A DNA stretch of 64,000 nt from contig JAUWYP010000006.1 of the NCBI GenBank assembly GCA_030615765.1, forward strand, positions 20,278 to 84,277, given 5' to 3'. Both the position numbers and the translations under genes were made by a program. Under the pieces are notes generated by a model. The model saw only the letters and a list, made by a program, of their open reading frames with translations. It did no database searches and was not told where the DNA came from. Shown here in pieces: positions 1-64,000 of the stretch. Numbering within the stretch: the first letter of the stretch is position 1; each line of letters opens with the position of its first letter. This stretch comes from Dehalococcoidia bacterium (GTDB lineage Bacteria; Chloroflexota; Dehalococcoidia; SM23-28-2).

Positions 1-1020
1 GCCCACATCCTCGCCGTACGCCCCCACGGCGATGTCTGCCTTGCCGTCGCCGTTCACGTCCCCCATCGCCACCGAGAAGCCGAAGGCGGCGTGAGCCTGC
101 GGGGTGGGGGTATCCAGGGTGAAAAGGAGCGAGCCGTCGGCACCGGAGAAGACGTAGGCCCGCCCCTGGTCCTCGTTGCCGCCCACATCCTCGCCGTACG
201 CCCCCACGGCGATGTCTGCCTTGCCGTCCCCGTTCACGTCGCCCATCGCCAGCGAGCCGCCGAAGTAAGCGTGCGCCTGCGGGCTGGGGCTGTCCAGGGT
301 GAAAAGGAGCGAGCCGTCGGCCCCGGAGAAGACGTAGGCCCGCCCCTGATCCTCGTTGCCGCCCACATCCTCCGGCGCCCCCACGGCGATGTCTGCCCTG
401 CCATCGTCGTTAACATCGCCCACCGCCAGCGAGCTGCCGAAGTAGGCGTACACCTGGGCGTTGGAAGTGTCCAGGGCGAAAAGGAGCGAGCCGTCGGTGC
501 CGGAGAAGACGTAGGCCCGCCCCTGGTCCTCGTTGCCGCCCACATCCTCGTCGGGCGCCGCCACGGCGATGTCTACCTTCCCGTCGCCGTTCACGTCGCC
601 CACCGCCACCGAATAGCCGAAGTGGGCCCACGCCTGCGGGTTGGGGGTGTCCAGCGTGAAAAGGAGGGAGTGGGGAGGCGCCCCGGAAAAGACGTAGGCC
701 CGCCCCTGGCCAGCGTTGCCGCCCACATCCTCAAGGGGGGCCCCGACGGCGATGTCTCCCTTGCCGTCGCCGTCCACATCACCCACCGCCACCGCAAAGC
801 CGAAGTAGGCGTCCGCCTGGGGGTTGGGAGTGTCCAGGGTGAAAAGGAGAGAGCCGTCGGCACCGGAGAAGGCGTAGACCCGCCCCTGGTCGGTGTTGCC
901 GCCCACATCCTCGCCGCCCGTGCCCACGGCGATGTCTGCCTTGCCGTCGCCGTTCACGTCGCCCATCGCCAGCGAACTGCCGAACCAGGCGTTCGCCTGC
1001 GGGTTGGGGGTGTCCAGGGT
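1..1020. repeat. Tandem ~180-bp coding repeats (about 60 aa, FG-GAP blades)
   Basis: gcccacatcc... recurs at 1, 181, 361, 538, 721 and 901 (spacings 180, 180, 177, 183, 180; all multiples of 3). Confidence 0.9.
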
Positions 1021-1107
1021 AAGTAGAAGCGTTTGCGCGTTGGCGGAGGCCACCAGACCCGCCGCCAGCGCCACTAGTGCTATAAGAACTATCCGCAGAG
1101 TCTTCAT
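1..1107 (-). CDS. Secreted FG-GAP/VCBS-repeat (integrin alpha-like beta-propeller) protein, 3' end truncated by window edge
   Basis: Minus-strand frame from ATG at 1107 stays open to base 1 (absent from the ORF track because it has no stop): MKTLRIVLIALVALAAGLVASANAQTLLLTLDTPNPQANAWFGSSLAMGDVNGDGKADIAVGTGGEDVGGNTDQGRVYAFSGADGSLLFTLDTPNPQ... Signal peptide plus repeated DVNGDGKADIAVG / GxxDQGRxYVFSG blades. Confidence 0.88.
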   Translation of the reverse strand, partial: MKTLRIVLIALVALAAGLVASANAQTLLLTLDTPNPQANAWFGSSLAMGDVNGDGKADIAVGTGGEDVGGNTDQGRVYAFSGADGSLLFTLDTPNPQADAYFGFAVAVGDVDGDGKGDIAVGAPLEDVGGNAGQGRAYVFSGAPPHSLLFTLDTPNPQAWAHFGYSVAVGDVNGDGKVDIAVAAPDEDVGGNEDQGRAYVFSGTDGSLLFALDTSNAQVYAYFGSSLAVGDVNDDGRADIAVGAPEDVGGNEDQGRAYVFSGADGSLLFTLDSPSPQAHAYFGGSLAMGDVNGDGKADIAVGAYGEDVGGNEDQGRAYVFSGADGSLLFTLDTPTPQAHAAFGFSVAMGDVNGDGKADIAVGAYGEDVG

Positions 1108-1152
1108 GTCGATGACTCCTTGATCCACGAAGGTCTAAACATAACCGCAAAT

Positions 1153-1180
1153 AGTATACTCAGGATAACTGGGCTGTCAA
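1153..1180 (-). promoter_or_regulatory. sigma70-like promoter for the FG-GAP gene
   Basis: Minus strand TTGACA (1180-1175) - 16 nt - TATACT (1158-1153), upstream of ATG at 1107. Confidence 0.6.
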
Positions 1181-1279
1181 CCCCTCCGGCGCTTTCCGTG
1201 CAGGAAACTTCAGCCGCTTGGCTTAACGAACGGGGAACAGGCAACGAAGGGCGGTGTCAAGACATGCGGCGGGTCCGTC

Positions 1280-1309
1280 TTGCCTATCTGCACCGCCGAA
1301 TAGTACAAT
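1280..1309 (+). promoter_or_regulatory. Possible promoter immediately upstream of pdxS
   Basis: TTGCCT - 18 nt - TACAAT (1304-1309); pdxS ATG at 1319. Confidence 0.4.
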
Positions 1310-1318
1310 GAGGGCACG

Positions 1319-2206
1319 ATGGCTGTGGAAAAGGGCACGTACGTCGTTAAGAAGGGGCTGGCCCAGATGCTCAAGGGCGGCGTTATCATGGACGTGGTGA
1401 CGCCGGAGCACGCTCGCATCGCGGAGGAGGCGGGGGCGTGCGCGGTCATGGCCCTGGAGCGCGTGCCGGCCGACATCCGCGCCGCCGGCGGGGTGGCGCG
1501 CATGGCCGACCCGGGGGTGATCGCGGCGATCATGGAGACGGTCACCATCCCGGTGATGGCCAAGTGCCGCATCGGGCACTTCGCGGAGGCGCAGGTGCTG
1601 CAGGCCATGGGGGTGGACTTCATCGACGAATCGGAGGTGCTGACCCCCGCCGACGAGGCCCATCACATCGATAAGTGGCCCTTCAAGGTGCCCTTCGTGT
1701 GCGGCTGCCGCGACCTGGGCGAGGCGCTGAGGCGCATCGGCGAGGGGGCGGCGATGATCCGCACCAAGGGGGAGGCGGGCACGGGCAACATCGTGGAGGC
1801 GGTGCGGCACATGCGGGCGGTGACGGACGGCATCCGCAGGCTGCACTCTATGCGTGAAGACGAACTGATGGCCGAGGCCAAGGCGCTGGGGGCGCCGTAC
1901 GAGGTGGTGAAGGAGGTGCACGAGACGGGCAGCCTGCCGGTGGTCAACTACGCCGCCGGCGGCGTGGCCACGCCCGCCGACGCTGCCCTGATGATGCAGC
2001 TAGGAGCCGAGGGCGTGTTCGTGGGCTCCGGCATCTTCAAGTCGGACGACCCCGAACAGCGGGGCAGGGCCATCGTTAAAGCGGTTACAAACTACAACGA
2101 CCCCGAGATCGTCGCTGAGGTATCGCGCGGGCTGGGAGAGCCGATGCGCGGCCTGGACGTGCGGTCCATGCCGGACGAGGAGCGGCTGGCTGCGAGAGGG
2201 TGGTAG
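1319..2206 (+). CDS. pdxS: Pyridoxal 5'-phosphate synthase lyase subunit PdxS
   Basis: 295 aa, [35 protein letters not shown]..., characteristic PdxS sequence; pdxT nearby. Confidence 0.97.
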
Positions 2207-2208
2207 GG

Positions 2209-2454
2209 ATGAGACAACAGAAGGTACACGTGGTGCTGTGGCAGGACGGTGACCAGTGGGTGGCCTGGTGTCTGGAGTATGACATCGCCTCGCAGGGAAA
2301 GAGCGAACGGCACGCGATGGAGATGATCCAAGAGGCCGTAGAACTGCACATCGAAGACATGACGCGGGAAGAACTGGAGGGGGAGCTCATTCCGGTGGAG
2401 TCCACGCCGATTGTCCGGGAGATGACCATCCGTGCCCCGGCGATACTCAAGTGA
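2209..2454 (+). CDS. HicB-like type II antitoxin
   Basis: MRQQKVHVVLWQDGDQWVAWCLEYDIASQGKSERHAMEMIQEAVELHIED: HicB partial RNase H-like pattern (W-V-A-x-C-L-E-Y-x-I-A-S-Q-G); overlaps a HicA-like ORF. Confidence 0.75.
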   Translation: MRQQKVHVVLWQDGDQWVAWCLEYDIASQGKSERHAMEMIQEAVELHIEDMTREELEGELIPVESTPIVREMTIRAPAILK

Positions 2455-2680
2455 TGAGGTGATTCGCGCTCTGTCTAGAGTCGGTATCGAACCGGTACGA
2501 CAGCGAGGAAGTCACGTCAGATTGCGGGGAGTCTTCAGGGGCGGAACTCGGCACGTGACGGTGCCGACCGGCCAAGCCAACCTCCACCCGAAAACGCTTT
2601 CCACGATACTGCGACAGGCCGGCATCACTCGGGAGGAACTAGCAAGATTGGCCGAAGGAGCGGACATAGGATTGCCATGA
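2432..2680 (+). CDS. HicA-like toxin (mRNA interferase family)
   Basis: MPRRYSSDEVIRALSRVGIEPVRQRGSHVRLRG...VTVPTGQANLHPKTLSTILRQAGITREEL; the RGSHxRLR motif and 'hP.kTL..IlrqaGit.eel' are typical of HicA/YcfA. GTG start. Confidence 0.8.
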   Translation: MPRRYSSDEVIRALSRVGIEPVRQRGSHVRLRGVFRGGTRHVTVPTGQANLHPKTLSTILRQAGITREELARLAEGADIGLP

Positions 2681-3270
2681 CCCGCATTGGCGTCCTGGCG
2701 CTGCAGGGTGACTTCGCTGAGCATGTCGACATCTTTCAGCGACTGGGCATCGATGCGCGCGAGGTGCGCCAGCCGCAGGAGCTTAGCGGCCTCGACGGGC
2801 TGGTGATCCCCGGCGGCGAGAGCACCACGATCGCGTGGCTCATCTCCGAGTTCGACCTCCTGGAGCCACTGCGAGAGCGGGCCCAAAATGGCTTCCCCGT
2901 CTGGGGCACCTGCGCCGGCATGATCGTCCTGGCGCAGCGGGCGAGCGAGCTGGAGTGGCCCACCCTGGACGCCCTGGCCATCGCCGTGCGGCGCAACGCC
3001 TTCGGGCGGCAGGTGGACAGCTTCGAGGCCGACCTGGCCGTTCCCGCCCTGGGTCAGCAGGCCTTCCACGCCGTCTTCATACGGGCTCCCATTGTGGAGG
3101 AGGTGAACGATGGAGTGGAGGTGCTGGCCAAGCTGGAGAATGGAAAGGCGGTTGCGGTGCGCCAGGCCAACGCGCTGGCCACCGCTTTTCATCCCGAGCT
3201 GACGGAAGACGACCGTTTTCACCGCTACTTCATCGATATGGTGCGAGCGCACAAGGATGTCCAAGCCTAG
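2677..3270 (+). CDS. pdxT: Pyridoxal 5'-phosphate synthase glutaminase subunit PdxT
   Basis: MTRIGVLALQGDFAEHVD...IPGGESTTI...WGTCAGMIVLA...AFHPELTEDDRFHRYFI; class I glutaminase motifs. Confidence 0.96.
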   Translation: MTRIGVLALQGDFAEHVDIFQRLGIDAREVRQPQELSGLDGLVIPGGESTTIAWLISEFDLLEPLRERAQNGFPVWGTCAGMIVLAQRASELEWPTLDALAIAVRRNAFGRQVDSFEADLAVPALGQQAFHAVFIRAPIVEEVNDGVEVLAKLENGKAVAVRQANALATAFHPELTEDDRFHRYFIDMVRAHKDVQA

Positions 3271-4237
3271 CCCTGCCGTCGCTATCAGGCCTCTGCGGCC
3301 GGCCGATGTGGTGCTGCTGGCCTCGCTCTGGGCGAGGGGCAAGCCTCCCTTTGGCCCCGCCTACCGCAATGAGGCCCAGACGTGGGAGCGCCTGGGCCTG
3401 GAGGAAGCTGGGTTCCGTCTGATGGAGTGCACCCTGAAGGAGTGGCTGCCACTGGCCGACCGCCGTCATAGCTGGATAGCCGCTCGCGGGCTGAGGGCCT
3501 GCGCTCTGGCGTCGGTGCGGCCGCGCTGTAGTTCCAGCGCGTGGGAGGTGGACTACCTTATCGCCGGCCGGGGAGACGAAACCCTGTGCTTGACGCTCGT
3601 GGAGCAGTTGACCCAGGGACTGGGACGAGCCGGCGTGGAGAAGGTCTTCGTCAGGCTGAAGGCCGACAGCCCGCTGCTGGGGACGATTCGTCAGGCTGGC
3701 TTCTTCCCCTACCTGAAGGAGCGCCTCCTGGCCATCGATAGGGCGCCGCAGGGCCTGGAGCCGGCGAAGCTGCCCCTGCGAGAGCGTACCTTGGCCGACG
3801 CTCTGCCTCTGTTTCAGCTATACAATGCCGCTGTGCCGGCGGCCGTGCGCCGCAACGAGGCCCCCACCCTGCGCGAGTGGGTGGCCGTCCAGGAGAAGGG
3901 CCGCTGGCAGCACATGATAGCGATGGGGACAGAGGGCCCCAGTGCCTTGTTGCGCCTCTCCAAGCGCAATCGGGCGGGCCGCTTCAGCCTGCTGACCCAG
4001 CGAAGGCAGGATGTTCCGCTAGACTACCTGCTGGCTGCCGCTCTCAACCATCTTGCCGACAGGCGGCCCATCCTTTGTCTGGTGCCCGAATACCAGAAGG
4101 CGGTGGCCCACCGCCTGGAGGAGATGGGCTTCAGGGCAGTGGGCGAGTACGTGGTCTTGGTGAACCGCCTGGCTCGACCGGTGGAGGAGGCCGTCCCGGT
4201 AGCGGAGGGGGTTCAGCAGGCCTATCCAGTGAGCTAA
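3257..4237 (+). CDS. GNAT-like N-acetyltransferase family protein
   Basis: 326 aa; two GNAT-like halves ([34 protein letters not shown]). Confidence 0.5.
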
Positions 4238-4241
4238 TAGA

Positions 4242-5762
4242 ATGAACACGCTAAGAATAACCGACGACCTGGACGCCATGCTCGATGTGCTGCCGCCGCA
4301 CGTTCGCGACCCGCTGCGGGAGCGGCCGGACAATTTCGAGCTGCTGGAGGTGGTGCTCGACCTGGGCCGCCTGCCGGAGGCGCGGTACCCCGAGCAGGAG
4401 GTAATCCTCAGCGAACGGGAGGTGACCCAGGCCGACCTGGAGCACGTCGTGTCCCGGATCGGCGAGTTCACCGGCGACAATCGGGCCGGCATCGAGCGGA
4501 CCCTCCATCGCATATCGGCCATCCTCAACCGGCATGGGCGCATCGTAGGCCTCACCTGCCGCGTCGGGCGGGCCGTCTTCGGGACGATCCGCATCATCGA
4601 GGACCTGGTGAAATCGGGCCAGAGCACCCTGCTTCTGGGGCGACCGGGCGTGGGCAAGACGACCATGCTGCGGGAGGTGGCCCGCTTCCTGGCAGACGAT
4701 CTGAACAAGCGGGTGGTGGTGGTGGACACCTCGAACGAGATCGCCGGCGACGGCGACATCCCCCACCCGGGCATCGGGAGCGCCCGGCGGATGCAGGTGG
4801 CGACGCCGACGATGCAGCACGCGGTGATGATCGAGGCGGTGGAGAACCACATGCCGGAGGTCATCGTCATCGATGAGATCGGCACCGACCTGGAGGCAGC
4901 GGCCGCTCGCACAATCGCCGAGCGGGGGGTGCAACTGGTGGGCACTGCGCACGGCAACACGCTGGAGAACCTGATCATGAACCCCACGCTGTGCGACCTC
5001 ATCGGGGGCATCCAGTCGGTGACCCTGGGAGACGAGGAGGCGCGGCGTCGCGGCACCCAGAAGTCGATCCTGGAGCGCAAGGCGCCGCCTACCTTCGACG
5101 TGGTGGTGGAGATCCAGAACTGGGAGAGGGTGTCCGTACATGGCAACGTGACCGAGACGGTGGACGCCATCCTGAGGGGCTACGAAGTGGCCGCCGAGAT
5201 TCGAGAGCTGACCAAGGAAGGCCAGATGCAGGTGGTGGCCTTGCCAGCGCAGGCGCGACAGAAGCGGGCGCTGGAGGAGCGCGGCCCGGTCGTCGCCGGT
5301 CGCGAGAGGCATATCTACCCCTTTGGCGTCTCGCGTCGGCGACTGGAGCAGGCCATCCGCCAGATGGGCATGGCGGCCACCATCGTCGATCAGCTGGGCG
5401 ACGCTGATGCGCTGATCACCCTTCGCAACTACTATCGGCGCAAGCCGCAGCTCCTGCGCGACGCGGAGGAGCGGGGCGTTCCCATCTACGTTATCAAGAG
5501 CAACACCGTGCTCCAGATGGAGCAGTGTATCGTCTCCATGCGCGGCGAGCGAGGGCAGGACCCGGTCCTGTCCGCCCTTCAGGAGGCGGAGGAGGCGATC
5601 GGCGACATCATGAAGGGCAGGCGGTCGGCGGAGCTATCGCCTCAGAACGCCTACATTCGCCGCCTGCAGCACATGCTGGCCCAGCGCTACAACCTGAGCT
5701 CGCGCAGCCTGGGGCAGGAGCCGCAGCGACGGGTGCGCATCCTGCCGGGCAGAGGCGAGTAG
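4242..5762 (+). CDS. AAA ATPase of the SpoIIIAA/Ycf45-like (R3H-associated) family
   Basis: [57 protein letters not shown]...[13 protein letters not shown]: Walker A/B context typical of SpoIIIAA/Ycf45 proteins. Confidence 0.82.
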
Positions 5763-5769
5763 CCCTTCT

Positions 5770-6402
5770 ATGACCTCAGCGAAACGGGGCCTGTTCATCA
5801 GCCTGGAAGGGGGCGAAGGCGCCGGCAAGTCCAGCCAGGCGCAGGCCCTCAAGGCGCTCCTCGAAGCGAAAGGATTCAGCGTCACCGTCACCCGCGAGCC
5901 CGCCGGCTGCCCGCTGGGGCAGCGGGTGCGGGAGCTTCTGAGCGACCCCTCGCTGGAGCTGAACGCCCGCAGCGAGCTGTTCCTGTTCGTGGCGGCGCGC
6001 GCCCAGCACGTGGCGGAGGTGATCCGGCCGGCGCTGGAGCGAGGGGAGGTGGTCATCTGCGACCGCTTCGACGACTCCAGCATCGCCTACCAGGGCTACG
6101 GGCGGGGGCTGAGCCTGGACGACGTGCGGCTGGCTAACCGCATCGCCACCCAGGGCCTGGTGCCCGACCTGACAGTGCTCCTGGACGTGCCGGTGGAGAC
6201 GGGCCTGGCGCGCAAGCAGGGCGAGAACGCCCCGGACCGCATCGGGCAGGAGGGGGCGGAGTTCCACGAGCGGGTGCGCCAGGGCTACCTGGCGATGGCG
6301 GGCGAGGAGCCGGAGCGCTTCCTGGTGGTAGACGGCACGATCCCCCCTGAAGAGATAACGCGCACGATCTGGCGGCGTCTGGAGCCGCTGCTTCTCGGAT
6401 AG
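5770..6402 (+). CDS. tmk: Thymidylate kinase
   Basis: GLFISLEGGEGAGKSSQAQALKALLE...TREPAGCPLG...VICDRFDDSSIAYQGYGRGL. Confidence 0.95.
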   Translation: MTSAKRGLFISLEGGEGAGKSSQAQALKALLEAKGFSVTVTREPAGCPLGQRVRELLSDPSLELNARSELFLFVAARAQHVAEVIRPALERGEVVICDRFDDSSIAYQGYGRGLSLDDVRLANRIATQGLVPDLTVLLDVPVETGLARKQGENAPDRIGQEGAEFHERVRQGYLAMAGEEPERFLVVDGTIPPEEITRTIWRRLEPLLLG

Positions 6403-6470
6403 GCCCCCTACGGCTGTCCGCCCGCAGCGCTTAATTCTCTGGCTCCCGGTTCTATGCGGTACTTCCCCTG

Positions 6471-6499
6471 TTGACATTTGCGGTGAGCGCTATTACCAT
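6471..6499 (+). promoter_or_regulatory. Putative promoter for the BNR-repeat protein
   Basis: TTGACA (6471-6476) - 17 nt - TACCAT (6494-6499), upstream of ATG 6544. Confidence 0.4.
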
Positions 6500-6543
6500 A
6501 ATGACGCTGTCCGGCCTGGCATAAGCACTCAGGGGGTGCCGCG

Positions 6544-8379
6544 ATGCGCACGTACGTAAGGCTAGGGCTGCTGCTGGCGGTGGTGCTGGCGCTGGCGGTG
6601 CTGGCGGAGGGAGGGACACCCGCCTACGCTTGGACCTACCCCGCCGCCCTGAACACCGCCGCCGCCACCGACTCGGGGGAGGATAGGCACCCCCAAGTGA
6701 CGACCGACGGCGCCGGCAACTGGCTGGCGGTCTGGGATTCCACCTGGTGGAACGTGGGCGGCGGCATCGGGACGGACCGCGACATCCTGGTGGCCCGCTC
6801 CATCGACAACGGGGCCACCTGGACCGCTCCGGCCGCGCTCAATACGAACGCCGCCTCCGACTCAGGGCATGACAGTGAGCCTCAGGTGGCGACCGACGGC
6901 GGGGGCAACTGGCTGGCGGTCTGGTATTCCGATGAGCCGAACCTGGGGAGCGGCCTCGAGACAGACTACGACATTCTGGTCTCCCGCTCCACTGACAATG
7001 GAGCCAGCTGGACGGCCCCCGCCGCCCTCAACACCAACGCCGCCACCGATTCCAGAGGGGACCATCACCCGCAAGTGACGACGGACGGCGGGGGCAACTG
7101 GGTGGCCATCTGGACCTCCACTGAGAACCTGTTCGATCCCAACCTTGAGGCGTTCATCGGAACGGACGGCGATATCCTGGTGGCCCGCTCGACGGACAAC
7201 GGGGCCACCTGGACGGCTCCCGCCGCCCTCAACACCAACGCCGCCACCGACTCGGGCGGCGACAGTTTCGCCCAAGTGGCGACCGACGGCGGCGGCAACT
7301 GGCTGGCGGTCTGGCGCTCCGTTGAGAACCTGTTCGATCCGAACCTGGAGGCGTTCATCGGCACGGACTACGACATCCTGGTGGCCCGCTCGACCGACAA
7401 CGGCGCCACCTGGACGGCCCCCGCCGCCCTCAACACCAACGCCGCCACCGACTCGGAGGCTGACATCGAGCCTGACATCACGAGCGATGGCGCGGGCCAC
7501 TGGGTGGCGGTGTGGGGTTCCTGGGAGGACCTGGGCGACATCGGGACGGACTCCGACATCCTGGTGGCGCGCTCCACCGACAACGGGACCACGTGGACGG
7601 ATCCCGCCGCCCTCAATACGAACGCCAGCAGCGACTCGGGCATCGACAGTTTGGCTGAAGTGACGACCGACCGCGCGGGCAAGTGGGTGACTGTCTGGAA
7701 TTCCTTTGATGACCTCGGGGGCACCATCGGGACGGACCGCGACATCCTCGTCTCCCGCTCGACGGACAACGGCGCCAACTGGACCTGGCCCGCCGCCCTC
7801 AATACGAACGCTACCACTGACTCGGGGCTTGACGAATTGCCTCGACTGGGAACCGACGGTGCGGGCCATTGGGTGGCGGTCTGGGAGTCCTGGGACAGCC
7901 TGGGCGGCACCATCTACACGGACGCCGACATCCTGTATGCCACGTGCTCGCCGCTGGACGCCGACTGCGATGAGATCCCCGACGCAAGCGACAACTGCCC
8001 GGACGACTACAACCCGGGCCAGGCCAATGCCGACGGGGATTCATGGGGCGACGCCTGCGACAACTGCCCGACGACGGCCACGCCGTGGTATACGCCCGCC
8101 GGGGACGAGGACTGCGACGGCTTCACCACCGCCGTCGAAGAGTACGTTGGCACGGACCCCCTGGACGCCTGCGCCGACGATCCCAGCGACGACGCCTGGC
8201 CGCCGGACATCAACATGGACACGCAAATCCTCGTCGCGGACGTCATCGTGGCCTTCTACGGCAAGATCCTAGTGCCGGAGAACTACGACCGGCGGTCCGA
8301 CTTCAACATGAACGGCCAACTGGAGATCAGCGACGTGATCATTGGGTATTACGGCAGGATCTTCGACACCTGCTCCTAG
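6544..8379 (+). CDS. Secreted BNR/sialidase-like beta-propeller protein with C-terminal thrombospondin type-3 and dockerin-like segments
   Basis: Signal peptide; seven PAALNTxAxxDSxxD... units with RSTDNGATW Asp-box-like motifs; then DADCDEIPDASDNCPDDYNPGQANADGDSWGDACDNCP (TSP3) and DINMDTQILVADVIVAFYGKI / DFNMNGQLEISDVIIGYYGRI (dockerin-like duplicated EF-hand). Confidence 0.85.
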   Translation: MRTYVRLGLLLAVVLALAVLAEGGTPAYAWTYPAALNTAAATDSGEDRHPQVTTDGAGNWLAVWDSTWWNVGGGIGTDRDILVARSIDNGATWTAPAALNTNAASDSGHDSEPQVATDGGGNWLAVWYSDEPNLGSGLETDYDILVSRSTDNGASWTAPAALNTNAATDSRGDHHPQVTTDGGGNWVAIWTSTENLFDPNLEAFIGTDGDILVARSTDNGATWTAPAALNTNAATDSGGDSFAQVATDGGGNWLAVWRSVENLFDPNLEAFIGTDYDILVARSTDNGATWTAPAALNTNAATDSEADIEPDITSDGAGHWVAVWGSWEDLGDIGTDSDILVARSTDNGTTWTDPAALNTNASSDSGIDSLAEVTTDRAGKWVTVWNSFDDLGGTIGTDRDILVSRSTDNGANWTWPAALNTNATTDSGLDELPRLGTDGAGHWVAVWESWDSLGGTIYTDADILYATCSPLDADCDEIPDASDNCPDDYNPGQANADGDSWGDACDNCPTTATPWYTPAGDEDCDGFTTAVEEYVGTDPLDACADDPSDDAWPPDINMDTQILVADVIVAFYGKILVPENYDRRSDFNMNGQLEISDVIIGYYGRIFDTCS

Positions 8380-8454
8380 AGCCCACGCGGCGAGCCCAGG
8401 GCGCGTGGTGCGCTAGGAGGCCGCGGCTGGGGTAGGGCTGGCAGGCGCCCGGTA

Positions 8455-8474
8455 CTGGGGGATGAATCCCCCAG
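8455..8474. repeat. Short intergenic hairpin
   Basis: CTGGGGGAT-GA-ATCCCCCAG, perfect 9-bp arms. Confidence 0.6.
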
Positions 8475-8555
8475 CTTGTTGAAACCTTTCCATACACCCA
8501 ATCCACCAACTATGGACCAATTACAAGCGCGGCCCCTCCTTGTGACGTACAGCAT

Positions 8556-8620
8556 CCCGCTCATCCTGAGCTTGTCGAAGGACCGGGGCTCATGGTTCGA
8601 CAGGCTCACCATGAGCGGGC
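8556..8620. repeat. REP-like intergenic inverted repeat
   Basis: cccgctcatcctgagcttgtcgaaggaccggggctcatggttcgacaggctcaccatgagcggg: imperfect palindrome (CGCTCATcctGAGCtTGTCGAA / reverse complement CGCTCATggtGAGCcTGTCGAA). Confidence 0.8.
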
Positions 8621-8669
8621 CATGTCTCCTTGAGCGTGGCTGGTGGCGATGCTAGAATCGTGACCAGCC

Positions 8670-9560
8670 ATGCCAGCGAGAAGGATCAGCGTCCGCGCTC
8701 CCGCTACGACCGCCAACCTGGGCCCCGGGTTCGACTGCCTGGGGATGGCGCTTGACCTGTGGGCGGAGGTGGTGGTCAGCGCGTCCGACGAGCCACTGCC
8801 CCCGCCGGGTCCGCCGCTGGGGGGGATGGTGGTGGAGGCAGCCGAGCGGCTGTTCGCGCACCTCGGCAAGGAGTCACCGGCGGGTCTGACCGCGGAGTTC
8901 AGGCAAGAGATACCGGTGGCTCGCGGCCTGGGGGCCAGCGCCGTAGCGCGAGCGGCGGGGCTGCTGGCGGCGAACGCTCTCCTGGGCGAGGCGCTGGAGC
9001 GCGAGGAGATCCTGGCGCTGGGGGCTGAGCTGGAGGGCCACGCCGACAACATGGCGCCCGTACTGTTCGGCGGGCTTCAGGTGGCGGTGCACGAAGGCGA
9101 GAGCGTGTTTCACGCCGGGCTGGCCGCACCCGCGGGCCTGAGGGCCGTCCTGTTCGTGCCGGACATGGAGATGCCCACGCAGGAGAGCCGCCAGGTGCTG
9201 CCCGACTTCCTCTCGCGGGAGGATGCGGTCTATAATATTGGCCACGCGGCCCTACTGGTGGCGGCGCTGGCCTCGGGGAGGGTGGACCTGCTGGACGTGG
9301 CCACTCGCGATCGACTGCACCAGCCGGCGCGGGCGAAGGTCTTCCCGGCGATGGAGGCGATCTTCCAGGCGGCCCGCCAGGCGGGAGCCCTCGGCGTGTT
9401 CCTGTCGGGCGGCGGGTCGACCGTCCTCGCGCTGGCGTCGCGGAACGAGGAGGCCATCGCCCAGGCGATGGCCGAGGCCGCGGCCGGGGAGGACACGAGC
9501 GGCCACACGATCGTCACGGCTCCCAGCAATGCGGGAGCGCAAGTAGTGGAGGAGGGTTGA
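8670..9560 (+). CDS. thrB: Homoserine kinase
   Basis: VRAPATTANLGPGFDCLGMALDLW...VARGLGASAVARAAGLLAANALLG: GHMP kinase motifs; adjacent to lysC. Confidence 0.93.
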   Translation: MPARRISVRAPATTANLGPGFDCLGMALDLWAEVVVSASDEPLPPPGPPLGGMVVEAAERLFAHLGKESPAGLTAEFRQEIPVARGLGASAVARAAGLLAANALLGEALEREEILALGAELEGHADNMAPVLFGGLQVAVHEGESVFHAGLAAPAGLRAVLFVPDMEMPTQESRQVLPDFLSREDAVYNIGHAALLVAALASGRVDLLDVATRDRLHQPARAKVFPAMEAIFQAARQAGALGVFLSGGGSTVLALASRNEEAIAQAMAEAAAGEDTSGHTIVTAPSNAGAQVVEEG

Positions 9561-9569
9561 GGGAAAGCG

Positions 9570-10793
9570 ATGGCTATCATTGTTCAGAAGTACGGCGGCA
9601 CCTCCATAGCGGATGCCGAGAAGATCAAGAACGTGGCGCGGCGGGTGGGCGCTCGGCGCGACAAGGGCGACGACCTGGTGGTAGTCGTCTCGGCGATGGG
9701 CAAGACCACAGACCAGCTCATCGACCTGGCGTACCAGATGAGCGACGAGCCGGAGGACCGCGAGATGGACGTGCTCGTGTCCACCGGCGAGACGGTATCG
9801 AGCAGCCTGATGGCCATGGCGCTGCGATCGATGGGCTATCCGGCGATCAGCCTGTCGGGGGCGCAGGCGGGCATCGGCACGGAGGCGCGGTACGGCCGCG
9901 CTCGCATCCTCTCGATCGACCCTGAGCGCATCCACAAGGAGCTGAAGGAAGGGAAGATCGTGATCGTGGCCGGGTTCCAGGGGATCTGCGAGGAGATGGA
10001 CATCACGACCCTGGGGCGTGGCGGCTCGGACACAACGGGCGTGGCGCTGGCGGTGGGCCTGAAGGCAGACAAATGCGAGATCTACAGCGACGTGGACGGC
10101 ATCTACACCACCGACCCCCGCGTCGAGCCGAATGCGCGCAAGCTGAAGGAGATAAACTACGAGGAGATGCTGGAGCTGGCCACCTACGGCGCCAGGGTGA
10201 TGCACAACCGGGCGGTGGAGCTGGGCAAGGTGTACAACATGCCCATTCTGGTGGCATCCAGCACCCGCGACGTGCCGGGGACTCTCATTCACGGAGGGAC
10301 AGAGATGGTAGAGCAGCGAAACAAGGTAAGCGGCATCGCCTCCGATTCGGACGTGGCGAAGGTGACGGTGCGCGGCGTGCCCGACCGGCCGGGGATCGCC
10401 GCCGGCCTGTTCGGGCCGCTGTCGGACGCGGGCATAAGCGTGGACACCATCGTCCAGAACGCCAGCGTGGAGAACATCACCGACCTGACGTTCACCGTGG
10501 CCCGCAACGACCTGGATAAGGCGATGAAACTAGTGGAGTCGCTGGGCCGGAAGATCAACGCCAGCGAAGTAGTGTACGACCTCCATCTGGCCAAGGTGAG
10601 CATCGTGGGAGCGGGGATGCAGAGCGGGCCCGGCTATGCGGCGACGATGTTCCGCACGCTGTTCGACGAGGGCATCAACATCGAGCTGATCACGACGAGC
10701 GAGATCCGGATCACCTGCATCATCGACGAGTCGAAGGTGACCGAGGCCGTGCGCGCTCTCCACAAGGCGTTCGAGCTGGAGGAGCCAGACTAG
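9570..10793 (+). CDS. lysC: Aspartate kinase
   Basis: MAIIVQKYGGTSIADAEKIKNVARRV...LGRGGSDTTGVALAVGLKADKCEIYSDVDGIYTTDPR; two C-terminal ACT domains. Confidence 0.97.
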   Translation: MAIIVQKYGGTSIADAEKIKNVARRVGARRDKGDDLVVVVSAMGKTTDQLIDLAYQMSDEPEDREMDVLVSTGETVSSSLMAMALRSMGYPAISLSGAQAGIGTEARYGRARILSIDPERIHKELKEGKIVIVAGFQGICEEMDITTLGRGGSDTTGVALAVGLKADKCEIYSDVDGIYTTDPRVEPNARKLKEINYEEMLELATYGARVMHNRAVELGKVYNMPILVASSTRDVPGTLIHGGTEMVEQRNKVSGIASDSDVAKVTVRGVPDRPGIAAGLFGPLSDAGISVDTIVQNASVENITDLTFTVARNDLDKAMKLVESLGRKINASEVVYDLHLAKVSIVGAGMQSGPGYAATMFRTLFDEGINIELITTSEIRITCIIDESKVTEAVRALHKAFELEEPD

Positions 10794-10816
10794 GCCGCCT
10801 GGCTGCAGAGGAAGCG

Positions 10817-10845
10817 AAGAGGGGTGCCGGTTTGGCACCCCTCTT
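10817..10845 (+). terminator. Hairpin terminator after lysC
   Basis: AAGAGGGGTGCC-GGTTT-GGCACCCCTCTT, perfect 12-bp stem 24 bp after the lysC stop; followed by a T-rich stretch. Confidence 0.75.
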
Positions 10846-10882
10846 GCCTTTGTCCTGTTGCTTGCTTCTAACGGTCGTTCCC

Positions 10883-11152
10883 CTAGAAGGACTGCATGTC
10901 GCCCACGCGCTGGCCCGCGCTGAAGGCCTCCACGCCGACAAGATCGGGGATGCGCTCGAAGAGTATGCGCTCGATGCCCGCCCTGAGAGTCATGGTGGCC
11001 ATGGGGCAGCCGGCACAGGCGCCTACCATCTCCAGCTTGACGATGCCGTCCTCGGTAATCTCCACCAACTCGACGTTGCCGCCGTCGGCCTGAAGAGCCG
11101 GGCGGATCTCGTCCAGCACCTCCTGGACGGCCTCGACAGTTATCTTCGCCAT
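10883..11152 (-). CDS. NifU C-terminal-like Fe-S scaffold protein
   Basis: 89 aa, [21 protein letters not shown]...[21 protein letters not shown]; CxxC typical of the NifU-CTD. Confidence 0.9.
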
Positions 11153-11218
11153 GAGTCTCCTCTCGTCGTTGTCAGATCAAACCCTTCATAAAAAGCATAC
11201 CCTACCGCCAGATGAGCG

Positions 11219-12139
11219 TCAATTTGGGGTCGCTCGCACCCTAGGCAGCACCTCGCGGGCGTAGACCTCCAGGTGAGTGGGCAGCTCGGCCGGCGGGGCG
11301 ATGGGCACGAGGATAAAGTGGCGAACGCCTGCCTCCACGTACTGGCCGAGCCGCTCGGCGCACTGGTCGGGTGTGCCCAGAACGCAGTAGCGGTCGACGA
11401 TGCGGTCGAAGGGCTGGTTGTAGCGCAGGCTGAGGTCCTGGTTGGCGCGCTGGCGGGCCTCCTCGTACGTATCGGCCAGGCAGATGAACTGGTAGAGGCC
11501 GGCCTCGATGCTGGTCGGGTCGCGCCCGCGCTGTTGGGCGAAGGCTGAGACCTTCTCGAGGCTGTCGCGATAGCGCTCCGGGCTGAACAGATAGGGCATG
11601 TAGCCATCGCCCAACCTGGCCGCCCGCTTGATGGCCGCCTCCGAGCGCCCGGCTATCCAGATGGGCGGGCCGGGCTTCTGGACGGGCTTGGGCTGCATGT
11701 TGGCGTCCTCCAGGCGGAAGAACCGCCCCTCGTGGTTGACGCCCGATTCGCTCCACAGCCTGCGCATCACCTCGATGGCCTCGTCGGTTCGCCTGCCCCG
11801 CTCCTTCACGGGTACGCCGCAGGCCACGAACTCGCGAGGGAATTCGCCGCCGACACCAACGCCGAGGATGATGCGGCCGTTGGAGATGATGTCCAGGCTG
11901 GCGACCTCCTTGGCCACTACGGTGGGATGCCTGAGCGGCAAGAGGAGGACGGCCGAGCCCAGGAGGATGCGCTGGGTGCGGGCGGCGAAGGCAGCGAGCA
12001 CGGTGATAGCGTCGAAGGTGGGGACAAAGAAAAGCATGTGCTCGCTAACCCAGAGGGAATCGAAGCCCAATTCCTCCACGCGCTGAGCCTGCTCGAGGGG
12101 CATCGGCCAGAGGAAGACACCGAACTTTACCTCAGCCAT
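11219..12139 (-). CDS. LLM-class (F420/FMN-dependent) flavin oxidoreductase
   Basis: 306 aa; VEELGFDSLWVSEHM...RILLGSAVLLLPLRHPTVVAKEVASLDIISNGRIILGVGVGGEFPREF. Confidence 0.88.
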   Translation of the reverse strand: MAEVKFGVFLWPMPLEQAQRVEELGFDSLWVSEHMLFFVPTFDAITVLAAFAARTQRILLGSAVLLLPLRHPTVVAKEVASLDIISNGRIILGVGVGGEFPREFVACGVPVKERGRRTDEAIEVMRRLWSESGVNHEGRFFRLEDANMQPKPVQKPGPPIWIAGRSEAAIKRAARLGDGYMPYLFSPERYRDSLEKVSAFAQQRGRDPTSIEAGLYQFICLADTYEEARQRANQDLSLRYNQPFDRIVDRYCVLGTPDQCAERLGQYVEAGVRHFILVPIAPPAELPTHLEVYAREVLPRVRATPN

Positions 12140-12398
12140 GGGGCTTTCCTCCTGCTGGTTGACAGCGTTCTGACGGAACTATAACCTTGGGGCCGCTGCT
12201 CGCCAAGCGTCGAGTATACCATCACAAGGGGCATTCGGGCTGCCGCTGGAGATATAGGCGGACCGGCCACAGGATCCGCGGAAGTGAAGGCAAGGGGGCA
12301 AGCGCTGGCTCACGCCTCCGGCCTCGGCACGGGACCAAAAATTCCTGGAGATTTTAACATAAGCTGTGCACACCGCCCGCTTGCGGCTGCTATAATAC

Positions 12399-12417
12399 CC
12401 TTTGCGCGTCGCAAAGG
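12399..12417 (+). promoter_or_regulatory. Inverted repeat covering the dnaE ribosome-binding region
   Basis: CCTTTGCG-CGT-CGCAAAGG; the 3' arm contains the SD-like AAAGG before ATG 12423; TATAAT at 12391-12396. Confidence 0.5.
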
Positions 12418-12422
12418 AACAA

Positions 12423-15400
12423 ATGTTTACTCACCTTCACCTTCACACCGAATACAGCCTTCTGGACGGCCTGGCCCGCATCCCTCAGCTGATGGAACGA
12501 GCCCAGGAGCTGGGGCAAGAGGCCATCGCCCTAACCGACCACGGCATACTCTACGGGGCCGTGCCCTTCTACAAGGAGGCCAAAGCGCGCGGCCTGAAAC
12601 CGATCATCGGCGTCGAGGCTTACCTGGCCCAGGGGTCGCGCCACTCGCGCGAGGCCAAGGACAGGCATCCCTATCACATCACCCTTCTCGCCAGGGACCT
12701 GCAGGGCTACCGCAACCTGCTGGCGCTGGCGACCAAGGCCCACCTGGAGGGCCACTACTACCGGCCGCGCGTGGACAAGGAGTTGCTTCAGCAACACCAC
12801 GAGGGACTCATCGCCCTCTCCGGCTGCCAGAGCGGCGAGGTGCTGCGCCTGCTGGCCGACGGCCACTGGGAGGAGGCGGTCGGGGCGGCCCAATGGTATC
12901 GAGAGGTCTTCGGCGAGTTCTACCTAGAGCTTCAGGACCACAACATCCCCGAGGTGACCAATCTTAACGAGAAGCTGGTGCGCCTCTCGCGGGAGACGGG
13001 CCTGCCGCTGGTGGCCACCAACGATGTCCACTTCGTTCTTCGCGAGGATGCCCCTACTCAGGACATCTTGCTCTGCATCGGCACCAACACCTCGATCCTG
13101 GACGAGCGGCGGATGCGCCTAGCCGGCGACGCCGACTCCTACTACCTGAAGTCCGAGGAGGAGATGCGCCAGCTCTTCGGGGACGTGCCGGAGGCCATCG
13201 AGAACAGCTGGCGGATCGCCGAGATGTGTGACCTGGAGCTGGAGTTCGGACATCTGCACCTGCCCGAGGCCGACGTCCCCCAGGGCATGTCGGCAGACGA
13301 CTATCTGGCCCAGCTTTGCCACGAGGGCCTGGGCCGTCGCTATCCGAACGGCTCGGAAGAACCGCGCCGTCGGCTGGAGTATGAGCTGTCGGTGGTGCAG
13401 CAGACGGGCTTCAGCCACTACATCCTGGTGGTGCACGACTTCGCTCAGTTCGCCAGGGCGCAGGGCATCCTCATGGCCGTGCGCGGCTCGGCCGCCGGCA
13501 GTATCATCCTCTATTGCCTGGGGGTGACCGACATCGACCCCCTGGCGTACCGCCTGGTGTTCGAGCGGTTCCTGAACGTGGAACGACGGGAGCTGCCCGA
13601 CGTCGACCTGGACTTCGCCGAGGACCGCCGCGACGAGGTGATACGGTATGCCGCCCAGAAGTATGGCTACGACCGGGTGGCCCAGATCATCACCTTCGGC
13701 ACCATGGGGGCCAAGGCGGCGATCCGCGATGTCGGCCGGGCGCTGGGGATGACCTACGCCGACGTGGACCGGGTGGCGCGCCTGGTGCCCAGCGTCCTCA
13801 ACATGACCATCGACCGCGCGCTGGCGGGCAACAACGAGCTGAGCAGCATCTACGAGGCGGACGAACAGGTGCAGCGGCTGGTGGACACTGCCAAGGAACT
13901 GGAGGGCGTCGCCCGGCACGCCAGCACCCACGCCGCCGGCGTAGTCATCGCTCCCGAGCCGCTGGTCCACTTCCTCCCCCTGCAGCGGCCGGCCCATGCC
14001 CTGTCCGCCGGCAAGGAGGACGATGGCACACCGATCCCCACTACTCAGTACGCCATGGAGGCGGTGGCGGACATCGGCCTGCTGAAGATGGACTTCCTGG
14101 GCCTGGCCAACCTCACGATTCTGGGCAAGGCGGTGGACATCATACGTGAGACGCGCGGGGTGGAGATCGATCTGCAGGCACTGCCCGACGGCGACGCCAA
14201 GACGTACGCGACGCTGTGGGAGGGGCAGACGTTCGGGGTGTTCCAGCTGGAGAGCAGCGGCATGCGCCGCTACATCCAGGAGCTGAAGCCCACGGCGATC
14301 AGGGACCTGGCGGCGATGGTCGCTCTGTACCGGCCGGGGCCCATGCAGCACATTCCCACCTACACTCGGGCCAAGCACAGGCTGGAGGATATCCGCTATC
14401 CGCATCCTGACCTGGCAGACATCCTGGACGAGACGTACGGCGTAATCGTCTACCAGGATCAGGTTCTGCTTATCGCCCAGAAGTTCGCCGGCTACACCCT
14501 GGGCGAGGCCGACGTCATGCGCAAGGCGATGGGCAAGAAGATCTCTGCCGTGATGGCCGCGGAAAGGGAGCGCTTTATGGCCGGGGCCAGGGCCAACGGG
14601 TACAGCGGAGCCCAGGCTGACCAGGTCTTCGACTTGATCGAGCCGTTCGCCGGCTACGCCTTCAACAAGGCCCACGCCGTCTGCTACGCCAACATCGCCT
14701 ACCAGACGGCATACCTCAAGGCGAACTACCCTGCCGAGTACATGACCGCCGTCCTCATGCTGGCGGGGCACCACCCGACGGGCGCGGCTCAGCGGGTGGC
14801 CGAGGCCTACCCCGAGTGCGCTCGCCTGGGCATTAGCGTTCTGCCGCCCGACGTGAACCACAGCCGCGTCAGCTTCGCGCTGGAGGAACAGGAGGACGGG
14901 AGCCTGGCTATCCGCTTCGGCCTGGCGAACATCAAGAACGTGGGGACAGGCATCGTGGAGGGGATCATCGAGGCCCGCGACGAGGGTCAGCCCTTCGCCT
15001 CAATGGAGGACTTCTGCCAGCGGGTCAACTGCCGCTATCTCAACAAGCGGGCGCTGGAGAGCATGATCAAGGCCGGCGCCTTCGACTGCCTTGGCGTGCG
15101 GGGCACGCTGCTGGCGAACCTGGACCGCTCCATCAGCATAGCGCAGAGGGCGCAGAAGGTGCGGGAGTCGGGCCAGGCGACGCTGTTCGACGTCTTCGGG
15201 GAGAGCGTCTCCGGCCCGAGCCCGGAGGCAGGCGAGTCGGAGGGGGCCCTGGCCAGCGAGCTCGCCTGGGAGAAGGAGCTTCTGGGCGTCTACGTCTCTG
15301 AGCACCCGCTCAGCCGGGCGGCTGCGGCCCTGAGCAAGCGGGTCACCGCCATGTGCAGCGAGGTCTCGGCGGAGATGGTCGGACGGGAGCTGGTGATCGC

Positions 15401-15938
15401 CGGCATTGTCACGTCCACTCGCCAGATCCTCACCCGCGCCGGCCGCCTCTTCCTGGCCGCTGAGATCGAGGACCTCTCGGGGAGCGTGGAGGTCACCGTC
15501 TGGCCGGATGTCTACGACCAGACGCGCGACCTGTGGGCCGAAGGAAACATCGTTATTCTGAACGTGCGCGTTCGCACCCGCAACGACCGCCTGCAGCTGA
15601 GCGTGCAGAAGGCCACCGCCTACCAGGAAGAAGCCAACCCAGGGCCGGACAACGGCGATTCTGCCGCTGACCCTCCTGTCGCCCGCCAGAGAGCCAACGC
15701 CGCACGCGCCCTGCGCGTCACCCTCAGGGAAACGGATGACAGCGAGGGCGATCAGGAGCGCCTGCGGGCGGTGATGAGCGCGCTGGAGGAGTTCGAGGGG
15801 GAAGACGAGGTGGTGCTGACCATCCGCCAGCAGGACGGCGACGAGGTGGAGCTGGAGCTACCGAGGACGCGCGCCTGCGAGGAGCTGAGCCAACGCCTCA
15901 GCGCTGTGCTGGGAGACGAGGGGGCAGTGCTGCTGTAG
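12423..15938 (+). CDS. dnaE: DNA polymerase III subunit alpha
   Basis: MFTHLHLHTEYSLLDGLARI (PHP), DFAQFARAQGILMAVRGSAAGSIILYCLGVTDIDPL, PDVDLDFAEDRRDEVIRY, OB-fold C-terminus. Confidence 0.97.
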   Translation: MFTHLHLHTEYSLLDGLARIPQLMERAQELGQEAIALTDHGILYGAVPFYKEAKARGLKPIIGVEAYLAQGSRHSREAKDRHPYHITLLARDLQGYRNLLALATKAHLEGHYYRPRVDKELLQQHHEGLIALSGCQSGEVLRLLADGHWEEAVGAAQWYREVFGEFYLELQDHNIPEVTNLNEKLVRLSRETGLPLVATNDVHFVLREDAPTQDILLCIGTNTSILDERRMRLAGDADSYYLKSEEEMRQLFGDVPEAIENSWRIAEMCDLELEFGHLHLPEADVPQGMSADDYLAQLCHEGLGRRYPNGSEEPRRRLEYELSVVQQTGFSHYILVVHDFAQFARAQGILMAVRGSAAGSIILYCLGVTDIDPLAYRLVFERFLNVERRELPDVDLDFAEDRRDEVIRYAAQKYGYDRVAQIITFGTMGAKAAIRDVGRALGMTYADVDRVARLVPSVLNMTIDRALAGNNELSSIYEADEQVQRLVDTAKELEGVARHASTHAAGVVIAPEPLVHFLPLQRPAHALSAGKEDDGTPIPTTQYAMEAVADIGLLKMDFLGLANLTILGKAVDIIRETRGVEIDLQALPDGDAKTYATLWEGQTFGVFQLESSGMRRYIQELKPTAIRDLAAMVALYRPGPMQHIPTYTRAKHRLEDIRYPHPDLADILDETYGVIVYQDQVLLIAQKFAGYTLGEADVMRKAMGKKISAVMAAERERFMAGARANGYSGAQADQVFDLIEPFAGYAFNKAHAVCYANIAYQTAYLKANYPAEYMTAVLMLAGHHPTGAAQRVAEAYPECARLGISVLPPDVNHSRVSFALEEQEDGSLAIRFGLANIKNVGTGIVEGIIEARDEGQPFASMEDFCQRVNCRYLNKRALESMIKAGAFDCLGVRGTLLANLDRSISIAQRAQKVRESGQATLFDVFGESVSGPSPEAGESEGALASELAWEKELLGVYVSEHPLSRAAAALSKRVTAMCSEVSAEMVGRELVIAGIVTSTRQILTRAGRLFLAAEIEDLSGSVEVTVWPDVYDQTRDLWAEGNIVILNVRVRTRNDRLQLSVQKATAYQEEANPGPDNGDSAADPPVARQRANAARALRVTLRETDDSEGDQERLRAVMSALEEFEGEDEVVLTIRQQDGDEVELELPRTRACEELSQRLSAVLGDEGAVLL

Positions 15939-15947
15939 GCTACGGCC

Positions 15948-17396
15948 TTACTCCTCCGGTATCTCCAGGGTGTGCAGGAGGTTGCCGTCGCCGTCCTTGA
16001 TCTCGATGACTACCTTGGCGGGGGTCTCGCTGGTCAGCACCTTCACCAGGCCGTAGTTGTAGATGTCCAGATTGTAGAACTCGTCCGTGATACCGGGGAG
16101 GAGTCCCTCCAGCAACTCGATCGAGACCTCCATGGCTTCCAACTCCTCGCCAATGGTCTCCCTGGCTATCGGCCCTATGATTATCTCCATGCAGCCGTTC
16201 TCCAGGGTGTTGACAATAGTGCCGTGGAGGTCGGTGGTCAGGAAGATGACGTTCTCGATGCCGTTGTCGGTAATGAAATTGAGCAGCTCCTCTCGCTCGG
16301 CGGGGTAGCCTTCCCAGCGGTCGTAAGGGAGGAGGATGAACTCGCTGATGGGCACCTCGTTGATAATGAACTTGAACTTGGCATCGGAGTTCAGGAGCGC
16401 CTGCTTGAGCCACTCTTTCTGCTCCGTGCCCAGAATGGTGCGCGAGGGGTCGCGGAGGCCTTCCAGGCAGGCCACGTCGCCGATGCGGGTGGGGAACTGC
16501 TCCTCCTCGCCCTCCTCGTCATAGCAGAAGAACTCGGCGCTGCGGTACTGGCGCTCGTCCAGGATAAAGAGCTCCACGTCCTTCCCCCAGCGGAAGCTTC
16601 GGTACAGGCGGTTGGGGTCATCCGGGCTCTGGCGGATGGGATTGTACTCGAAGAAGGCCTGGCGGCCGGCGGCCAGCATATCGGGGTCGACGGTCTCACC
16701 GGCGAAGTCGTTGACGACCTCGTGGTCGTCCCAGATGGCGTAGGTGGAGGTAGCGGCCATCAGCCCGGCCAGGTGCTCATCCTCTCGATTGTCCTTGTAG
16801 AGCTGGCGGTATTCCGGCAGGGTGGTAGCTGTCGGCAAGCCCTCTACCTCGGGGGGGTCAGCAATGACCGTATCGCCCAGGTAAACGAAGAAGTCGGGGG
16901 CATCCTCACGCACCGTAGACAGAAGGGTAAAGGGCTGGAGGTACGAGGCCGAATCGGCGGAGTAGGCGAAGACGACGTCGCTGACAACATCCTCGGCCGG
17001 GGCGGTCCGGAAGGTGCCGATGGGGCTGGCGGTGCCGTCGGGGGATAGGAAGCGATAGAAGTAGCTCGCGTCGGGGTCCAGGCCTTCGATGTCCGCCTTG
17101 ACCACGAAGTCGTTCTCTGCCTTGGCCTGCAGCCTCTCGCTGGCGACCACCTGCTCGAACTGTCCGTCGGAGGCCACCTCAGCGGTGAGCTCTGCCTCCG
17201 CGTCTACCCTGGTCCAGAGGATGACGCCGGTGTCGGTGACATCACCGCTGGCCACGCCATGGGTGAAGGCTGCCTCGGAAGGGGTAGGCGTGGCTGTGGC
17301 CGCTGGTGTGCCTTCCTCCTCTTCTTCGCCGCAGCCAGCGACAAGAGCCGCGAGGGAGACAAATAGGAAAAGGAAAAGAAACCATCTCCTAACCAT
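15948..17396 (-). CDS. Alkaline phosphatase D-like (PhoD family) lipoprotein
   Basis: Lipobox LAALVAGCGEEEE; FTHGVASGDVTDTGVILWTRV; DFFVYLGDTVIADP; YAIWDDHEVVNDF; metallophosphatase core. Confidence 0.9.
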   Translation of the reverse strand: MVRRWFLFLFLFVSLAALVAGCGEEEEEGTPAATATPTPSEAAFTHGVASGDVTDTGVILWTRVDAEAELTAEVASDGQFEQVVASERLQAKAENDFVVKADIEGLDPDASYFYRFLSPDGTASPIGTFRTAPAEDVVSDVVFAYSADSASYLQPFTLLSTVREDAPDFFVYLGDTVIADPPEVEGLPTATTLPEYRQLYKDNREDEHLAGLMAATSTYAIWDDHEVVNDFAGETVDPDMLAAGRQAFFEYNPIRQSPDDPNRLYRSFRWGKDVELFILDERQYRSAEFFCYDEEGEEEQFPTRIGDVACLEGLRDPSRTILGTEQKEWLKQALLNSDAKFKFIINEVPISEFILLPYDRWEGYPAEREELLNFITDNGIENVIFLTTDLHGTIVNTLENGCMEIIIGPIARETIGEELEAMEVSIELLEGLLPGITDEFYNLDIYNYGLVKVLTSETPAKVVIEIKDGDGNLLHTLEIPEE

Positions 17397-17898
17397 TGAT
17401 CGCTCCTTCCAGGATCAGCAGTCGCTCCTTCATGTCCAGGCCACCGCCATAGCCGCCCAGACTTCCGTTAGATGATACCACTCGATGGCAGGGAACAATA
17501 AGGGGCCAGGGGTTGGCCGCCATCGCCTGGCCTACCGCCCGGGCCGCCCGCGGCTTGCCCACCCTGGCTGCCAGCCAGCCATAGCTACGCGTCTGGCCGT
17601 AGGGAATCTCCTGAGCCGCCTGCCAGACGGCTCGCTGGAAGGGGGTAGCGGCGGAGAGGTCCAAGGCATCGGGGAAGACGACGGGCTGGCCGCGAGCGTA
17701 GCGGCGCAGGCGCTCGGGCAGGTCGCCCGCCTCGTCGTCGCGGGCCTCCTCGCGGGCGCCCAGGGCGAGAACCTGGCTGAGAGCCGCCTCTCTATCGCGG
17801 CGAGACAAGGTGACCGCTCGCAGGCCGGCGGGAGATAGGACAAGGCCCAACCAGCCCAAGGCGGTCTCGATGATGCAAAACTTCATTCCATCCTCCAA
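17389..17898 (-). CDS. ogt: Methylated-DNA--[protein]-cysteine S-methyltransferase
   Basis: FQRAVWQAAQEIPYGQTRSYGWLAARVGKPRAARAVGQAMAANPWPLIVPCHRVVSSNGSLGGYGGG; PCHRV active site. Confidence 0.95.
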   Translation of the reverse strand: MEDGMKFCIIETALGWLGLVLSPAGLRAVTLSRRDREAALSQVLALGAREEARDDEAGDLPERLRRYARGQPVVFPDALDLSAATPFQRAVWQAAQEIPYGQTRSYGWLAARVGKPRAARAVGQAMAANPWPLIVPCHRVVSSNGSLGGYGGGLDMKERLLILEGAING

Positions 17899-18032
17899 TC
17901 GTCAGGATGCTGTAGCAAGCCCAGCCCGAGATGTTCCTGCTTGCCGATTATACCAGGCCCGTTCCAGGCGACCAAAGCGAGCGATGACGCGGGATGCACG
18001 TAGCGATACCCTTGCGGTAAGATCGCGTCGAC

Positions 18033-19088
18033 ATGGCTACCTTCGGGAGGATACTAGCGCTCGCCGCCCTGACAGCCGCCGTCGCGCTGCTAGCCTGCCA
18101 GAGCGGCAATAGCGAGCCGGCGGGTATTGAGGTCGAGCCTCTGCTGACAGGCACGGTCGCCGCTACTGCCACCGCCGCTGCCCCATCGCCGCCGGCCAGC
18201 CCTACCGCGACGGCAGCCCCCACGCCTTCGCCGACGCCCTCACCTACTCCCTCACCCCAGCCGTCTCCCTCGCCCACGCCTGAGCCCCCAGCAGTCGCCG
18301 ATTCGGCCAGGGTGGAGCTCTCACCATCGACCGTAAGGCAGGGCGAGGTATTCACGGTTAGCATGCGGAATGGCGAGGCTGCTAGTAGCGCCACCACAAG
18401 CTTCGGGGGCCTACAGTTCCCGATGCTCTGGACGGGCGCCATCTGGTGGGCGGTGATAGGAGTGGCCGCCGACTTCGTGCCCGGCCAGCACGAGGTTCAG
18501 GTGATCGAAGATGGGCTGATGAACCTGCCGATCGTGGTCCTGACGGTGGTGGCGGCTGCCTTCCCCGAAGAACTGATTCAACTGGAGCCGGAGCAGACGC
18601 AACTCTTGACCGACCCCGCGGCCATCCAAGAGGAACGCGAGCTTCTAGCTTCCATCTACGCTGTCGTCACGCCCGAGCGCCTGTGGTCGGGGCTATTCGT
18701 CCTGCCGGCTATCGGGCCGCAGGGGGACACCTTCGGGATGCGTCGCAGCTTCAACGGCGGGCCATTCAGCCACCACACAGGCCTCGACATCCTGGCCGGG
18801 CAGGGCGCGGCGGTGGTGGCGTCCAACAGCGGCCGGGTGGCCCTGGCCGACGAGCTGCACCTGCGGGGCGGCAGCGTGATCATCGACCACGGGGCCTCGG
18901 TGTTCAGCGGCTACCACCACCTGTCGCAGGTGCTGGTCGTGGAGGGCCAGGAGGTGGCTCAGGGGGAGGTGATCGGCACCGTGGGAGGAACGGGCCTGGC
19001 CACGGGGCCCCACCTGCACTGGGAGATAGTGGTGCACGGGGTGCGCGTAGACCCTCTGCCCTGGACGCAAGCGGAGATAGGGCCGTAG
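18033..19088 (+). CDS. M23-family peptidoglycan endopeptidase lipoprotein with PT/PS-rich linker
   Basis: Lipobox VALLACQ; SPTPSPTPSPQPSPSPTPEPP linker; GGPFSHHTGLDILAGQGAAVVASNSGRV...VIDHGASVFSGYHHLSQVLV...TGPHLHWEI (M23 motifs). Confidence 0.92.
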   Translation: MATFGRILALAALTAAVALLACQSGNSEPAGIEVEPLLTGTVAATATAAAPSPPASPTATAAPTPSPTPSPTPSPQPSPSPTPEPPAVADSARVELSPSTVRQGEVFTVSMRNGEAASSATTSFGGLQFPMLWTGAIWWAVIGVAADFVPGQHEVQVIEDGLMNLPIVVLTVVAAAFPEELIQLEPEQTQLLTDPAAIQEERELLASIYAVVTPERLWSGLFVLPAIGPQGDTFGMRRSFNGGPFSHHTGLDILAGQGAAVVASNSGRVALADELHLRGGSVIIDHGASVFSGYHHLSQVLVVEGQEVAQGEVIGTVGGTGLATGPHLHWEIVVHGVRVDPLPWTQAEIGP

Positions 19089-19157
19089 GGGGCTGTAACG
19101 GTATAGCCGTGGGCCGGTCGCTTTGGAGTATGATGGAATACGCGAGGTGGTGAACAA

Positions 19158-19985
19158 ATGAAAGATAAGAGCATTGTTGGAGACCTAATAAACTTTCGTG
19201 GGTTGGTCTATAGTCCGACTAACGAAAATGGGGTGATTTTCTTATTTGGCAAGGTCACCGAAGACCTAAATATGTACATCGAGGAAATCAAACCTGGGTT
19301 CCCAGATTGCGTAGGGAGAAGATTCACCGGTAGGGGATGGGAGAAGGTAAGCATCGAGTTTGAATACAAGAGCTTCCATTTCAAACAGCACAACCATAAC
19401 CCCAGCCATTGCGACGTTATAGTCTGCTGGGAACATGACTGGCCTGAATGTCCATTAGAAGTGATAGAGCTGAGAGCAGTTATCAAGTCGCTACCCAATA
19501 AGCCCATCGAACGACCGGACAAGGCGACGGAGAAGGGCAGACCTGGAGTTGAAGATCACCTTAAGCACTTCCCCGAGGAAGTTGAACGGTTATTCCATAA
19601 ATTCGACGAGAAGGTGAAGGAAATATCGGATGAAATCTGGCGCAAAGTCGTGCGTGTTCCGGGCGTCACATATTACTCACCGGAACGAGTTTTCATATAT
19701 CTGGATTTTCAAAAGGGCGGGCTGAAGTTGACCCTATTCACGAGGGGAGAAGAGCTAGATGGGGTCAAGAGCTTTGGATATGAAAAGGGCGGCGCAAAAT
19801 GGGGAAGAATACACCTGAGGCACGAGCAAGATGTTGAGAACATCCTATCAATCGTGAGGAAGTCCTATGAGCTCGTCAGGAAGGCAATTAAGAATAACGA
19901 GCCCACAGGATGGTATGCGGAACCTGAGGAAGAAGCAGAAGACGAGGGTGAAGAATTACCCGCAACCTCCGATGGCACAGTGTAA
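19158..19985 (+). CDS. Hypothetical protein; possible restriction-endonuclease-like N-terminus and DUF5655-like C-terminus
   Basis: 275 aa, visibly lower GC than neighbours; FPDCVGRR...VSIEFEYKSFHFKQHNHNPSHCDVIVCWEHDWPECPLEVIELRAVI and KLTLFTRGEELDGVKSFGYEKGG...IHLRHEQDVENILSIVRKSYELV. Confidence 0.7.
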   Translation: MKDKSIVGDLINFRGLVYSPTNENGVIFLFGKVTEDLNMYIEEIKPGFPDCVGRRFTGRGWEKVSIEFEYKSFHFKQHNHNPSHCDVIVCWEHDWPECPLEVIELRAVIKSLPNKPIERPDKATEKGRPGVEDHLKHFPEEVERLFHKFDEKVKEISDEIWRKVVRVPGVTYYSPERVFIYLDFQKGGLKLTLFTRGEELDGVKSFGYEKGGAKWGRIHLRHEQDVENILSIVRKSYELVRKAIKNNEPTGWYAEPEEEAEDEGEELPATSDGTV

Positions 19986-20089
19986 GAGGACAAGCTCCAT
20001 GCTGTTCAGCAGTTGCAGCGCGGAGCACCGAATGTACAGCCACGGCCCCGCTCCTTCTGCCCAGCTTGTCGTCGGGCCCGGCCCCAGGG

Positions 20090-20962
20090 TTAGACCTTGC
20101 GCGCCACGTGCGTCCGCCAGTCGCCGTCGGCCAGCGCCCGCTCCACTGCGAGGCCGGTGCCGGTCAGGGCGCTGGATACTCGATCCGCTGATTCAGCGCT
20201 GAAGCCAGCGACGATGAGCACGCCGGCCGGCCGCAGCACCGCGGCCAAGGCCGCAGCCACCTCCACGATGACCGCCGCGCTGATGTTGGCCATCGCCAGG
20301 TCGAAGGCGGCACTCGGCGCCTCGTCCAGGCCACCCTCCTCGACCCGCACCACCGCCTCCAGGTGATTCAGGCACACATTCTCTCGGGCCACCACCGCCG
20401 CCTGGGGGTCGATGTCAAGGGCCAGAACGGAGGTCGCGCCCAAGCGGGCGGCGGCCAGGGCCAGGATGCCGGAGCCGGTGCCCAGGTCGAGGACGTCCAT
20501 TCCCGGCCGCAGAAGCTCCTCCAGGGCCCGCAGGCACATCAGCGTCGTGGGGTGCTGGCCGGTGCCGAAGGCCATGCCGGGGTCGAGCCGGATGACCGCC
20601 TCGCCCCGGCGCGGGCGGTAGGAGCGCCATGTGGGGCAGACTACCAAGCGGGGGCTGACCCGCAGAACGGGGAAGAACTTCTTCCAGACGTGAGCCCAAT
20701 CTTCTTCGCTCAGCCAGCGGGTACGCAGCGCCGACGACGAGATGAGGGGAGCCAACTGGCGGCGCAGGGCTCGGCGGCGACGGGCGAGGTCACCGTCGGC
20801 GGGGAGATAGCCCTTGACCACCACCGACGTTTTGCCCCCCTCAATACTGACGCCGGCGTGGACGTGGCGGTGGAGCACGTCGGCCACGGCCTCCTCAGCG
20901 TCGGGGGCTACTTCGACGCTCAGCTCGAGCCAGCGGGCGGGCGATTGCTTTCGCGAGGGCAT
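20090..20962 (-). CDS. prmA: Ribosomal protein L11 methyltransferase
   Basis: RLDPGMAFGTGQHPTTLMCLRALEELLRPGMDVLDLGTGSGILALAAARLGA...ANISAAVIVEVAAAL. Confidence 0.94.
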   Translation of the reverse strand: MPSRKQSPARWLELSVEVAPDAEEAVADVLHRHVHAGVSIEGGKTSVVVKGYLPADGDLARRRRALRRQLAPLISSSALRTRWLSEEDWAHVWKKFFPVLRVSPRLVVCPTWRSYRPRRGEAVIRLDPGMAFGTGQHPTTLMCLRALEELLRPGMDVLDLGTGSGILALAAARLGATSVLALDIDPQAAVVARENVCLNHLEAVVRVEEGGLDEAPSAAFDLAMANISAAVIVEVAAALAAVLRPAGVLIVAGFSAESADRVSSALTGTGLAVERALADGDWRTHVARKV

Positions 20963-21002
20963 GATGGGACAGCCAAGAGCAGGCGTTGTCGTTCAGAGGG
21001 GC

Positions 21003-22124
21003 CTAGCCGAAGGCGTCCTTGATCTTGCCCAGGAGGCCTTTGTCGTCCTGGGAGTCTGCGGACGCCTTCAGGGTATCGTCCAAATCCTTTAGCAGACGCT
21101 TTTGCTCAGGGGTGAGGTTGGTGGGAACGATGACCCGGACGCGCACCAGCTCGTCGCCGCGGCCTTGACCGCGCAGGCGGGGCACGCCCTTGCCCTTGAG
21201 GACGAAGACGCGGCCGCTCTGGCTGCCGGGCGGGATCTTGAGATTGTGGGGCCCATCGAGGGTGGGAACCTGGAGCTGCACACCGAGGGCGGCCTGAGCG
21301 ATGTTGATGCCGAGGTCGAGGATGATATCGCTGTTGTCCCGCTGGAACAGCTCGTGGGGCGCTACACGGATGTCTATGTACAGATTGCCGGCCGGGCCGC
21401 CGTTCAGGCCGGCGTCGCCCTCGCGCGTGAGACGCATCTGGGAGCCGTCGTTGACGCCGGCGGGAATCTTGACCTCCAGGCGACGGCGATGGCGCTGGCG
21501 GCCGCTGCCGCGACAGTCCTTGCAGGGCTCGGTGATGATGCGGCCTTCGCCGCCACACTGCTGGCAGGCGGCGACGTTGACAAACTGACCGAAGAGGCTG
21601 CGCTGGACACGCCTGACCTCGCCGGTGCCGTCGCAGGCGGGACAGCGGGCCAGCTGGCTGCCGGGCTCGTTCCCCTGGCCGCCGCAGCGAGGGCAGAGCT
21701 CGGTGCGGGTGACCTCGATCTGCTTCTGGCAGCCGAAGGCGGCCTCCTCGAAGGCGATGATGAGGCGAGAGTGGTGATCGTTGCCGCGCCGCGGCTGTCT
21801 GCGCAAGCGGGTGCCTGTGCCGCCGAAGAAGGCGTCGAAGATGTCGCCGAAGCCGCCCATGTCGAAGCCATCGAAGGGGCGGCCGAGGTCGAAGCCCTGC
21901 AGGCCGTCGTGGCCGAAGCGGTCGTAGGACAGGCGACGCTCAGGGTCGGAGAGGACCTCGTAGGCCTCGTTTATCTGCTTGAAGCGGTCCTCGGCGCCGG
22001 CGTGCTTGTTGCGGTCGGGGTGGTACTGCATAGCGAGGCGGCGGAAGGCCTTCTTGATCTCTTCCGTGCTGGCGTTGCGGGGAACGCCGAGAATGTCGTA
22101 GTAGTCGCGCTTGGTCGTGGCCAT
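21003..22124 (-). CDS. dnaJ: Chaperone DnaJ
   Basis: [34 protein letters not shown]; four CxxCxGxG zinc-finger repeats. Confidence 0.98.
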
Positions 22125-22350
22125 AGTGATACATCTTCATTCTAACAGATGGAGGGTGTCAAGCGGCAAGTATCGCAGGAGAAGAAAAAGGCCGAGGGCC
22201 GTTTGTGACAGGCTCCGACCCCGTGGAAGTCCGCTTTGGTGAGTAGGCGGTCAGATGGTGGTTCTGTCTTAGGGAGCGCTACGCTTGCTCCTAAAGCCCA
22301 TCTTTTGCTGGAGCAGCCTATATTTCTCCTGAAGCAGCGAGAGCCGCAGC

Positions 22351-23157
22351 TCACGGAGCCGCCACTGAGTCAGTTTGAATCTCAAGATCTGTGATGGTCT
22401 TGTCGAAGCCTCTTCGCTGGCTTCGGTTTTCGCGCTCATTATAGACCTCTTCTAGGGCGCTGACGGTCTCTTGCTTTACGCTCTTGATGCCATCGTGACC
22501 TATCAGCAATATGTCAGTGGCTCGCCCGACGCCGCCTGCCATCTCTGCCTTCTTCTTCGCCTCGAATGCTATATACAAGGCGTCGTTGAGCGGGATGTGC
22601 TGGGTGTACCTGTACCAAGCAAAGACGTTGTCGGCGTGTCTCTCTCCCATGCCGGCACAACAGTATGCCATGTTGTCGTAGCTCCGCCAGATGCCTGGAT
22701 CAGCTATCAAGATAACGTGGCCCTGCTCGTCAACACCCGCTAGCAATAGCATCAAACCTAGCTGATATCCCCTAATGCGCTCGTTGAGTTCCATGACGAC
22801 GGCGTCGTGCAGGGTCCTTTGCTTCTCGTGGTATTCGGCGATGGTGCTGATGCCCGCACAGGGTCGCAGCACTTCGTCTTCGATGCGGCTGGTTCTTAGA
22901 TCCTGATATATCTCCTTCAGGCCATCAGCTATTTCTCTGATCCTCTCTTTCCCCCTGGTCTTTTCCCTTGCGTCCCTTATTAGGTCCGGCTCATGCATGG
23001 TCCCGGCTACCAGCACAACGGCCTTGTGCGCTATTGGCTGTGCTTTGCTCTCCTCCGGCTCGAATGCCAAGGTCATGTCGGCAGTGGAGACCATCCTGTC
23101 CGAGACGGTTACGACCTTCTTGCCGCCTTCGCAGATTGCCGCTATTAGCTGAGTCAT
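22351..23157 (-). CDS. Proteasome/HslV-like Ntn-hydrolase-fold protein (tentative)
   Basis: MTQLIAAICEGGKKVVTVSDRMVSTADMTLAFEPEESKAQPIAHKAVVLVAGTMHEPDLIRDARE...AGGVGRATDILLIGHDG: Thr directly after Met, Asp-Arg after the first strand pair, downstream Lys, AGT and GGVGRxTDI-DG blocks reminiscent of beta-type proteasome subunits. Confidence 0.6.
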   Translation of the reverse strand: MTQLIAAICEGGKKVVTVSDRMVSTADMTLAFEPEESKAQPIAHKAVVLVAGTMHEPDLIRDAREKTRGKERIREIADGLKEIYQDLRTSRIEDEVLRPCAGISTIAEYHEKQRTLHDAVVMELNERIRGYQLGLMLLLAGVDEQGHVILIADPGIWRSYDNMAYCCAGMGERHADNVFAWYRYTQHIPLNDALYIAFEAKKKAEMAGGVGRATDILLIGHDGIKSVKQETVSALEEVYNERENRSQRRGFDKTITDLEIQTDSVAAP

Positions 23158-23247
23158 CCGCCGGCCCCCTTTGTGTTGTCCTGGCGAATTATCTCACAAT
23201 CCGTCCCGTTGCGCCTACGTGGCGGAGCGACGCAAGTGCGAAAGAAA

Positions 23248-23283
23248 AAGGCCGAGACCGCCGCTCCTGCAGACCTCGGCCTT
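23248..23283 (-). terminator. Rho-independent-like terminator after dnaK
   Basis: Minus strand AAGGCCGAG...CTCGGCCTT followed by TTTCTTTCG; 12 bp downstream of the dnaK stop. Confidence 0.75.
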
Positions 23284-23294
23284 GGTGCTGCCGT

Positions 23295-25193
23295 TCACAC
23301 CTCCCGGAACTCGCCCTCGACGGTGCCCTCGTCGGCGGGGCCCTCGCCCTCAGGGCCGGGCGGCTCGCCGCCCTCCGGCGGCGGAGGCCCTGCCTGGCCG
23401 TAGACGTGGGCACCCATCCTCTGCATAGCCTCGGATAGGGCACCTACGGCGAGGCGGATGGCCTCCATATCGGTGCCCTGGAGGGCGTCGCGCAGCTCCT
23501 TTACCTTGGCCTCGACCGCGGTGCGCATGTCGTCCGGGATCTTGTCGCCGAGCTCGCGGAGGGTCTTGTCGGCGTTGTAGGCCATGCTGTCGGCCTGGTT
23601 GCGCAGCTCGATCTCCTCGCGGCGGCGGCGATCCTCCTCGGCGTAGGTCTCCGCCTCCTGCTTCATCTTCTCGATCTCTTCCTTGGACAGGCCAGAGCCA
23701 GCGACGATGGTGATCTTCTGCTCGCGGCCGGTGCCCTTGTCGCGGGCGCTGACGTTGAGGATGCCGTTAGCATCGATGTCGAAGCTTACCTCGACCTGAG
23801 GCATACCGCGGGGCGCCGGCAGGAGGCCGTCGAGAAGGAAGCGGCCCAACGACTTGTTGTCGGCAGCCATAGCGCGGTCACCCTGGAAGACGTGAACCTC
23901 GACGCTGGGCTGGTTGTCGGCGGCGGTGGTGAAGACCTGGCTCTTGGCGGTGGGGATGGTGGTGTTGCGGGGGATGACGGGCGTGGCGACGCCGCCCAGC
24001 GTCTCGATGCCCAGAGTGAGGGGCGTCACGTCCAGGAGAAGGACGTCGCGCACCTCGCCCTTGAGCACACCGGCCTGGATGGCGGCGCCGATGGCCACCA
24101 CCTCGTCGGGGTTGACGCCCTTGTGGGTCTCGCGACCGAAGAACTTCTTCACCGTCTCCTGCACGAGGGGCATGCGGGTCTGGCCGCCGACGAGGATCAC
24201 CTCGCCGATCTGGGCGGCGGTGACGCCGGCGTCCTCGAGGGCCTGGCGGCAGGGCCCGACGGTCTGCTCCACCAGGTCGCCGACAAGCTGCTCGAGCTTG
24301 GCGCGCGTGAGGACGATGTTCATGTGCTTGGGGCCGCTGGCGTCGGCGGTGACGAAGGGCAGGTTGATCTCGCTCTGCATGACGGTGGACAGCTCCACCT
24401 TGGCCTTCTCGCCCGCCTCCTTGAGGCGCTGAAGGGCCATGCGGTCCTGCTTGAGGTCGATGCCCTGATCGCGCTTGAACTCCTCGCAGAGCCACTCGAT
24501 GATCCGCTGGTCGAAGTCATCGCCGCCGAGGTGGGTATCGCCGTTGGTGGACTTGACCTCGAAGGTACCCTCGCCGATCTCCAGGATGGAGATGTCGAAG
24601 GTGCCGCCACCGAGGTCGTAGACGGCGATGGTCTTCTCCTCCTTCTTGTCCATGCCGTAGGCGAGGGAGGCTGCCGTGGGCTCGTTGATGATGCGCAGGA
24701 CGTTGAGGCCGGCGATCTCGCCGGCGGCCTTGGTGGCCTGGCGCTGGCTGTCGTTGAAGTAGGCGGGAACGGTGATCACCGCCTCGCTCACGCTGTCGCC
24801 GAGATAGGCCTCGGCGTCGGTCTTCAGCTTCTGGAGGATCATCGCCGAGATCTCCGCCGGCGAGTAGGAGCGGTCGCCCATCGAGACGCGGGCATCGCCG
24901 TTGTCGGCGGCGTCGAGCTTATAGGGCAGGACCTTGACGTCCCCTTGCACCTCGGGCTCCTCGAAGCGGCGGCCCATGAGGCGCTTGATGCTGAAGATGG
25001 TGTTGTCGGGGTTGGTGATGGCCTGGCGCTTGGCGACCTGGCCGGTGAGGCGCTCGCCGCTCTTGCTCATGGCCACGACCGAAGGCGTGATGCGGCCTCC
25101 CTCAGCGTTGGGGATGACTACGGGCTCACCGCCCTCCATGACGGCCACACAGCTGTTGGTAGTTCCCAAGTCGATTCCGATTACTTTAGGCAT
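23295..25193 (-). CDS. dnaK: Chaperone DnaK
   Basis: [41 protein letters not shown]...; full-length Hsp70. Confidence 0.99.
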
Positions 25194-25243
25194 GACTCAT
25201 GCCTCCGCTCTTTCCTATCCTCATCGGTTTCCCTTGTCATCCT

Positions 25244-25334
25244 CGTAGCTGCAGACCTTTAGGTCTGCTGGGGTGGTCGGGGCAGGGCTGTCCGCCTTGC
25301 GGACTCCGCATAGCGGAGAAGCCCTGCAGCTACG
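25244..25334. repeat. 91-bp MITE/REP-like inverted-repeat element between dnaK and grpE
   Basis: Terminal inverted repeats CGTAGCTGCAG/CTGCAGCTACG (11/11 bp) enclosing GCAGACCT-TT-AGGTCTGC, GCAGGGCT...AGCCCTGC, GTCCGC-CTT-GCGGAC and CTCCGC-ATA-GCGGAG hairpins. Confidence 0.8.
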
Positions 25335-25929
25335 ATCCCTCTCCCTCCTTGCTTTCGCCTTCCGTGGGCTTCTCTTCCTTCTTCTCTTTGCCTTTGCCGA
25401 CGACGACCATGGCCGGGCGGAGGACGCGGTCGTCCAGCTTGTAGCCGCGCTGCACCTCGGCCACCACCTTGCCCTCCTCACCCTCGCCGTACATGACGGC
25501 CTCGTGGAAGCGAGGGTCGAAGGGCTGGCCCTCGGCCTCGATCATGCTCACGCCGGCGCTCTCCAGCACGAGCTGGAGCTTGCGGTAGATGAGGCGGATG
25601 CCATCGAACCAGGTGAGGCCGACCAGCTGGATGTTCAGGCTGGTCAGGGCCCGCTCCAGGTCGTCGAGAACGGGCAGGATGTTGATGATGAGGGCAGCGT
25701 TGGCCAGGCGCTTCGCTTCGTTGCGCTCCTGCTCGACCCGCCGCTTGTAGTTGACGAAATCGGCCTCGGCCCGCTGCCAGTTGGCGAGAAGCCGCTGGGC
25801 CTTCTCCTTTTCCTCCTCCAGCAGAGCCCTGGCGGCTTCCAGGGTGTCCGGCTCGGCCGGGGCCTCCGCCTGCGGGTCTCCGCCCGGGGCGCCCTCGCCG
25901 TCGTTCTCCTTCTCTTGCTCGTCATCCAT
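25330..25929 (-). CDS. grpE: Nucleotide exchange factor GrpE
   Basis: WQRAEADFVNYKRRVEQERNEAKRLANAALIINILPVLDDLERAL...PRFHEAVMYGEGEEGKVVAEVQRGYKLDDRVLRPAMVVVGKG. Confidence 0.96.
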   Translation of the reverse strand: MDDEQEKENDGEGAPGGDPQAEAPAEPDTLEAARALLEEEKEKAQRLLANWQRAEADFVNYKRRVEQERNEAKRLANAALIINILPVLDDLERALTSLNIQLVGLTWFDGIRLIYRKLQLVLESAGVSMIEAEGQPFDPRFHEAVMYGEGEEGKVVAEVQRGYKLDDRVLRPAMVVVGKGKEKKEEKPTEGESKEGEGS

Positions 25930-25948
25930 GGTCTATGCCGAAAGCCTC

Positions 25949-26965
25949 CTAAGAGTAGTATAGATTCACCAGCTCGCCGAGGAGCGAGCCCATGTAGCGC
26001 ACCATGGAGGTGGCCCGCTGATAAGGGAGGCGAGTTGGCCCCAGCACCCCCAGGGCGCCCGTCATGCCACCCGGCCGCCCGTAGCGAGCGACTACCAGGC
26101 TGCAGTGGCGCATGGCGTCCTCAGGGTTCTCGGCGCCGATGATGACGGTGACGTCGCCGGGAACGACCCAGTGGAAGGGGATAAGCCTGGGCAGGCTGCG
26201 CTCGTCGAGGACATCGAGGAAGTCGAGCATGGTCTGCGGCTGGGAGAACTCGGGCTGGCTCAGGACGTTGCGCAGGCCGTCCAGGTAGGCGGGCTCGTAG
26301 CTGGACTCGTCCTCTACCTGGAGGACACGAATGGTAGCCTGGGTGACCTTGTCCTCGAAGGGGGATAGCTCGACCGTTTGCTGCTGCATCTGTCCTGCCG
26401 ACAGGCCGGTAAACAGCCAGGTGAGCCTTTGGGCCGTTCGGGTCAGCTCGTCCTGGGAGACGCTTCGATCCAGGGCGAGGGTGTCCTCACGCGGATGCCC
26501 CTCCTGAAGGACAACGATAAGGAGGGCGAGGACATCGCCCGCCTTCACCAGCTCCAAGCGGCGCAGGCGGGCGTGGGCAGGGTGAGGGGCGGTGACCAGG
26601 GCCAGATTCTCCACCGAGCGGGCGAGGATGGCCGCCGCCAGCTCGGCCCAGGCCTCGAGGGCTGGCCCCACCTGATAGAACTGGTGGCGGATGGTGCGCT
26701 TGCTCTCGTCCGACAGCTCCTCCTCCTCCATCAGGCTCTCCACATAGTGGCGATAGCCCCTATCGGAGGGGATTCGCCCGGCCGAGGTGTAAGGCTGAGT
26801 AAGATAGCCCTCCTCCTCCAGGCGCACCATCTCGCTGCGGATAGTGGCCGGGGAAGCCTTGAGGCCGTACTTGCGCACTATCGTGCCCGAACCGACAGGG
26901 GTGGCGCTGTCAATGTATTCCCTGACGACGGACTGGAGAATGCACGCCCTTCTATCGCTCAGCAC
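25949..26965 (-). CDS. hrcA: Heat-inducible transcription repressor HrcA
   Basis: LSDRRACILQSVVREYIDSATPVGSGTIVRKYGLKASPATIRSEMVRLEEEGYLTQPYTSAGRIPSDRGYRHYV. Confidence 0.97.
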   Translation of the reverse strand: MLSDRRACILQSVVREYIDSATPVGSGTIVRKYGLKASPATIRSEMVRLEEEGYLTQPYTSAGRIPSDRGYRHYVESLMEEEELSDESKRTIRHQFYQVGPALEAWAELAAAILARSVENLALVTAPHPAHARLRRLELVKAGDVLALLIVVLQEGHPREDTLALDRSVSQDELTRTAQRLTWLFTGLSAGQMQQQTVELSPFEDKVTQATIRVLQVEDESSYEPAYLDGLRNVLSQPEFSQPQTMLDFLDVLDERSLPRLIPFHWVVPGDVTVIIGAENPEDAMRHCSLVVARYGRPGGMTGALGVLGPTRLPYQRATSMVRYMGSLLGELVNLYYS

Positions 26966-26976
26966 ATCTAGCCCCC

Positions 26977-27019
26977 AATAGGAGTTAGCACTCTAAGGTC
27001 GAGAGTGCTAACTCCTATT
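26977..27019. promoter_or_regulatory. CIRCE operator (HrcA binding site), core 26985-27011, extended to 17-bp arms
   Basis: TTAGCACTC-N9-GAGTGCTAA is a perfect consensus; flanks extend the palindrome to AATAGGAGTTAGCACTC-N9-GAGTGCTAACTCCTATT. Confidence 0.97.
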
Positions 27020-27054
27020 CCACTTTAGCATCGGCCTGGAAAGCGTGTCAAGTG

Positions 27055-27084
27055 TTGACCGTCTGCCTACGCTTTTGCTATACT
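27055..27084 (+). promoter_or_regulatory. sigma70-like promoter
   Basis: TTGACC (27055-27060) - 18 nt - TATACT (27079-27084), upstream of the small membrane ORF. Confidence 0.55.
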
Positions 27085-27149
27085 CCCCGCGCACCTGCTT
27101 GACGGGAGTCAGGTGGGTGCTGGTTGAGGCCTACGAAAGCGGGAAGGAG

Positions 27150-27323
27150 ATGACTACAATGGCAGAAGAGGAGACCCCTGGAGGCGAGGAGGAGCGCGGC
27201 GGGGGACACCCTTTGCGCAAGCTGATAGCCTTGGTCACCGCCGTAGGCGGGGCCTTCGCAGCGCTCATGTGGTGGCGCCGGCGCGGCGCCAAAGAGGAGG
27301 AAGGCGAACCGCCTCCGGAATAG
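27150..27323 (+). CDS. Small predicted single-pass membrane protein
   Basis: MTTMAEEETPGGEEERGGGHPLRKLIALVTAVGGAFAALMWWRRRGAKEEEGEPPPE; one hydrophobic segment then WWRRR. Confidence 0.55.
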   Translation: MTTMAEEETPGGEEERGGGHPLRKLIALVTAVGGAFAALMWWRRRGAKEEEGEPPPE

Positions 27324-27392
27324 TTTCCCTTCCCCACCACCCTAGAGGCGAGTTCCTCGGTCGAAGAGGAGGTTGAGTAGCGCCGTCCCCTG

Positions 27393-28031
27393 ATGGACAT
27401 TACCTGGCTCGGTCATTCCTGCTTTCGCCTGCGCAGTCGCGAGGCTGTGGTCATCACTGACCCTTGTTCCCCTGCCACGGGCCACTCTATCGGCAAACTC
27501 ACGGCTGACATCGTCACCGTAAGCCACGACCACCCTGGCCACAACTACCTCAAAGCGGTGACCGGCACGCCGGTCGTCATCACAGCCCGTGGCGAGTATG
27601 AGGTAGCGGGTGTCTTCATTACTGGCATCGCCACCTACCACGGCGGGCAGAAGGGCTCCCCGCGAAGCAAGAACACCGCCTATATGATCGAGATGGACAA
27701 CATTCGCCTCTGTCACCTGGGGGACCTGGGCCATCTGCCCACGACGGAGCAGGTGGAGGACATGAGCGGGGCGGATGTGCTGCTTGTTCCTGTGGGGGCG
27801 ACGAACACCATCGACGTTCACACAGCCGCCGAGGTGGTGGGCCTGCTAGAACCGGCGGTAGTGATCCCGATGCACTACAAGACGGCCCATTCAACAGCCC
27901 CTCTGAACCCCCTTCAGCGCTTCCTGACGGAGATGGGCCTGCGCCAGGTGGAACCGCTACCCAAGGTCTCGTTTAATCGTAGCAACCTGCCCGGCGAGAC
28001 GCAGGTGATAGTGCTCGACTACAAGCGCTAG
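27393..28031 (+). CDS. MBL-fold metal-dependent hydrolase (UPF0173-like)
   Basis: MDITWLGHSCFRLRSREAVVITDP...VTVSHDHPGHNYLKAV...GDLGH...VGATNTIDVHTAAEVVGLLEPAVVIPMHY. Confidence 0.88.
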   Translation: MDITWLGHSCFRLRSREAVVITDPCSPATGHSIGKLTADIVTVSHDHPGHNYLKAVTGTPVVITARGEYEVAGVFITGIATYHGGQKGSPRSKNTAYMIEMDNIRLCHLGDLGHLPTTEQVEDMSGADVLLVPVGATNTIDVHTAAEVVGLLEPAVVIPMHYKTAHSTAPLNPLQRFLTEMGLRQVEPLPKVSFNRSNLPGETQVIVLDYKR

Positions 28032-28060
28032 ACGAGACGGCCGAGGGGTTGTCCTAGCCT

Positions 28061-29272
28061 CTAAGGCAGATAGTACAGGGGATCGATGGCGGCGCCGCCC
28101 ACCCTTACCTCGAAGTGGAGGTGAGGGCCAGTGCTCCAGCCGGTAGAGCCCACTGTGCCGATGGTCTCGCCCTGAGCCACCCACTGCCCTTGGCCCACGT
28201 ATATCTGGGAGAAGTGAGCGTAGAGCGTCTCGTAGCCGTTGTCGTGGCGGATGACCACATAGTTACCGTAGCCATAGCCCGCGGATGCCAGCACTACCTG
28301 GCCGGGAGCCGCCGCTACGATAGGAGTACCGGTGGGGGCACCGATATCGAGGCCCTGGTGGTAGGTGCCACCGCCTCTGGGCGCGCCGAAGTAGTCGCCG
28401 ATGGGACCCACCAGCGGCCAGATGAAGCCGCTGACCACGGCTGACGGAGCGGGGGGAGTCGGCGAAAAGACGTCGCCAGGAGAGGCCTCCTGTGGAGCAG
28501 CGGCGGCGAAGAAGGGTTCGGGGGTCACTGCTGGCGGCGGAGGCGGCGGTGGCACTGCCCCAGGCAGCAACAGGACGACTCCCTCCCGAACGCTATCGGC
28601 GTCGCCGATCTCGTTGGCGCCTAGGCCGACGATGCTCTCCACGTCCGTCTGATAGATATCAGCGACGTCGAGCAGGGTATCGCCCAGCATGACGGTGTAG
28701 AGAATGCCGTCCCTGGCGGGGACAGTCAGTTCCTCACCGATGAGAAGAAGGTCGGGGTCGGTTCGCAGCTCAGAGTTGTTCCAGAGAAGGGACTCAAGCT
28801 CGATGCCAAAGCGAGCAGCGATGGTGGCTGCCGTGTCACCCTCCTGGACGACGTAGGTGAAGTAGGCGGGCTCCAGCTCAAGGGTTGCTGCCGCCACGGC
28901 TTCGGGCGTCTCTGTAGTCTGCACGGGCTCTTCGACTGGAGGGATCTGGGGCGATGAACTGGCCGCCAGCACATCGATAGGGCCGAGCCCCGTGTCGGTA
29001 GTGAGGAGAACAGTGGCGCGCAGGTAGCCGTCTCTGAAGGAGGTGGGGCTTACATGCTTCGATGGGGAAGGTGACACGTCGGCGGCGAAGTCATCCTGGA
29101 TGATAGCTCGTGAGCCAGACCAGACCGCCAGAAGGGTGGCAGCGATGACGGTGACTAGTACTATGGAGTGGAGATAGTATCTTCGGTTTCTGCTTCTTGT
29201 AAGGGTAAGGGCGCCTATCTTGTCCAAGTTGCTTCGGTCCGTCGCATCAGGAACGTCCTGCCGACGGGACAT
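28061..29272 (-). CDS. LysM + M23 peptidoglycan endopeptidase, membrane-anchored
   Basis: N-terminal TM; YVVQEGDTAATIAARFGIELESLLWNN (LysM) and a second LysM-like unit; YHQGLDIGAPTGTPIVAAAPGQVV...HFSQI...TGPHLHFEVRVGG. Confidence 0.93.
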   Translation of the reverse strand: MSRRQDVPDATDRSNLDKIGALTLTRSRNRRYYLHSIVLVTVIAATLLAVWSGSRAIIQDDFAADVSPSPSKHVSPTSFRDGYLRATVLLTTDTGLGPIDVLAASSSPQIPPVEEPVQTTETPEAVAAATLELEPAYFTYVVQEGDTAATIAARFGIELESLLWNNSELRTDPDLLLIGEELTVPARDGILYTVMLGDTLLDVADIYQTDVESIVGLGANEIGDADSVREGVVLLLPGAVPPPPPPPAVTPEPFFAAAAPQEASPGDVFSPTPPAPSAVVSGFIWPLVGPIGDYFGAPRGGGTYHQGLDIGAPTGTPIVAAAPGQVVLASAGYGYGNYVVIRHDNGYETLYAHFSQIYVGQGQWVAQGETIGTVGSTGWSTGPHLHFEVRVGGAAIDPLYYLP

Positions 29273-29521
29273 GGGCCTACGTTTAATAACAAACCTCCAC
29301 CGTCAACAGGCACCTTAGCGGCTCGCTACCAGCTCCAGACGGGTCCCCCTGCCAGCAGACAGGCAATGCTAAGATGCCTAGGATTTGTAGTATTATACAT
29401 GATTTGTCAAGCCCTGCACCACTTTTGCTATCTGACGATAGCGTCGCGCCGACTGGTGTGCTTCGTGAAGAACCAAGAGAGCTTGAACGCCTGAGCTAGG
29501 GGAAACCCACTCTGGCTGAGG

Positions 29522-30016
29522 CTAAAAGGCCTCCACAGCGCTATTGAACTCGCCGGGCAGCAGCTTCAGCAGGGCAGGGACGCCGTCCAGGAAAAGGGGG
29601 GCGATAGCCGAGCCTCGGATAGCGCCGCCCAGGCCAAGGCAGGGGAAGGTGGTGAACAGGATAAGGAACACCTCGACCAGGATGAGGCCCTTGAGAAGCC
29701 CGAAGGCAGCCCCCGCCAGGTGGTCGATCCAGCCCAGGCTAAGGAAGCCCGCCATTTGCTTCAGCAGAGTGGCAGCCAACTGGCCGCTGACGGCCACCGC
29801 ACCGAACAGCACGATGAAGGCCGTGACGTTGGCGGCCGTGTCGTCGTCGATGAACAGGAGCACATTCTCGGCAAGGTCGTCGTAGTAGAAACCGGCGGCC
29901 AGTACCCCCACCACGAAGGCGATGACGGTCACCACCTCGCGGATGATACCGACCCTGAAGGCGGCGAAGGTGAACCAGGCGATGACGATCACGATGGCCG
30001 CGTCCAGCCAGTTCAT
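29522..30016 (-). CDS. CvpA family membrane protein
   Basis: MNWLDAAIVIVIAWFTFAAFRVGIIREVVTVIAFVVGVLAA...GWIDHLAGAAFGLLKGLILV. Confidence 0.85.
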   Translation of the reverse strand: MNWLDAAIVIVIAWFTFAAFRVGIIREVVTVIAFVVGVLAAGFYYDDLAENVLLFIDDDTAANVTAFIVLFGAVAVSGQLAATLLKQMAGFLSLGWIDHLAGAAFGLLKGLILVEVFLILFTTFPCLGLGGAIRGSAIAPLFLDGVPALLKLLPGEFNSAVEAF

Positions 30017-30042
30017 TGTTCTTTGCCTGCTCTAGCCAAAAG

Positions 30043-30717
30043 CTATGTGCCCGCCGCCAGGGAGTGGAAACGGCGATGACCCCAGATCAGAAGCGCCAGG
30101 AGAAGGCTGCCGAACAGCAAGCCTCCCAGAACATCGCTGGGCCAGTGGACACCTGCGTGCACTCTCTGCAACGCTGTCAGCACGATAACGACGACGCAGG
30201 ATGCCTGCACCAGAAAGCGCAAGAGCCCAGCGGGGATCAGGAAGCTGGCCAGGTAGAAGATGAAGCCGTACACCAGGACGGCGGCGGTGACGTGGCCGCT
30301 GGGGAAGGCCGCGCTCGATGTCTTCTCACTCACCTCGACCAGGTCATCGGTTGGCCGCGGCCTGTCCACCAAGAACTTAACGCCTCTGTTCGACAAGGAC
30401 ACCACCAGGGCCGCCACCAGCCATGTCGCTCCGAGGTGCCTGGCCAACAGCCCCAGCCCCAAAGCGGCGCCAAGGGCACCGACCACCACCAGAGGCATCT
30501 CGGCCAGTCGGCTGGCCGCGTCCAGGGCTTCGCTGAAGGCGGCGGCGTCGACATCCTGGAAGCGATGGGCCAGCCAAAGGTCGGCCGGGAAGTAGTCGGC
30601 AGCGGCAGCGAAAGCGGCCATGACGACGAAGCCCAGGGCTGCCAGCAGCCACGAGATCCAAAATACGCGCTCCCACCTATCGCTGGCCAAGCGTCTGGCC
30701 GTCGTCTTCGGCTTCAT
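30043..30717 (-). CDS. PAP2-family phosphatase
   Basis: KFLVDRPRP...FPSGHVTAAVLVYG...RVHAGVHWPSDVLGG motifs. Confidence 0.92.
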   Translation of the reverse strand: MKPKTTARRLASDRWERVFWISWLLAALGFVVMAAFAAAADYFPADLWLAHRFQDVDAAAFSEALDAASRLAEMPLVVVGALGAALGLGLLARHLGATWLVAALVVSLSNRGVKFLVDRPRPTDDLVEVSEKTSSAAFPSGHVTAAVLVYGFIFYLASFLIPAGLLRFLVQASCVVVIVLTALQRVHAGVHWPSDVLGGLLFGSLLLALLIWGHRRFHSLAAGT

Positions 30718-31579
30718 CCTCGCGCCATTATGGGACGACGGTCAGGTTTACGCAAGCTGGAGCCGATGCTATGATCCGTTCTGCTTGCGGCAGGCGGGCA
30801 GGAGGTGGAGCATCGACGACACCAGGTTGCGAGAACTACTTACCTCCCTTCAAGCAGGAACCCTGTCCATTGATGAAACGCTGGAACGTCTTCGGCGTTT
30901 CCCCTACGAGGACCTGGGCTTCGCCGAGGTGGACCATCATCGGGCGCTGCGCAGGGGTTTCCCGGAGGTGATCCTCGGCCAGGGGAAGACCGACGAGCAG
31001 ATCGTGGCCATCGCCGAGAGGCTTCTGAGCGAGGGCGACCGCCTGCTGGTGACGCGAGTGGAGGCTTCCTCCTACGCTGCCGTCAAGGAAAGCATCCCCG
31101 ACGCCATCTATCACTCCACCGCGCGAGCGATCACCGTGAATCGGCGCGACGAGCCGCTGCTGACCGGCGTGGCCATCGTCTGCGCCGGCACGTCCGATCT
31201 GGCGGTGGCCGACGAGGCGGCAATCACTGCGGAGCTTGTGGGCAGCCAGGCGGAGCGCATATACGACGTGGGAGTAGCCGGGCTGCACCGCCTGCTGGAT
31301 CATCTGGCCGTCCTTCAGGAGTCGAAAGTGGTGGTGGCAGTGGCGGGCATGGAGGGGGCGCTGCCCAGCGTGGTGGCCGGTCTGGTGGCGGCGCCGGTCA
31401 TCGCCGTGCCCACATCGATGGGCTATGGAGCGAGCTTCCAGGGCCTGGCTCCCTTGCTGGCTATGCTCAATAGCTGTGTTCCCGGCGTGGCGGTGGTCAA
31501 CATCGACAACGGCTTCGGCGCCGGCTACCTGGCGGCGATGATCAACCGCCTGGCCTGGCAGAAGCGAAGGGAGGCGTAG
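30620..31579 (+). CDS. larB: Nickel pincer cofactor biosynthesis protein LarB (start uncertain; real start probably 30780-30810)
   Basis: LRELLTSLQAGTLSIDETLERLRRFPYEDLGFAEVDHHRALRRGFPEVILGQGKT; AIR carboxylase/PurE-like C-terminus GVPTSMGYGASFQGLAPLLAMLNSC. Confidence 0.92.
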   Translation: MTTKPRAASSHEIQNTRSHLSLAKRLAVVFGFILAPLWDDGQVYASWSRCYDPFCLRQAGRRWSIDDTRLRELLTSLQAGTLSIDETLERLRRFPYEDLGFAEVDHHRALRRGFPEVILGQGKTDEQIVAIAERLLSEGDRLLVTRVEASSYAAVKESIPDAIYHSTARAITVNRRDEPLLTGVAIVCAGTSDLAVADEAAITAELVGSQAERIYDVGVAGLHRLLDHLAVLQESKVVVAVAGMEGALPSVVAGLVAAPVIAVPTSMGYGASFQGLAPLLAMLNSCVPGVAVVNIDNGFGAGYLAAMINRLAWQKRREA

Positions 31580-31580
31580 C

Positions 31581-32282
31581 GTGATGCGAAAGCTTCGGCT
31601 GGTGATGGGTGGCCTGACAGTTCTGATAGCCTTCCTCCTTGCTGCTGTCATGGCCTGCGGCGGCGGCGAAGAGACGGGCACTCCTACAGCCGCTGAGGTG
31701 GAGGATCAGCTCCAGCGGATGGTGCTCGCGCTGGAGGATCTACCGTCAGGCGTCATTCTGGCGGAAGAACGTTTCGTGAGCAATGAGGAGTCGGCCGTCG
31801 CCAGCGAGGACCGCGAGGAGCGGCTGGCTATGCTGGAGGAGTGGGGGCGGATTCTGGGCTACGACGTCACCTATCAGGCGAACCCGGAGGTCCTGGAGCA
31901 GGTGGGGCTCATCCTGGTCAACAGCACGGCCAGCCTTTACGACAGCGAGGAGGGTGCCAGCGCCTCGTTCGCCGATGCAGAGCAGACGGCGCGCACCACC
32001 GACTGGGCTGCTCTGTTCGACGGTGCCTGGGGAGTGGAGGAGGAGGCGATGGCCAGTCCTCCGCTGGTGGACGAGATGCTTTGGTTCCGCATCACGGCCA
32101 GGGCCGCGGTCGGTGAGGGGACGGAGGAGCAGGAATTCGCCAACGATATTGCCATCTTCAGGCACGGGCGGGCCCGAGGCAGCCTTATGGTCGCTTGGGT
32201 CGTCATGGACTGGGGAAGCAGCGACTTCATGCAGCAGCTCGCTCGGGCGCAGGCCCAGCACCTGATGGATGCCCTCCCCTAG
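31581..32282 (+). CDS. Predicted lipoprotein of unknown function between larB and larC
   Basis: MMRKLRLVMGGLTVLIAFLLAAVMACGGGEE: signal peptide with lipobox (AVMAC). Confidence 0.7.
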   Translation: MMRKLRLVMGGLTVLIAFLLAAVMACGGGEETGTPTAAEVEDQLQRMVLALEDLPSGVILAEERFVSNEESAVASEDREERLAMLEEWGRILGYDVTYQANPEVLEQVGLILVNSTASLYDSEEGASASFADAEQTARTTDWAALFDGAWGVEEEAMASPPLVDEMLWFRITARAAVGEGTEEQEFANDIAIFRHGRARGSLMVAWVVMDWGSSDFMQQLARAQAQHLMDALP

Positions 32283-32318
32283 GGGAAGGCCTTGCCGTCC
32301 TCTTATGAGCCTCGAACG

Positions 32319-33497
32319 ATGGCTAGGGTTGGCTATCTAGACTGTTTCTCCGGCGCCAGCGGCGACATGATCCTGGGCGCCATGGTGGATGCAGGCCTTT
32401 CCCTGGCGAGCCTGAGAGCGGAACTCGCCAAGCTGCCACTGACGGGCTACCGGCTGAGCGCTCGCAAGGTGCAGCGGGCGGGTCTGGCCGCCACCCAGGT
32501 CAGGGTGGCGGTGGCCAAGAAGCAACCGCCAAGAAGGCTGGCCGATATCCTGAGCGTCATTGACGGCAGCTCTCTCCCCCCGACCGATAGGGAGAAGGGA
32601 GCAGCCATCTTCCGCCGCCTGGCCGAGGCGGAGGCCAAGGTACACGGCTTGCCTCTGGCGGAGGCGCACCTCCACGAGGTGGGAGCGGTGGATGCCATCG
32701 TGGACGTGATGGGGGCTGTGGCCGGCCTGCGCCTGCTGCGGGTGGAAGAGCTGTTCGCCTCAGCTCTGGCCCTGGGCGGGGGCAGGACGCAGAGCGCAGG
32801 AGACGCTCTGCCCGTGCCTGCGCCGGCCACCCTGGAGCTTGTAGCCTCGGCGGGGGCTCCGACTGTTGCCCAGCAAGCCGGAGAGAACCAGGAACTCCTG
32901 ACCCCCACCGGTGCTGCGATCATCACCACCCTCGCCCGCTTCCAGCGTCCGGCCATGAAGGTGGAGTGCGTGGGCTACGGCGCCGGCAGCCGCGATATCG
33001 CTGGCTGGCCGAACGTGCTGCGCCTGTGGCTGGGCACGGCTGTGGAGGAGGCCGGGCCGCTCATGCTCCTGGCGGAGACCAACATCGACGACATGAGCCC
33101 GGAGATCCTGGGCTACGTGCAGGAGCGGCTGTTTGCCAGCGGCGCGGCCGACGTCTGGCTCACGCCCATCCAGATGAAGAAGGGGCGGCCTGGGGTCATC
33201 CTTTCCGTGCTCTGCCCAGTGGAGGCGGAGGGCGCCATCGTCTCGCTGCTCCTGCGGGAGACGTCCACCCTGGGGGTGCGGCTGCGGGAGGTACGACGCC
33301 AGGAGGCGGAGCGGGAGGTGCTGGAGTTCGAGTCCAGCCTGGGGCCAGCGGTGGTGAAAGTGAAGCGCCTGCCCGGGGAGCCACCGCAAGCGGCGCCCGA
33401 GTACGAGGTCTGCCGGCGGCTGGCGGAGGCCAGCGGCAGACCGCTGGCCGAGGTCTATCGCATCGTGCAGGCGGAGGCGCAGGCGCTTCTGGACTAG
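32319..33497 (+). CDS. larC: Nickel pincer cofactor biosynthesis protein LarC
   Basis: MARVGYLDCFSGASGDMILGAMVDAGL...HLHEVGAVDAIVDVMGAVAGL...LAETNIDDMSPEILGYVQERLFASGAADVWLTPIQMKKGRPGV. Confidence 0.96.
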   Translation: MARVGYLDCFSGASGDMILGAMVDAGLSLASLRAELAKLPLTGYRLSARKVQRAGLAATQVRVAVAKKQPPRRLADILSVIDGSSLPPTDREKGAAIFRRLAEAEAKVHGLPLAEAHLHEVGAVDAIVDVMGAVAGLRLLRVEELFASALALGGGRTQSAGDALPVPAPATLELVASAGAPTVAQQAGENQELLTPTGAAIITTLARFQRPAMKVECVGYGAGSRDIAGWPNVLRLWLGTAVEEAGPLMLLAETNIDDMSPEILGYVQERLFASGAADVWLTPIQMKKGRPGVILSVLCPVEAEGAIVSLLLRETSTLGVRLREVRRQEAEREVLEFESSLGPAVVKVKRLPGEPPQAAPEYEVCRRLAEASGRPLAEVYRIVQAEAQALLD

Positions 33498-34255
33498 CTG
33501 CTCGTCTCGGCCCGCCACGTCCAGGCGGGGTTGGCGTATCTCTCCCGCTCCAGCCGCTGGGCTAGCTGCTCCTCTTCGACAGTCAAGCGGCCGCGGCGAA
33601 ATTGGACGCCCCAGGCACGGCCGAAGCCCTCCACCAGAGCCGCGACCATCTCGCGGTGGGATACCCTGCGCCCCAGTGCTTCCTCCAGGGATGTCGCCCC
33701 CGAGGGCTGCCCGCCAGAGGGCGTCAGGCGGATGCTCCCCTGCTGAAGGAGGATGCCGTCGCGCCGCAACTGAGCGCTCCCTACCAGCTTGGCACCGTCA
33801 AGGGCCAGCTCATGGGGCGCCATTGCCTCGAAGCACCAGTCGGCGGCGGGCAAGCGGCTCTGGGCGGCGGCCTCTTGTAGCGGGGGCAGGCCGAGAATGG
33901 CCAGGGCCTCGGCCAGGGCGCGGGCGATCTTGCCGTACGACCGGTGGATGCTTCCCGCCACCAGGGGATGGTCGGCGGGGGCAACGACACTGTAGCAGAT
34001 GTCGCCGCGGTGGAGGACAGCCCGGCCGCCGGTGGGCCGCCTCACTACCTCCAGAGCAGGCTCGCGGCAGGTCTCGGGCGGGGCAGGCTGAAAACGGCCG
34101 AGCGAGAGGCAGGGAGGCCGGAAGCCGAACAGGCGGACGGTGAGCGGCGAGCGGCCCCGGCCGCAGAGGGTGAGAAGGGCATCGTCTACGGCCATCTGGC
34201 GGGCGCCGCTGGCCGAGCCGCTATCGACGAAGCGCCAGGTCATAGCAGGGCGCAT
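33494..34255 (-). CDS. Lipoate--protein ligase family protein
   Basis: WRFVDSGSASGARQMAVDDALL...RRPTGGRAVLHRGDICYSVVAP...KLVGSAQLRRDGILLQQGSI. Confidence 0.88.
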   Translation of the reverse strand: MRPAMTWRFVDSGSASGARQMAVDDALLTLCGRGRSPLTVRLFGFRPPCLSLGRFQPAPPETCREPALEVVRRPTGGRAVLHRGDICYSVVAPADHPLVAGSIHRSYGKIARALAEALAILGLPPLQEAAAQSRLPAADWCFEAMAPHELALDGAKLVGSAQLRRDGILLQQGSIRLTPSGGQPSGATSLEEALGRRVSHREMVAALVEGFGRAWGVQFRRGRLTVEEEQLAQRLERERYANPAWTWRAETSS

Positions 34256-35538
34256 ATCACCGATGAGAAGGCCAGCCGCTGGCCATCCGGCGACCAGGCG
34301 TGGTTGAAGCAGGGAAGAAGCTCATCTGCTACCATCGTCGGGTTCGTACCGTCTGCGTTGATCACGAAGAGCTTCGCCAAGCCAGGGCCGCCTCCTTCCC
34401 TCTCCGCCCTCTTCAGGAAAGCGATCCGCGTGCCATCGGGCGACCACGTTGGGTGGCTACCCTCCGCTATCTTGACTGGTGGACTGCTGGCGTCCGCTGC
34501 TACAACAAATATCGAGCGTTCCGCCGAATAAATCACACGAGTTCCGTCGGGCGACCAGACAGAGGCCGGCGAGGCCGAAAGGAGCCAGCCCTCCGCCAGC
34601 TTAGTGCCTTCACCGGTCTCAGGGTCCAGCAGCCAGACCTCCCCACCAGCATCCGTCCTGGCACCGAAGGCGATGCGCGAGCCGGTGGGCGACCAGTATG
34701 GCTGGTGGCCGGCGGCCAGCCGCCTTGGCGGGCTGCTACCGTCTGCGCTCACCGTGTAGATCTCGCCTTCCCAAGAATAGACGATGCGCTGGCTGTCCGG
34801 CGCCCAGTTCGCCTCGAAGGTCGACCCGTTGGCTATCTTCACCGGTGGCTCCGCTCCGTCAGCCTCTATCACGTAGAGACTGTGTCTGTCGCGCTCGCCC
34901 CAGCCGAACAGAACCTGATTGCCGTCAGGAGACCAGCTAGGCCTATCCCCCGCAGACACCGGCTCGCCCGACTGATTTCTGGCCAGCGCCACGGTGCGCC
35001 TGCTTGCCAGATCTGCTACGTAGACGTCCCGGCCCACGATTACCGGGTAGGTATCCGTGCCCCGCGCTGCAGCCTCTCCTCTTGTCAACGTGTAGAAGAG
35101 CAGGCGATCTGTCGTGGGAGCCCAGGTCGGTGCGCTGCCGTCCGCGAGCTCGGTCGGTTCCCTCGTGCCGTCCGCTCTGACGACGAAGATCGTCTGAAAG
35201 CAGCCGGCAGGAATTGTCGGACAGCCCGTCTGGTCTTCCTGAAGCCTGGTAAACGCGATGAAGGCTCCCTCGGGGGACCAGCCCGCGACGAACCCGTCGT
35301 CTGCCAGCTTCATGGGTGAGCTGCTCCCATCAGCAGGGACAGTGAATACGCCAGGCGTGGCCCCGGCCCAGACTGGAGTCGCTGAGGGAAGGGCCTCAAC
35401 CGCCGTAGGTGCGGCCGTCGGGCTGGCGACGGCCGGCGCTGAGGTGGTGGTTGGTGGCGTTCCGTCCCCCGCCGTGCAGGCGGCCACCACCGACAAGCTC
35501 ACGACACAAAGCAGCCCGCTTCTACCGAGCGCGCCCAT
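34240..35538 (-). CDS. TolB-like/PD40 beta-propeller lipoprotein
   Basis: Lipobox SVVAACTAG; repeated WSPDGTRIAF / WSPTGSRIAFG motifs. Confidence 0.85.
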   Translation of the reverse strand: MGALGRSGLLCVVSLSVVAACTAGDGTPPTTTSAPAVASPTAAPTAVEALPSATPVWAGATPGVFTVPADGSSSPMKLADDGFVAGWSPEGAFIAFTRLQEDQTGCPTIPAGCFQTIFVVRADGTREPTELADGSAPTWAPTTDRLLFYTLTRGEAAARGTDTYPVIVGRDVYVADLASRRTVALARNQSGEPVSAGDRPSWSPDGNQVLFGWGERDRHSLYVIEADGAEPPVKIANGSTFEANWAPDSQRIVYSWEGEIYTVSADGSSPPRRLAAGHQPYWSPTGSRIAFGARTDAGGEVWLLDPETGEGTKLAEGWLLSASPASVWSPDGTRVIYSAERSIFVVAADASSPPVKIAEGSHPTWSPDGTRIAFLKRAEREGGGPGLAKLFVINADGTNPTMVADELLPCFNHAWSPDGQRLAFSSVICALL

Positions 35539-35572
35539 CGCTCCAATCCCCCCTCCTCTACCGCGCCGAGCT

Positions 35573-36433
35573 CTACCCTTGTCCCTCCTTCTTCTCCTGG
35601 CCGCCGACCATGGAGGCGAAGGGCCGCAGGAAGTTGGTGAACTCCAGGGGGAAGACGTACTTGGTGGAGGGACTCTCGCCGATGGACTTCAAGGTCTCGA
35701 AGTACTGGAGGCTGAGGGTGTTCGCGTCGATGTTCTTGGCCACGGCGAAGATCTTGTCCAGGGCGAGGCTGAAGCCCTCGGCGCGCAGGATTTCGGCCTG
35801 CCTTTCGCCCTCGGCGCGCAGGATGTCGGACTGCCTGTCGCCCTCGGCTTTGAGGATAGCGGACTGCTTCTGGCCCTCGGCCACCTTGATCGCCGCCTCT
35901 CGCTGGCCGTCGGCCTCGAGGACCGCGGCTCGCCGGTTGCGCTCGGCCGACATCTGACGGCTCATGGCCTCCTGGATATCGCGCGGGGGCAGGATCTCGC
36001 GGATCTCCACCGCCGTGACCTTGACGCCCCAGCGGTCGGTCACCTCGTCCAGCTTGGCCTGCATGACCTGGTTGATCTGGTCGCGCTTGGCCAGGACGTC
36101 GTCCAGGACGATGTCACCGACGACCGCCCTGAGGGTGGTGATGGCCATGCCGCGGGCGGCCCCGACGAAGTTCTGAACCTTCAGGACGGTCTCTTCAGGG
36201 TTGACCACCCGCATGTAGACGAGCATGTCCACGGACACGGGGGCGTTGTCCTTGGTGATGCACGTCTGGGGTGGCACATCGAGATAGATCTCGCGCAGGT
36301 CCACCACTTGTACCTGATCAATGATGGGCCAGAGCGGGAAGATGAAACCGGGGCCCTTCAGGCCGATGTACCTGCCCAGGCGGAAGTGCACCAAGCGGCG
36401 ATACTCAGTGACGACGCTGAAAAAGAACGGCAT
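35573..36433 (-). CDS. SPFH/Band 7 (stomatin/prohibitin-like) protein
   Basis: RRLVHFRLGRYIGLKGPGFIFPLWPIIDQVQVVDLREIYLDVPPQTCITKDNAPVSVD...RDIQEAMSRQMSAERNRRAAVLEADGQREAAI. Confidence 0.92.
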   Translation of the reverse strand: MPFFFSVVTEYRRLVHFRLGRYIGLKGPGFIFPLWPIIDQVQVVDLREIYLDVPPQTCITKDNAPVSVDMLVYMRVVNPEETVLKVQNFVGAARGMAITTLRAVVGDIVLDDVLAKRDQINQVMQAKLDEVTDRWGVKVTAVEIREILPPRDIQEAMSRQMSAERNRRAAVLEADGQREAAIKVAEGQKQSAILKAEGDRQSDILRAEGERQAEILRAEGFSLALDKIFAVAKNIDANTLSLQYFETLKSIGESPSTKYVFPLEFTNFLRPFASMVGGQEKKEGQG

Positions 36434-36480
36434 TTTGGTCCTCCTTTCGTGCTACAGGGGGTCATGGGACGCATCTGCCT

Positions 36481-37266
36481 CTAACCCCCCTCACGGGGCG
36501 GCGCTCCGCGCCGCGGCAGGCGACTCTCGGCCACGAGCCGCTGCCGCGCCTTGGCCACAAGCGCCTCCACGTCCGCGATGCTGGCCCTGCCCGATTCGAC
36601 TGCATCCGCTATGCGCTCCGCTGCTTGGGGGTCTAGCTTCCGCAGCTCGTCAAGGGGTCTTAGGTCCCATGCCACTGGCCCGCCAGCGGAGGCTGAACCC
36701 ATATGGCATAGTTGACTCAGTGTCTCCTCAAATAGGCGGAGGAGGGATTTGAGCCGCTCGACGTCTGTGATGAGCCGGCCGCCCACGGGGCAGTATAACA
36801 GGTGGACTCGCTGAGCAAGGCGTGCGTCCGGCTTGTCCTCGCGGACCTTGAGATGGATAGACGGCTGGGACTGAATCATGTGGCGGATTCTCGGGTTCGC
36901 AACCAATGCCCGGACTTTGGATTGGTCGTTGGCCTTGACGATGAAGGCATGGTCGAACTCGGGGTAGCCGACCTCAAGATTCTTCATCCGCCAGAGCTTG
37001 AGCCACAGGTTACTGAACGGGCCCCTCCGATAGATTTCAAACTGAAACCCGTCCTTGCTCACGTAGTGAGCCTCCATCCAGCTGGAGCGCTGCTTGCTAC
37101 TAGAATAACCCTTCGTCTCCCGCACCTCGGTACGGAGCTTGATGATCCATTGTTTCGCCTCTGCCACCACTGTCATATCGTCCAGCGATTTGCCCCGAGC
37201 AAAGGCGGCACCGATTTCAGTACTGAGCTGTCTCCAGGCTTGCTCTATGTTGCTTCGCTCACCCAT
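36481..37266 (-). CDS. Hypothetical protein
   Basis: 261-aa open frame, no overlapping better candidate; no family recognised with confidence. Confidence 0.6.
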   Translation of the reverse strand: MGERSNIEQAWRQLSTEIGAAFARGKSLDDMTVVAEAKQWIIKLRTEVRETKGYSSSKQRSSWMEAHYVSKDGFQFEIYRRGPFSNLWLKLWRMKNLEVGYPEFDHAFIVKANDQSKVRALVANPRIRHMIQSQPSIHLKVREDKPDARLAQRVHLLYCPVGGRLITDVERLKSLLRLFEETLSQLCHMGSASAGGPVAWDLRPLDELRKLDPQAAERIADAVESGRASIADVEALVAKARQRLVAESRLPRRGAPPREGG

Positions 37267-37376
37267 TGGAATCCACCCTCATTGACAATACCAAAGGTCT
37301 TGCGCAGCGACCCCATCGGCACGGGGATTATCGCCCACGAATGCCTCTATGTCAACAGCGGGGCCAGCGCAGGTCG

Positions 37377-38291
37377 CTAGAGGCTGAGGACGCGCTGGAC
37401 GTTCTCGTAGAAGAGGAGGCGTTTCTCCTCAGCGGTGAGGGGCAGGCTATCGATGCGCTGGGCGTCCTTGATGGGGTGGAACCAGGGCCAGTCGGAGCCG
37501 AAGAGGACGCGATCGCAGCCGACGCGGCGGATGGTCGCCACCGCCTCCTCGTCGGGCAGCATGTGGGAGGGCATCGTCCCCTCGATGACAGCACTGGAGT
37601 CGAGGTAGACGTTGGGATAAGTCTGCATGACCTCCACCGCCTCGTCCAGATAGCCGTGGGCCATGTGGGCAAGGACAAGGGTGAGGCCGGGGAAGTTGCG
37701 CAGGACCTCGACGAAGTTAGCGGGGCGGGCGTGCTGCTCGGGGTCTCCGATCAGGGCGGCGGTGCCCGAGTGGCTGATAATCGGCAGGCCCAGCTCCTCG
37801 ATCTTCTGATAGCCGGGGTAGAGGCGGCCGTCGCTGGGGAAGAAGCGCTGGTTGACCGGATGGAGCTTGATGCCCTTGGCCCCCTCCTTGACGCGGTCGC
37901 TTATCTCCCGAACCATGGTGACGCCGTCCATGCTGGGGTCGAGGCTGATGTAGGGCACGAGGCCGGGGTTTTCGCGGGCCACGGTGCAGGTCCAGGCGTT
38001 ACGCCGCTGCAGGCGGCCGATGAGGTCCAGGCGGATCCGCTCCTCGGCGTCCGTGCGCTCGCCTAGCGACAGGTCGGGCGGGAGCTTGGCGAGGGCGGCC
38101 TCGCGCATCTCGAAGACGGGCGTCATGTTCACCATCACCGCCTTGGCGATGTTGCCCTCACGCATGAGGGCGACAAGCTCCTCGATGGTACCGGCGTGGC
38201 CGCTGAACCCTGCGCCCGACTGCGCCTGCCAGCCGATCTCCGGCCGAGGGAAGGTGTGGACGTGGGCGTCGATGATGGGGTACTCAGGCAT
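37377..38291 (-). CDS. Amidohydrolase-family (TIM-barrel metal-dependent hydrolase) protein
   Basis: MPEYPIIDAHVHTFPRPEIGWQ...VLAHMAHGYLDEAVEVMQTYPNVYLDSSAV...RVLFGSDWPWFHP. Confidence 0.9.
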   Translation of the reverse strand: MPEYPIIDAHVHTFPRPEIGWQAQSGAGFSGHAGTIEELVALMREGNIAKAVMVNMTPVFEMREAALAKLPPDLSLGERTDAEERIRLDLIGRLQRRNAWTCTVARENPGLVPYISLDPSMDGVTMVREISDRVKEGAKGIKLHPVNQRFFPSDGRLYPGYQKIEELGLPIISHSGTAALIGDPEQHARPANFVEVLRNFPGLTLVLAHMAHGYLDEAVEVMQTYPNVYLDSSAVIEGTMPSHMLPDEEAVATIRRVGCDRVLFGSDWPWFHPIKDAQRIDSLPLTAEEKRLLFYENVQRVLSL

Positions 38292-38309
38292 AAGCGGTCT
38301 CCATTCAGG

Positions 38310-39044
38310 CTAGGCCTTGGGAAAGCCAAGACCGCGCTCGCGCAGGCTGACGAAGCTCTGGCGGCCGATGACGACGTGATCGAGGACGTCGATGCCGAGG
38401 AGTTGGCCAGCCTCCACCATCTGGCGGGTCATCTCCACATCGTCGCGGCTGGGCGTAGGGTCGCCGGAGGGGTGGTTGTGCACGACGATGAGGGCAGGGC
38501 AGCCCTCGCGGATGGCTTCTCGGAAGAGCTCGCCTACCCGCACCAGGGTGGAGTTGACGTTGCCCTTGTAGACCTCGGGCATGGCCAGCACCTGGTTCTT
38601 GGTGTTCAGCAGGAGCACGCGCAGGTGCTCCTGGTCGAGGAGGTCCATCTCGGCCATGACCAGGTTGGCCACGTCCTGGGGCGACTGCACCGTCGCTCGC
38701 TCCTCGGGCTGGGTGGAGAGCAGGCGGCGGCCCAGCTCAAGGGCGGCCTTTACCTGGGCCGTCTTGGCCTCGCCCAGGCCGCGCTCGCCGCAGAGCTCGC
38801 CGAAGCTGGCCCTGGCCAGGCCGGCCAGGCCGCCGAAGCGGGCGAGGGCACGACCGGCCAGAGCGAGGACGTTCTCGGAGTGAGTGCCAGTGCGCAGGAT
38901 GATGGCCAAGAGCTCGGCACTGCTAAGGGCGGCGGCACCTCGCTCGCGCAGCCGCTCGCGGGGGCGCTCGGAGGCGGGCAGGTCGCGAATGGTCGGGCGA
39001 TATTCCGCGGCCTCGGGCGAGTTCATGGCCTTGGTCACTTTCAC
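38310..39044 (-). CDS. radC: RadC family (JAB/JAMM) protein
   Basis: [36 protein letters not shown]...[43 protein letters not shown]. Confidence 0.96.
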
Positions 39045-39055
39045 GGCACCTCGCC

Positions 39056-39637
39056 CTACGGGGTAGGTACCAGAAGCTTCTGGCCCACGTCGATGATCAC
39101 GTCTTGGCTTGCGAGACCGTTGATGCGGACGAGCTCGTCGATGGTGGTGCCGAAGGCCTGGGCAATGGCGGATAGGGTGTCGCCGGGCTGCACCTCGTAT
39201 TCGGTGAAGGGAGGTGGTTCGGGAGTAGGGGTGGGCGTTGGGGGGGTGGGGGTGGGTTCGGGAGTGGGGCTGAGCGTCGGCGAGGGAGTGGCCTCGGGAG
39301 TGAGCGAAGGAGTGGCCGTGGGTGTCGCCGTGGGCGTCGCCAGAGGGGTGGGCGTAGGGCTGACCACAGAGACCGGGGTGATTGTCGGCAGAGGAAGGAC
39401 AGCCTCCTCGCCGGGCTCCCCTCCGGGCAGACCGGGCGGCTGTATGAGGAGCCAGAGGGCGAGGACACAGGCCACCAGAAGAGCGAGGAGGGAGCCACGG
39501 AAGACAGCGCCCGAGGGGATGGCGCTGGCCGGGTCCTGACAGGCAGCACAGAGCTCATCGCCGTGCTCGTCGCAGTAGAGCTTGGCACAACGGGGGCAAC
39601 GATGGGTGGCCTCTTTGCCGCAAACGTAGCAGGTCAT
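39056..39637 (-). CDS. Zinc-ribbon/B-box-like + TM + PT-rich linker + LysM protein
   Basis: [36 protein letters not shown] segment; PTPTPEPPP linker; [29 protein letters not shown] (LysM). Confidence 0.82.
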
Positions 39638-39705
39638 GATTGAGTCATGGCTCAGGGATCACGGATCGCGAACCCTTGACGCGTGACTCCTGAGCTTCAT
39701 CTATT

Positions 39706-40107
39706 CTACTGCATTTCGACCGTAGCGCCCGCCTCCTCCAGCTTTTTCACGACGGTTTCGGCCTCGCTCTTGGGTATGCCCTCCTTGACGGCGGCCGGGG
39801 CGCCCTCCACCAGGTCTTTGGCCTCCTTGAGGCCGAGGGTTGTAACCTGACGGATGGCCTTGATGACGTTGATCTTGTTGGCGCCAAAGTCCTTGAGAGT
39901 AACCGTCCACTCGGTCTTCTCCTCCTCGGCCTCTGGCGCAGCGGCGGGAGCTCCGGCAGCAGCCGCAGCAGCGGCGGGGGCTGCCGTGGCCACGGGGGCA
40001 GTGGCGGTGATGCCGAACTCATCCTGGAGCCGCTTGTTCAGGTCGCGCAGCTCGAGGATGGTCATCTCCTTGATGATGTCCAGCACCTGATCTACTCGTT
40101 CAGCCAT
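39706..40107 (-). CDS. rplL: 50S ribosomal protein L7/L12 (bL12)
   Basis: [71 protein letters not shown]. Confidence 0.98.
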
Positions 40108-40159
40108 GTCCTTTTCCTCCCTCCATTACCTAACGAATAATTGCCTTGACAGAGCCATG

Positions 40160-40717
40160 CTAGGCCGTCTCCATCTGGCGGGCGCGGGTCTCTAGGAGCG
40201 CCACAAGTTCCTGCTGGGTTGCCTGCATCAGGCCCACGAACGTGGTCAGAGGCGCCTCTAGCAGCGCGGCCAGAGTTGCCAGGGGCGACTGCAACTGGCC
40301 GGCGACCTGGGCCAGGAACACCTCCTTAGGCGGCAGCTTTGCCAGCTCGAGGAGCTCGCGGGCGGGCAGGATCTGCCCCTCCAGGTAGAAGCCGCGGACG
40401 GAGAAGGAAGCGGGGGCTTTGGGCAGGTACTCGCTGAAGGCACGGGCGACGTCCATGATGTCGCCGTAGCCGAAGGCGAGGGCAGTGGGGCCCTCGATCA
40501 GCTCGTTGAGGACAGGCCTGCCTGCTCGCTCGGCGGCCAGGCGGGTGAGGGTGTTCTTCACCACCTTCAGCTCGACGCCGGCGCTGCGCATCTTTCGCCG
40601 CAGCTGGACCATCTCCGGCACGGTGAGGCCGCGATAGTCGGCCCCCACGGCGATGGTGATGCGGGCGATGCGCTCTCGCAGCTCCTCTACCATCTGCTCC
40701 TTCTTGGGTGTGGGCAT
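40160..40717 (-). CDS. rplJ: 50S ribosomal protein L10 (uL10)
   Basis: ADYRGLTVPEMVQLRRKMRSAGVELKVVKNTLTRLAAERAG; upstream of rplL. Confidence 0.97.
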   Translation of the reverse strand: MPTPKKEQMVEELRERIARITIAVGADYRGLTVPEMVQLRRKMRSAGVELKVVKNTLTRLAAERAGRPVLNELIEGPTALAFGYGDIMDVARAFSEYLPKAPASFSVRGFYLEGQILPARELLELAKLPPKEVFLAQVAGQLQSPLATLAALLEAPLTTFVGLMQATQQELVALLETRARQMETA

Positions 40718-40737
40718 GATCGCTCCTTAACAGCCTT

Positions 40738-40900
40738 AAACTTTAAAGCCCCTGCCACAGCAAGGCAAGGGCTTTCCTTTCTCCCTTTCGCGGGCCGTAT
40801 CGCGCTTTCAGGCCGCGATACTCCCCGCTTGCCTCGGCGGGCATCGTCCGGGACGTTTAAGGGCCTTCGGCCCGCCCGCTGTCTGTGGCAGCAATCGCTC
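40738..40900 (-). ncRNA. Structured 5' leader of rplJ-rplL (L10 leader-like), bounds approximate
   Basis: About 200-bp gap between rplA and rplJ; hairpins GGGCC/GGCCC, GTATCGCG/CGCGATAC and AAAGCCC...GGGCTTT; TATAAT on minus strand at 40912-40907. Confidence 0.6.
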
Positions 40901-40916
40901 TATTCGATTATAGACC

Positions 40917-41630
40917 CTAGCTGGTGGTTAGGGATAGAGTGGGCTGGAGGTCCATCTTTATCCCTGGACCCATGGTCGTGGTCAGGGTCGCGCTCTTGAT
41001 GTACTGGCCCTTGGCCCCTGGCGGCCTGGATTTGACGATGGCTTCCACCAGGGTGGCCATATTCTCCAGAAGCTGCTCCTCGTCCAGGCTCACCTTGCCC
41101 ACGGGCACGTGCACGAGGGCGGTGCGGTCGAGGCGGAACTCGACCCGACCCGCCTTGGCGTCGCGGACGGCCTTGGGCAGGTGCTCGGGCTCCACCACCG
41201 TGCCGGCGCGAGGGTTGGGCATGAGCCCGCGGGGGCCGAGGATGCGGCCGAGGCGAGTGACCTTGCTCATCGCCTCCTTGGTAGCCAGGGCCACATCGAA
41301 GTCGGTCCAGCCGCCCTCGACCTTCTTCACCAGGTCGTCGCTGCCGACGTAATCGGCGCCCGCCTCCTCCGCCAGCTTGGCCCCTTCCCCCTCGACGAAC
41401 ACCACCACCTTCACCTCCTTGCCCAGGCCGTGGGGCAATACGACCGTGCCGCGCAACTGCTGCTCGGCGTGGCGGGGGTCGAGGGCGGTGCGCAGGTGCA
41501 ACTCGACCGTCTCATCGAACTTGGCGAAGGAAGTCTCCTTGGCCAGCTTGACCGCCTCGCGGGGGTGGTAGCGCTGGCCGCGGTCTATCTTCGTCAGGGC
41601 TTCGCGAAACTTCTTGCCGTGCTTGGGCAT
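40917..41630 (-). CDS. rplA: 50S ribosomal protein L1 (uL1)
   Basis: [68 protein letters not shown]. Confidence 0.98.
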
Positions 41631-41632
41631 GG

Positions 41633-42067
41633 CTAACCTGCCGTCTCCACCACCTCTACGCCCATGCTGCGAGCGGTGCCCTCCACCATGCGCATGGCGG
41701 CCCCGATGTCGTCGCTGTTCAGGTCCTTCAGCTTGATCTCGGCGATCTCGCGCAGCTTCTGGCGGGGGAGCTCTCCCACCTTCTCGCTCTTCTGGGCGGG
41801 ACTCCCCTTTTCCAGCCCCAGCGCCTGCTTGATCAGCTCGGAGGTAGGCGGTGTCTTCAGAATGAAAGTGTGCGAGCGGTCCTCGTAGATGGTGATCTCG
41901 GCCGGGACGATGGTTCCCGCCTGGGAGGCAGTGCGCTCGTTGTAGTCCTTGCAGAAGGCCATGATGTTGGCCCCGTGCTGACCCAAGGCCGGGCCCACCG
42001 GCGGGGCGGGGGTGGCCTTGCCAGCCTCGAGCTGGATCTTGAGGACGGCGCGAATCTTCTTAGCCAA
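41633..42067 (-). CDS. rplK: 50S ribosomal protein L11 (uL11)
   Basis: [47 protein letters not shown]. Confidence 0.98.
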
Positions 42068-42068
42068 G

Positions 42069-42761
42069 CTACAGCCTCTCCACCTGGAGGAAGTCCAGCT
42101 CTACCGGCGTCTCCCGCCCGAAGAAAGAGACCAGAACCTTCACCTTGCCCTTCTCCAGGTTGAGATCGTCCACGGTGCCGATGAAGTCGATGAAGGGGCC
42201 GTCGGTGATGCGCACGCTCTGACCCAGGGCGAAGCCCACCTTGATCCTGGGCTCCTCGGCCCTCATCTGTCGAAGGATGGAGCTGACCTCGGTCTCGTCG
42301 AGGGGCGTGGGATGATGTCCAGAGCCGACGAAGCCGGTGACACCCGGGGTGTTGCGCACGACATACCAGGCACGACTGGAGCGCACCCGCTCGTCACTGG
42401 AAGCCGAGGTGTCATCCTCCTGCTTCAGCTCTATCATCTGCACGAGCACATAGCCGGGGAAGATCTTTCGGGGGACGGTGCGCCGCTGGCCATCGCGGAT
42501 CTCGATCTCGTCGACGCAGGGGACGACAACCTCAAAGATGAGGTCCGCTACGTCCATGTTCCGGACGCGGTGCTCCAGGTTGGTCTTGACCTTGTCCTCG
42601 TAGCCGGAGTAGGTGTGGATAACGTACCAGCGACGGCCGTCGTCGGGCCGCTGCTCTTCTTCCTGAGCCTGCTCTTCCTCAACGGCAGGAGCCTCTGCCG
42701 CAGACTCCTGGGCAGGAGCGGCCTCCTTGACCGCCGGGGTTTTCTTCCTCCGTGCTGCCAC
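42069..42761 (-). CDS. nusG: Transcription termination/antitermination protein NusG
   Basis: [24 protein letters not shown]...[12 protein letters not shown]...VTGFVGSG...[43 protein letters not shown]. Confidence 0.97.
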
Positions 42762-42773
42762 TTACTCCACCAC

Positions 42774-43073
42774 CTATCGCAAGAGAATGTGCTCCACCAG
42801 CCAGGCAAAGCCCAGATCGAGACCGCCGAGGGCAGCGCCGATGATAGCGGCCACTACCAGCACGACCACGGTCAGGTGGACAGTGTCCTGACGGCTGGGC
42901 CACACCACTTTGCGCAACTCCGTGATGATATCAGTGATCCAGCGAGGACGCCAGGAGAGAACTCCTCCCTTGGCCCTGCCGGGAGCCGGCCGTGCTGCCG
43001 CGCGGGGCATGGCAGCTCGGCCCCGCTTGGGGCCCTTGGGGACCATCGGGTGGCGCCTCATCTCGCGACTCAT
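42774..43073 (-). CDS. secE: Preprotein translocase subunit SecE
   Basis: DIITELRKVVWPSRQDTVHLTVVVLVVAAIIGAALGGLDLGFAWLVEHIL; between rpmG and nusG. Confidence 0.93.
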   Translation of the reverse strand: MSREMRRHPMVPKGPKRGRAAMPRAAARPAPGRAKGGVLSWRPRWITDIITELRKVVWPSRQDTVHLTVVVLVVAAIIGAALGGLDLGFAWLVEHILLR

Positions 43074-43125
43074 TCCAGCACTCTCTCCCCCACGTCCTAC
43101 CTAGCAGCAGACAGGCTCGCCTGCG

Positions 43126-43290
43126 CTAGCGTACCTCCCGGTGCAGACGATGGCCGCGACAGCGAGGGCAGAACTTGCGAAACTCCAGCCGGTCGGGATC
43201 GTTGCGGCGGTTCTTGGTCGTCGTGTAGTTGCGCGAGCGGCAGTCTGTGCAGGCCAGATGGATTACCACCCGTTCTTCTTTCTTGGCCAT
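43126..43290 (-). CDS. rpmG: 50S ribosomal protein L33 (bL33); below the ORF track size cutoff
   Basis: Translated by hand: [54 protein letters not shown] (54 aa). Confidence 0.95.
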
Positions 43291-43312
43291 GAAGTAGAGA
43301 AAAGCCTCCCCT

Positions 43313-44512
43313 CTACCCCAGTACCTTGGTAAGAACGCCCGCGCCTACCGTGTTGCCGCCCTCGCGGATGGCGAAGCGCACCCCTTCCTCCAGGGCCACC
43401 GGCTGGATGAGCTCTATGGATAGCTTCACGTTGTCCCCGGGCATCACCATCTCTACATTCTCCGGCAGGGTGACGACGCCGGTGACGTCGGTGGTTCGGA
43501 TGTAGAACTGAGGCCGGTAGCCGGGGAAGAAAGGAGTGTGGCGGCCGCCTTCTTCCTTGGAGAGGATGTACACCTCCCCTTCAAACTTGGTGTGGGGCTT
43601 GATGGAGGCGGGAGCGGCCAGAACCATCCCCCTCTCCACCTCGTCTCGCTCCATGCCCCGCAGGAGGCAGCCTACGTTATCTCCGGCCTCGCCGCTGTCC
43701 AGGATCTTACGGAACATCTCCACGCTGGTACACACGGTCTCACGGGTATCGCGAATGCCCACGATCTCTACCGGCTCGCCCGGCTTGATCACCCCCCGCT
43801 CGATGCGGCCGGTGGCCACCGTACCCCGCCCCTTGATGCCAAACACATCCTCGACGGGCATTAGGAAGGGCTTGTCGCGCGGCCGCTCGGGGGTAGGGAT
43901 GTAGTCATCTACGGCGTCGAGGATCTCCCAGATGCACTTGAACTCCGGGGCGTTGGTGTCGGTGCTTTCGCTCTCCATGGCCTTAAGGGCACTACCCCGC
44001 ACGATGGGCATCTCATCTCCCGGGAAGCCGTAGCCGTTGAGAAGCTCCCGCACCTCCATCTCGATGAGGTCCAGCAGCTCGGGGTCTTCCATCATGTCTG
44101 TCTTGTTGAGAAAGACGACCATGGCCGGCACTTCCACCTGGCGAGCGAGCAGCACGTGCTCTCGGGTCTGGGGCATGGCGCCGTCGTTGGCCGCCACCAC
44201 CAGGATGGCCCCGTCCATCTGAGCAGCGCCGGTGATCATGTTCTTGATGTAGTCGCGGTGGCCGGGACAGTCGATGTGGGCGTAGTGGCGCTTCTCGGTC
44301 TGGTACTCGATGTGGGCGACGGCGATGGTGATGCCGCGCGCCCTCTCCTCGGGCGCCTTGTCGATGCTCCAGAAGTCAGTGTATTCGGCTAGGCCTTTGA
44401 GAGCGAGGGCCTTGGTTATGGCGGAGGTTAAGGTGGTCTTGCCATGATCGATGTGGCCGATGGTGCCCACGTTTACGTGGGGTTTGGTCCTCTCGAACTT
44501 CTTCTTGGCCAT
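43313..44512 (-). CDS. tuf: Elongation factor Tu
   Basis: [37 protein letters not shown]...; full-length EF-Tu. Confidence 0.99.
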
Positions 44513-44534
44513 GCCAACATACCTCCTTAGCGAT

Positions 44535-44610
44535 TGGAGCCCACAGCCGGATTCGAACCGGCGACCTCGCCCTTACCAAGGGCGTGCTCTACCTACTGAG
44601 CTATGTGGGC
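44535..44610 (-). tRNA. tRNA-Thr (GGU), CCA encoded
   Basis: gcccacatagctcagtaggtagagcacgcccttggtaagggcgaggtcgccggttcgaatccggctgtgggctcca; anticodon loop TTGGTAA; 7-bp acceptor pairs. Confidence 0.95.
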
Positions 44611-44673
44611 AGGCTTGTTCCCGATAGAGGCCAGGCCTATCGCCTCCAGCCCTCCCTTGTATTCACGCTTTCC

Positions 44674-44761
44674 TGGTGGCGGGGGGAGGATTCGAACCTC
44701 CGTAGCCGTTTCAGGCAACAGGTTTACAGCCTGCCGGTTTTAACCACTCACCCACCCCGCC
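44674..44761 (-). tRNA. tRNA-Tyr (GUA), long variable arm, CCA encoded
   Basis: ggcggggtgggtgagtggttaaaaccggcaggctgtaaacctgttgcctgaaacggctacggaggttcgaatcctccccccgccacca; anticodon GTA. Confidence 0.94.
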
Positions 44762-44779
44762 ACTATCATACATCATCAC

Positions 44780-44854
44780 TGGAGCCCAAGGGGGGATTCG
44801 AACCCCCAACCTACCGATTACAAATCGGTTGCGCTACCATTGCGCCACTCGGGC
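44780..44854 (-). tRNA. tRNA-Thr (UGU), CCA encoded
   Basis: gcccgagtggcgcaatggtagcgcaaccgatttgtaatcggtaggttgggggttcgaatccccccttgggctcca; anticodon loop TTTGTAA. Confidence 0.94.
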
Positions 44855-44945
44855 AGAGCGCAGGGCAAACGAAAAATTGGCTCGCCCTAAAGAGGCGATA
44901 CCATTGGTAGTATATGCACCGTCCGGTGCAAAGTCAAGGCAGCGG

Positions 44946-45620
44946 CTACCACTCCGGCGGGGGGTCCGGTATCCAGGCCATGGTCAGCAGGGCATCGCCC
45001 CGATCGCGGTTGACCTGCCGGAACACCTCCCACTCCCACGGTTCCACCTCGAACTCGATGATCGGGTAGCCGATGGGCTGGCCCGAGCCGATGCAGACGA
45101 ACGTCTCCGGGTCGAATGCGTGACTGCCGTAGGCAGCGGCGATGGCCTGGCCTACCTCCTGCTGCCAGGGTGTCGGCCGTAGCTCTGGCTCAGGGACCAC
45201 CGCCGGGTGACGGCCAAACCCTCGCACGCCGACGGGATGAGCCATGCGGCCGCAGGTGAGGCGGCGTGAATGCGGCGGCAACTGGGCGGCCACCATGGTG
45301 AGGCGCTCTAGCTCCCTGAAGAGGCCTCGCCGCCGGAATTGCGGCATGATGCAGCAGGTCCCGGCGAGGTTGACGACCTGACCGGGCAGGCGCGGCAGGT
45401 CCATGACGCAGCATTCGCCGAGAGCGAAGCCGGCCGGCACCCCCGCGTGCTCGGCCAGGGCGAGGTAGCGCAGGGTCCGGAGCGACTTCTCCAGATAGAC
45501 GCGATTAGCCTGGCGATAGTTCATCTCGAAGAGAGAGAGGACCTCCTGGAGGTCTTGCGGCGATAGCTTGTCCGTCTCGACGACCCTGAAGTCGAACGAG
45601 GCGAGGTCGCGGTAGAACAT
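44946..45620 (-). CDS. GNAT-like acetyltransferase, hypothetical
   Basis: LALAEHAGVPAGFALGECC...VVNLAGTCCIMPQFRRRGLFRELERLTMVAA: GNAT motif A-like RRRGLF. Confidence 0.6.
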   Translation of the reverse strand: MFYRDLASFDFRVVETDKLSPQDLQEVLSLFEMNYRQANRVYLEKSLRTLRYLALAEHAGVPAGFALGECCVMDLPRLPGQVVNLAGTCCIMPQFRRRGLFRELERLTMVAAQLPPHSRRLTCGRMAHPVGVRGFGRHPAVVPEPELRPTPWQQEVGQAIAAAYGSHAFDPETFVCIGSGQPIGYPIIEFEVEPWEWEVFRQVNRDRGDALLTMAWIPDPPPEW

Positions 45621-45822
45621 ATCGATCTAGTTATCCCAGGCCATGGTGTGGCTTCCCGTCTATACAGAACAACGTTTGCTTCAGAAAGGGCACGCGGCGG
45701 GTACGTTCAGCATTATACCAGCCCGAGGGACGATTGACGGCGGGCTCCGTGCGTGACCGCGGGCGGGTGGTACGCGCGGAGGCGGTGGCTGAGCTAGGGC
45801 CGCGCGAGGCTGGCGGCGTCGC

Positions 45823-46770
45823 TCAGTCGCTGTCCGACTCTTGCTCCACGGCGGGGGGCTCGGCGGGGGGCTCGGCGCGGGCCAGGCGACGTCGCTCGGC
45901 ACGGGCAGGCCCGCGGCGGGTGAGGACGTAGACGGCGGCAAGGGGCGTCACAACCATTATCGCCAGGGCGATGAGCTGAGCGACGCGCAGGCCACCAGCG
46001 ACGAGATCGTCGCCGACCCAAACGCCGGCCATCTCCGGGCCACCGCCGATCTCGGTTCCGCGCAGGAAACTGACGCCAAAGCGCATGGCAGCGTAGAGGA
46101 AGGCCCAGGAGAAGAAGATCATGCCGTCGCGCTTGAAGAACCGCCGCAGGACGAAGAGAAGCAGGGCAAAGATGACCAGGTCGCCCAGTATCTCGTAGAC
46201 AGTAACGGGGTGCTGGGCCAGGTCGAGCGCGGAGTACCGGGGCCAGCTGGGGCTATCGGAGTGGGTGTAGACGAGACCGATGGGCCAGTCGGTGGTCTTG
46301 CCGAAGATATCGCCATTGATCAGGCAGCCGACACGGCCCACGGCCATGCCCAGGATGGCCCCTATGGCGGCCACGTCGGCCATCATGCCCCAGCGTGGCA
46401 GACGGCGCCAGGCGGCGTAGGCCACCGCCCCCAGGGTGCCACCGATGAGGGCGCCGTAGATGGAGATGCCGCCGGTCTGGATGGCGAAAATCTCGGCCGG
46501 GTCATCATCGAAGTCACCGAAGTGCTCCAGCACGTACATGGCACGGGCGCCGATGATGCCGCCGACGACGAGGGCCAGGGCCATGTTGTAGACAGTGTCC
46601 TCGTCGATGCCGGCACGGCGGGCCAGGAAGCCGGCCATCACGACCCCAACGACCACTCCCAGGGCAGTGAACAGCCCATGCCAGGTGATCTCCAGGCCAC
46701 CGATCTCGAAGATCTCGGGGTCGATGCCGATGTTGATCGCCATAGGCATCACGGCGCTAAGAGCTTCCAT
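45823..46770 (-). CDS. lgt: Prolipoprotein diacylglyceryl transferase
   Basis: MEALSAVMPMAINIGIDPEIFEIGGLEITWHGLFTALGV...GRVGCLINGDIFGKTTDWPIGLVYTHSDSPSWP...HPVTVYEILGDLVIF. Confidence 0.92.
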   Translation of the reverse strand: MEALSAVMPMAINIGIDPEIFEIGGLEITWHGLFTALGVVVGVVMAGFLARRAGIDEDTVYNMALALVVGGIIGARAMYVLEHFGDFDDDPAEIFAIQTGGISIYGALIGGTLGAVAYAAWRRLPRWGMMADVAAIGAILGMAVGRVGCLINGDIFGKTTDWPIGLVYTHSDSPSWPRYSALDLAQHPVTVYEILGDLVIFALLLFVLRRFFKRDGMIFFSWAFLYAAMRFGVSFLRGTEIGGGPEMAGVWVGDDLVAGGLRVAQLIALAIMVVTPLAAVYVLTRRGPARAERRRLARAEPPAEPPAVEQESDSD

Positions 46771-46981
46771 CCTGCTCCTCTCCTTCCATCGAATCGGGCT
46801 TTGCCCCGAGCCGAGCCAGGCGGCCATCGGCGGGGATGGCCACCGTCACCCCGTAAGCCGATTCGATGAGGTCGATAAGCACCAGCGTCTCGTCCAGAAG
46901 GAGCCGACCACCGCCATCGCTGATCAGCACGTGCGGGCCGGGCATCGTGTCGGCGAGGGCCAGCACCTCCCTGTATACCAC
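46757..46981 (-). CDS. Small hypothetical protein overlapping the lgt start
   Basis: 74 aa MVYREVLALADTMPGPHVLISDGGGRLLLDETLVLIDLIESAYGVTVAIPADGRLARLG; 14-bp overlap with lgt. Confidence 0.4.
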   Translation of the reverse strand: MVYREVLALADTMPGPHVLISDGGGRLLLDETLVLIDLIESAYGVTVAIPADGRLARLGAKPDSMEGEEQDGSS

Positions 46982-47082
46982 ATTTCCACAGGCTAGATCA
47001 CGCAGCTGGAGTCAGCCCCAAAGCCGAGATAGGCGGCCTGAATGACGGCCAGACGGGGAACCCAATCAGTCGTCAGGGAGGT

Positions 47083-47823
47083 CTAGGGGGAGAATGCCTT
47101 CTCGCACAGGCGGCGCGTCTGGGCGGGGGAGAGACCTTGCCCCAGATAGCCGGGGCCGACCCGGATCTCGAAGTGCAGATGGTTCTCGAGGTTGGGGTCG
47201 CTGATGCCTTCCGGCGTTCCGGAGTTGCCCACGTAGCCCAAAACCTGCCCTGCCTCCACCACCACGCCCTCTTCAATCGCCGCCTCCACGCCCAGCAGGT
47301 GGGCATAGCGGGTAACGATGCCGTTGCCGTGGTCGAGCCACACCTGCTGACCGCGTAGGCGATCCAGGGCGGCGGGATCAGTATAGCCTTGCTGTTGGGC
47401 AAGCGTCAGCAAGGCGTCCATCTCCTCAGCCGTGATGTCCTGATAGTCGTGGTCGGCGCGGATGACTACCCCTGTCTTGGCGGCCAGCACCGGCGTCCCG
47501 CGGGGAATGGACACGCAGTTGTAGCCATCGTAGAAATCGATCCCCTCATGAATGCCCCAGCGGTACTCGCGGGGAGCGTTGGGCATGAAATCCTCCCTGG
47601 AGGGGAGGCAGGCGCCATCGATAGGGAAGCGGAAGCCGTGAATCACGGCCTCCAGAATGGGAGGCGCCGCAGGCTCGGCGGTGGGGGTGGGAGACAACGA
47701 GGAGCTGCCCTCGATAGTAGAACTCGGCTTCGGGCGGGCAATGCGAATCTCGGTGTCAGCGTCCTCGGACGAGGACGTGAAGACTATGCCCAGGGCGACA
47801 GCCGCAGCGGCCGCCAGCACCAC
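47083..47823 (-). CDS. M23-family peptidase, membrane-anchored
   Basis: N-terminal TM; YRWGIHEGIDFYDGYNCVSIPRGTPVLAAKTGVVIRADHDY...WLDHGNGIVTRYAHLLGVE...NHLHFEIRVG. Confidence 0.9.
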   Translation of the reverse strand: MVLAAAAAVALGIVFTSSSEDADTEIRIARPKPSSTIEGSSSLSPTPTAEPAAPPILEAVIHGFRFPIDGACLPSREDFMPNAPREYRWGIHEGIDFYDGYNCVSIPRGTPVLAAKTGVVIRADHDYQDITAEEMDALLTLAQQQGYTDPAALDRLRGQQVWLDHGNGIVTRYAHLLGVEAAIEEGVVVEAGQVLGYVGNSGTPEGISDPNLENHLHFEIRVGPGYLGQGLSPAQTRRLCEKAFSP

Positions 47824-47842
47824 TAGGCCCAGACCAGCCAGG

Positions 47843-48052
47843 TTAGCTAGCCAGCGGATAGCCTTCCTCCTCCATGGCCTTCTCGATGGCCGTCAGCTCC
47901 ACCACAGAGGGATCATACCGAATTGTCACCTGTTTCGTCTGGGGGTTGCCGCCAACAAACTGCACCCCCGCCAGCTTGGACAGAGCGTTGCGGATAGCGG
48001 CGATACAGTGGTCGCAGGAGATATCGGGTGCCGTGAGAGTTACCTCCTCCAC
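47843..48052 (-). CDS. Heavy-metal-associated (HMA) domain protein, CopZ-like
   Basis: MEEVTLTAPDISCDHCIAAIRNALSKLAGVQFVGGNPQTKQVTIRYDPSVVELTAIEKAMEEEGYPLAS; CDHC metal-binding motif. Confidence 0.9.
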   Translation of the reverse strand: MEEVTLTAPDISCDHCIAAIRNALSKLAGVQFVGGNPQTKQVTIRYDPSVVELTAIEKAMEEEGYPLAS

Positions 48053-48056
48053 AATC

Positions 48057-48815
48057 TCACCTCCTCAGAAAGATCGACTTCTTGGTTGCCAGGCGAACCG
48101 CCTCAGCATGGGCCCGCTCCTCCAGGGCATCGTCCAGGGGCGACAGCTCGACCTCGCCGTACCTGCGCCTGAGAGCCTGGGCGATGAGATGATCAGCGAA
48201 GCGGGGGTTCTTCGGCAGGAGCGAGCCGTGCAGGTAGGTGCCGAAGGCGTTCTCTCCCTGCACCACCCCCTCGCTGCCATCGCGGCCGTTGTTGCCGAAG
48301 CCAGCGATAACCGTCGCTAATGGGCGAGCGCTTGGCCCCAGGTAGGTGCGGCCGCCGTGGTTCTCGAAGCCGACCAGCGTTGCGCCTTGCCAGCGCACGA
48401 CCACGTTGCCAATGAAACGCCTGGCCGTCGGGCCGGGGTGGACCGTCCAGGCGTCGAAGATGCCCACGCCCGCCAGCTCCTCGCCAGCGGCAGGGCGATA
48501 GTGGCGCCCCAGAAGCTGATAGCCGCCGCAGACCGCCAGGAGCACGACGCCCTGCTCCACCGCCCGGTGCAGGGCCTCGGCCTTGGTTCCCAGCAGGTCC
48601 GCCGCTACCCGCCGCTGCTCGCGGTCCTGGGCACCGCCGATGAAGATCAGGTCATAGGCGGCCGGATCGAGAGCCTCGCCCAGCTCCAGCTCGTCCACCG
48701 CCAGGGCGATGTCTCGCTGCTGGCAGCGGCGGCGCAGGCAGAGGATATTGCCGCGGTCGCCATAGAGGTTCATCAGCTTGGGGTAGAGATGAGCGAGGCG
48801 GAGAGCGGCTTCCAC
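48057..48815 (-). CDS. gatD: Lipid II isoglutaminyl synthase glutaminase subunit GatD (GTG start probable)
   Basis: LRLAHLYPKLMNLYGDRGNILCLRRRCQQRDI...DLIFIGGAQDREQ...VLLAVCGGYQLLGRHY...FENHGGRTYLG; paired with MurT. Confidence 0.92.
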   Translation of the reverse strand: MEAALRLAHLYPKLMNLYGDRGNILCLRRRCQQRDIALAVDELELGEALDPAAYDLIFIGGAQDREQRRVAADLLGTKAEALHRAVEQGVVLLAVCGGYQLLGRHYRPAAGEELAGVGIFDAWTVHPGPTARRFIGNVVVRWQGATLVGFENHGGRTYLGPSARPLATVIAGFGNNGRDGSEGVVQGENAFGTYLHGSLLPKNPRFADHLIAQALRRRYGEVELSPLDDALEERAHAEAVRLATKKSIFLRR

Positions 48816-48819
48816 GGCC

Positions 48820-50229
48820 TCAGGCCTCCTCCCAGAAAGGCGGACGCTGGCTCCAGCGGGCAAGGAGCTTGCGCACCTGAAGCATGGCGGTGTAGGTGGG
48901 AATCACGTACAGCCGCTCGCCCTCCGGCGTGAGCGCCAGGGCCGCCTCCAGGGCGGCCTCCGTATCCTCTTCGATGGGGGGATTGGCGTCGATATCGGCG
49001 TATTTCAGGCGGAGGGCCATGTCGGCCGCCCGCCGGCCGGAAGCCAGCACCAGAACCCCCTGGCCGGCCAGCATCTCGAAGTCCACGTCCCAAATCCAGG
49101 AGACGTCCCGCCCATCGGCGATGTCATCATTGAGCAGGAACAGCAGGTTCTTCGGCCCCTTCTCGGCGCTGATCGCCCGCAGCACCTGGTTGAGGCCGGC
49201 GGGGTTCTTGGCCAGGATGGTCTGCACGTCGCGCCCGCGGACGGTCATCCTCTCCTGGCGGCCGAAGGCAGCGGTGAAGGAAGCGACGCCGCTCTGGATG
49301 GCCTCCGCAGGCACGTCGAGAGCAATGCCGACGCTCACCGCCGCCAGGGCGTTGTAGGCGTTGTACAGGCCCATGAGAGGCAACGACAGGTCGAACTGCC
49401 CCGACGGGGTGGATAGGGATAGGCCCAGGGGATGGCCAGGGCTTTGTTCCACCGCGGTGGCCTCAACGTCGGCGGCCGGCCGCGTTCTGCCGCAGCCGGG
49501 GCAGACCCAGTGCCCCACATGTCCGTAGAACACAGCGCTGTAGCTGTACTCCCGGCCGCAGGCGGGGCACCAGCGGGCATCGGCGGCGTGCTCGATCTGC
49601 TCCACGGCGCAGGAGGTGTCGCCCACGGCGTAGAACAAGACGGGCCCGCGGCAGGCATCGGCCAGGCTGGCTACAGCGGGGTCGTCAGCGTTGAGGACGA
49701 CGGTGGTGGAAGGAGGGAAGGCAGCCAGCGCCCGCCGCCAGAGGGCGGCCACGCTGTCCACCTCGCCGTAGCGGTCGAGCTGATCGCGGAAGAGGTTGGT
49801 GAAGGCGACCACACGGGGAGAGAGCGCAGCGGCTGCCTCTGGCAGCGTCGCCTCGTCCACCTCGAAGACGCCCAGGCATCGCTCGGGCTGGGGTAATCGG
49901 CCGCGGACATCCGTAGCCTCGATGAGGCAGGCGGTGATGCCCCGCATAAGGTTGGAGCCGCTGTGGTTGTGAACCGGGCGGTAGCCAGCCGCCTGAGCGA
50001 TGTTCCTGACCAGGCGAGCGCTGGTCGTCTTGCCGTTGGTGCCGGTGATGAGGATGCAGCCATGGCCCAGCTGGGCCGCCAAGCGACTCGCCAGCCCTGG
50101 CGCGAGGGCGTCGGCCACCAAGCCGGGGAGAGCGGTGCCACCACCGAACCCCAGGCGACGGCTGAGGGCGGCCACCGCCTTGGCCGTCGTCACTGCTGCC
50201 GCCGTGCGCAGGCCTAAGACCACGCTCAC
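48820..50229 (-). CDS. murT: MurT-type Mur ligase (lipid II isoglutaminyl synthase subunit)
   Basis: GCILITGTNGKTTSARLVRNIAQAAGYRPVHNHSGSNLMRGI...; CxxC pairs (CPACGREYSYSAVFYGHVGHWVCPGCGR) typical of MurT; GTG at 50229 overlaps the upstream stop. Confidence 0.93.
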   Translation of the reverse strand: MSVVLGLRTAAAVTTAKAVAALSRRLGFGGGTALPGLVADALAPGLASRLAAQLGHGCILITGTNGKTTSARLVRNIAQAAGYRPVHNHSGSNLMRGITACLIEATDVRGRLPQPERCLGVFEVDEATLPEAAAALSPRVVAFTNLFRDQLDRYGEVDSVAALWRRALAAFPPSTTVVLNADDPAVASLADACRGPVLFYAVGDTSCAVEQIEHAADARWCPACGREYSYSAVFYGHVGHWVCPGCGRTRPAADVEATAVEQSPGHPLGLSLSTPSGQFDLSLPLMGLYNAYNALAAVSVGIALDVPAEAIQSGVASFTAAFGRQERMTVRGRDVQTILAKNPAGLNQVLRAISAEKGPKNLLFLLNDDIADGRDVSWIWDVDFEMLAGQGVLVLASGRRAADMALRLKYADIDANPPIEEDTEAALEAALALTPEGERLYVIPTYTAMLQVRKLLARWSQRPPFWEEA

Positions 50230-50885
50230 TGGGTCCCCTTGCGTGCCTCGACGAGCTTCACCAGGCCACCGAAGAAACTGTCGACCGCCAGCACCTGAAA
50301 GCCCGCCTTTTCCACGTTGGCCACAGTGTCGCGGTTGATGTTGGCCCCCGACACGCGCACCATGAGCGGGTTCAAGAGGTCCATGAGCCAGCCGAGGAGA
50401 CGGTTGCCCAGGCGAACGTGCTCGAGAAGGATAAGGCGCCCGCCCGGCTTGAGCACTCGCCGCACCTCCCTGAGGCCAGCGATGGGGTCGGGCACCGAGC
50501 AAAAGACAAAGGTTGCGGCGGCGGAGTCGAAGGCGTTATCGGGGAAGGCCAGACGCTGGGCATCCATGAGACCAAGCTCCACCGGCTTTCCGTTCTTGCG
50601 AGCCTTGTTTGCAGCCCGCGCCAAGAGCTTCGGGCTCAGGTCTATCGCCACGACCGCAGCGTCGGACGGATGGTAGGCCACATTAGTCCCTGTCCCCACG
50701 CCCACCTCCAAGACGCGACCGGCCTCCACCTTCGACCAGAGGATGCGCCGCCAGCGCCCGATGGCGAGCCGTTCCAGCAGGGCACCCTGCAGGTCGTACA
50801 AGGCCGCCTGGCGGTTGTAGCGACGCTGCGTCAGCTTGGTCGGCCTCCAGTGCTGCCCCTGAGTCGTCTCCGGAGAGTTGCCCAC
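50226..50885 (-). CDS. Class I SAM-dependent methyltransferase (UbiE-like)
   Basis: RVLEVGVGTGTNVAYHPSDAAVVAIDLSPKLLARA...FVFCSVPDPIAGLREVRRVLKPGGRLILLEHV. Confidence 0.9.
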   Translation of the reverse strand: MGNSPETTQGQHWRPTKLTQRRYNRQAALYDLQGALLERLAIGRWRRILWSKVEAGRVLEVGVGTGTNVAYHPSDAAVVAIDLSPKLLARAANKARKNGKPVELGLMDAQRLAFPDNAFDSAAATFVFCSVPDPIAGLREVRRVLKPGGRLILLEHVRLGNRLLGWLMDLLNPLMVRVSGANINRDTVANVEKAGFQVLAVDSFFGGLVKLVEARKGTQ

Positions 50886-50908
50886 GGTAGTCTCCTCACC
50901 AGTCGAGT

Positions 50909-53206
50909 TCAGGCTGTCGCCTTGAATCGGCGCAGGCGGAGGGAATTGGCCATCACTGTTAGCGAGCTGAAGGCCATGGCCACCGCCGCCAGGATCGGGT
51001 TCAGGAAGCCGAACTCGCCGAAGAAGGGCTCGAGACCGCCCGGCACGCCTGTCCTCGAGAACAAAGGATACAGAATGCCAGCCGCAATGGGAATGAGGGC
51101 GACGTTGTAGAAGAAGGCCCAGAACAGGTTCTGGCGGATGATCTGGATGGTCTTCTTGCTGAGGGCGATGGCGGTTGCCACGCCGCGCAGGTCGCCGCGG
51201 ATGAGGGTGATGTCCGAGGCCTCCATGGCCACGTCGGTGCCGCTGCCGATGGCGATGCCTACGTCGGCTTGAACCAGAGCGGGGGCGTCGTTGATGCCGT
51301 CGCCGACCATGGCCACCACCCTGCCCTCGCGCTGGAGATCGCGCACCTGCTTGGCCTTGTCCTCGGGCAGAACCTCCGCCAGCACGCGGTCGACGCCCAC
51401 CTGGCGGGCAATGGCCTCAGCCGTGCGGTGATGGTCGCCGGTGAGCATGATCACCTCGATGCCCATCGCCTTGAGGTTGGCGATGGCCTCCTGGGCGCTC
51501 TCCTTGACTGTATCGGCCACAGCGATCACGCCCAGGACCTGGCCGTCGGCGGCCACGAACATCGCTGTCTTGCCCTGGGCCAGCAACTCCTCGGCGGTCG
51601 CCGCCAGGCCGTTCAGCTTGGCGGCCCGCTGCTCCATCAAACTAAGGTTGCCCAGGAGAACCTGGCGCCCGCCCACCTGGGCCTGAACGCCTAGGCCGGG
51701 CACGGCCACGAAGTCCTGGGCCTCGGCCAGGGCCAGACCCTTCTCCTGGGCCGCCGTTACGATCGCCTCCCCGAGGGGGTGCTCCGAGCCCCGTTCGGCG
51801 CTGGCGGCCAGACGCAGCACCTCGTCCGGCTGGCCATCGCCGGCCAGCACGTCGGTCACCCGCGGCCTGCCCTCGGTGATGGTGCCGGTCTTGTCCATGA
51901 CGGCCGCCTGCACCCGATGAGCCGTCTCCAGGGCCTCGGCGCCGCGTATGAGGACACCGCTCTCCGCCCCCTTGCCGGTGCCGACCATGATGGCCGTGGG
52001 GGTGGCCAGGCCGAGGGCGCAGGGGCAGGCGATAATGAGCACAGCCACGGCGCTCAGGAGGGCGTAGGTCAACGCAGGCGATGGGCCAACAATGAGCCAG
52101 ACAACGAAGGTGAGGGCCGCCACCACCATGACCGCGGGCACGAAGTAGGAAGCGACCACGTCGGCGAGGCGCTGGATGGGCGCCTTGGAGCCCTGGGCCT
52201 CCTCCACCAGGCGGATGATCTGGGCGAGGACGGTCTCCTTGCCCACCTTGGTGGCGCGGAAGCGGAAGGAGCCCACCTTGTTGATGGTGGCGCCGATCAC
52301 CTCGTCGCCGGGGCCCTTCTCCAGCGGGATGCTCTCGCCGCTGATCATCGACTCGTCCACCGCGGAGCGGCCCTCGAGGACGATGCCGTCGACGGGGATC
52401 TTCTCGCCCGGGCGCACGACCACGACATCGCCGGGAGCCACCTGCTCGATGGGGATGTCCTGCTCCCGGCCGTCGCGGACAACGCGTGCGGTCTTGGCCC
52501 GCAGGCCCATGAGGCGCTTGATGGCCGCCGAGGTCCGGCTCTTGGCGCGAGCCTCCAGCCAGCGGCCCAGCAGGATGAGGGCGATGATGAGGGCGGAGGT
52601 CTCGAAGTAGACGCTGGTCTCGATGGCCGCCGCCTCGAACAGCCCGGGCCCAAAGGTGGCGGCGATGCTGTAGCCGTAGGCGGCGCTGGTGCCCACGGCG
52701 ATGAGGGTATTCATGTCGGCGGTGAAGTGCTTGGCGGTCTTCCAAGTGCCCAGATAGAACTGCCAGCCGGCCCAGAACTGCACCGGAGTGGCTAGCAGGA
52801 AGGAGACGACGTTGATCCAGCGAACGGGGATATCGGCCAGGAGAGGGATGTGCTGGTGCTGGGCGCCCAGCATGAGGAGACCGCCAATAGCGCCCGCGAA
52901 GAGCAGTTTGGTCAGGAGGGTGCGCTGCTCCCTCTCCCGCGCCTCGGCCTCAGCGTCCCGCTCCTCCTCCGCCACCTCGCGCAGACGATAGCCGGCATCG
53001 TCCACCGCCCGCCGCAGGTCTGCGATGGCCACCTGGCCGGGCAGGAACTTCACGGTCGCCCGCTCGGTGGCCAGGTTGACCGTCGCTTCGCTGACGCCGG
53101 GCACCTTCTTGAGGGCACGCTCTACCCGCCGCACGCAGGAGGCGCAGGTCATGCCCTCGATAGGAATGGTCAACTGCTGCTTCTCTTCTGTCTTGTCCTC
53201 AGCCAT
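50909..53206 (-). CDS. copA: Copper-translocating P1B-type ATPase
   Basis: N-terminal HMA (GMTCASC), CPC motif ([36 protein letters not shown]), [24 protein letters not shown] at 53206 preferred over TTG at 53242. Confidence 0.96.
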
Positions 53207-53238
53207 CTCCAACCCCTCACCCTCTGAGCCGACCTCGC

Positions 53239-53556
53239 TCAACGGTTGGCCAGGGTGTAGAGCTCCTCCAGTTCCTGGACGACCTGCTCCTCGCGGCCGT
53301 TCTTGATGCCATCGATGACGCAGGTGTGCAGATGGCCCTCGAGGACGATGGCCTCCATCTTCTCGATGGCGCGGCGAACGGCGAAGGTCTGCTTCAGGAT
53401 CTCAGGGCAGTACTTGTCCTCCTCGATCATGCGCCGCACGCCGGCCAGGTGGCCGTCGATGTAGTTCAGGCGCTTGAGCACGTCTTCGCGCACCTCATGC
53501 TTCACGGGGCTCACCTCCTGCTCAGTCCCGACTGCCTCTATTATAGCATAACCCAC
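53239..53556 (-). CDS. csoR: CsoR-family metal-sensing repressor
   Basis: [58 protein letters not shown]: CsoR Cys/His/Cys (C..H..C) positions. Start may be internal. Confidence 0.92.
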
Positions 53557-53568
53557 ACCCAGGGGGTA
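53557..53568 (-). promoter_or_regulatory. Candidate CsoR operator
   Basis: Minus strand TACCCCCTGGGT just upstream of/overlapping the csoR 5' end, resembling GC-rich CsoR-type palindromes. Confidence 0.4.
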
Positions 53569-53634
53569 GGGGTGTAGACAAGGATAACAGAATCCCCGAC
53601 CTCTGTCAATGCGGGAGATCCAGATACCCCCTGC

Positions 53635-53760
53635 CTACGGCTTGAGCAGCACCTTGAGCGCCTCGTCCTCACGAGCGGCCATGAGCTGATAGCCGCGGGG
53701 CGCCTCGCTCAGCGGCAGGACGTGGCTGGCGATGGGGGCGGGGTGGTTCTTCGCCGGCCT
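53635..53760 (-). pseudogene. Remnant of a zinc-dependent alcohol dehydrogenase (C-terminal ~37 aa only)
   Basis: AKNHPAPIASHVLPLSEAPRGYQLMAAREDEALKVLLKP* matches the C-terminal end typical of Zn-ADH (shxlpLseap.gy..f..r.dg.lKvvLkP); upstream is occupied by another gene. Confidence 0.6.
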
Positions 53761-53771
53761 CCCTCTTGGCC

Positions 53772-54578
53772 CTACAGCCCGTGCCGCTTCCACTGGGGCC
53801 GCCGCTTCTCGATGAAAGAGCTGGCGCCCTCGGTCGGTGAGTCGCCGCGGAAGGCGAGGGTGCGAAACGTCTCCGCCTCGATCTGGAGCCCTTCCTCCAG
53901 CGGGCGGCCGATCCCTCGAATCAGGGCCTCCTTGTCGCTGCGGATGGCCCCCTGCGGGAGCTGGCAGATCTGCTCCGCCAGCTGGCTGGCGCGGGCCATG
54001 AGCTGATCCTTGGGCACGACCTCGTTCACCAGGCCAATGCGGAGAGCCTCCTGGACGTCGATCAGGCGGCCGGTGATGATCAGCTCCAGGGCGCGGCCGA
54101 GGCCGACGATCCGCCACAGGCGCTGAGTGCCGCCGTCGCCCAGGCCGATATTCCAGCGTCGATTCAAGATGCCGAACTGGGCGTGGTCAGCGGCGAGGCG
54201 AATGTCGCACATGCAGGCGATCTCCAGGCCGCCGGCCAGGCAGTAGCCGTTGATGACCGCGATCATCGGCTTGTATATGTCCAGGCCCAGGGTGTAGCCA
54301 AGGAAGCCTTCCAGATTCTGGAGCTGCACCCGAAATCGATCCTCGGTGATGTCCAGCCACCCCTCGGCTGCCTGCTTGAGGTCAGCGCCAGTGCAGAAGG
54401 CCTTGTCGCCAGCACCGGTGATCACCGCCACGAAGGCATCATCGTCGTCGCGGAAGGTGCGCCAGGCGTTGGCCAGGAGAGCCGCTGTCTCGCTGTCAAC
54501 GCAGTTGAGAACCCGCGGCCGGCTGATAGTGATGTAGAAGACGTGGTTCCGCTTCTCGTAGATCGCCTTGGCTGGCAT
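53772..54578 (-). CDS. Enoyl-CoA hydratase/isomerase family protein
   Basis: MPAKAIYEKRNHVFYITISRPRVLNCVDSETAALLANAWRTFRDDDDAFVAVITGAGDKAFCTGADLKQ...AVINGYCLAGGLEIACMCDIRLA. Confidence 0.93.
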   Translation of the reverse strand: MPAKAIYEKRNHVFYITISRPRVLNCVDSETAALLANAWRTFRDDDDAFVAVITGAGDKAFCTGADLKQAAEGWLDITEDRFRVQLQNLEGFLGYTLGLDIYKPMIAVINGYCLAGGLEIACMCDIRLAADHAQFGILNRRWNIGLGDGGTQRLWRIVGLGRALELIITGRLIDVQEALRIGLVNEVVPKDQLMARASQLAEQICQLPQGAIRSDKEALIRGIGRPLEEGLQIEAETFRTLAFRGDSPTEGASSFIEKRRPQWKRHGL

Positions 54579-54649
54579 CTGAGAGTACCTCCTGTCGAAT
54601 AATGCTCGATGGGGCCATGAACCTGCGCCGCTTCTCGAGAGCGCCGCGA

Positions 54650-55744
54650 TCAGCTGTGCAGAATGTGCAGGACATCGCCGTCCTGCACGACGTAGCCCTT
54701 GCCCTCGGTGCGGAGGGTGCCGCGTTTGCGAGCCTCGGCCAGGGAGCCGCAGCCCAGGATCTCCTCCCAGCCGATGGCCTCGGCCCGAATGAACCCCTTC
54801 TCCATGTCGGAGTGGATCTTGCCGGCCGCCTGCTGGGCGGGGGTCCCCCGCGGCACGGTCCAGGCGCGGCACTCGTCGCCGACCACGGTGTAGAAGGTGA
54901 TGAGGCCCATCAGGTCGAAGGTCTGCTGAAGGACGCGCTGCACACCGGCGTCGGTCAGGCCCATGTCCTGGCGAAACTCCCAGGCCTCCTCCTCGGAAAG
55001 CTCAGCCAGCTCCATCTCCAGCTGGCCACAGAGGGCGACCACCCGCGTGCCCTCACCGGCGTAGCGAGTGGCGAATTCGCTCTCGATGTCCGCAATCTTC
55101 GAAGCGTCCTCCTCGCCCACGTTGACTACGAGCAGAATGGGCTTCAGGGTGAGGAGAGCGTAGTCGCGCAGGGCCTTCTCCTCCTCGGCTGTCAGGGTTT
55201 GCCCCCGCAGGGGCTTCTCCTCCTCCAGGGAGGCCTTGACCCGCCGCAGGAGCTCCATCTCCCGCTCGCCGGCCTCTCGCTCGCCCGGCTTGGACGCGCG
55301 CACCACGGGCGCGAGCCGCTCCAGGCGCTTCTCCACGACGGCAAGGTCAGCCAGGGCGAGCTCGACGTCCATGGCGGCGATGTCCCGGTGAGGGTCGATG
55401 CTTCCCTGGGGATGAGGCACATCGTCTCGCTGGAAGGTGCGGACGACGTGGAGGAGGCCGTCGCTGGCGGAGAGGGCGGAAAGGACCTGGCTGGAGGGGC
55501 CGCCGCCGCGGCTGGCGGTAGCACTCATGGCAGGCAGGTCAATGTAGCGCACCTCGGCCGGGGTGGCCTTCTTGGACTGAAACTGGGCGGCGAGCTTGCT
55601 CAGGCGCTCGTCGGGCACCTTCACCACGCCGATGTGCGTCTCCACGCCCGCCCTGTAGCCACCGGTCTCGGCGTGGCCATGGGTGAGGGCGTTGAAGACG
55701 GTGGTCTTGCCGCAAAGGGGAAGGCCAACGATGCCCAGGTCCAT
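54650..55744 (-). CDS. ychF: Redox-regulated ATPase YchF (Obg-like)
   Basis: MDLGIVGLPLCGKTTVFNALTHGHAETGGYRAGVETHIGVVKVPDERLSKLAAQFQSKKATPAEVRYIDLPAM; TGS domain at C-terminus. Confidence 0.94.
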   Translation of the reverse strand: MDLGIVGLPLCGKTTVFNALTHGHAETGGYRAGVETHIGVVKVPDERLSKLAAQFQSKKATPAEVRYIDLPAMSATASRGGGPSSQVLSALSASDGLLHVVRTFQRDDVPHPQGSIDPHRDIAAMDVELALADLAVVEKRLERLAPVVRASKPGEREAGEREMELLRRVKASLEEEKPLRGQTLTAEEEKALRDYALLTLKPILLVVNVGEEDASKIADIESEFATRYAGEGTRVVALCGQLEMELAELSEEEAWEFRQDMGLTDAGVQRVLQQTFDLMGLITFYTVVGDECRAWTVPRGTPAQQAAGKIHSDMEKGFIRAEAIGWEEILGCGSLAEARKRGTLRTEGKGYVVQDGDVLHILHS

Positions 55745-55786
55745 ACCGCCACCCCGCCACCAGCATAGTGCCGCCCGAAAGGGGTG

Positions 55787-56464
55787 TCAACGCGCAGTGG
55801 CGCCCATCGCCAGCCGACAGACCTCCCGCAGGCAGCACTGAGGGCAGAGCGGCGCCTTGCGGCAGACGGTCTTGGCGTGGCGGTCGATGAGGGCATGGTA
55901 TTCGTTGAACAACTGCACGTCGGGCGGCAGGGCCTGGCTGAACATCGCCTGCCAGGAGGCATAGCTGTCGCTGGTCGGCTCCAGGCCCAGGCGGGGGAAG
56001 ACGCGGCGGGTGTAGGCGTCGATGACGAAGCTGGGCTTCTCGGCCGCATAGAGGATGATGGAATCGGCCGTCTCCTGGCCGATGCCGTGGGTAGCAAGAA
56101 GCTGCTGTCGGAGCTGCGGCAGGGGCAAGGCAAACAGGGCATCCAGGTCGCCGCCGTGCCTGTCGAAGAGCATCTCCAGGAAGGCCTTGACCTTGCGGGC
56201 CTTGGCGTTGTAGTAACCGGCGGGATGAATCAGCCGGGCCAGCTCATCGAGGCCGACCTTCAGGAGGCCTTCCGGCGAGAGGATCCCCGCCGCCTTGAGG
56301 TTCTCGATGGCTTTCTCCACGTTTACCCAGGCGGACGACTGGGTGAGGATAGCCCCAACGACGACCTCGAAGGGCGAATCCCCGGGCCACCAGTGCTGAG
56401 GGCCGTAGGCGGCGTAGAGGCGCCAGTATATCTCGGGAAGCTTCTCGGCGATGGGCTTGGCCAC
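55787..56464 (-). CDS. Endonuclease III domain-containing DNA glycosylase (HhH-GPD, [4Fe-4S])
   Basis: WWPGDSPFEVVVGAILTQSSAWVNVEKAIENL...LLATHGIGQETADSIILYAAEKPSFVIDAYTRRVFPRLG...C-terminal Cys cluster. Confidence 0.93.
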   Translation of the reverse strand: MAKPIAEKLPEIYWRLYAAYGPQHWWPGDSPFEVVVGAILTQSSAWVNVEKAIENLKAAGILSPEGLLKVGLDELARLIHPAGYYNAKARKVKAFLEMLFDRHGGDLDALFALPLPQLRQQLLATHGIGQETADSIILYAAEKPSFVIDAYTRRVFPRLGLEPTSDSYASWQAMFSQALPPDVQLFNEYHALIDRHAKTVCRKAPLCPQCCLREVCRLAMGATAR

Positions 56465-56470
56465 GGCTGG

Positions 56471-56956
56471 CTAGCTCTCCTGGAGCTGTCCCTCCTCGGG
56501 GCCCTTGGTTGCCTTCTGGACCCAGTCCGCAACGGTAGACTCGGGCACGCCATCGTAATAGAAGAGATAGGGCTTCAGGTCCAGCACCGGCGTGCCGTCA
56601 ATCGCATCCAGGCCCCGCACCCGCAGCACGTTGCCCCTCCGCTCCAGGAGAGCCACCACCCTCAGGCCGATGGGGTTGGGCCGAACCGGGCTGCGGGTGG
56701 CGAACACTCCCTGAAGGGGAATCCGAGGGTCGCCGCGGGGGTGGACATGCGTCGTCGTCTCTCGAGGCTCCTCCGAGACCAGGTGCATCCAATAGATGAC
56801 GATGATATGAGAGAAGCCCTCGAGGCCATCCAGGGCGCTCGCCCACCTGTCCTGCACGACGATCGTGGACTCCAGGCTTTCCCAGCCCTCCCTGCGTGGT
56901 TCCCTCACGGAGCTGCGCACCACCCCAATGGGCTTCACAACGACCGGTTCCAGCAT
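56471..56956 (-). CDS. TrmO-like (TsaA/VirR superfamily) SAM-dependent methyltransferase
   Basis: PIGVVRSSV...ALDGLEGFSHIIVIYWMHLV...GVFATRSPVRPNPIGLRVVALLERRGNVLRVRGLDAIDGTPVLDLKPYL. Confidence 0.93.
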   Translation of the reverse strand: MLEPVVVKPIGVVRSSVREPRREGWESLESTIVVQDRWASALDGLEGFSHIIVIYWMHLVSEEPRETTTHVHPRGDPRIPLQGVFATRSPVRPNPIGLRVVALLERRGNVLRVRGLDAIDGTPVLDLKPYLFYYDGVPESTVADWVQKATKGPEEGQLQES

Positions 56957-57004
56957 CGCACCGTCCTCCAGCTCAGTACAGTCTCAGGGGAACTCCGTCG
57001 CTGG

Positions 57005-58240
57005 TCAAGGCTGACCAGGCAACGGGTGCCGCGGCAGAAGGAACACGGCCAGCAGGAAGGCCAGGGCCGCGGTGCTGCCGCCCAGGAAGAAGGGGGCCGA
57101 GGCTCCCACCTGGTCCCAGAGGACACCGGCGAGGACGCTGGATAGGAGGATCATCAGCCCCATGGCGCCCTGGTAGAGGCCCAGGGCGGTGCCCCGCCAC
57201 TGGGCTCCAACGAAGTCGGTCACCAGGGCTCTTCCCACGCCCTCGGTCAACGCCATGTAGCTTCCGTATACGGCAAACAGGAGCCAAACGTAGGCTCCGG
57301 CATCGACAACGGCGAAGCCGAAGTAGACAACAGCAAAGATAGCGAAGCCACCAGCAATGACGCGCCGCCTTCCGACCCGATCGGAGGCGATTCCGGCCGG
57401 CATCGACAGGAGGGCGTAAACGACGTTGTAGAGGGCATAGGCCAGAACCGCCTCGCTGACGCCCAGCCCGAGGTTGCGGGCCCGCAGGATGATGAATACG
57501 TCGCTCGAGTTGCCCAAGGCGAAAAGCAGGCTTATGCCCAGGAAGACATAGTAGCCTCTACCGAAGCCCCTGAGTTGCAGGCGCGGCTGCGACTCGCGCT
57601 CGTCTGGGGCGGGAGCCCTGTCGCTAACGCCCCGCAGTACGACAACCGCCAACACGGCAGGCACAAGGGCGAGGGCAAAGATCGGGCGGAAGTTCTCGCC
57701 GATGAGAGCGAGCAAGGCCAGTGCGACCAGGGGGCCTACTACCGCCCCGGCTGTATCGGCCGCCCGATGAAAGCCGAAGCCGCGGCCTCGAACAGAGGGA
57801 GGCGTCCACTGAGCTATGAGAGCATCGCGGGGGGACGTCCGCAGGCCCTTGCCCAATCGGTCCCCCACGCGGGCGAACAGCACCATAGGCCAGTGGAAGG
57901 CCACGGCCAAGAAGACCTTCGCCACGGCCGAGAGGCTGTAGCCGACTAGCATGAAGGGCTTTCGCTTGCCCAACTTGTCGGAAAGCCAGCCGGAGATCAC
58001 CCTGAACATGCTGGTTGTGCTCTCGGCCAGGCCTTCGATGGCGCCGAGGATAGTGCGCGGCACCCCCAGCGTCTCGGTGAGGAAGATGGGAACCAGGGGG
58101 TAGATCATCTCGGTGCTGATGTCGGTGAAGAAGCTCACTATGCCCAGACGGAAGACGTTTCTCTCCACTCCGGGCACGACGGAGTCCCTGGCGACGGGCG
58201 GAGCAGAACCTAGCGGCGACTTGGCGTCCTTAGCGGTCAT
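57005..58240 (-). CDS. MFS transporter
   Basis: 411 aa, multiple TM segments; FFTDISTEMIYPLVPIFLTETLGVPRTILGAIEGLAESTTSMFRVISGWLSDKLGKRKPFMLVGY. Confidence 0.9.
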   Translation of the reverse strand: MTAKDAKSPLGSAPPVARDSVVPGVERNVFRLGIVSFFTDISTEMIYPLVPIFLTETLGVPRTILGAIEGLAESTTSMFRVISGWLSDKLGKRKPFMLVGYSLSAVAKVFLAVAFHWPMVLFARVGDRLGKGLRTSPRDALIAQWTPPSVRGRGFGFHRAADTAGAVVGPLVALALLALIGENFRPIFALALVPAVLAVVVLRGVSDRAPAPDERESQPRLQLRGFGRGYYVFLGISLLFALGNSSDVFIILRARNLGLGVSEAVLAYALYNVVYALLSMPAGIASDRVGRRRVIAGGFAIFAVVYFGFAVVDAGAYVWLLFAVYGSYMALTEGVGRALVTDFVGAQWRGTALGLYQGAMGLMILLSSVLAGVLWDQVGASAPFFLGGSTAALAFLLAVFLLPRHPLPGQP

Positions 58241-58252
58241 CTGAGCTACTGA

Positions 58253-60280
<2,028 letters not shown>

Positions 60281-60282
60281 AC

Positions 60283-60849
60283 TTACTTACTCTGAATCAG
60301 CGAGAAGAACTCGGCGCGGCTGGCCGGGTTGCTGTGGAAAGAGCCGCGGATAGCCGAGGTAATAACGTTGCTCCCCGGTTTCTTGATGCCCCGCATGACC
60401 ATGCACAGGTGCTCCGCCTGAACAACCACCGCCACCCCGACCGCCTTAATTCCCTCGGCAACGGCATCGGCAATCTCGGTGGTCATCCGTTCCTGGACCT
60501 GCGGACGACGGGCAATCGTCTCCACCACGCGCGCCAGCTTGCTGATGCCCACGATCCGCCCCTCATCATTAGGGATATAGCCCACGTGGGCGACGCCGTA
60601 AAACGGCAGGAGGTGGTGCTCGCACATGGAATAAAACGGAATATCCTTTAAAATCACCATCTCCCGGTGACCCAGCTCAAACCCCACCTCCAGGTCATCC
60701 TTGGGGTCCTTTTCGACACCCATAAAAAGCTCGGCATACATCTCCGCCACGCGCTGGGGAGTATCTCTCAGCCCTTCACGTGAAGGGTTTTCCCCGATGG
60801 CTTCGATAATATCCAGTACCGATTTTTTAATTCTGGCCTCGTCAAACAT
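60283..60849 (-). CDS. folE: GTP cyclohydrolase I
   Basis: [25 protein letters not shown]...[60 protein letters not shown]. Confidence 0.97.
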
Positions 60850-60873
60850 ACTCCGCCTCCTTGCCGTCGTTAA

Positions 60874-61926
60874 CTATCCCCAGCCCAGTGCTTTCTCCAC
60901 CGCCGCCAGGTCCGCCGGAAGCTCCAGGAACGGCGGGGCTTCCTTCAGGGCCGTCTCCGTATCCTTGAGTCCGCTACCGGTGACCACGCAGACGATAACC
61001 TCCCGCGAGAAGTCACGCCCCTGGCCCGTCAGTTTTATTAAACCCGCCAGTGATGCCGCCGAAGCCGGCTCTCCGAAAATCCCGGCCTCCGATGCCATGA
61101 TTCTCTGGGCGGCGAGGATTTCCTCGTCACTGACCATGTCGATGATACCGCCGGACTCGTCACGGGCGGCCACAGCCTTCTGCCAGCTGGCCGGATTACC
61201 GATACGGATTGCCGTAGCCACCGTCTCCGGCTTCTCGATGGCATGGCCGCGGACAATCGGTGCCGCCCCCTCGGCCTGGAAACCGTACATCTTCGGCTTT
61301 TTGGTCGCTTTACCCGCCCCGTAATACTCCACAAAGCCCTTCCAGTAAGCGGTAATATTGCCGGCATTCCCTACCGGCAGAAAGAGATAGCCCGGGGCGT
61401 CGCCGAGGGCGTCAACAATCTCGAAGGCGGCCGTCTTCTGTCCCTCGATGCGGTAGGGATTGAGGGAATTCACCAGCGTTACCGGGTGCTTTTCGGTCAG
61501 ACCGAGCACGATATTGAGCGCCCGGTCGAAGTTGCCGTCGATAGCGACTATTTTGGCGCCATGAACAACGGCCTGCGCCAGCTTGCCCATGGCGATATTA
61601 CCTCCGGGTATGACGATTACGCAGTCGAGCCCGCAGTAAGCCGCGAAAGCGGCCGCGGAGGCGCTGGTATTACCGGTGGAAGCGCAGATGATAGCTCTGC
61701 TGCCGTCTTCCACCGCCCTGGCGACGGCCATTACCATGCCCCTGTCCTTGAAGGAGCCGGTGGGGTGGCACCCTTCCAGCTTGAAATAAAGCTCGCCGCA
61801 GCCGTATTTCCTGGCCAGCCTGTCGCACCTGACCAGCGGGGTATCCCCCTCCCCGATGGTAAAGAGAGGTGTTTTGCCGGTTACGGGCAGATATTTTTTA
61901 TATTGAAGCAAAACTCCCTTTTTCAT
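60874..61926 (-). CDS. thrC: Threonine synthase
   Basis: TPLVRCDRLARKYGCGELYFKLEGCHPTGSFKDRGMVMAVARAVEDGSRAIICASTGNTSASAAAFAAYCGLD. Confidence 0.95.
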   Translation of the reverse strand: MKKGVLLQYKKYLPVTGKTPLFTIGEGDTPLVRCDRLARKYGCGELYFKLEGCHPTGSFKDRGMVMAVARAVEDGSRAIICASTGNTSASAAAFAAYCGLDCVIVIPGGNIAMGKLAQAVVHGAKIVAIDGNFDRALNIVLGLTEKHPVTLVNSLNPYRIEGQKTAAFEIVDALGDAPGYLFLPVGNAGNITAYWKGFVEYYGAGKATKKPKMYGFQAEGAAPIVRGHAIEKPETVATAIRIGNPASWQKAVAARDESGGIIDMVSDEEILAAQRIMASEAGIFGEPASAASLAGLIKLTGQGRDFSREVIVCVVTGSGLKDTETALKEAPPFLELPADLAAVEKALGWG

Positions 61927-61928
61927 CG

Positions 61929-63242
61929 CTAACCGCCCTCTATTTCCTCGACCCGTATGAAATTGCTTATTTCCCTGACCACCTCGAGTCGCTCCAGCTC
62001 AAGTAACGCTTTCTGCATGGCCTTCTCCCGGGCGGGGTGGGTCATAATCACTATTTCCGCCGTCTGTGTCTGGCTATCCGACTCCGGCTGTATCGCCGAG
62101 GAAATGCTTATATTATTGTTGCCGAACACGGTGGCAATCTGCGCCAGGACACCGGACCGGTCGGCGGCGTTCAACCTGACGTAATACTGCGTTTCAATTT
62201 CATCCATGGTCTTGATGCTCTTGCCCGACACCGCTTTCCACGTGGAGATACTGCCGATTCCCAGGACAATCTTCCGCGCCGAGGAAACGACATCGGCGAC
62301 GACGGCGCTGCTGGTGGGATTGGCGCCGGCGCCCTCACCCACGAAGAGCACCTTGCCTACCAGGTCGCCTACAACCTGAACGCAGTTATAAACACCATCG
62401 ACCTTGGCCAGAAAGGAGTCGGCCGGAATGAATACCGGGTGTACCCTGGCTTCGATGGAATCGTCACTCTGCTTGGCTATGGCCAGCAGCTTGATGGCGA
62501 AACCCAGCTCCCGGGCATAGCGGAAATCCCGACTGCTGAGTCGTGAAATGCCTTCACGGTAAATATCCTGCGGGCGTACCTGAGTCTGAAAGGCCAGCGA
62601 AGCCAGGATGGCCAGCTTATAGTTGGCGTCTATCCCTTCGACGTCGTTTTCCGGGTTAGCCTCGGCATAGCCCAGCTCCTGCGCCTGCTTGAGGGCCGAG
62701 GCAAAGTCCATGCCCTCCCTGGCCATCATGGTGAGGATATAATTGGTGGTGCCGTTGATGATGGCGAAGATACCGCTGATATTATTAGCCACCAGGTCAT
62801 GCTTGAACGGGGCAATCAACGGGATACCCCCGCCGACACTGGCTTCATACTGCAGCCCCACGCCATGCTGCCGGGCCAGGGCCAGCAGCTCCATACCGTG
62901 CTTGGCAATAAGCTCTTTGTTGGAAGTCACCACGTGTTTACCGTCCGAGATTGCCCTTTTAAGGTAGTCCAGTGCCGGGCTTTCACCACCTATGGCCTCG
63001 ACGACGATATCAATACCGGGCTCCCGGAAGAACTCCTCGTCATCGGTAGTGAAGAGCCTGGAAGGCATCTGTTTTGCCTGCGGGCGTGATAAATCCTGCG
63101 GCAAGACCTTGACCTTCCGCAGGACCAGGGGGCAACCAACCTTCTCCGCCAGCTCGTCCGCCTTGTCCGTCAAAACCCTGGCCACCTGTCCGGCAACCAC
63201 CCCCAACCCCATCAGCCCGACTCCGATATTTTTTTTATCCAT
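61929..63242 (-). CDS. hom: Homoserine dehydrogenase (with C-terminal ACT domain)
   Basis: MDKKNIGVGLMGLGVVAGQVARVL...DIVVEAIGGESPALDYLKRAISDGKHVVTSNKELIAKHG...SVGGGIPLIAPFKHDLVANNISGIFAIINGTTNYILTMM. Confidence 0.96.
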   Translation of the reverse strand: MDKKNIGVGLMGLGVVAGQVARVLTDKADELAEKVGCPLVLRKVKVLPQDLSRPQAKQMPSRLFTTDDEEFFREPGIDIVVEAIGGESPALDYLKRAISDGKHVVTSNKELIAKHGMELLALARQHGVGLQYEASVGGGIPLIAPFKHDLVANNISGIFAIINGTTNYILTMMAREGMDFASALKQAQELGYAEANPENDVEGIDANYKLAILASLAFQTQVRPQDIYREGISRLSSRDFRYARELGFAIKLLAIAKQSDDSIEARVHPVFIPADSFLAKVDGVYNCVQVVGDLVGKVLFVGEGAGANPTSSAVVADVVSSARKIVLGIGSISTWKAVSGKSIKTMDEIETQYYVRLNAADRSGVLAQIATVFGNNNISISSAIQPESDSQTQTAEIVIMTHPAREKAMQKALLELERLEVVREISNFIRVEEIEGG

Positions 63243-63247
63243 TTCTG

Positions 63248-64000
63248 TTAACCCCCCGCTTCTTGCATGTCCTTCAACACCCTGTTTATCGCCCATTGAT
63301 TTAATTCCTCAGTCAAGTAGCTCTGGTCAACGATGTTATCAGGGTCAGCCATCACCACGGCAACCCAGTTGTCAAAGAGCTGTCCTATGAGATAAGTCCG
63401 GTCCTCATCGCTGAGCTTTCTATCGTCATCCTTATCGACCACTTTTACCAGCCAGTAGCCGCCTTTACTCCAGTAGGTTTCGTCACGGATGGGCTCACTC
63501 CACGTCCCCAACTCCACCCCCAGGTCGAAAACATACTCATCGAAGATATCGCTGATTTCTCCCGGCATTATCGTACCCAGTTCCCCGTGCTTATCGCGGG
63601 AAGGACTGTAATCGGAATATTCATCGGCGATGGGCCCGAGGTCTTCCCCGGCTTCCAGCCTCGCTTTTATCTCCTTTGCCTCATCCTCGCTGCTTAAGAA
63701 GACGGCTGATACATTTGCCGAACCCCCTTCCGGTATATTATTAACCCTAATCAGCCAGTAGCCCACTTGCTTATACATATCTTCATCGTACAGGGGGTCG
63801 CTCAACGCGCCTGCTTTCGCACCGAAGGCATAATCAACGGGTACGAGGGAACCCAGTTGATTATTAAGTATGGCCTCCGGGTGCCAGCCGAAGTCACCTT
63901 GATTTACATTTTTAGAATAGTAGTTTTGGGCGAACTCCTCGGCCAGCGCCGTAAAGTTATCACCACTTAGCAACCCGTTTCTGATTTCAAGCGCCTGGCT
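63248..64000 (-). CDS. PpiC/SurA-like parvulin-type peptidyl-prolyl isomerase with two parvulin repeats, N-terminus beyond window
   Basis: Frame open to the window end; FTALAEEFAQNYYSKNVNQGDFGWHPEAIL...AKEIKARLEAGEDLGPIADEYSDYSPSRDKHGELGTIMPGEISDIFDEYVFDL. Confidence 0.82.
   Translation of the reverse strand, partial: SQALEIRNGLLSGDNFTALAEEFAQNYYSKNVNQGDFGWHPEAILNNQLGSLVPVDYAFGAKAGALSDPLYDEDMYKQVGYWLIRVNNIPEGGSANVSAVFLSSEDEAKEIKARLEAGEDLGPIADEYSDYSPSRDKHGELGTIMPGEISDIFDEYVFDLGVELGTWSEPIRDETYWSKGGYWLVKVVDKDDDRKLSDEDRTYLIGQLFDNWVAVVMADPDNIVDQSYLTEELNQWAINRVLKDMQEAGG

Follow-up and report, generated by a model that had tools for sequence, protein, structure and literature searches.

A gene for a proteasome-like Ntn hydrolase that lies between dnaK and dnaJ in a Dehalococcoidia bacterium raises the question whether its product belongs to the Hsp70 system or whether its place there is accidental. 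The window, the whole stretch of 64,000 nucleotides that was analysed, carries on one strand the order hrcA-grpE-dnaK-[Ntn gene]-dnaJ-prmA, and a sequence-only reading had seen in this gene an uncharacterised self-compartmentalising peptidase linked to Hsp70. The account favoured here, to which we give a probability of roughly 0.74, is that of a stand-alone proteasome-like Ntn hydrolase encoded on a foreign insert, which is not an Hsp70 component and whose family is in part cargo of IS1595 transposons.

22354..23157, minus strand: proteasome-like Ntn hydrolase gene, 268 amino acids (22351-23157 with the stop codon), from the open reading frame, homolog alignment and model
23295..25193, minus strand: dnaK (Pfam), host context judged to lie outside the unit
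21003..22124, minus strand: dnaJ (Pfam), host context judged to lie outside the unit

Much of the earlier description of the locus holds. The reading frame is as given there, the protein begins with MTQLIAAICEGGKKVVTVSDRMVS and also contains GGVGRATDILLIGHDG, Thr2, Asp20-Arg21 and Lys38 stand where they had been placed, and the gene is oriented like its two neighbours, whose identity as dnaK and dnaJ is backed by Pfam. Its lower G+C content (55.0%, compared with 66.8% in dnaK, 67.2% in dnaJ and 65% in the window) and the lack of an ATPase partner beside it were likewise borne out, the latter by a tblastn search across the whole window in which no CDC48-type AAA+ homolog was matched.

A proteasome-type fold in a sparsely distributed family

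The modelled window protein has a proteasome-type Ntn fold, as had been proposed from the sequence. AlphaFold2, run on an 11-row alignment, returned the alpha-beta-beta-alpha architecture of proteasome beta subunits (pLDDT 90.2, pTM 0.87), and Foldseek against the PDB gave proteasome subunits throughout the listed matches, with the Thermoplasma acidophilum beta subunit at a TM score of 0.83 by target length and an rmsd of 3.2. On its own the sequence is below Pfam detection, without any match, and has merely weak matches to archaeal proteasome and PDB proteasome sequences, while the family profile matches PDB proteasome chains with an E value of 7.5e-10 and seven of 11 family members match PF00227 (best E 1.1e-12). 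Alignment with hhalign to psmB, the T. acidophilum beta subunit (E 4.5e-10), pairs Asp20 with Glu17, Lys38 with Lys33 and Gly52 with Gly47; the T. acidophilum sequence that was used matches 1pma/3c91 over its full length. A homolog borne by an insertion sequence (L080) is modelled less confidently (pLDDT 76) with the same topology, two-helix insertion included, and also matches proteasome subunits in the PDB.

Homologs occur in Chloroflexota and Acidobacteriota, range from 59% to about 21% identity and keep the same residues, the closest being L005 in an Acidobacteriia MAG (59% identical). With the final profile 13 of 393 genomes of the window's own class were positive, a few of them through weak matches to other proteasome-like families, and with profile A2 13 of 250 genomes of one acidobacteriotal class; a phylum-wide sample of 301 genomes gave matches only in same-class genomes already known. 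The genome of the window (G000) encodes two further PF00227 proteins, L084 on contig C33 and L088 on contig C19, of which L084, having a counterpart in the genus-mate G001, may have been inherited vertically. Another homolog (L020, 8605-9819) carries a C-terminal extension of about 140 residues and has in its vicinity a calcineurin-like phosphatase and a repeat-containing kinase-like protein.

A probable insertion in the spacer between dnaK and dnaJ

The surroundings of the gene contain signals of transcription and translation together with a pair of direct repeats:

26985..27011, plus strand: host context, a perfect CIRCE operator 5' of hrcA
23241..23283, minus strand: intrinsic terminator after dnaK, a 10-bp G+C-rich stem AAGGCCGAGG..CTCGGCCTT followed by TTTCTTTC (-24.2 kcal/mol, z -1.9)
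23242..23256, minus strand: direct repeat, copy 1, 15 bp, CTCGGCCTTTTTCTT, flanking the insert towards dnaK
23188..23196, minus strand: TGAGATAAT, resembling an extended -10 promoter element, 5' of the Ntn gene, read by eye
23165..23170, minus strand: Shine-Dalgarno-like AGGGGG, 7 nt 5' of the Ntn start codon, read by eye
22182..22196, minus strand: direct repeat, copy 2, 15 bp, CTCGGCCTTTTTCTT, flanking the insert towards dnaJ

The CIRCE operator is expected to govern hrcA-grpE-dnaK, and the hairpin after dnaK, which a terminator scan overlooked because its loop limit was 8, separates dnaK from the Ntn gene. Hairpin and T-run can also be read by eye after dnaK in the order-mate G004, which is devoid of the Ntn gene. 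The gene is probably read from a promoter of its own, for which the extended -10 element is the candidate; a consensus scan that requires a -35 element listed no promoter upstream of it.

The two copies of the 15-mer CTCGGCCTTTTTCTT, one to either side of the Ntn gene, are the only ones in 64 kb, and when the flanks were shuffled 3000 times they never shared a word of this length. If the insert is removed together with one repeat copy, a dnaK-dnaJ gap of 110 bp is left, close to the approximately 130 bp found in the relative L047 of G004, an order-mate taken for the empty-site comparison because in the contig of the genus-mate G001 parts of the sequence immediately upstream of dnaJ are masked and dnaK does not adjoin dnaJ. 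The third codon positions of the gene are poorer in G+C as well (GC3 67.5% vs 91.6% in dnaK), and the nearest relative L005 is likewise of low G+C in its own contig (48 vs 63%). The gene was found neither in two other sampled genomes of the genus (74-82% complete) nor in the sampled family, and it is missing from nearly all sampled order-mates; one genome of the order (G015) has a homolog borne by an insertion sequence with about 25% identity.

The Ntn gene is thus best read as a recent, foreign low-G+C insertion that separates two transcription units: it would have landed in the spacer between a CIRCE-controlled hrcA-grpE-dnaK-terminator unit and the dnaJ unit. With the dnaK terminator, the low-G+C insert with its 15-bp repeats and the absence of the gene from sampled relatives, the supposed Hsp70 linkage did not stand up, and the Hsp70 link of the gene is most likely incidental. 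A second foreign-looking gene of low G+C content (48%), weakly DUF5655-like, lies near dnaJ and prmA on the opposite strand (19158-19985, plus strand).

Relatives as cargo of IS1595-type transposons

Members of the family are repeatedly carried as IS1595 cargo. Pfam annotation of the flanks followed by direct search placed an IS1595/ISXO2-like transposase directly beside the homolog at eight loci, L019 and L023 in Chloroflexota and L071, L076, L080, L081, L089 and L091 in Acidobacteriota, and a truncated transposase fragment at L072. The surveyed genomes hold 0-14 IS1595 transposases each, so that adjacency by chance is expected at 0.005 loci, and finding it at 7 or more of 25 has a probability of about 1e-21. 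In seven elements transposase and Ntn gene are both bracketed by inverted-repeat ends (25/25 bp in L076, 24/25 in L080, 20/20 in L071, 15/15 in L081, 22/23 in L091, 22/24 in L019 and with more mismatches in L023), which exceed the shuffle control wherever this was run and within which the Ntn gene is convergent to the transposase. Direct repeats of 8-9 bp, read by eye, flank L076 (ATTTCTCC) and L081 (ACAAGGAGG), whereas those of the L071/L090 and L080/L091 pairs are not independent evidence since their flanks are alike beyond the ends. The family is spread at least partly as a passenger of IS1595/ISXO2-type transposons. In the tree, transposon-borne and free copies are interleaved; carriage by a transposon is scattered over it and lacking in 17 of 26 rows, so that free-standing copies are common.

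Genome G980 contains two near-identical elements, L071 (9191-11600) and L090 (1036-3611), each with a different proteasome-like passenger. Their transposases are 94% identical and their ends the same, the passenger DNA is unrelated although that of L090 also encodes a protein above the PF00227 cut-off, and the pair hence has conserved flanks and transposase around a replaced passenger region. Ntn hydrolases might form a recurrent functional class of IS1595 cargo, with at least two distinct subfamilies in near-identical elements of one genome and an enzyme that serves the element and not housekeeping proteolysis, for example by processing the transposase, by weakening proteostasis or immunity in the host, or by working as a module for addiction or against other elements; we hold this idea only tentatively. 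Cargo such as an adenine methylase with a nuclease, PIN, NYN and DUF3800 proteins is associated with defence or addiction. These are the neighbours of other IS1595 transposases surveyed (L096-L099: adenine methylase and PD-(D/E)XK nuclease, PIN, NYN, DUF3800), which suggests IS1595 cargo of a defence type. For the Ntn family, assignment to a known defence or phage family was rejected as no meaningful PADLOC or PHROGs match was obtained, and so was carriage by phages or plasmids, with no family match in plasmids for six query proteins or in phages and viral contigs for one to three queries.

Whether IS1595 also brought the gene of the window to its place is a separate matter. No IS1595 transposase was found in searches of G000 and no inverted repeat in the flanks of the Ntn gene exceeds the shuffled controls, both of which speak against such an arrival. 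Transposon-end remnants around the gene were considered and rejected, as the matches are at noise level. The closest relatives L005 and L025 are likewise without a transposase, and no member of the clade that they form with the window protein bears one. It is conceivable, though we consider it rather unlikely, that the gene arrived by IS1595 transposition, on a cassette that had no transposase and the ends of which have decayed, and not by recombination at the terminator-like repeats. The cargo status of its relatives speaks in favour of this route, as does L022, where a perfect 18-bp inverted repeat (133-150 and 1348-1365) encloses an Ntn homolog without transposase in what is possibly a mobile insertion cassette; yet, apart from the missing transposase and end motifs, the direct repeat of 15 bp differs from the target duplications of IS1595, which are usually 8 bp (PMC8101967). 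In the reading favoured here the window gene is a stranded copy, without transposase, in an IS1595-mobilised family.

The active centre and what the enzyme might do

Thr2 corresponds to the mature Thr1 of proteasome beta subunits, and Asp20, Lys38 and Gly52 correspond to their Asp17, Lys33 and Gly47. Conservation, on which, together with the fold confirmed above, the sequence-only reading had staked its assignment, is high among 22 divergent homologs: the nucleophile is Thr in 20, Ser in one and Ala in one (the copy L071 in an insertion sequence), Asp20 is present in 22/22, Lys38 in 21/22 and Gly52 in 19/22. In nearly every family member the Thr directly follows the start codon, so that a propeptide is not expected. 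Once methionine aminopeptidase had removed the Met, as is expected, the exposed Thr1 would form an active centre of the Thr-protease type together with Asp19, Lys37 (Thr1 numbering) and an oxyanion site at Gly51; Lys37 would activate Thr1, and an amide bond would be cleaved, or transferred, via an acyl-enzyme intermediate.

In the proteasome, a second triad in which Ser129 acts with Asp166 protonates the Thr1 nitrogen (PMC4792962). This second triad of an active 20S-type centre is not present in the window protein, which has Met170 at the position of Ser129 and probably Glu205 as the counterpart of Asp166; among homologs Ser is kept at the Ser129 position in about half, and Ile or Thr occur as well. 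With Ser129 replaced by Met, activity could be weak or altered. The preserved primary triad and the altered second one together make catalytic activity likely, not certain, and proteolysis would be its presumed form. A catalytically dead, alpha-subunit-like binding protein would agree with this Met, with the Ala and the Ser at the nucleophile position of one homolog each and with the lack of Lys in one homolog, but such a protein is improbable when Thr, Asp, Lys and Gly are kept together down to about 21% identity and nearly all members have the Thr immediately after the start codon.

The AlphaFold2 model has an extra helical insertion at residues ~102-130 (helices 106-112 and 118-130), which follows helices H1-H2. 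The H3-H4 insertion is absent, helices 172-181 and 190-207 being joined by a loop of 8 residues. The stretch from Gly52 to the following core strand is about 35 residues longer than in the T. acidophilum beta structure, and a helical insertion of this size would make a canonical ring doubtful. A helical insertion and the lack of an ATPase partner are also features of connectase, which shows that the fold is capable of transfer or ligation (PMC8665760), so that the window protein could be conceived of as a transferase or ligase and not a protease; the connectase insertion, however, sits between S3 and S4 in a protein without H1-H2, whereas the window protein has H1-H2 and its insertion comes after them, and we regard a connectase-like function as quite improbable.

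The heat-shock neighbourhood

In a survey of genomic neighbourhoods no other intact homolog was found near dnaK or dnaJ, at variance with the linkage that had been expected. Locus L025 (G103) contains at 8600-16500 a gas-vesicle cluster that includes a DnaK of its own, proteins of the Hsp20 type and an AAA+ ATPase resembling CDC48, and here a homolog 45% identical over 167 residues directly follows the CDC48-like gene on the same strand, about 4 kb from the dnaK-like gene. Both this dnaK and the Ntn gene are frameshifted, as pseudogenes or through assembly errors. A gas-vesicle cluster in G855 (L052, 5000-17600) encodes a 70% identical CDC48-like ATPase and has no Ntn gene. In that cluster the ATPase adjoins GvpF/L and an AAA_5 ATPase (GvpN-like), where CDC48 appears as a gas-vesicle-cluster gene. 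CDC48 as the AAA+ partner in G103 was rejected on account of the frameshifted Ntn gene, the gas-vesicle setting and the G855 cluster without an Ntn gene.

That the protein is co-expressed with dnaK and dnaJ in heat shock, assembles into a ring and degrades chaperone-delivered substrates, as its same-strand position between the two genes, the arrangement in G103 and the discussion of uncapped 20S acting with Hsp70 (PMC8665760) might invite one to think, is very improbable in view of the terminator after dnaK, the low G+C content with direct repeats, the absence from nearly all sampled order-mates, the unconserved linkage, the frameshifted copy in G103 with its Ntn-free counterpart in G855 and the helical insertion, which argues against a canonical ring.

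Significance and comparison with known systems

The account of a stand-alone Ntn hydrolase on a foreign insert corrects the tempting reading of a place between dnaK and dnaJ, a reading that is probably mistaken. New is the cargo relationship of the family with IS1595, not the heat-shock location: the survey of Fuchs, Alva and Lupas (2021; PMC8665760), which described new proteasome homologs, found that genomic context gave no hint of function, and text searches gave no paper naming both IS1595 and proteasome. The association supplies the genomic context that this survey had lacked and helps to account for the scattered occurrence of these genes in different phyla. The function of an orphan proteasome homolog becomes testable via a defined genetic unit, the transposon with or without its Ntn passenger.

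With group II, WPH, PHI and PMI-1 to PMI-6 of the 2021 survey (PMC8665760) the window protein shares the proteasome-beta fold, the Thr/Asp/Lys/Gly47 set, the absence of a propeptide, the C-terminal helix H5 and the lack of a known AAA+ partner, and with PHI, PMI-3 and PMI-4 also a helical insertion after H1-H2. Set against the published definition, PMI-2 to PMI-6 differ in having the H3-H4 insertion that the window model is without, and for all these groups no telling context was reported, whereas the window's family is repeatedly IS1595 cargo. HslV, Anbu and 20S beta (PF00227) have the same fold and catalytic triad, and Escherichia coli HslV also has its N-terminal Thr directly after the start Met; proteasome beta is only about 15% identical to the window protein, which differs from these enzymes by its two-helix insertion, the Met at Ser129 and the lack of an HslU, Mpa or ARC neighbour.

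Among insertion sequences, those that carry passenger genes form a recognised type (Siguier 2009, as cited in PMC3129680). The elements described here resemble the IS1595 members of this type ('transporter IS') in their DDE_Tnp_IS1595 transposase with zinc ribbon, inverted ends and passenger gene and, for some Ntn elements, in direct repeats of the 8-bp type, and they differ in that the passenger is a proteasome-like hydrolase, which was reported in no paper found. PPH and AAH (PMC8665760) are likewise proteasome-like genes moved by mobile elements, but of the compact group I type and carried by phages rather than by transposons.
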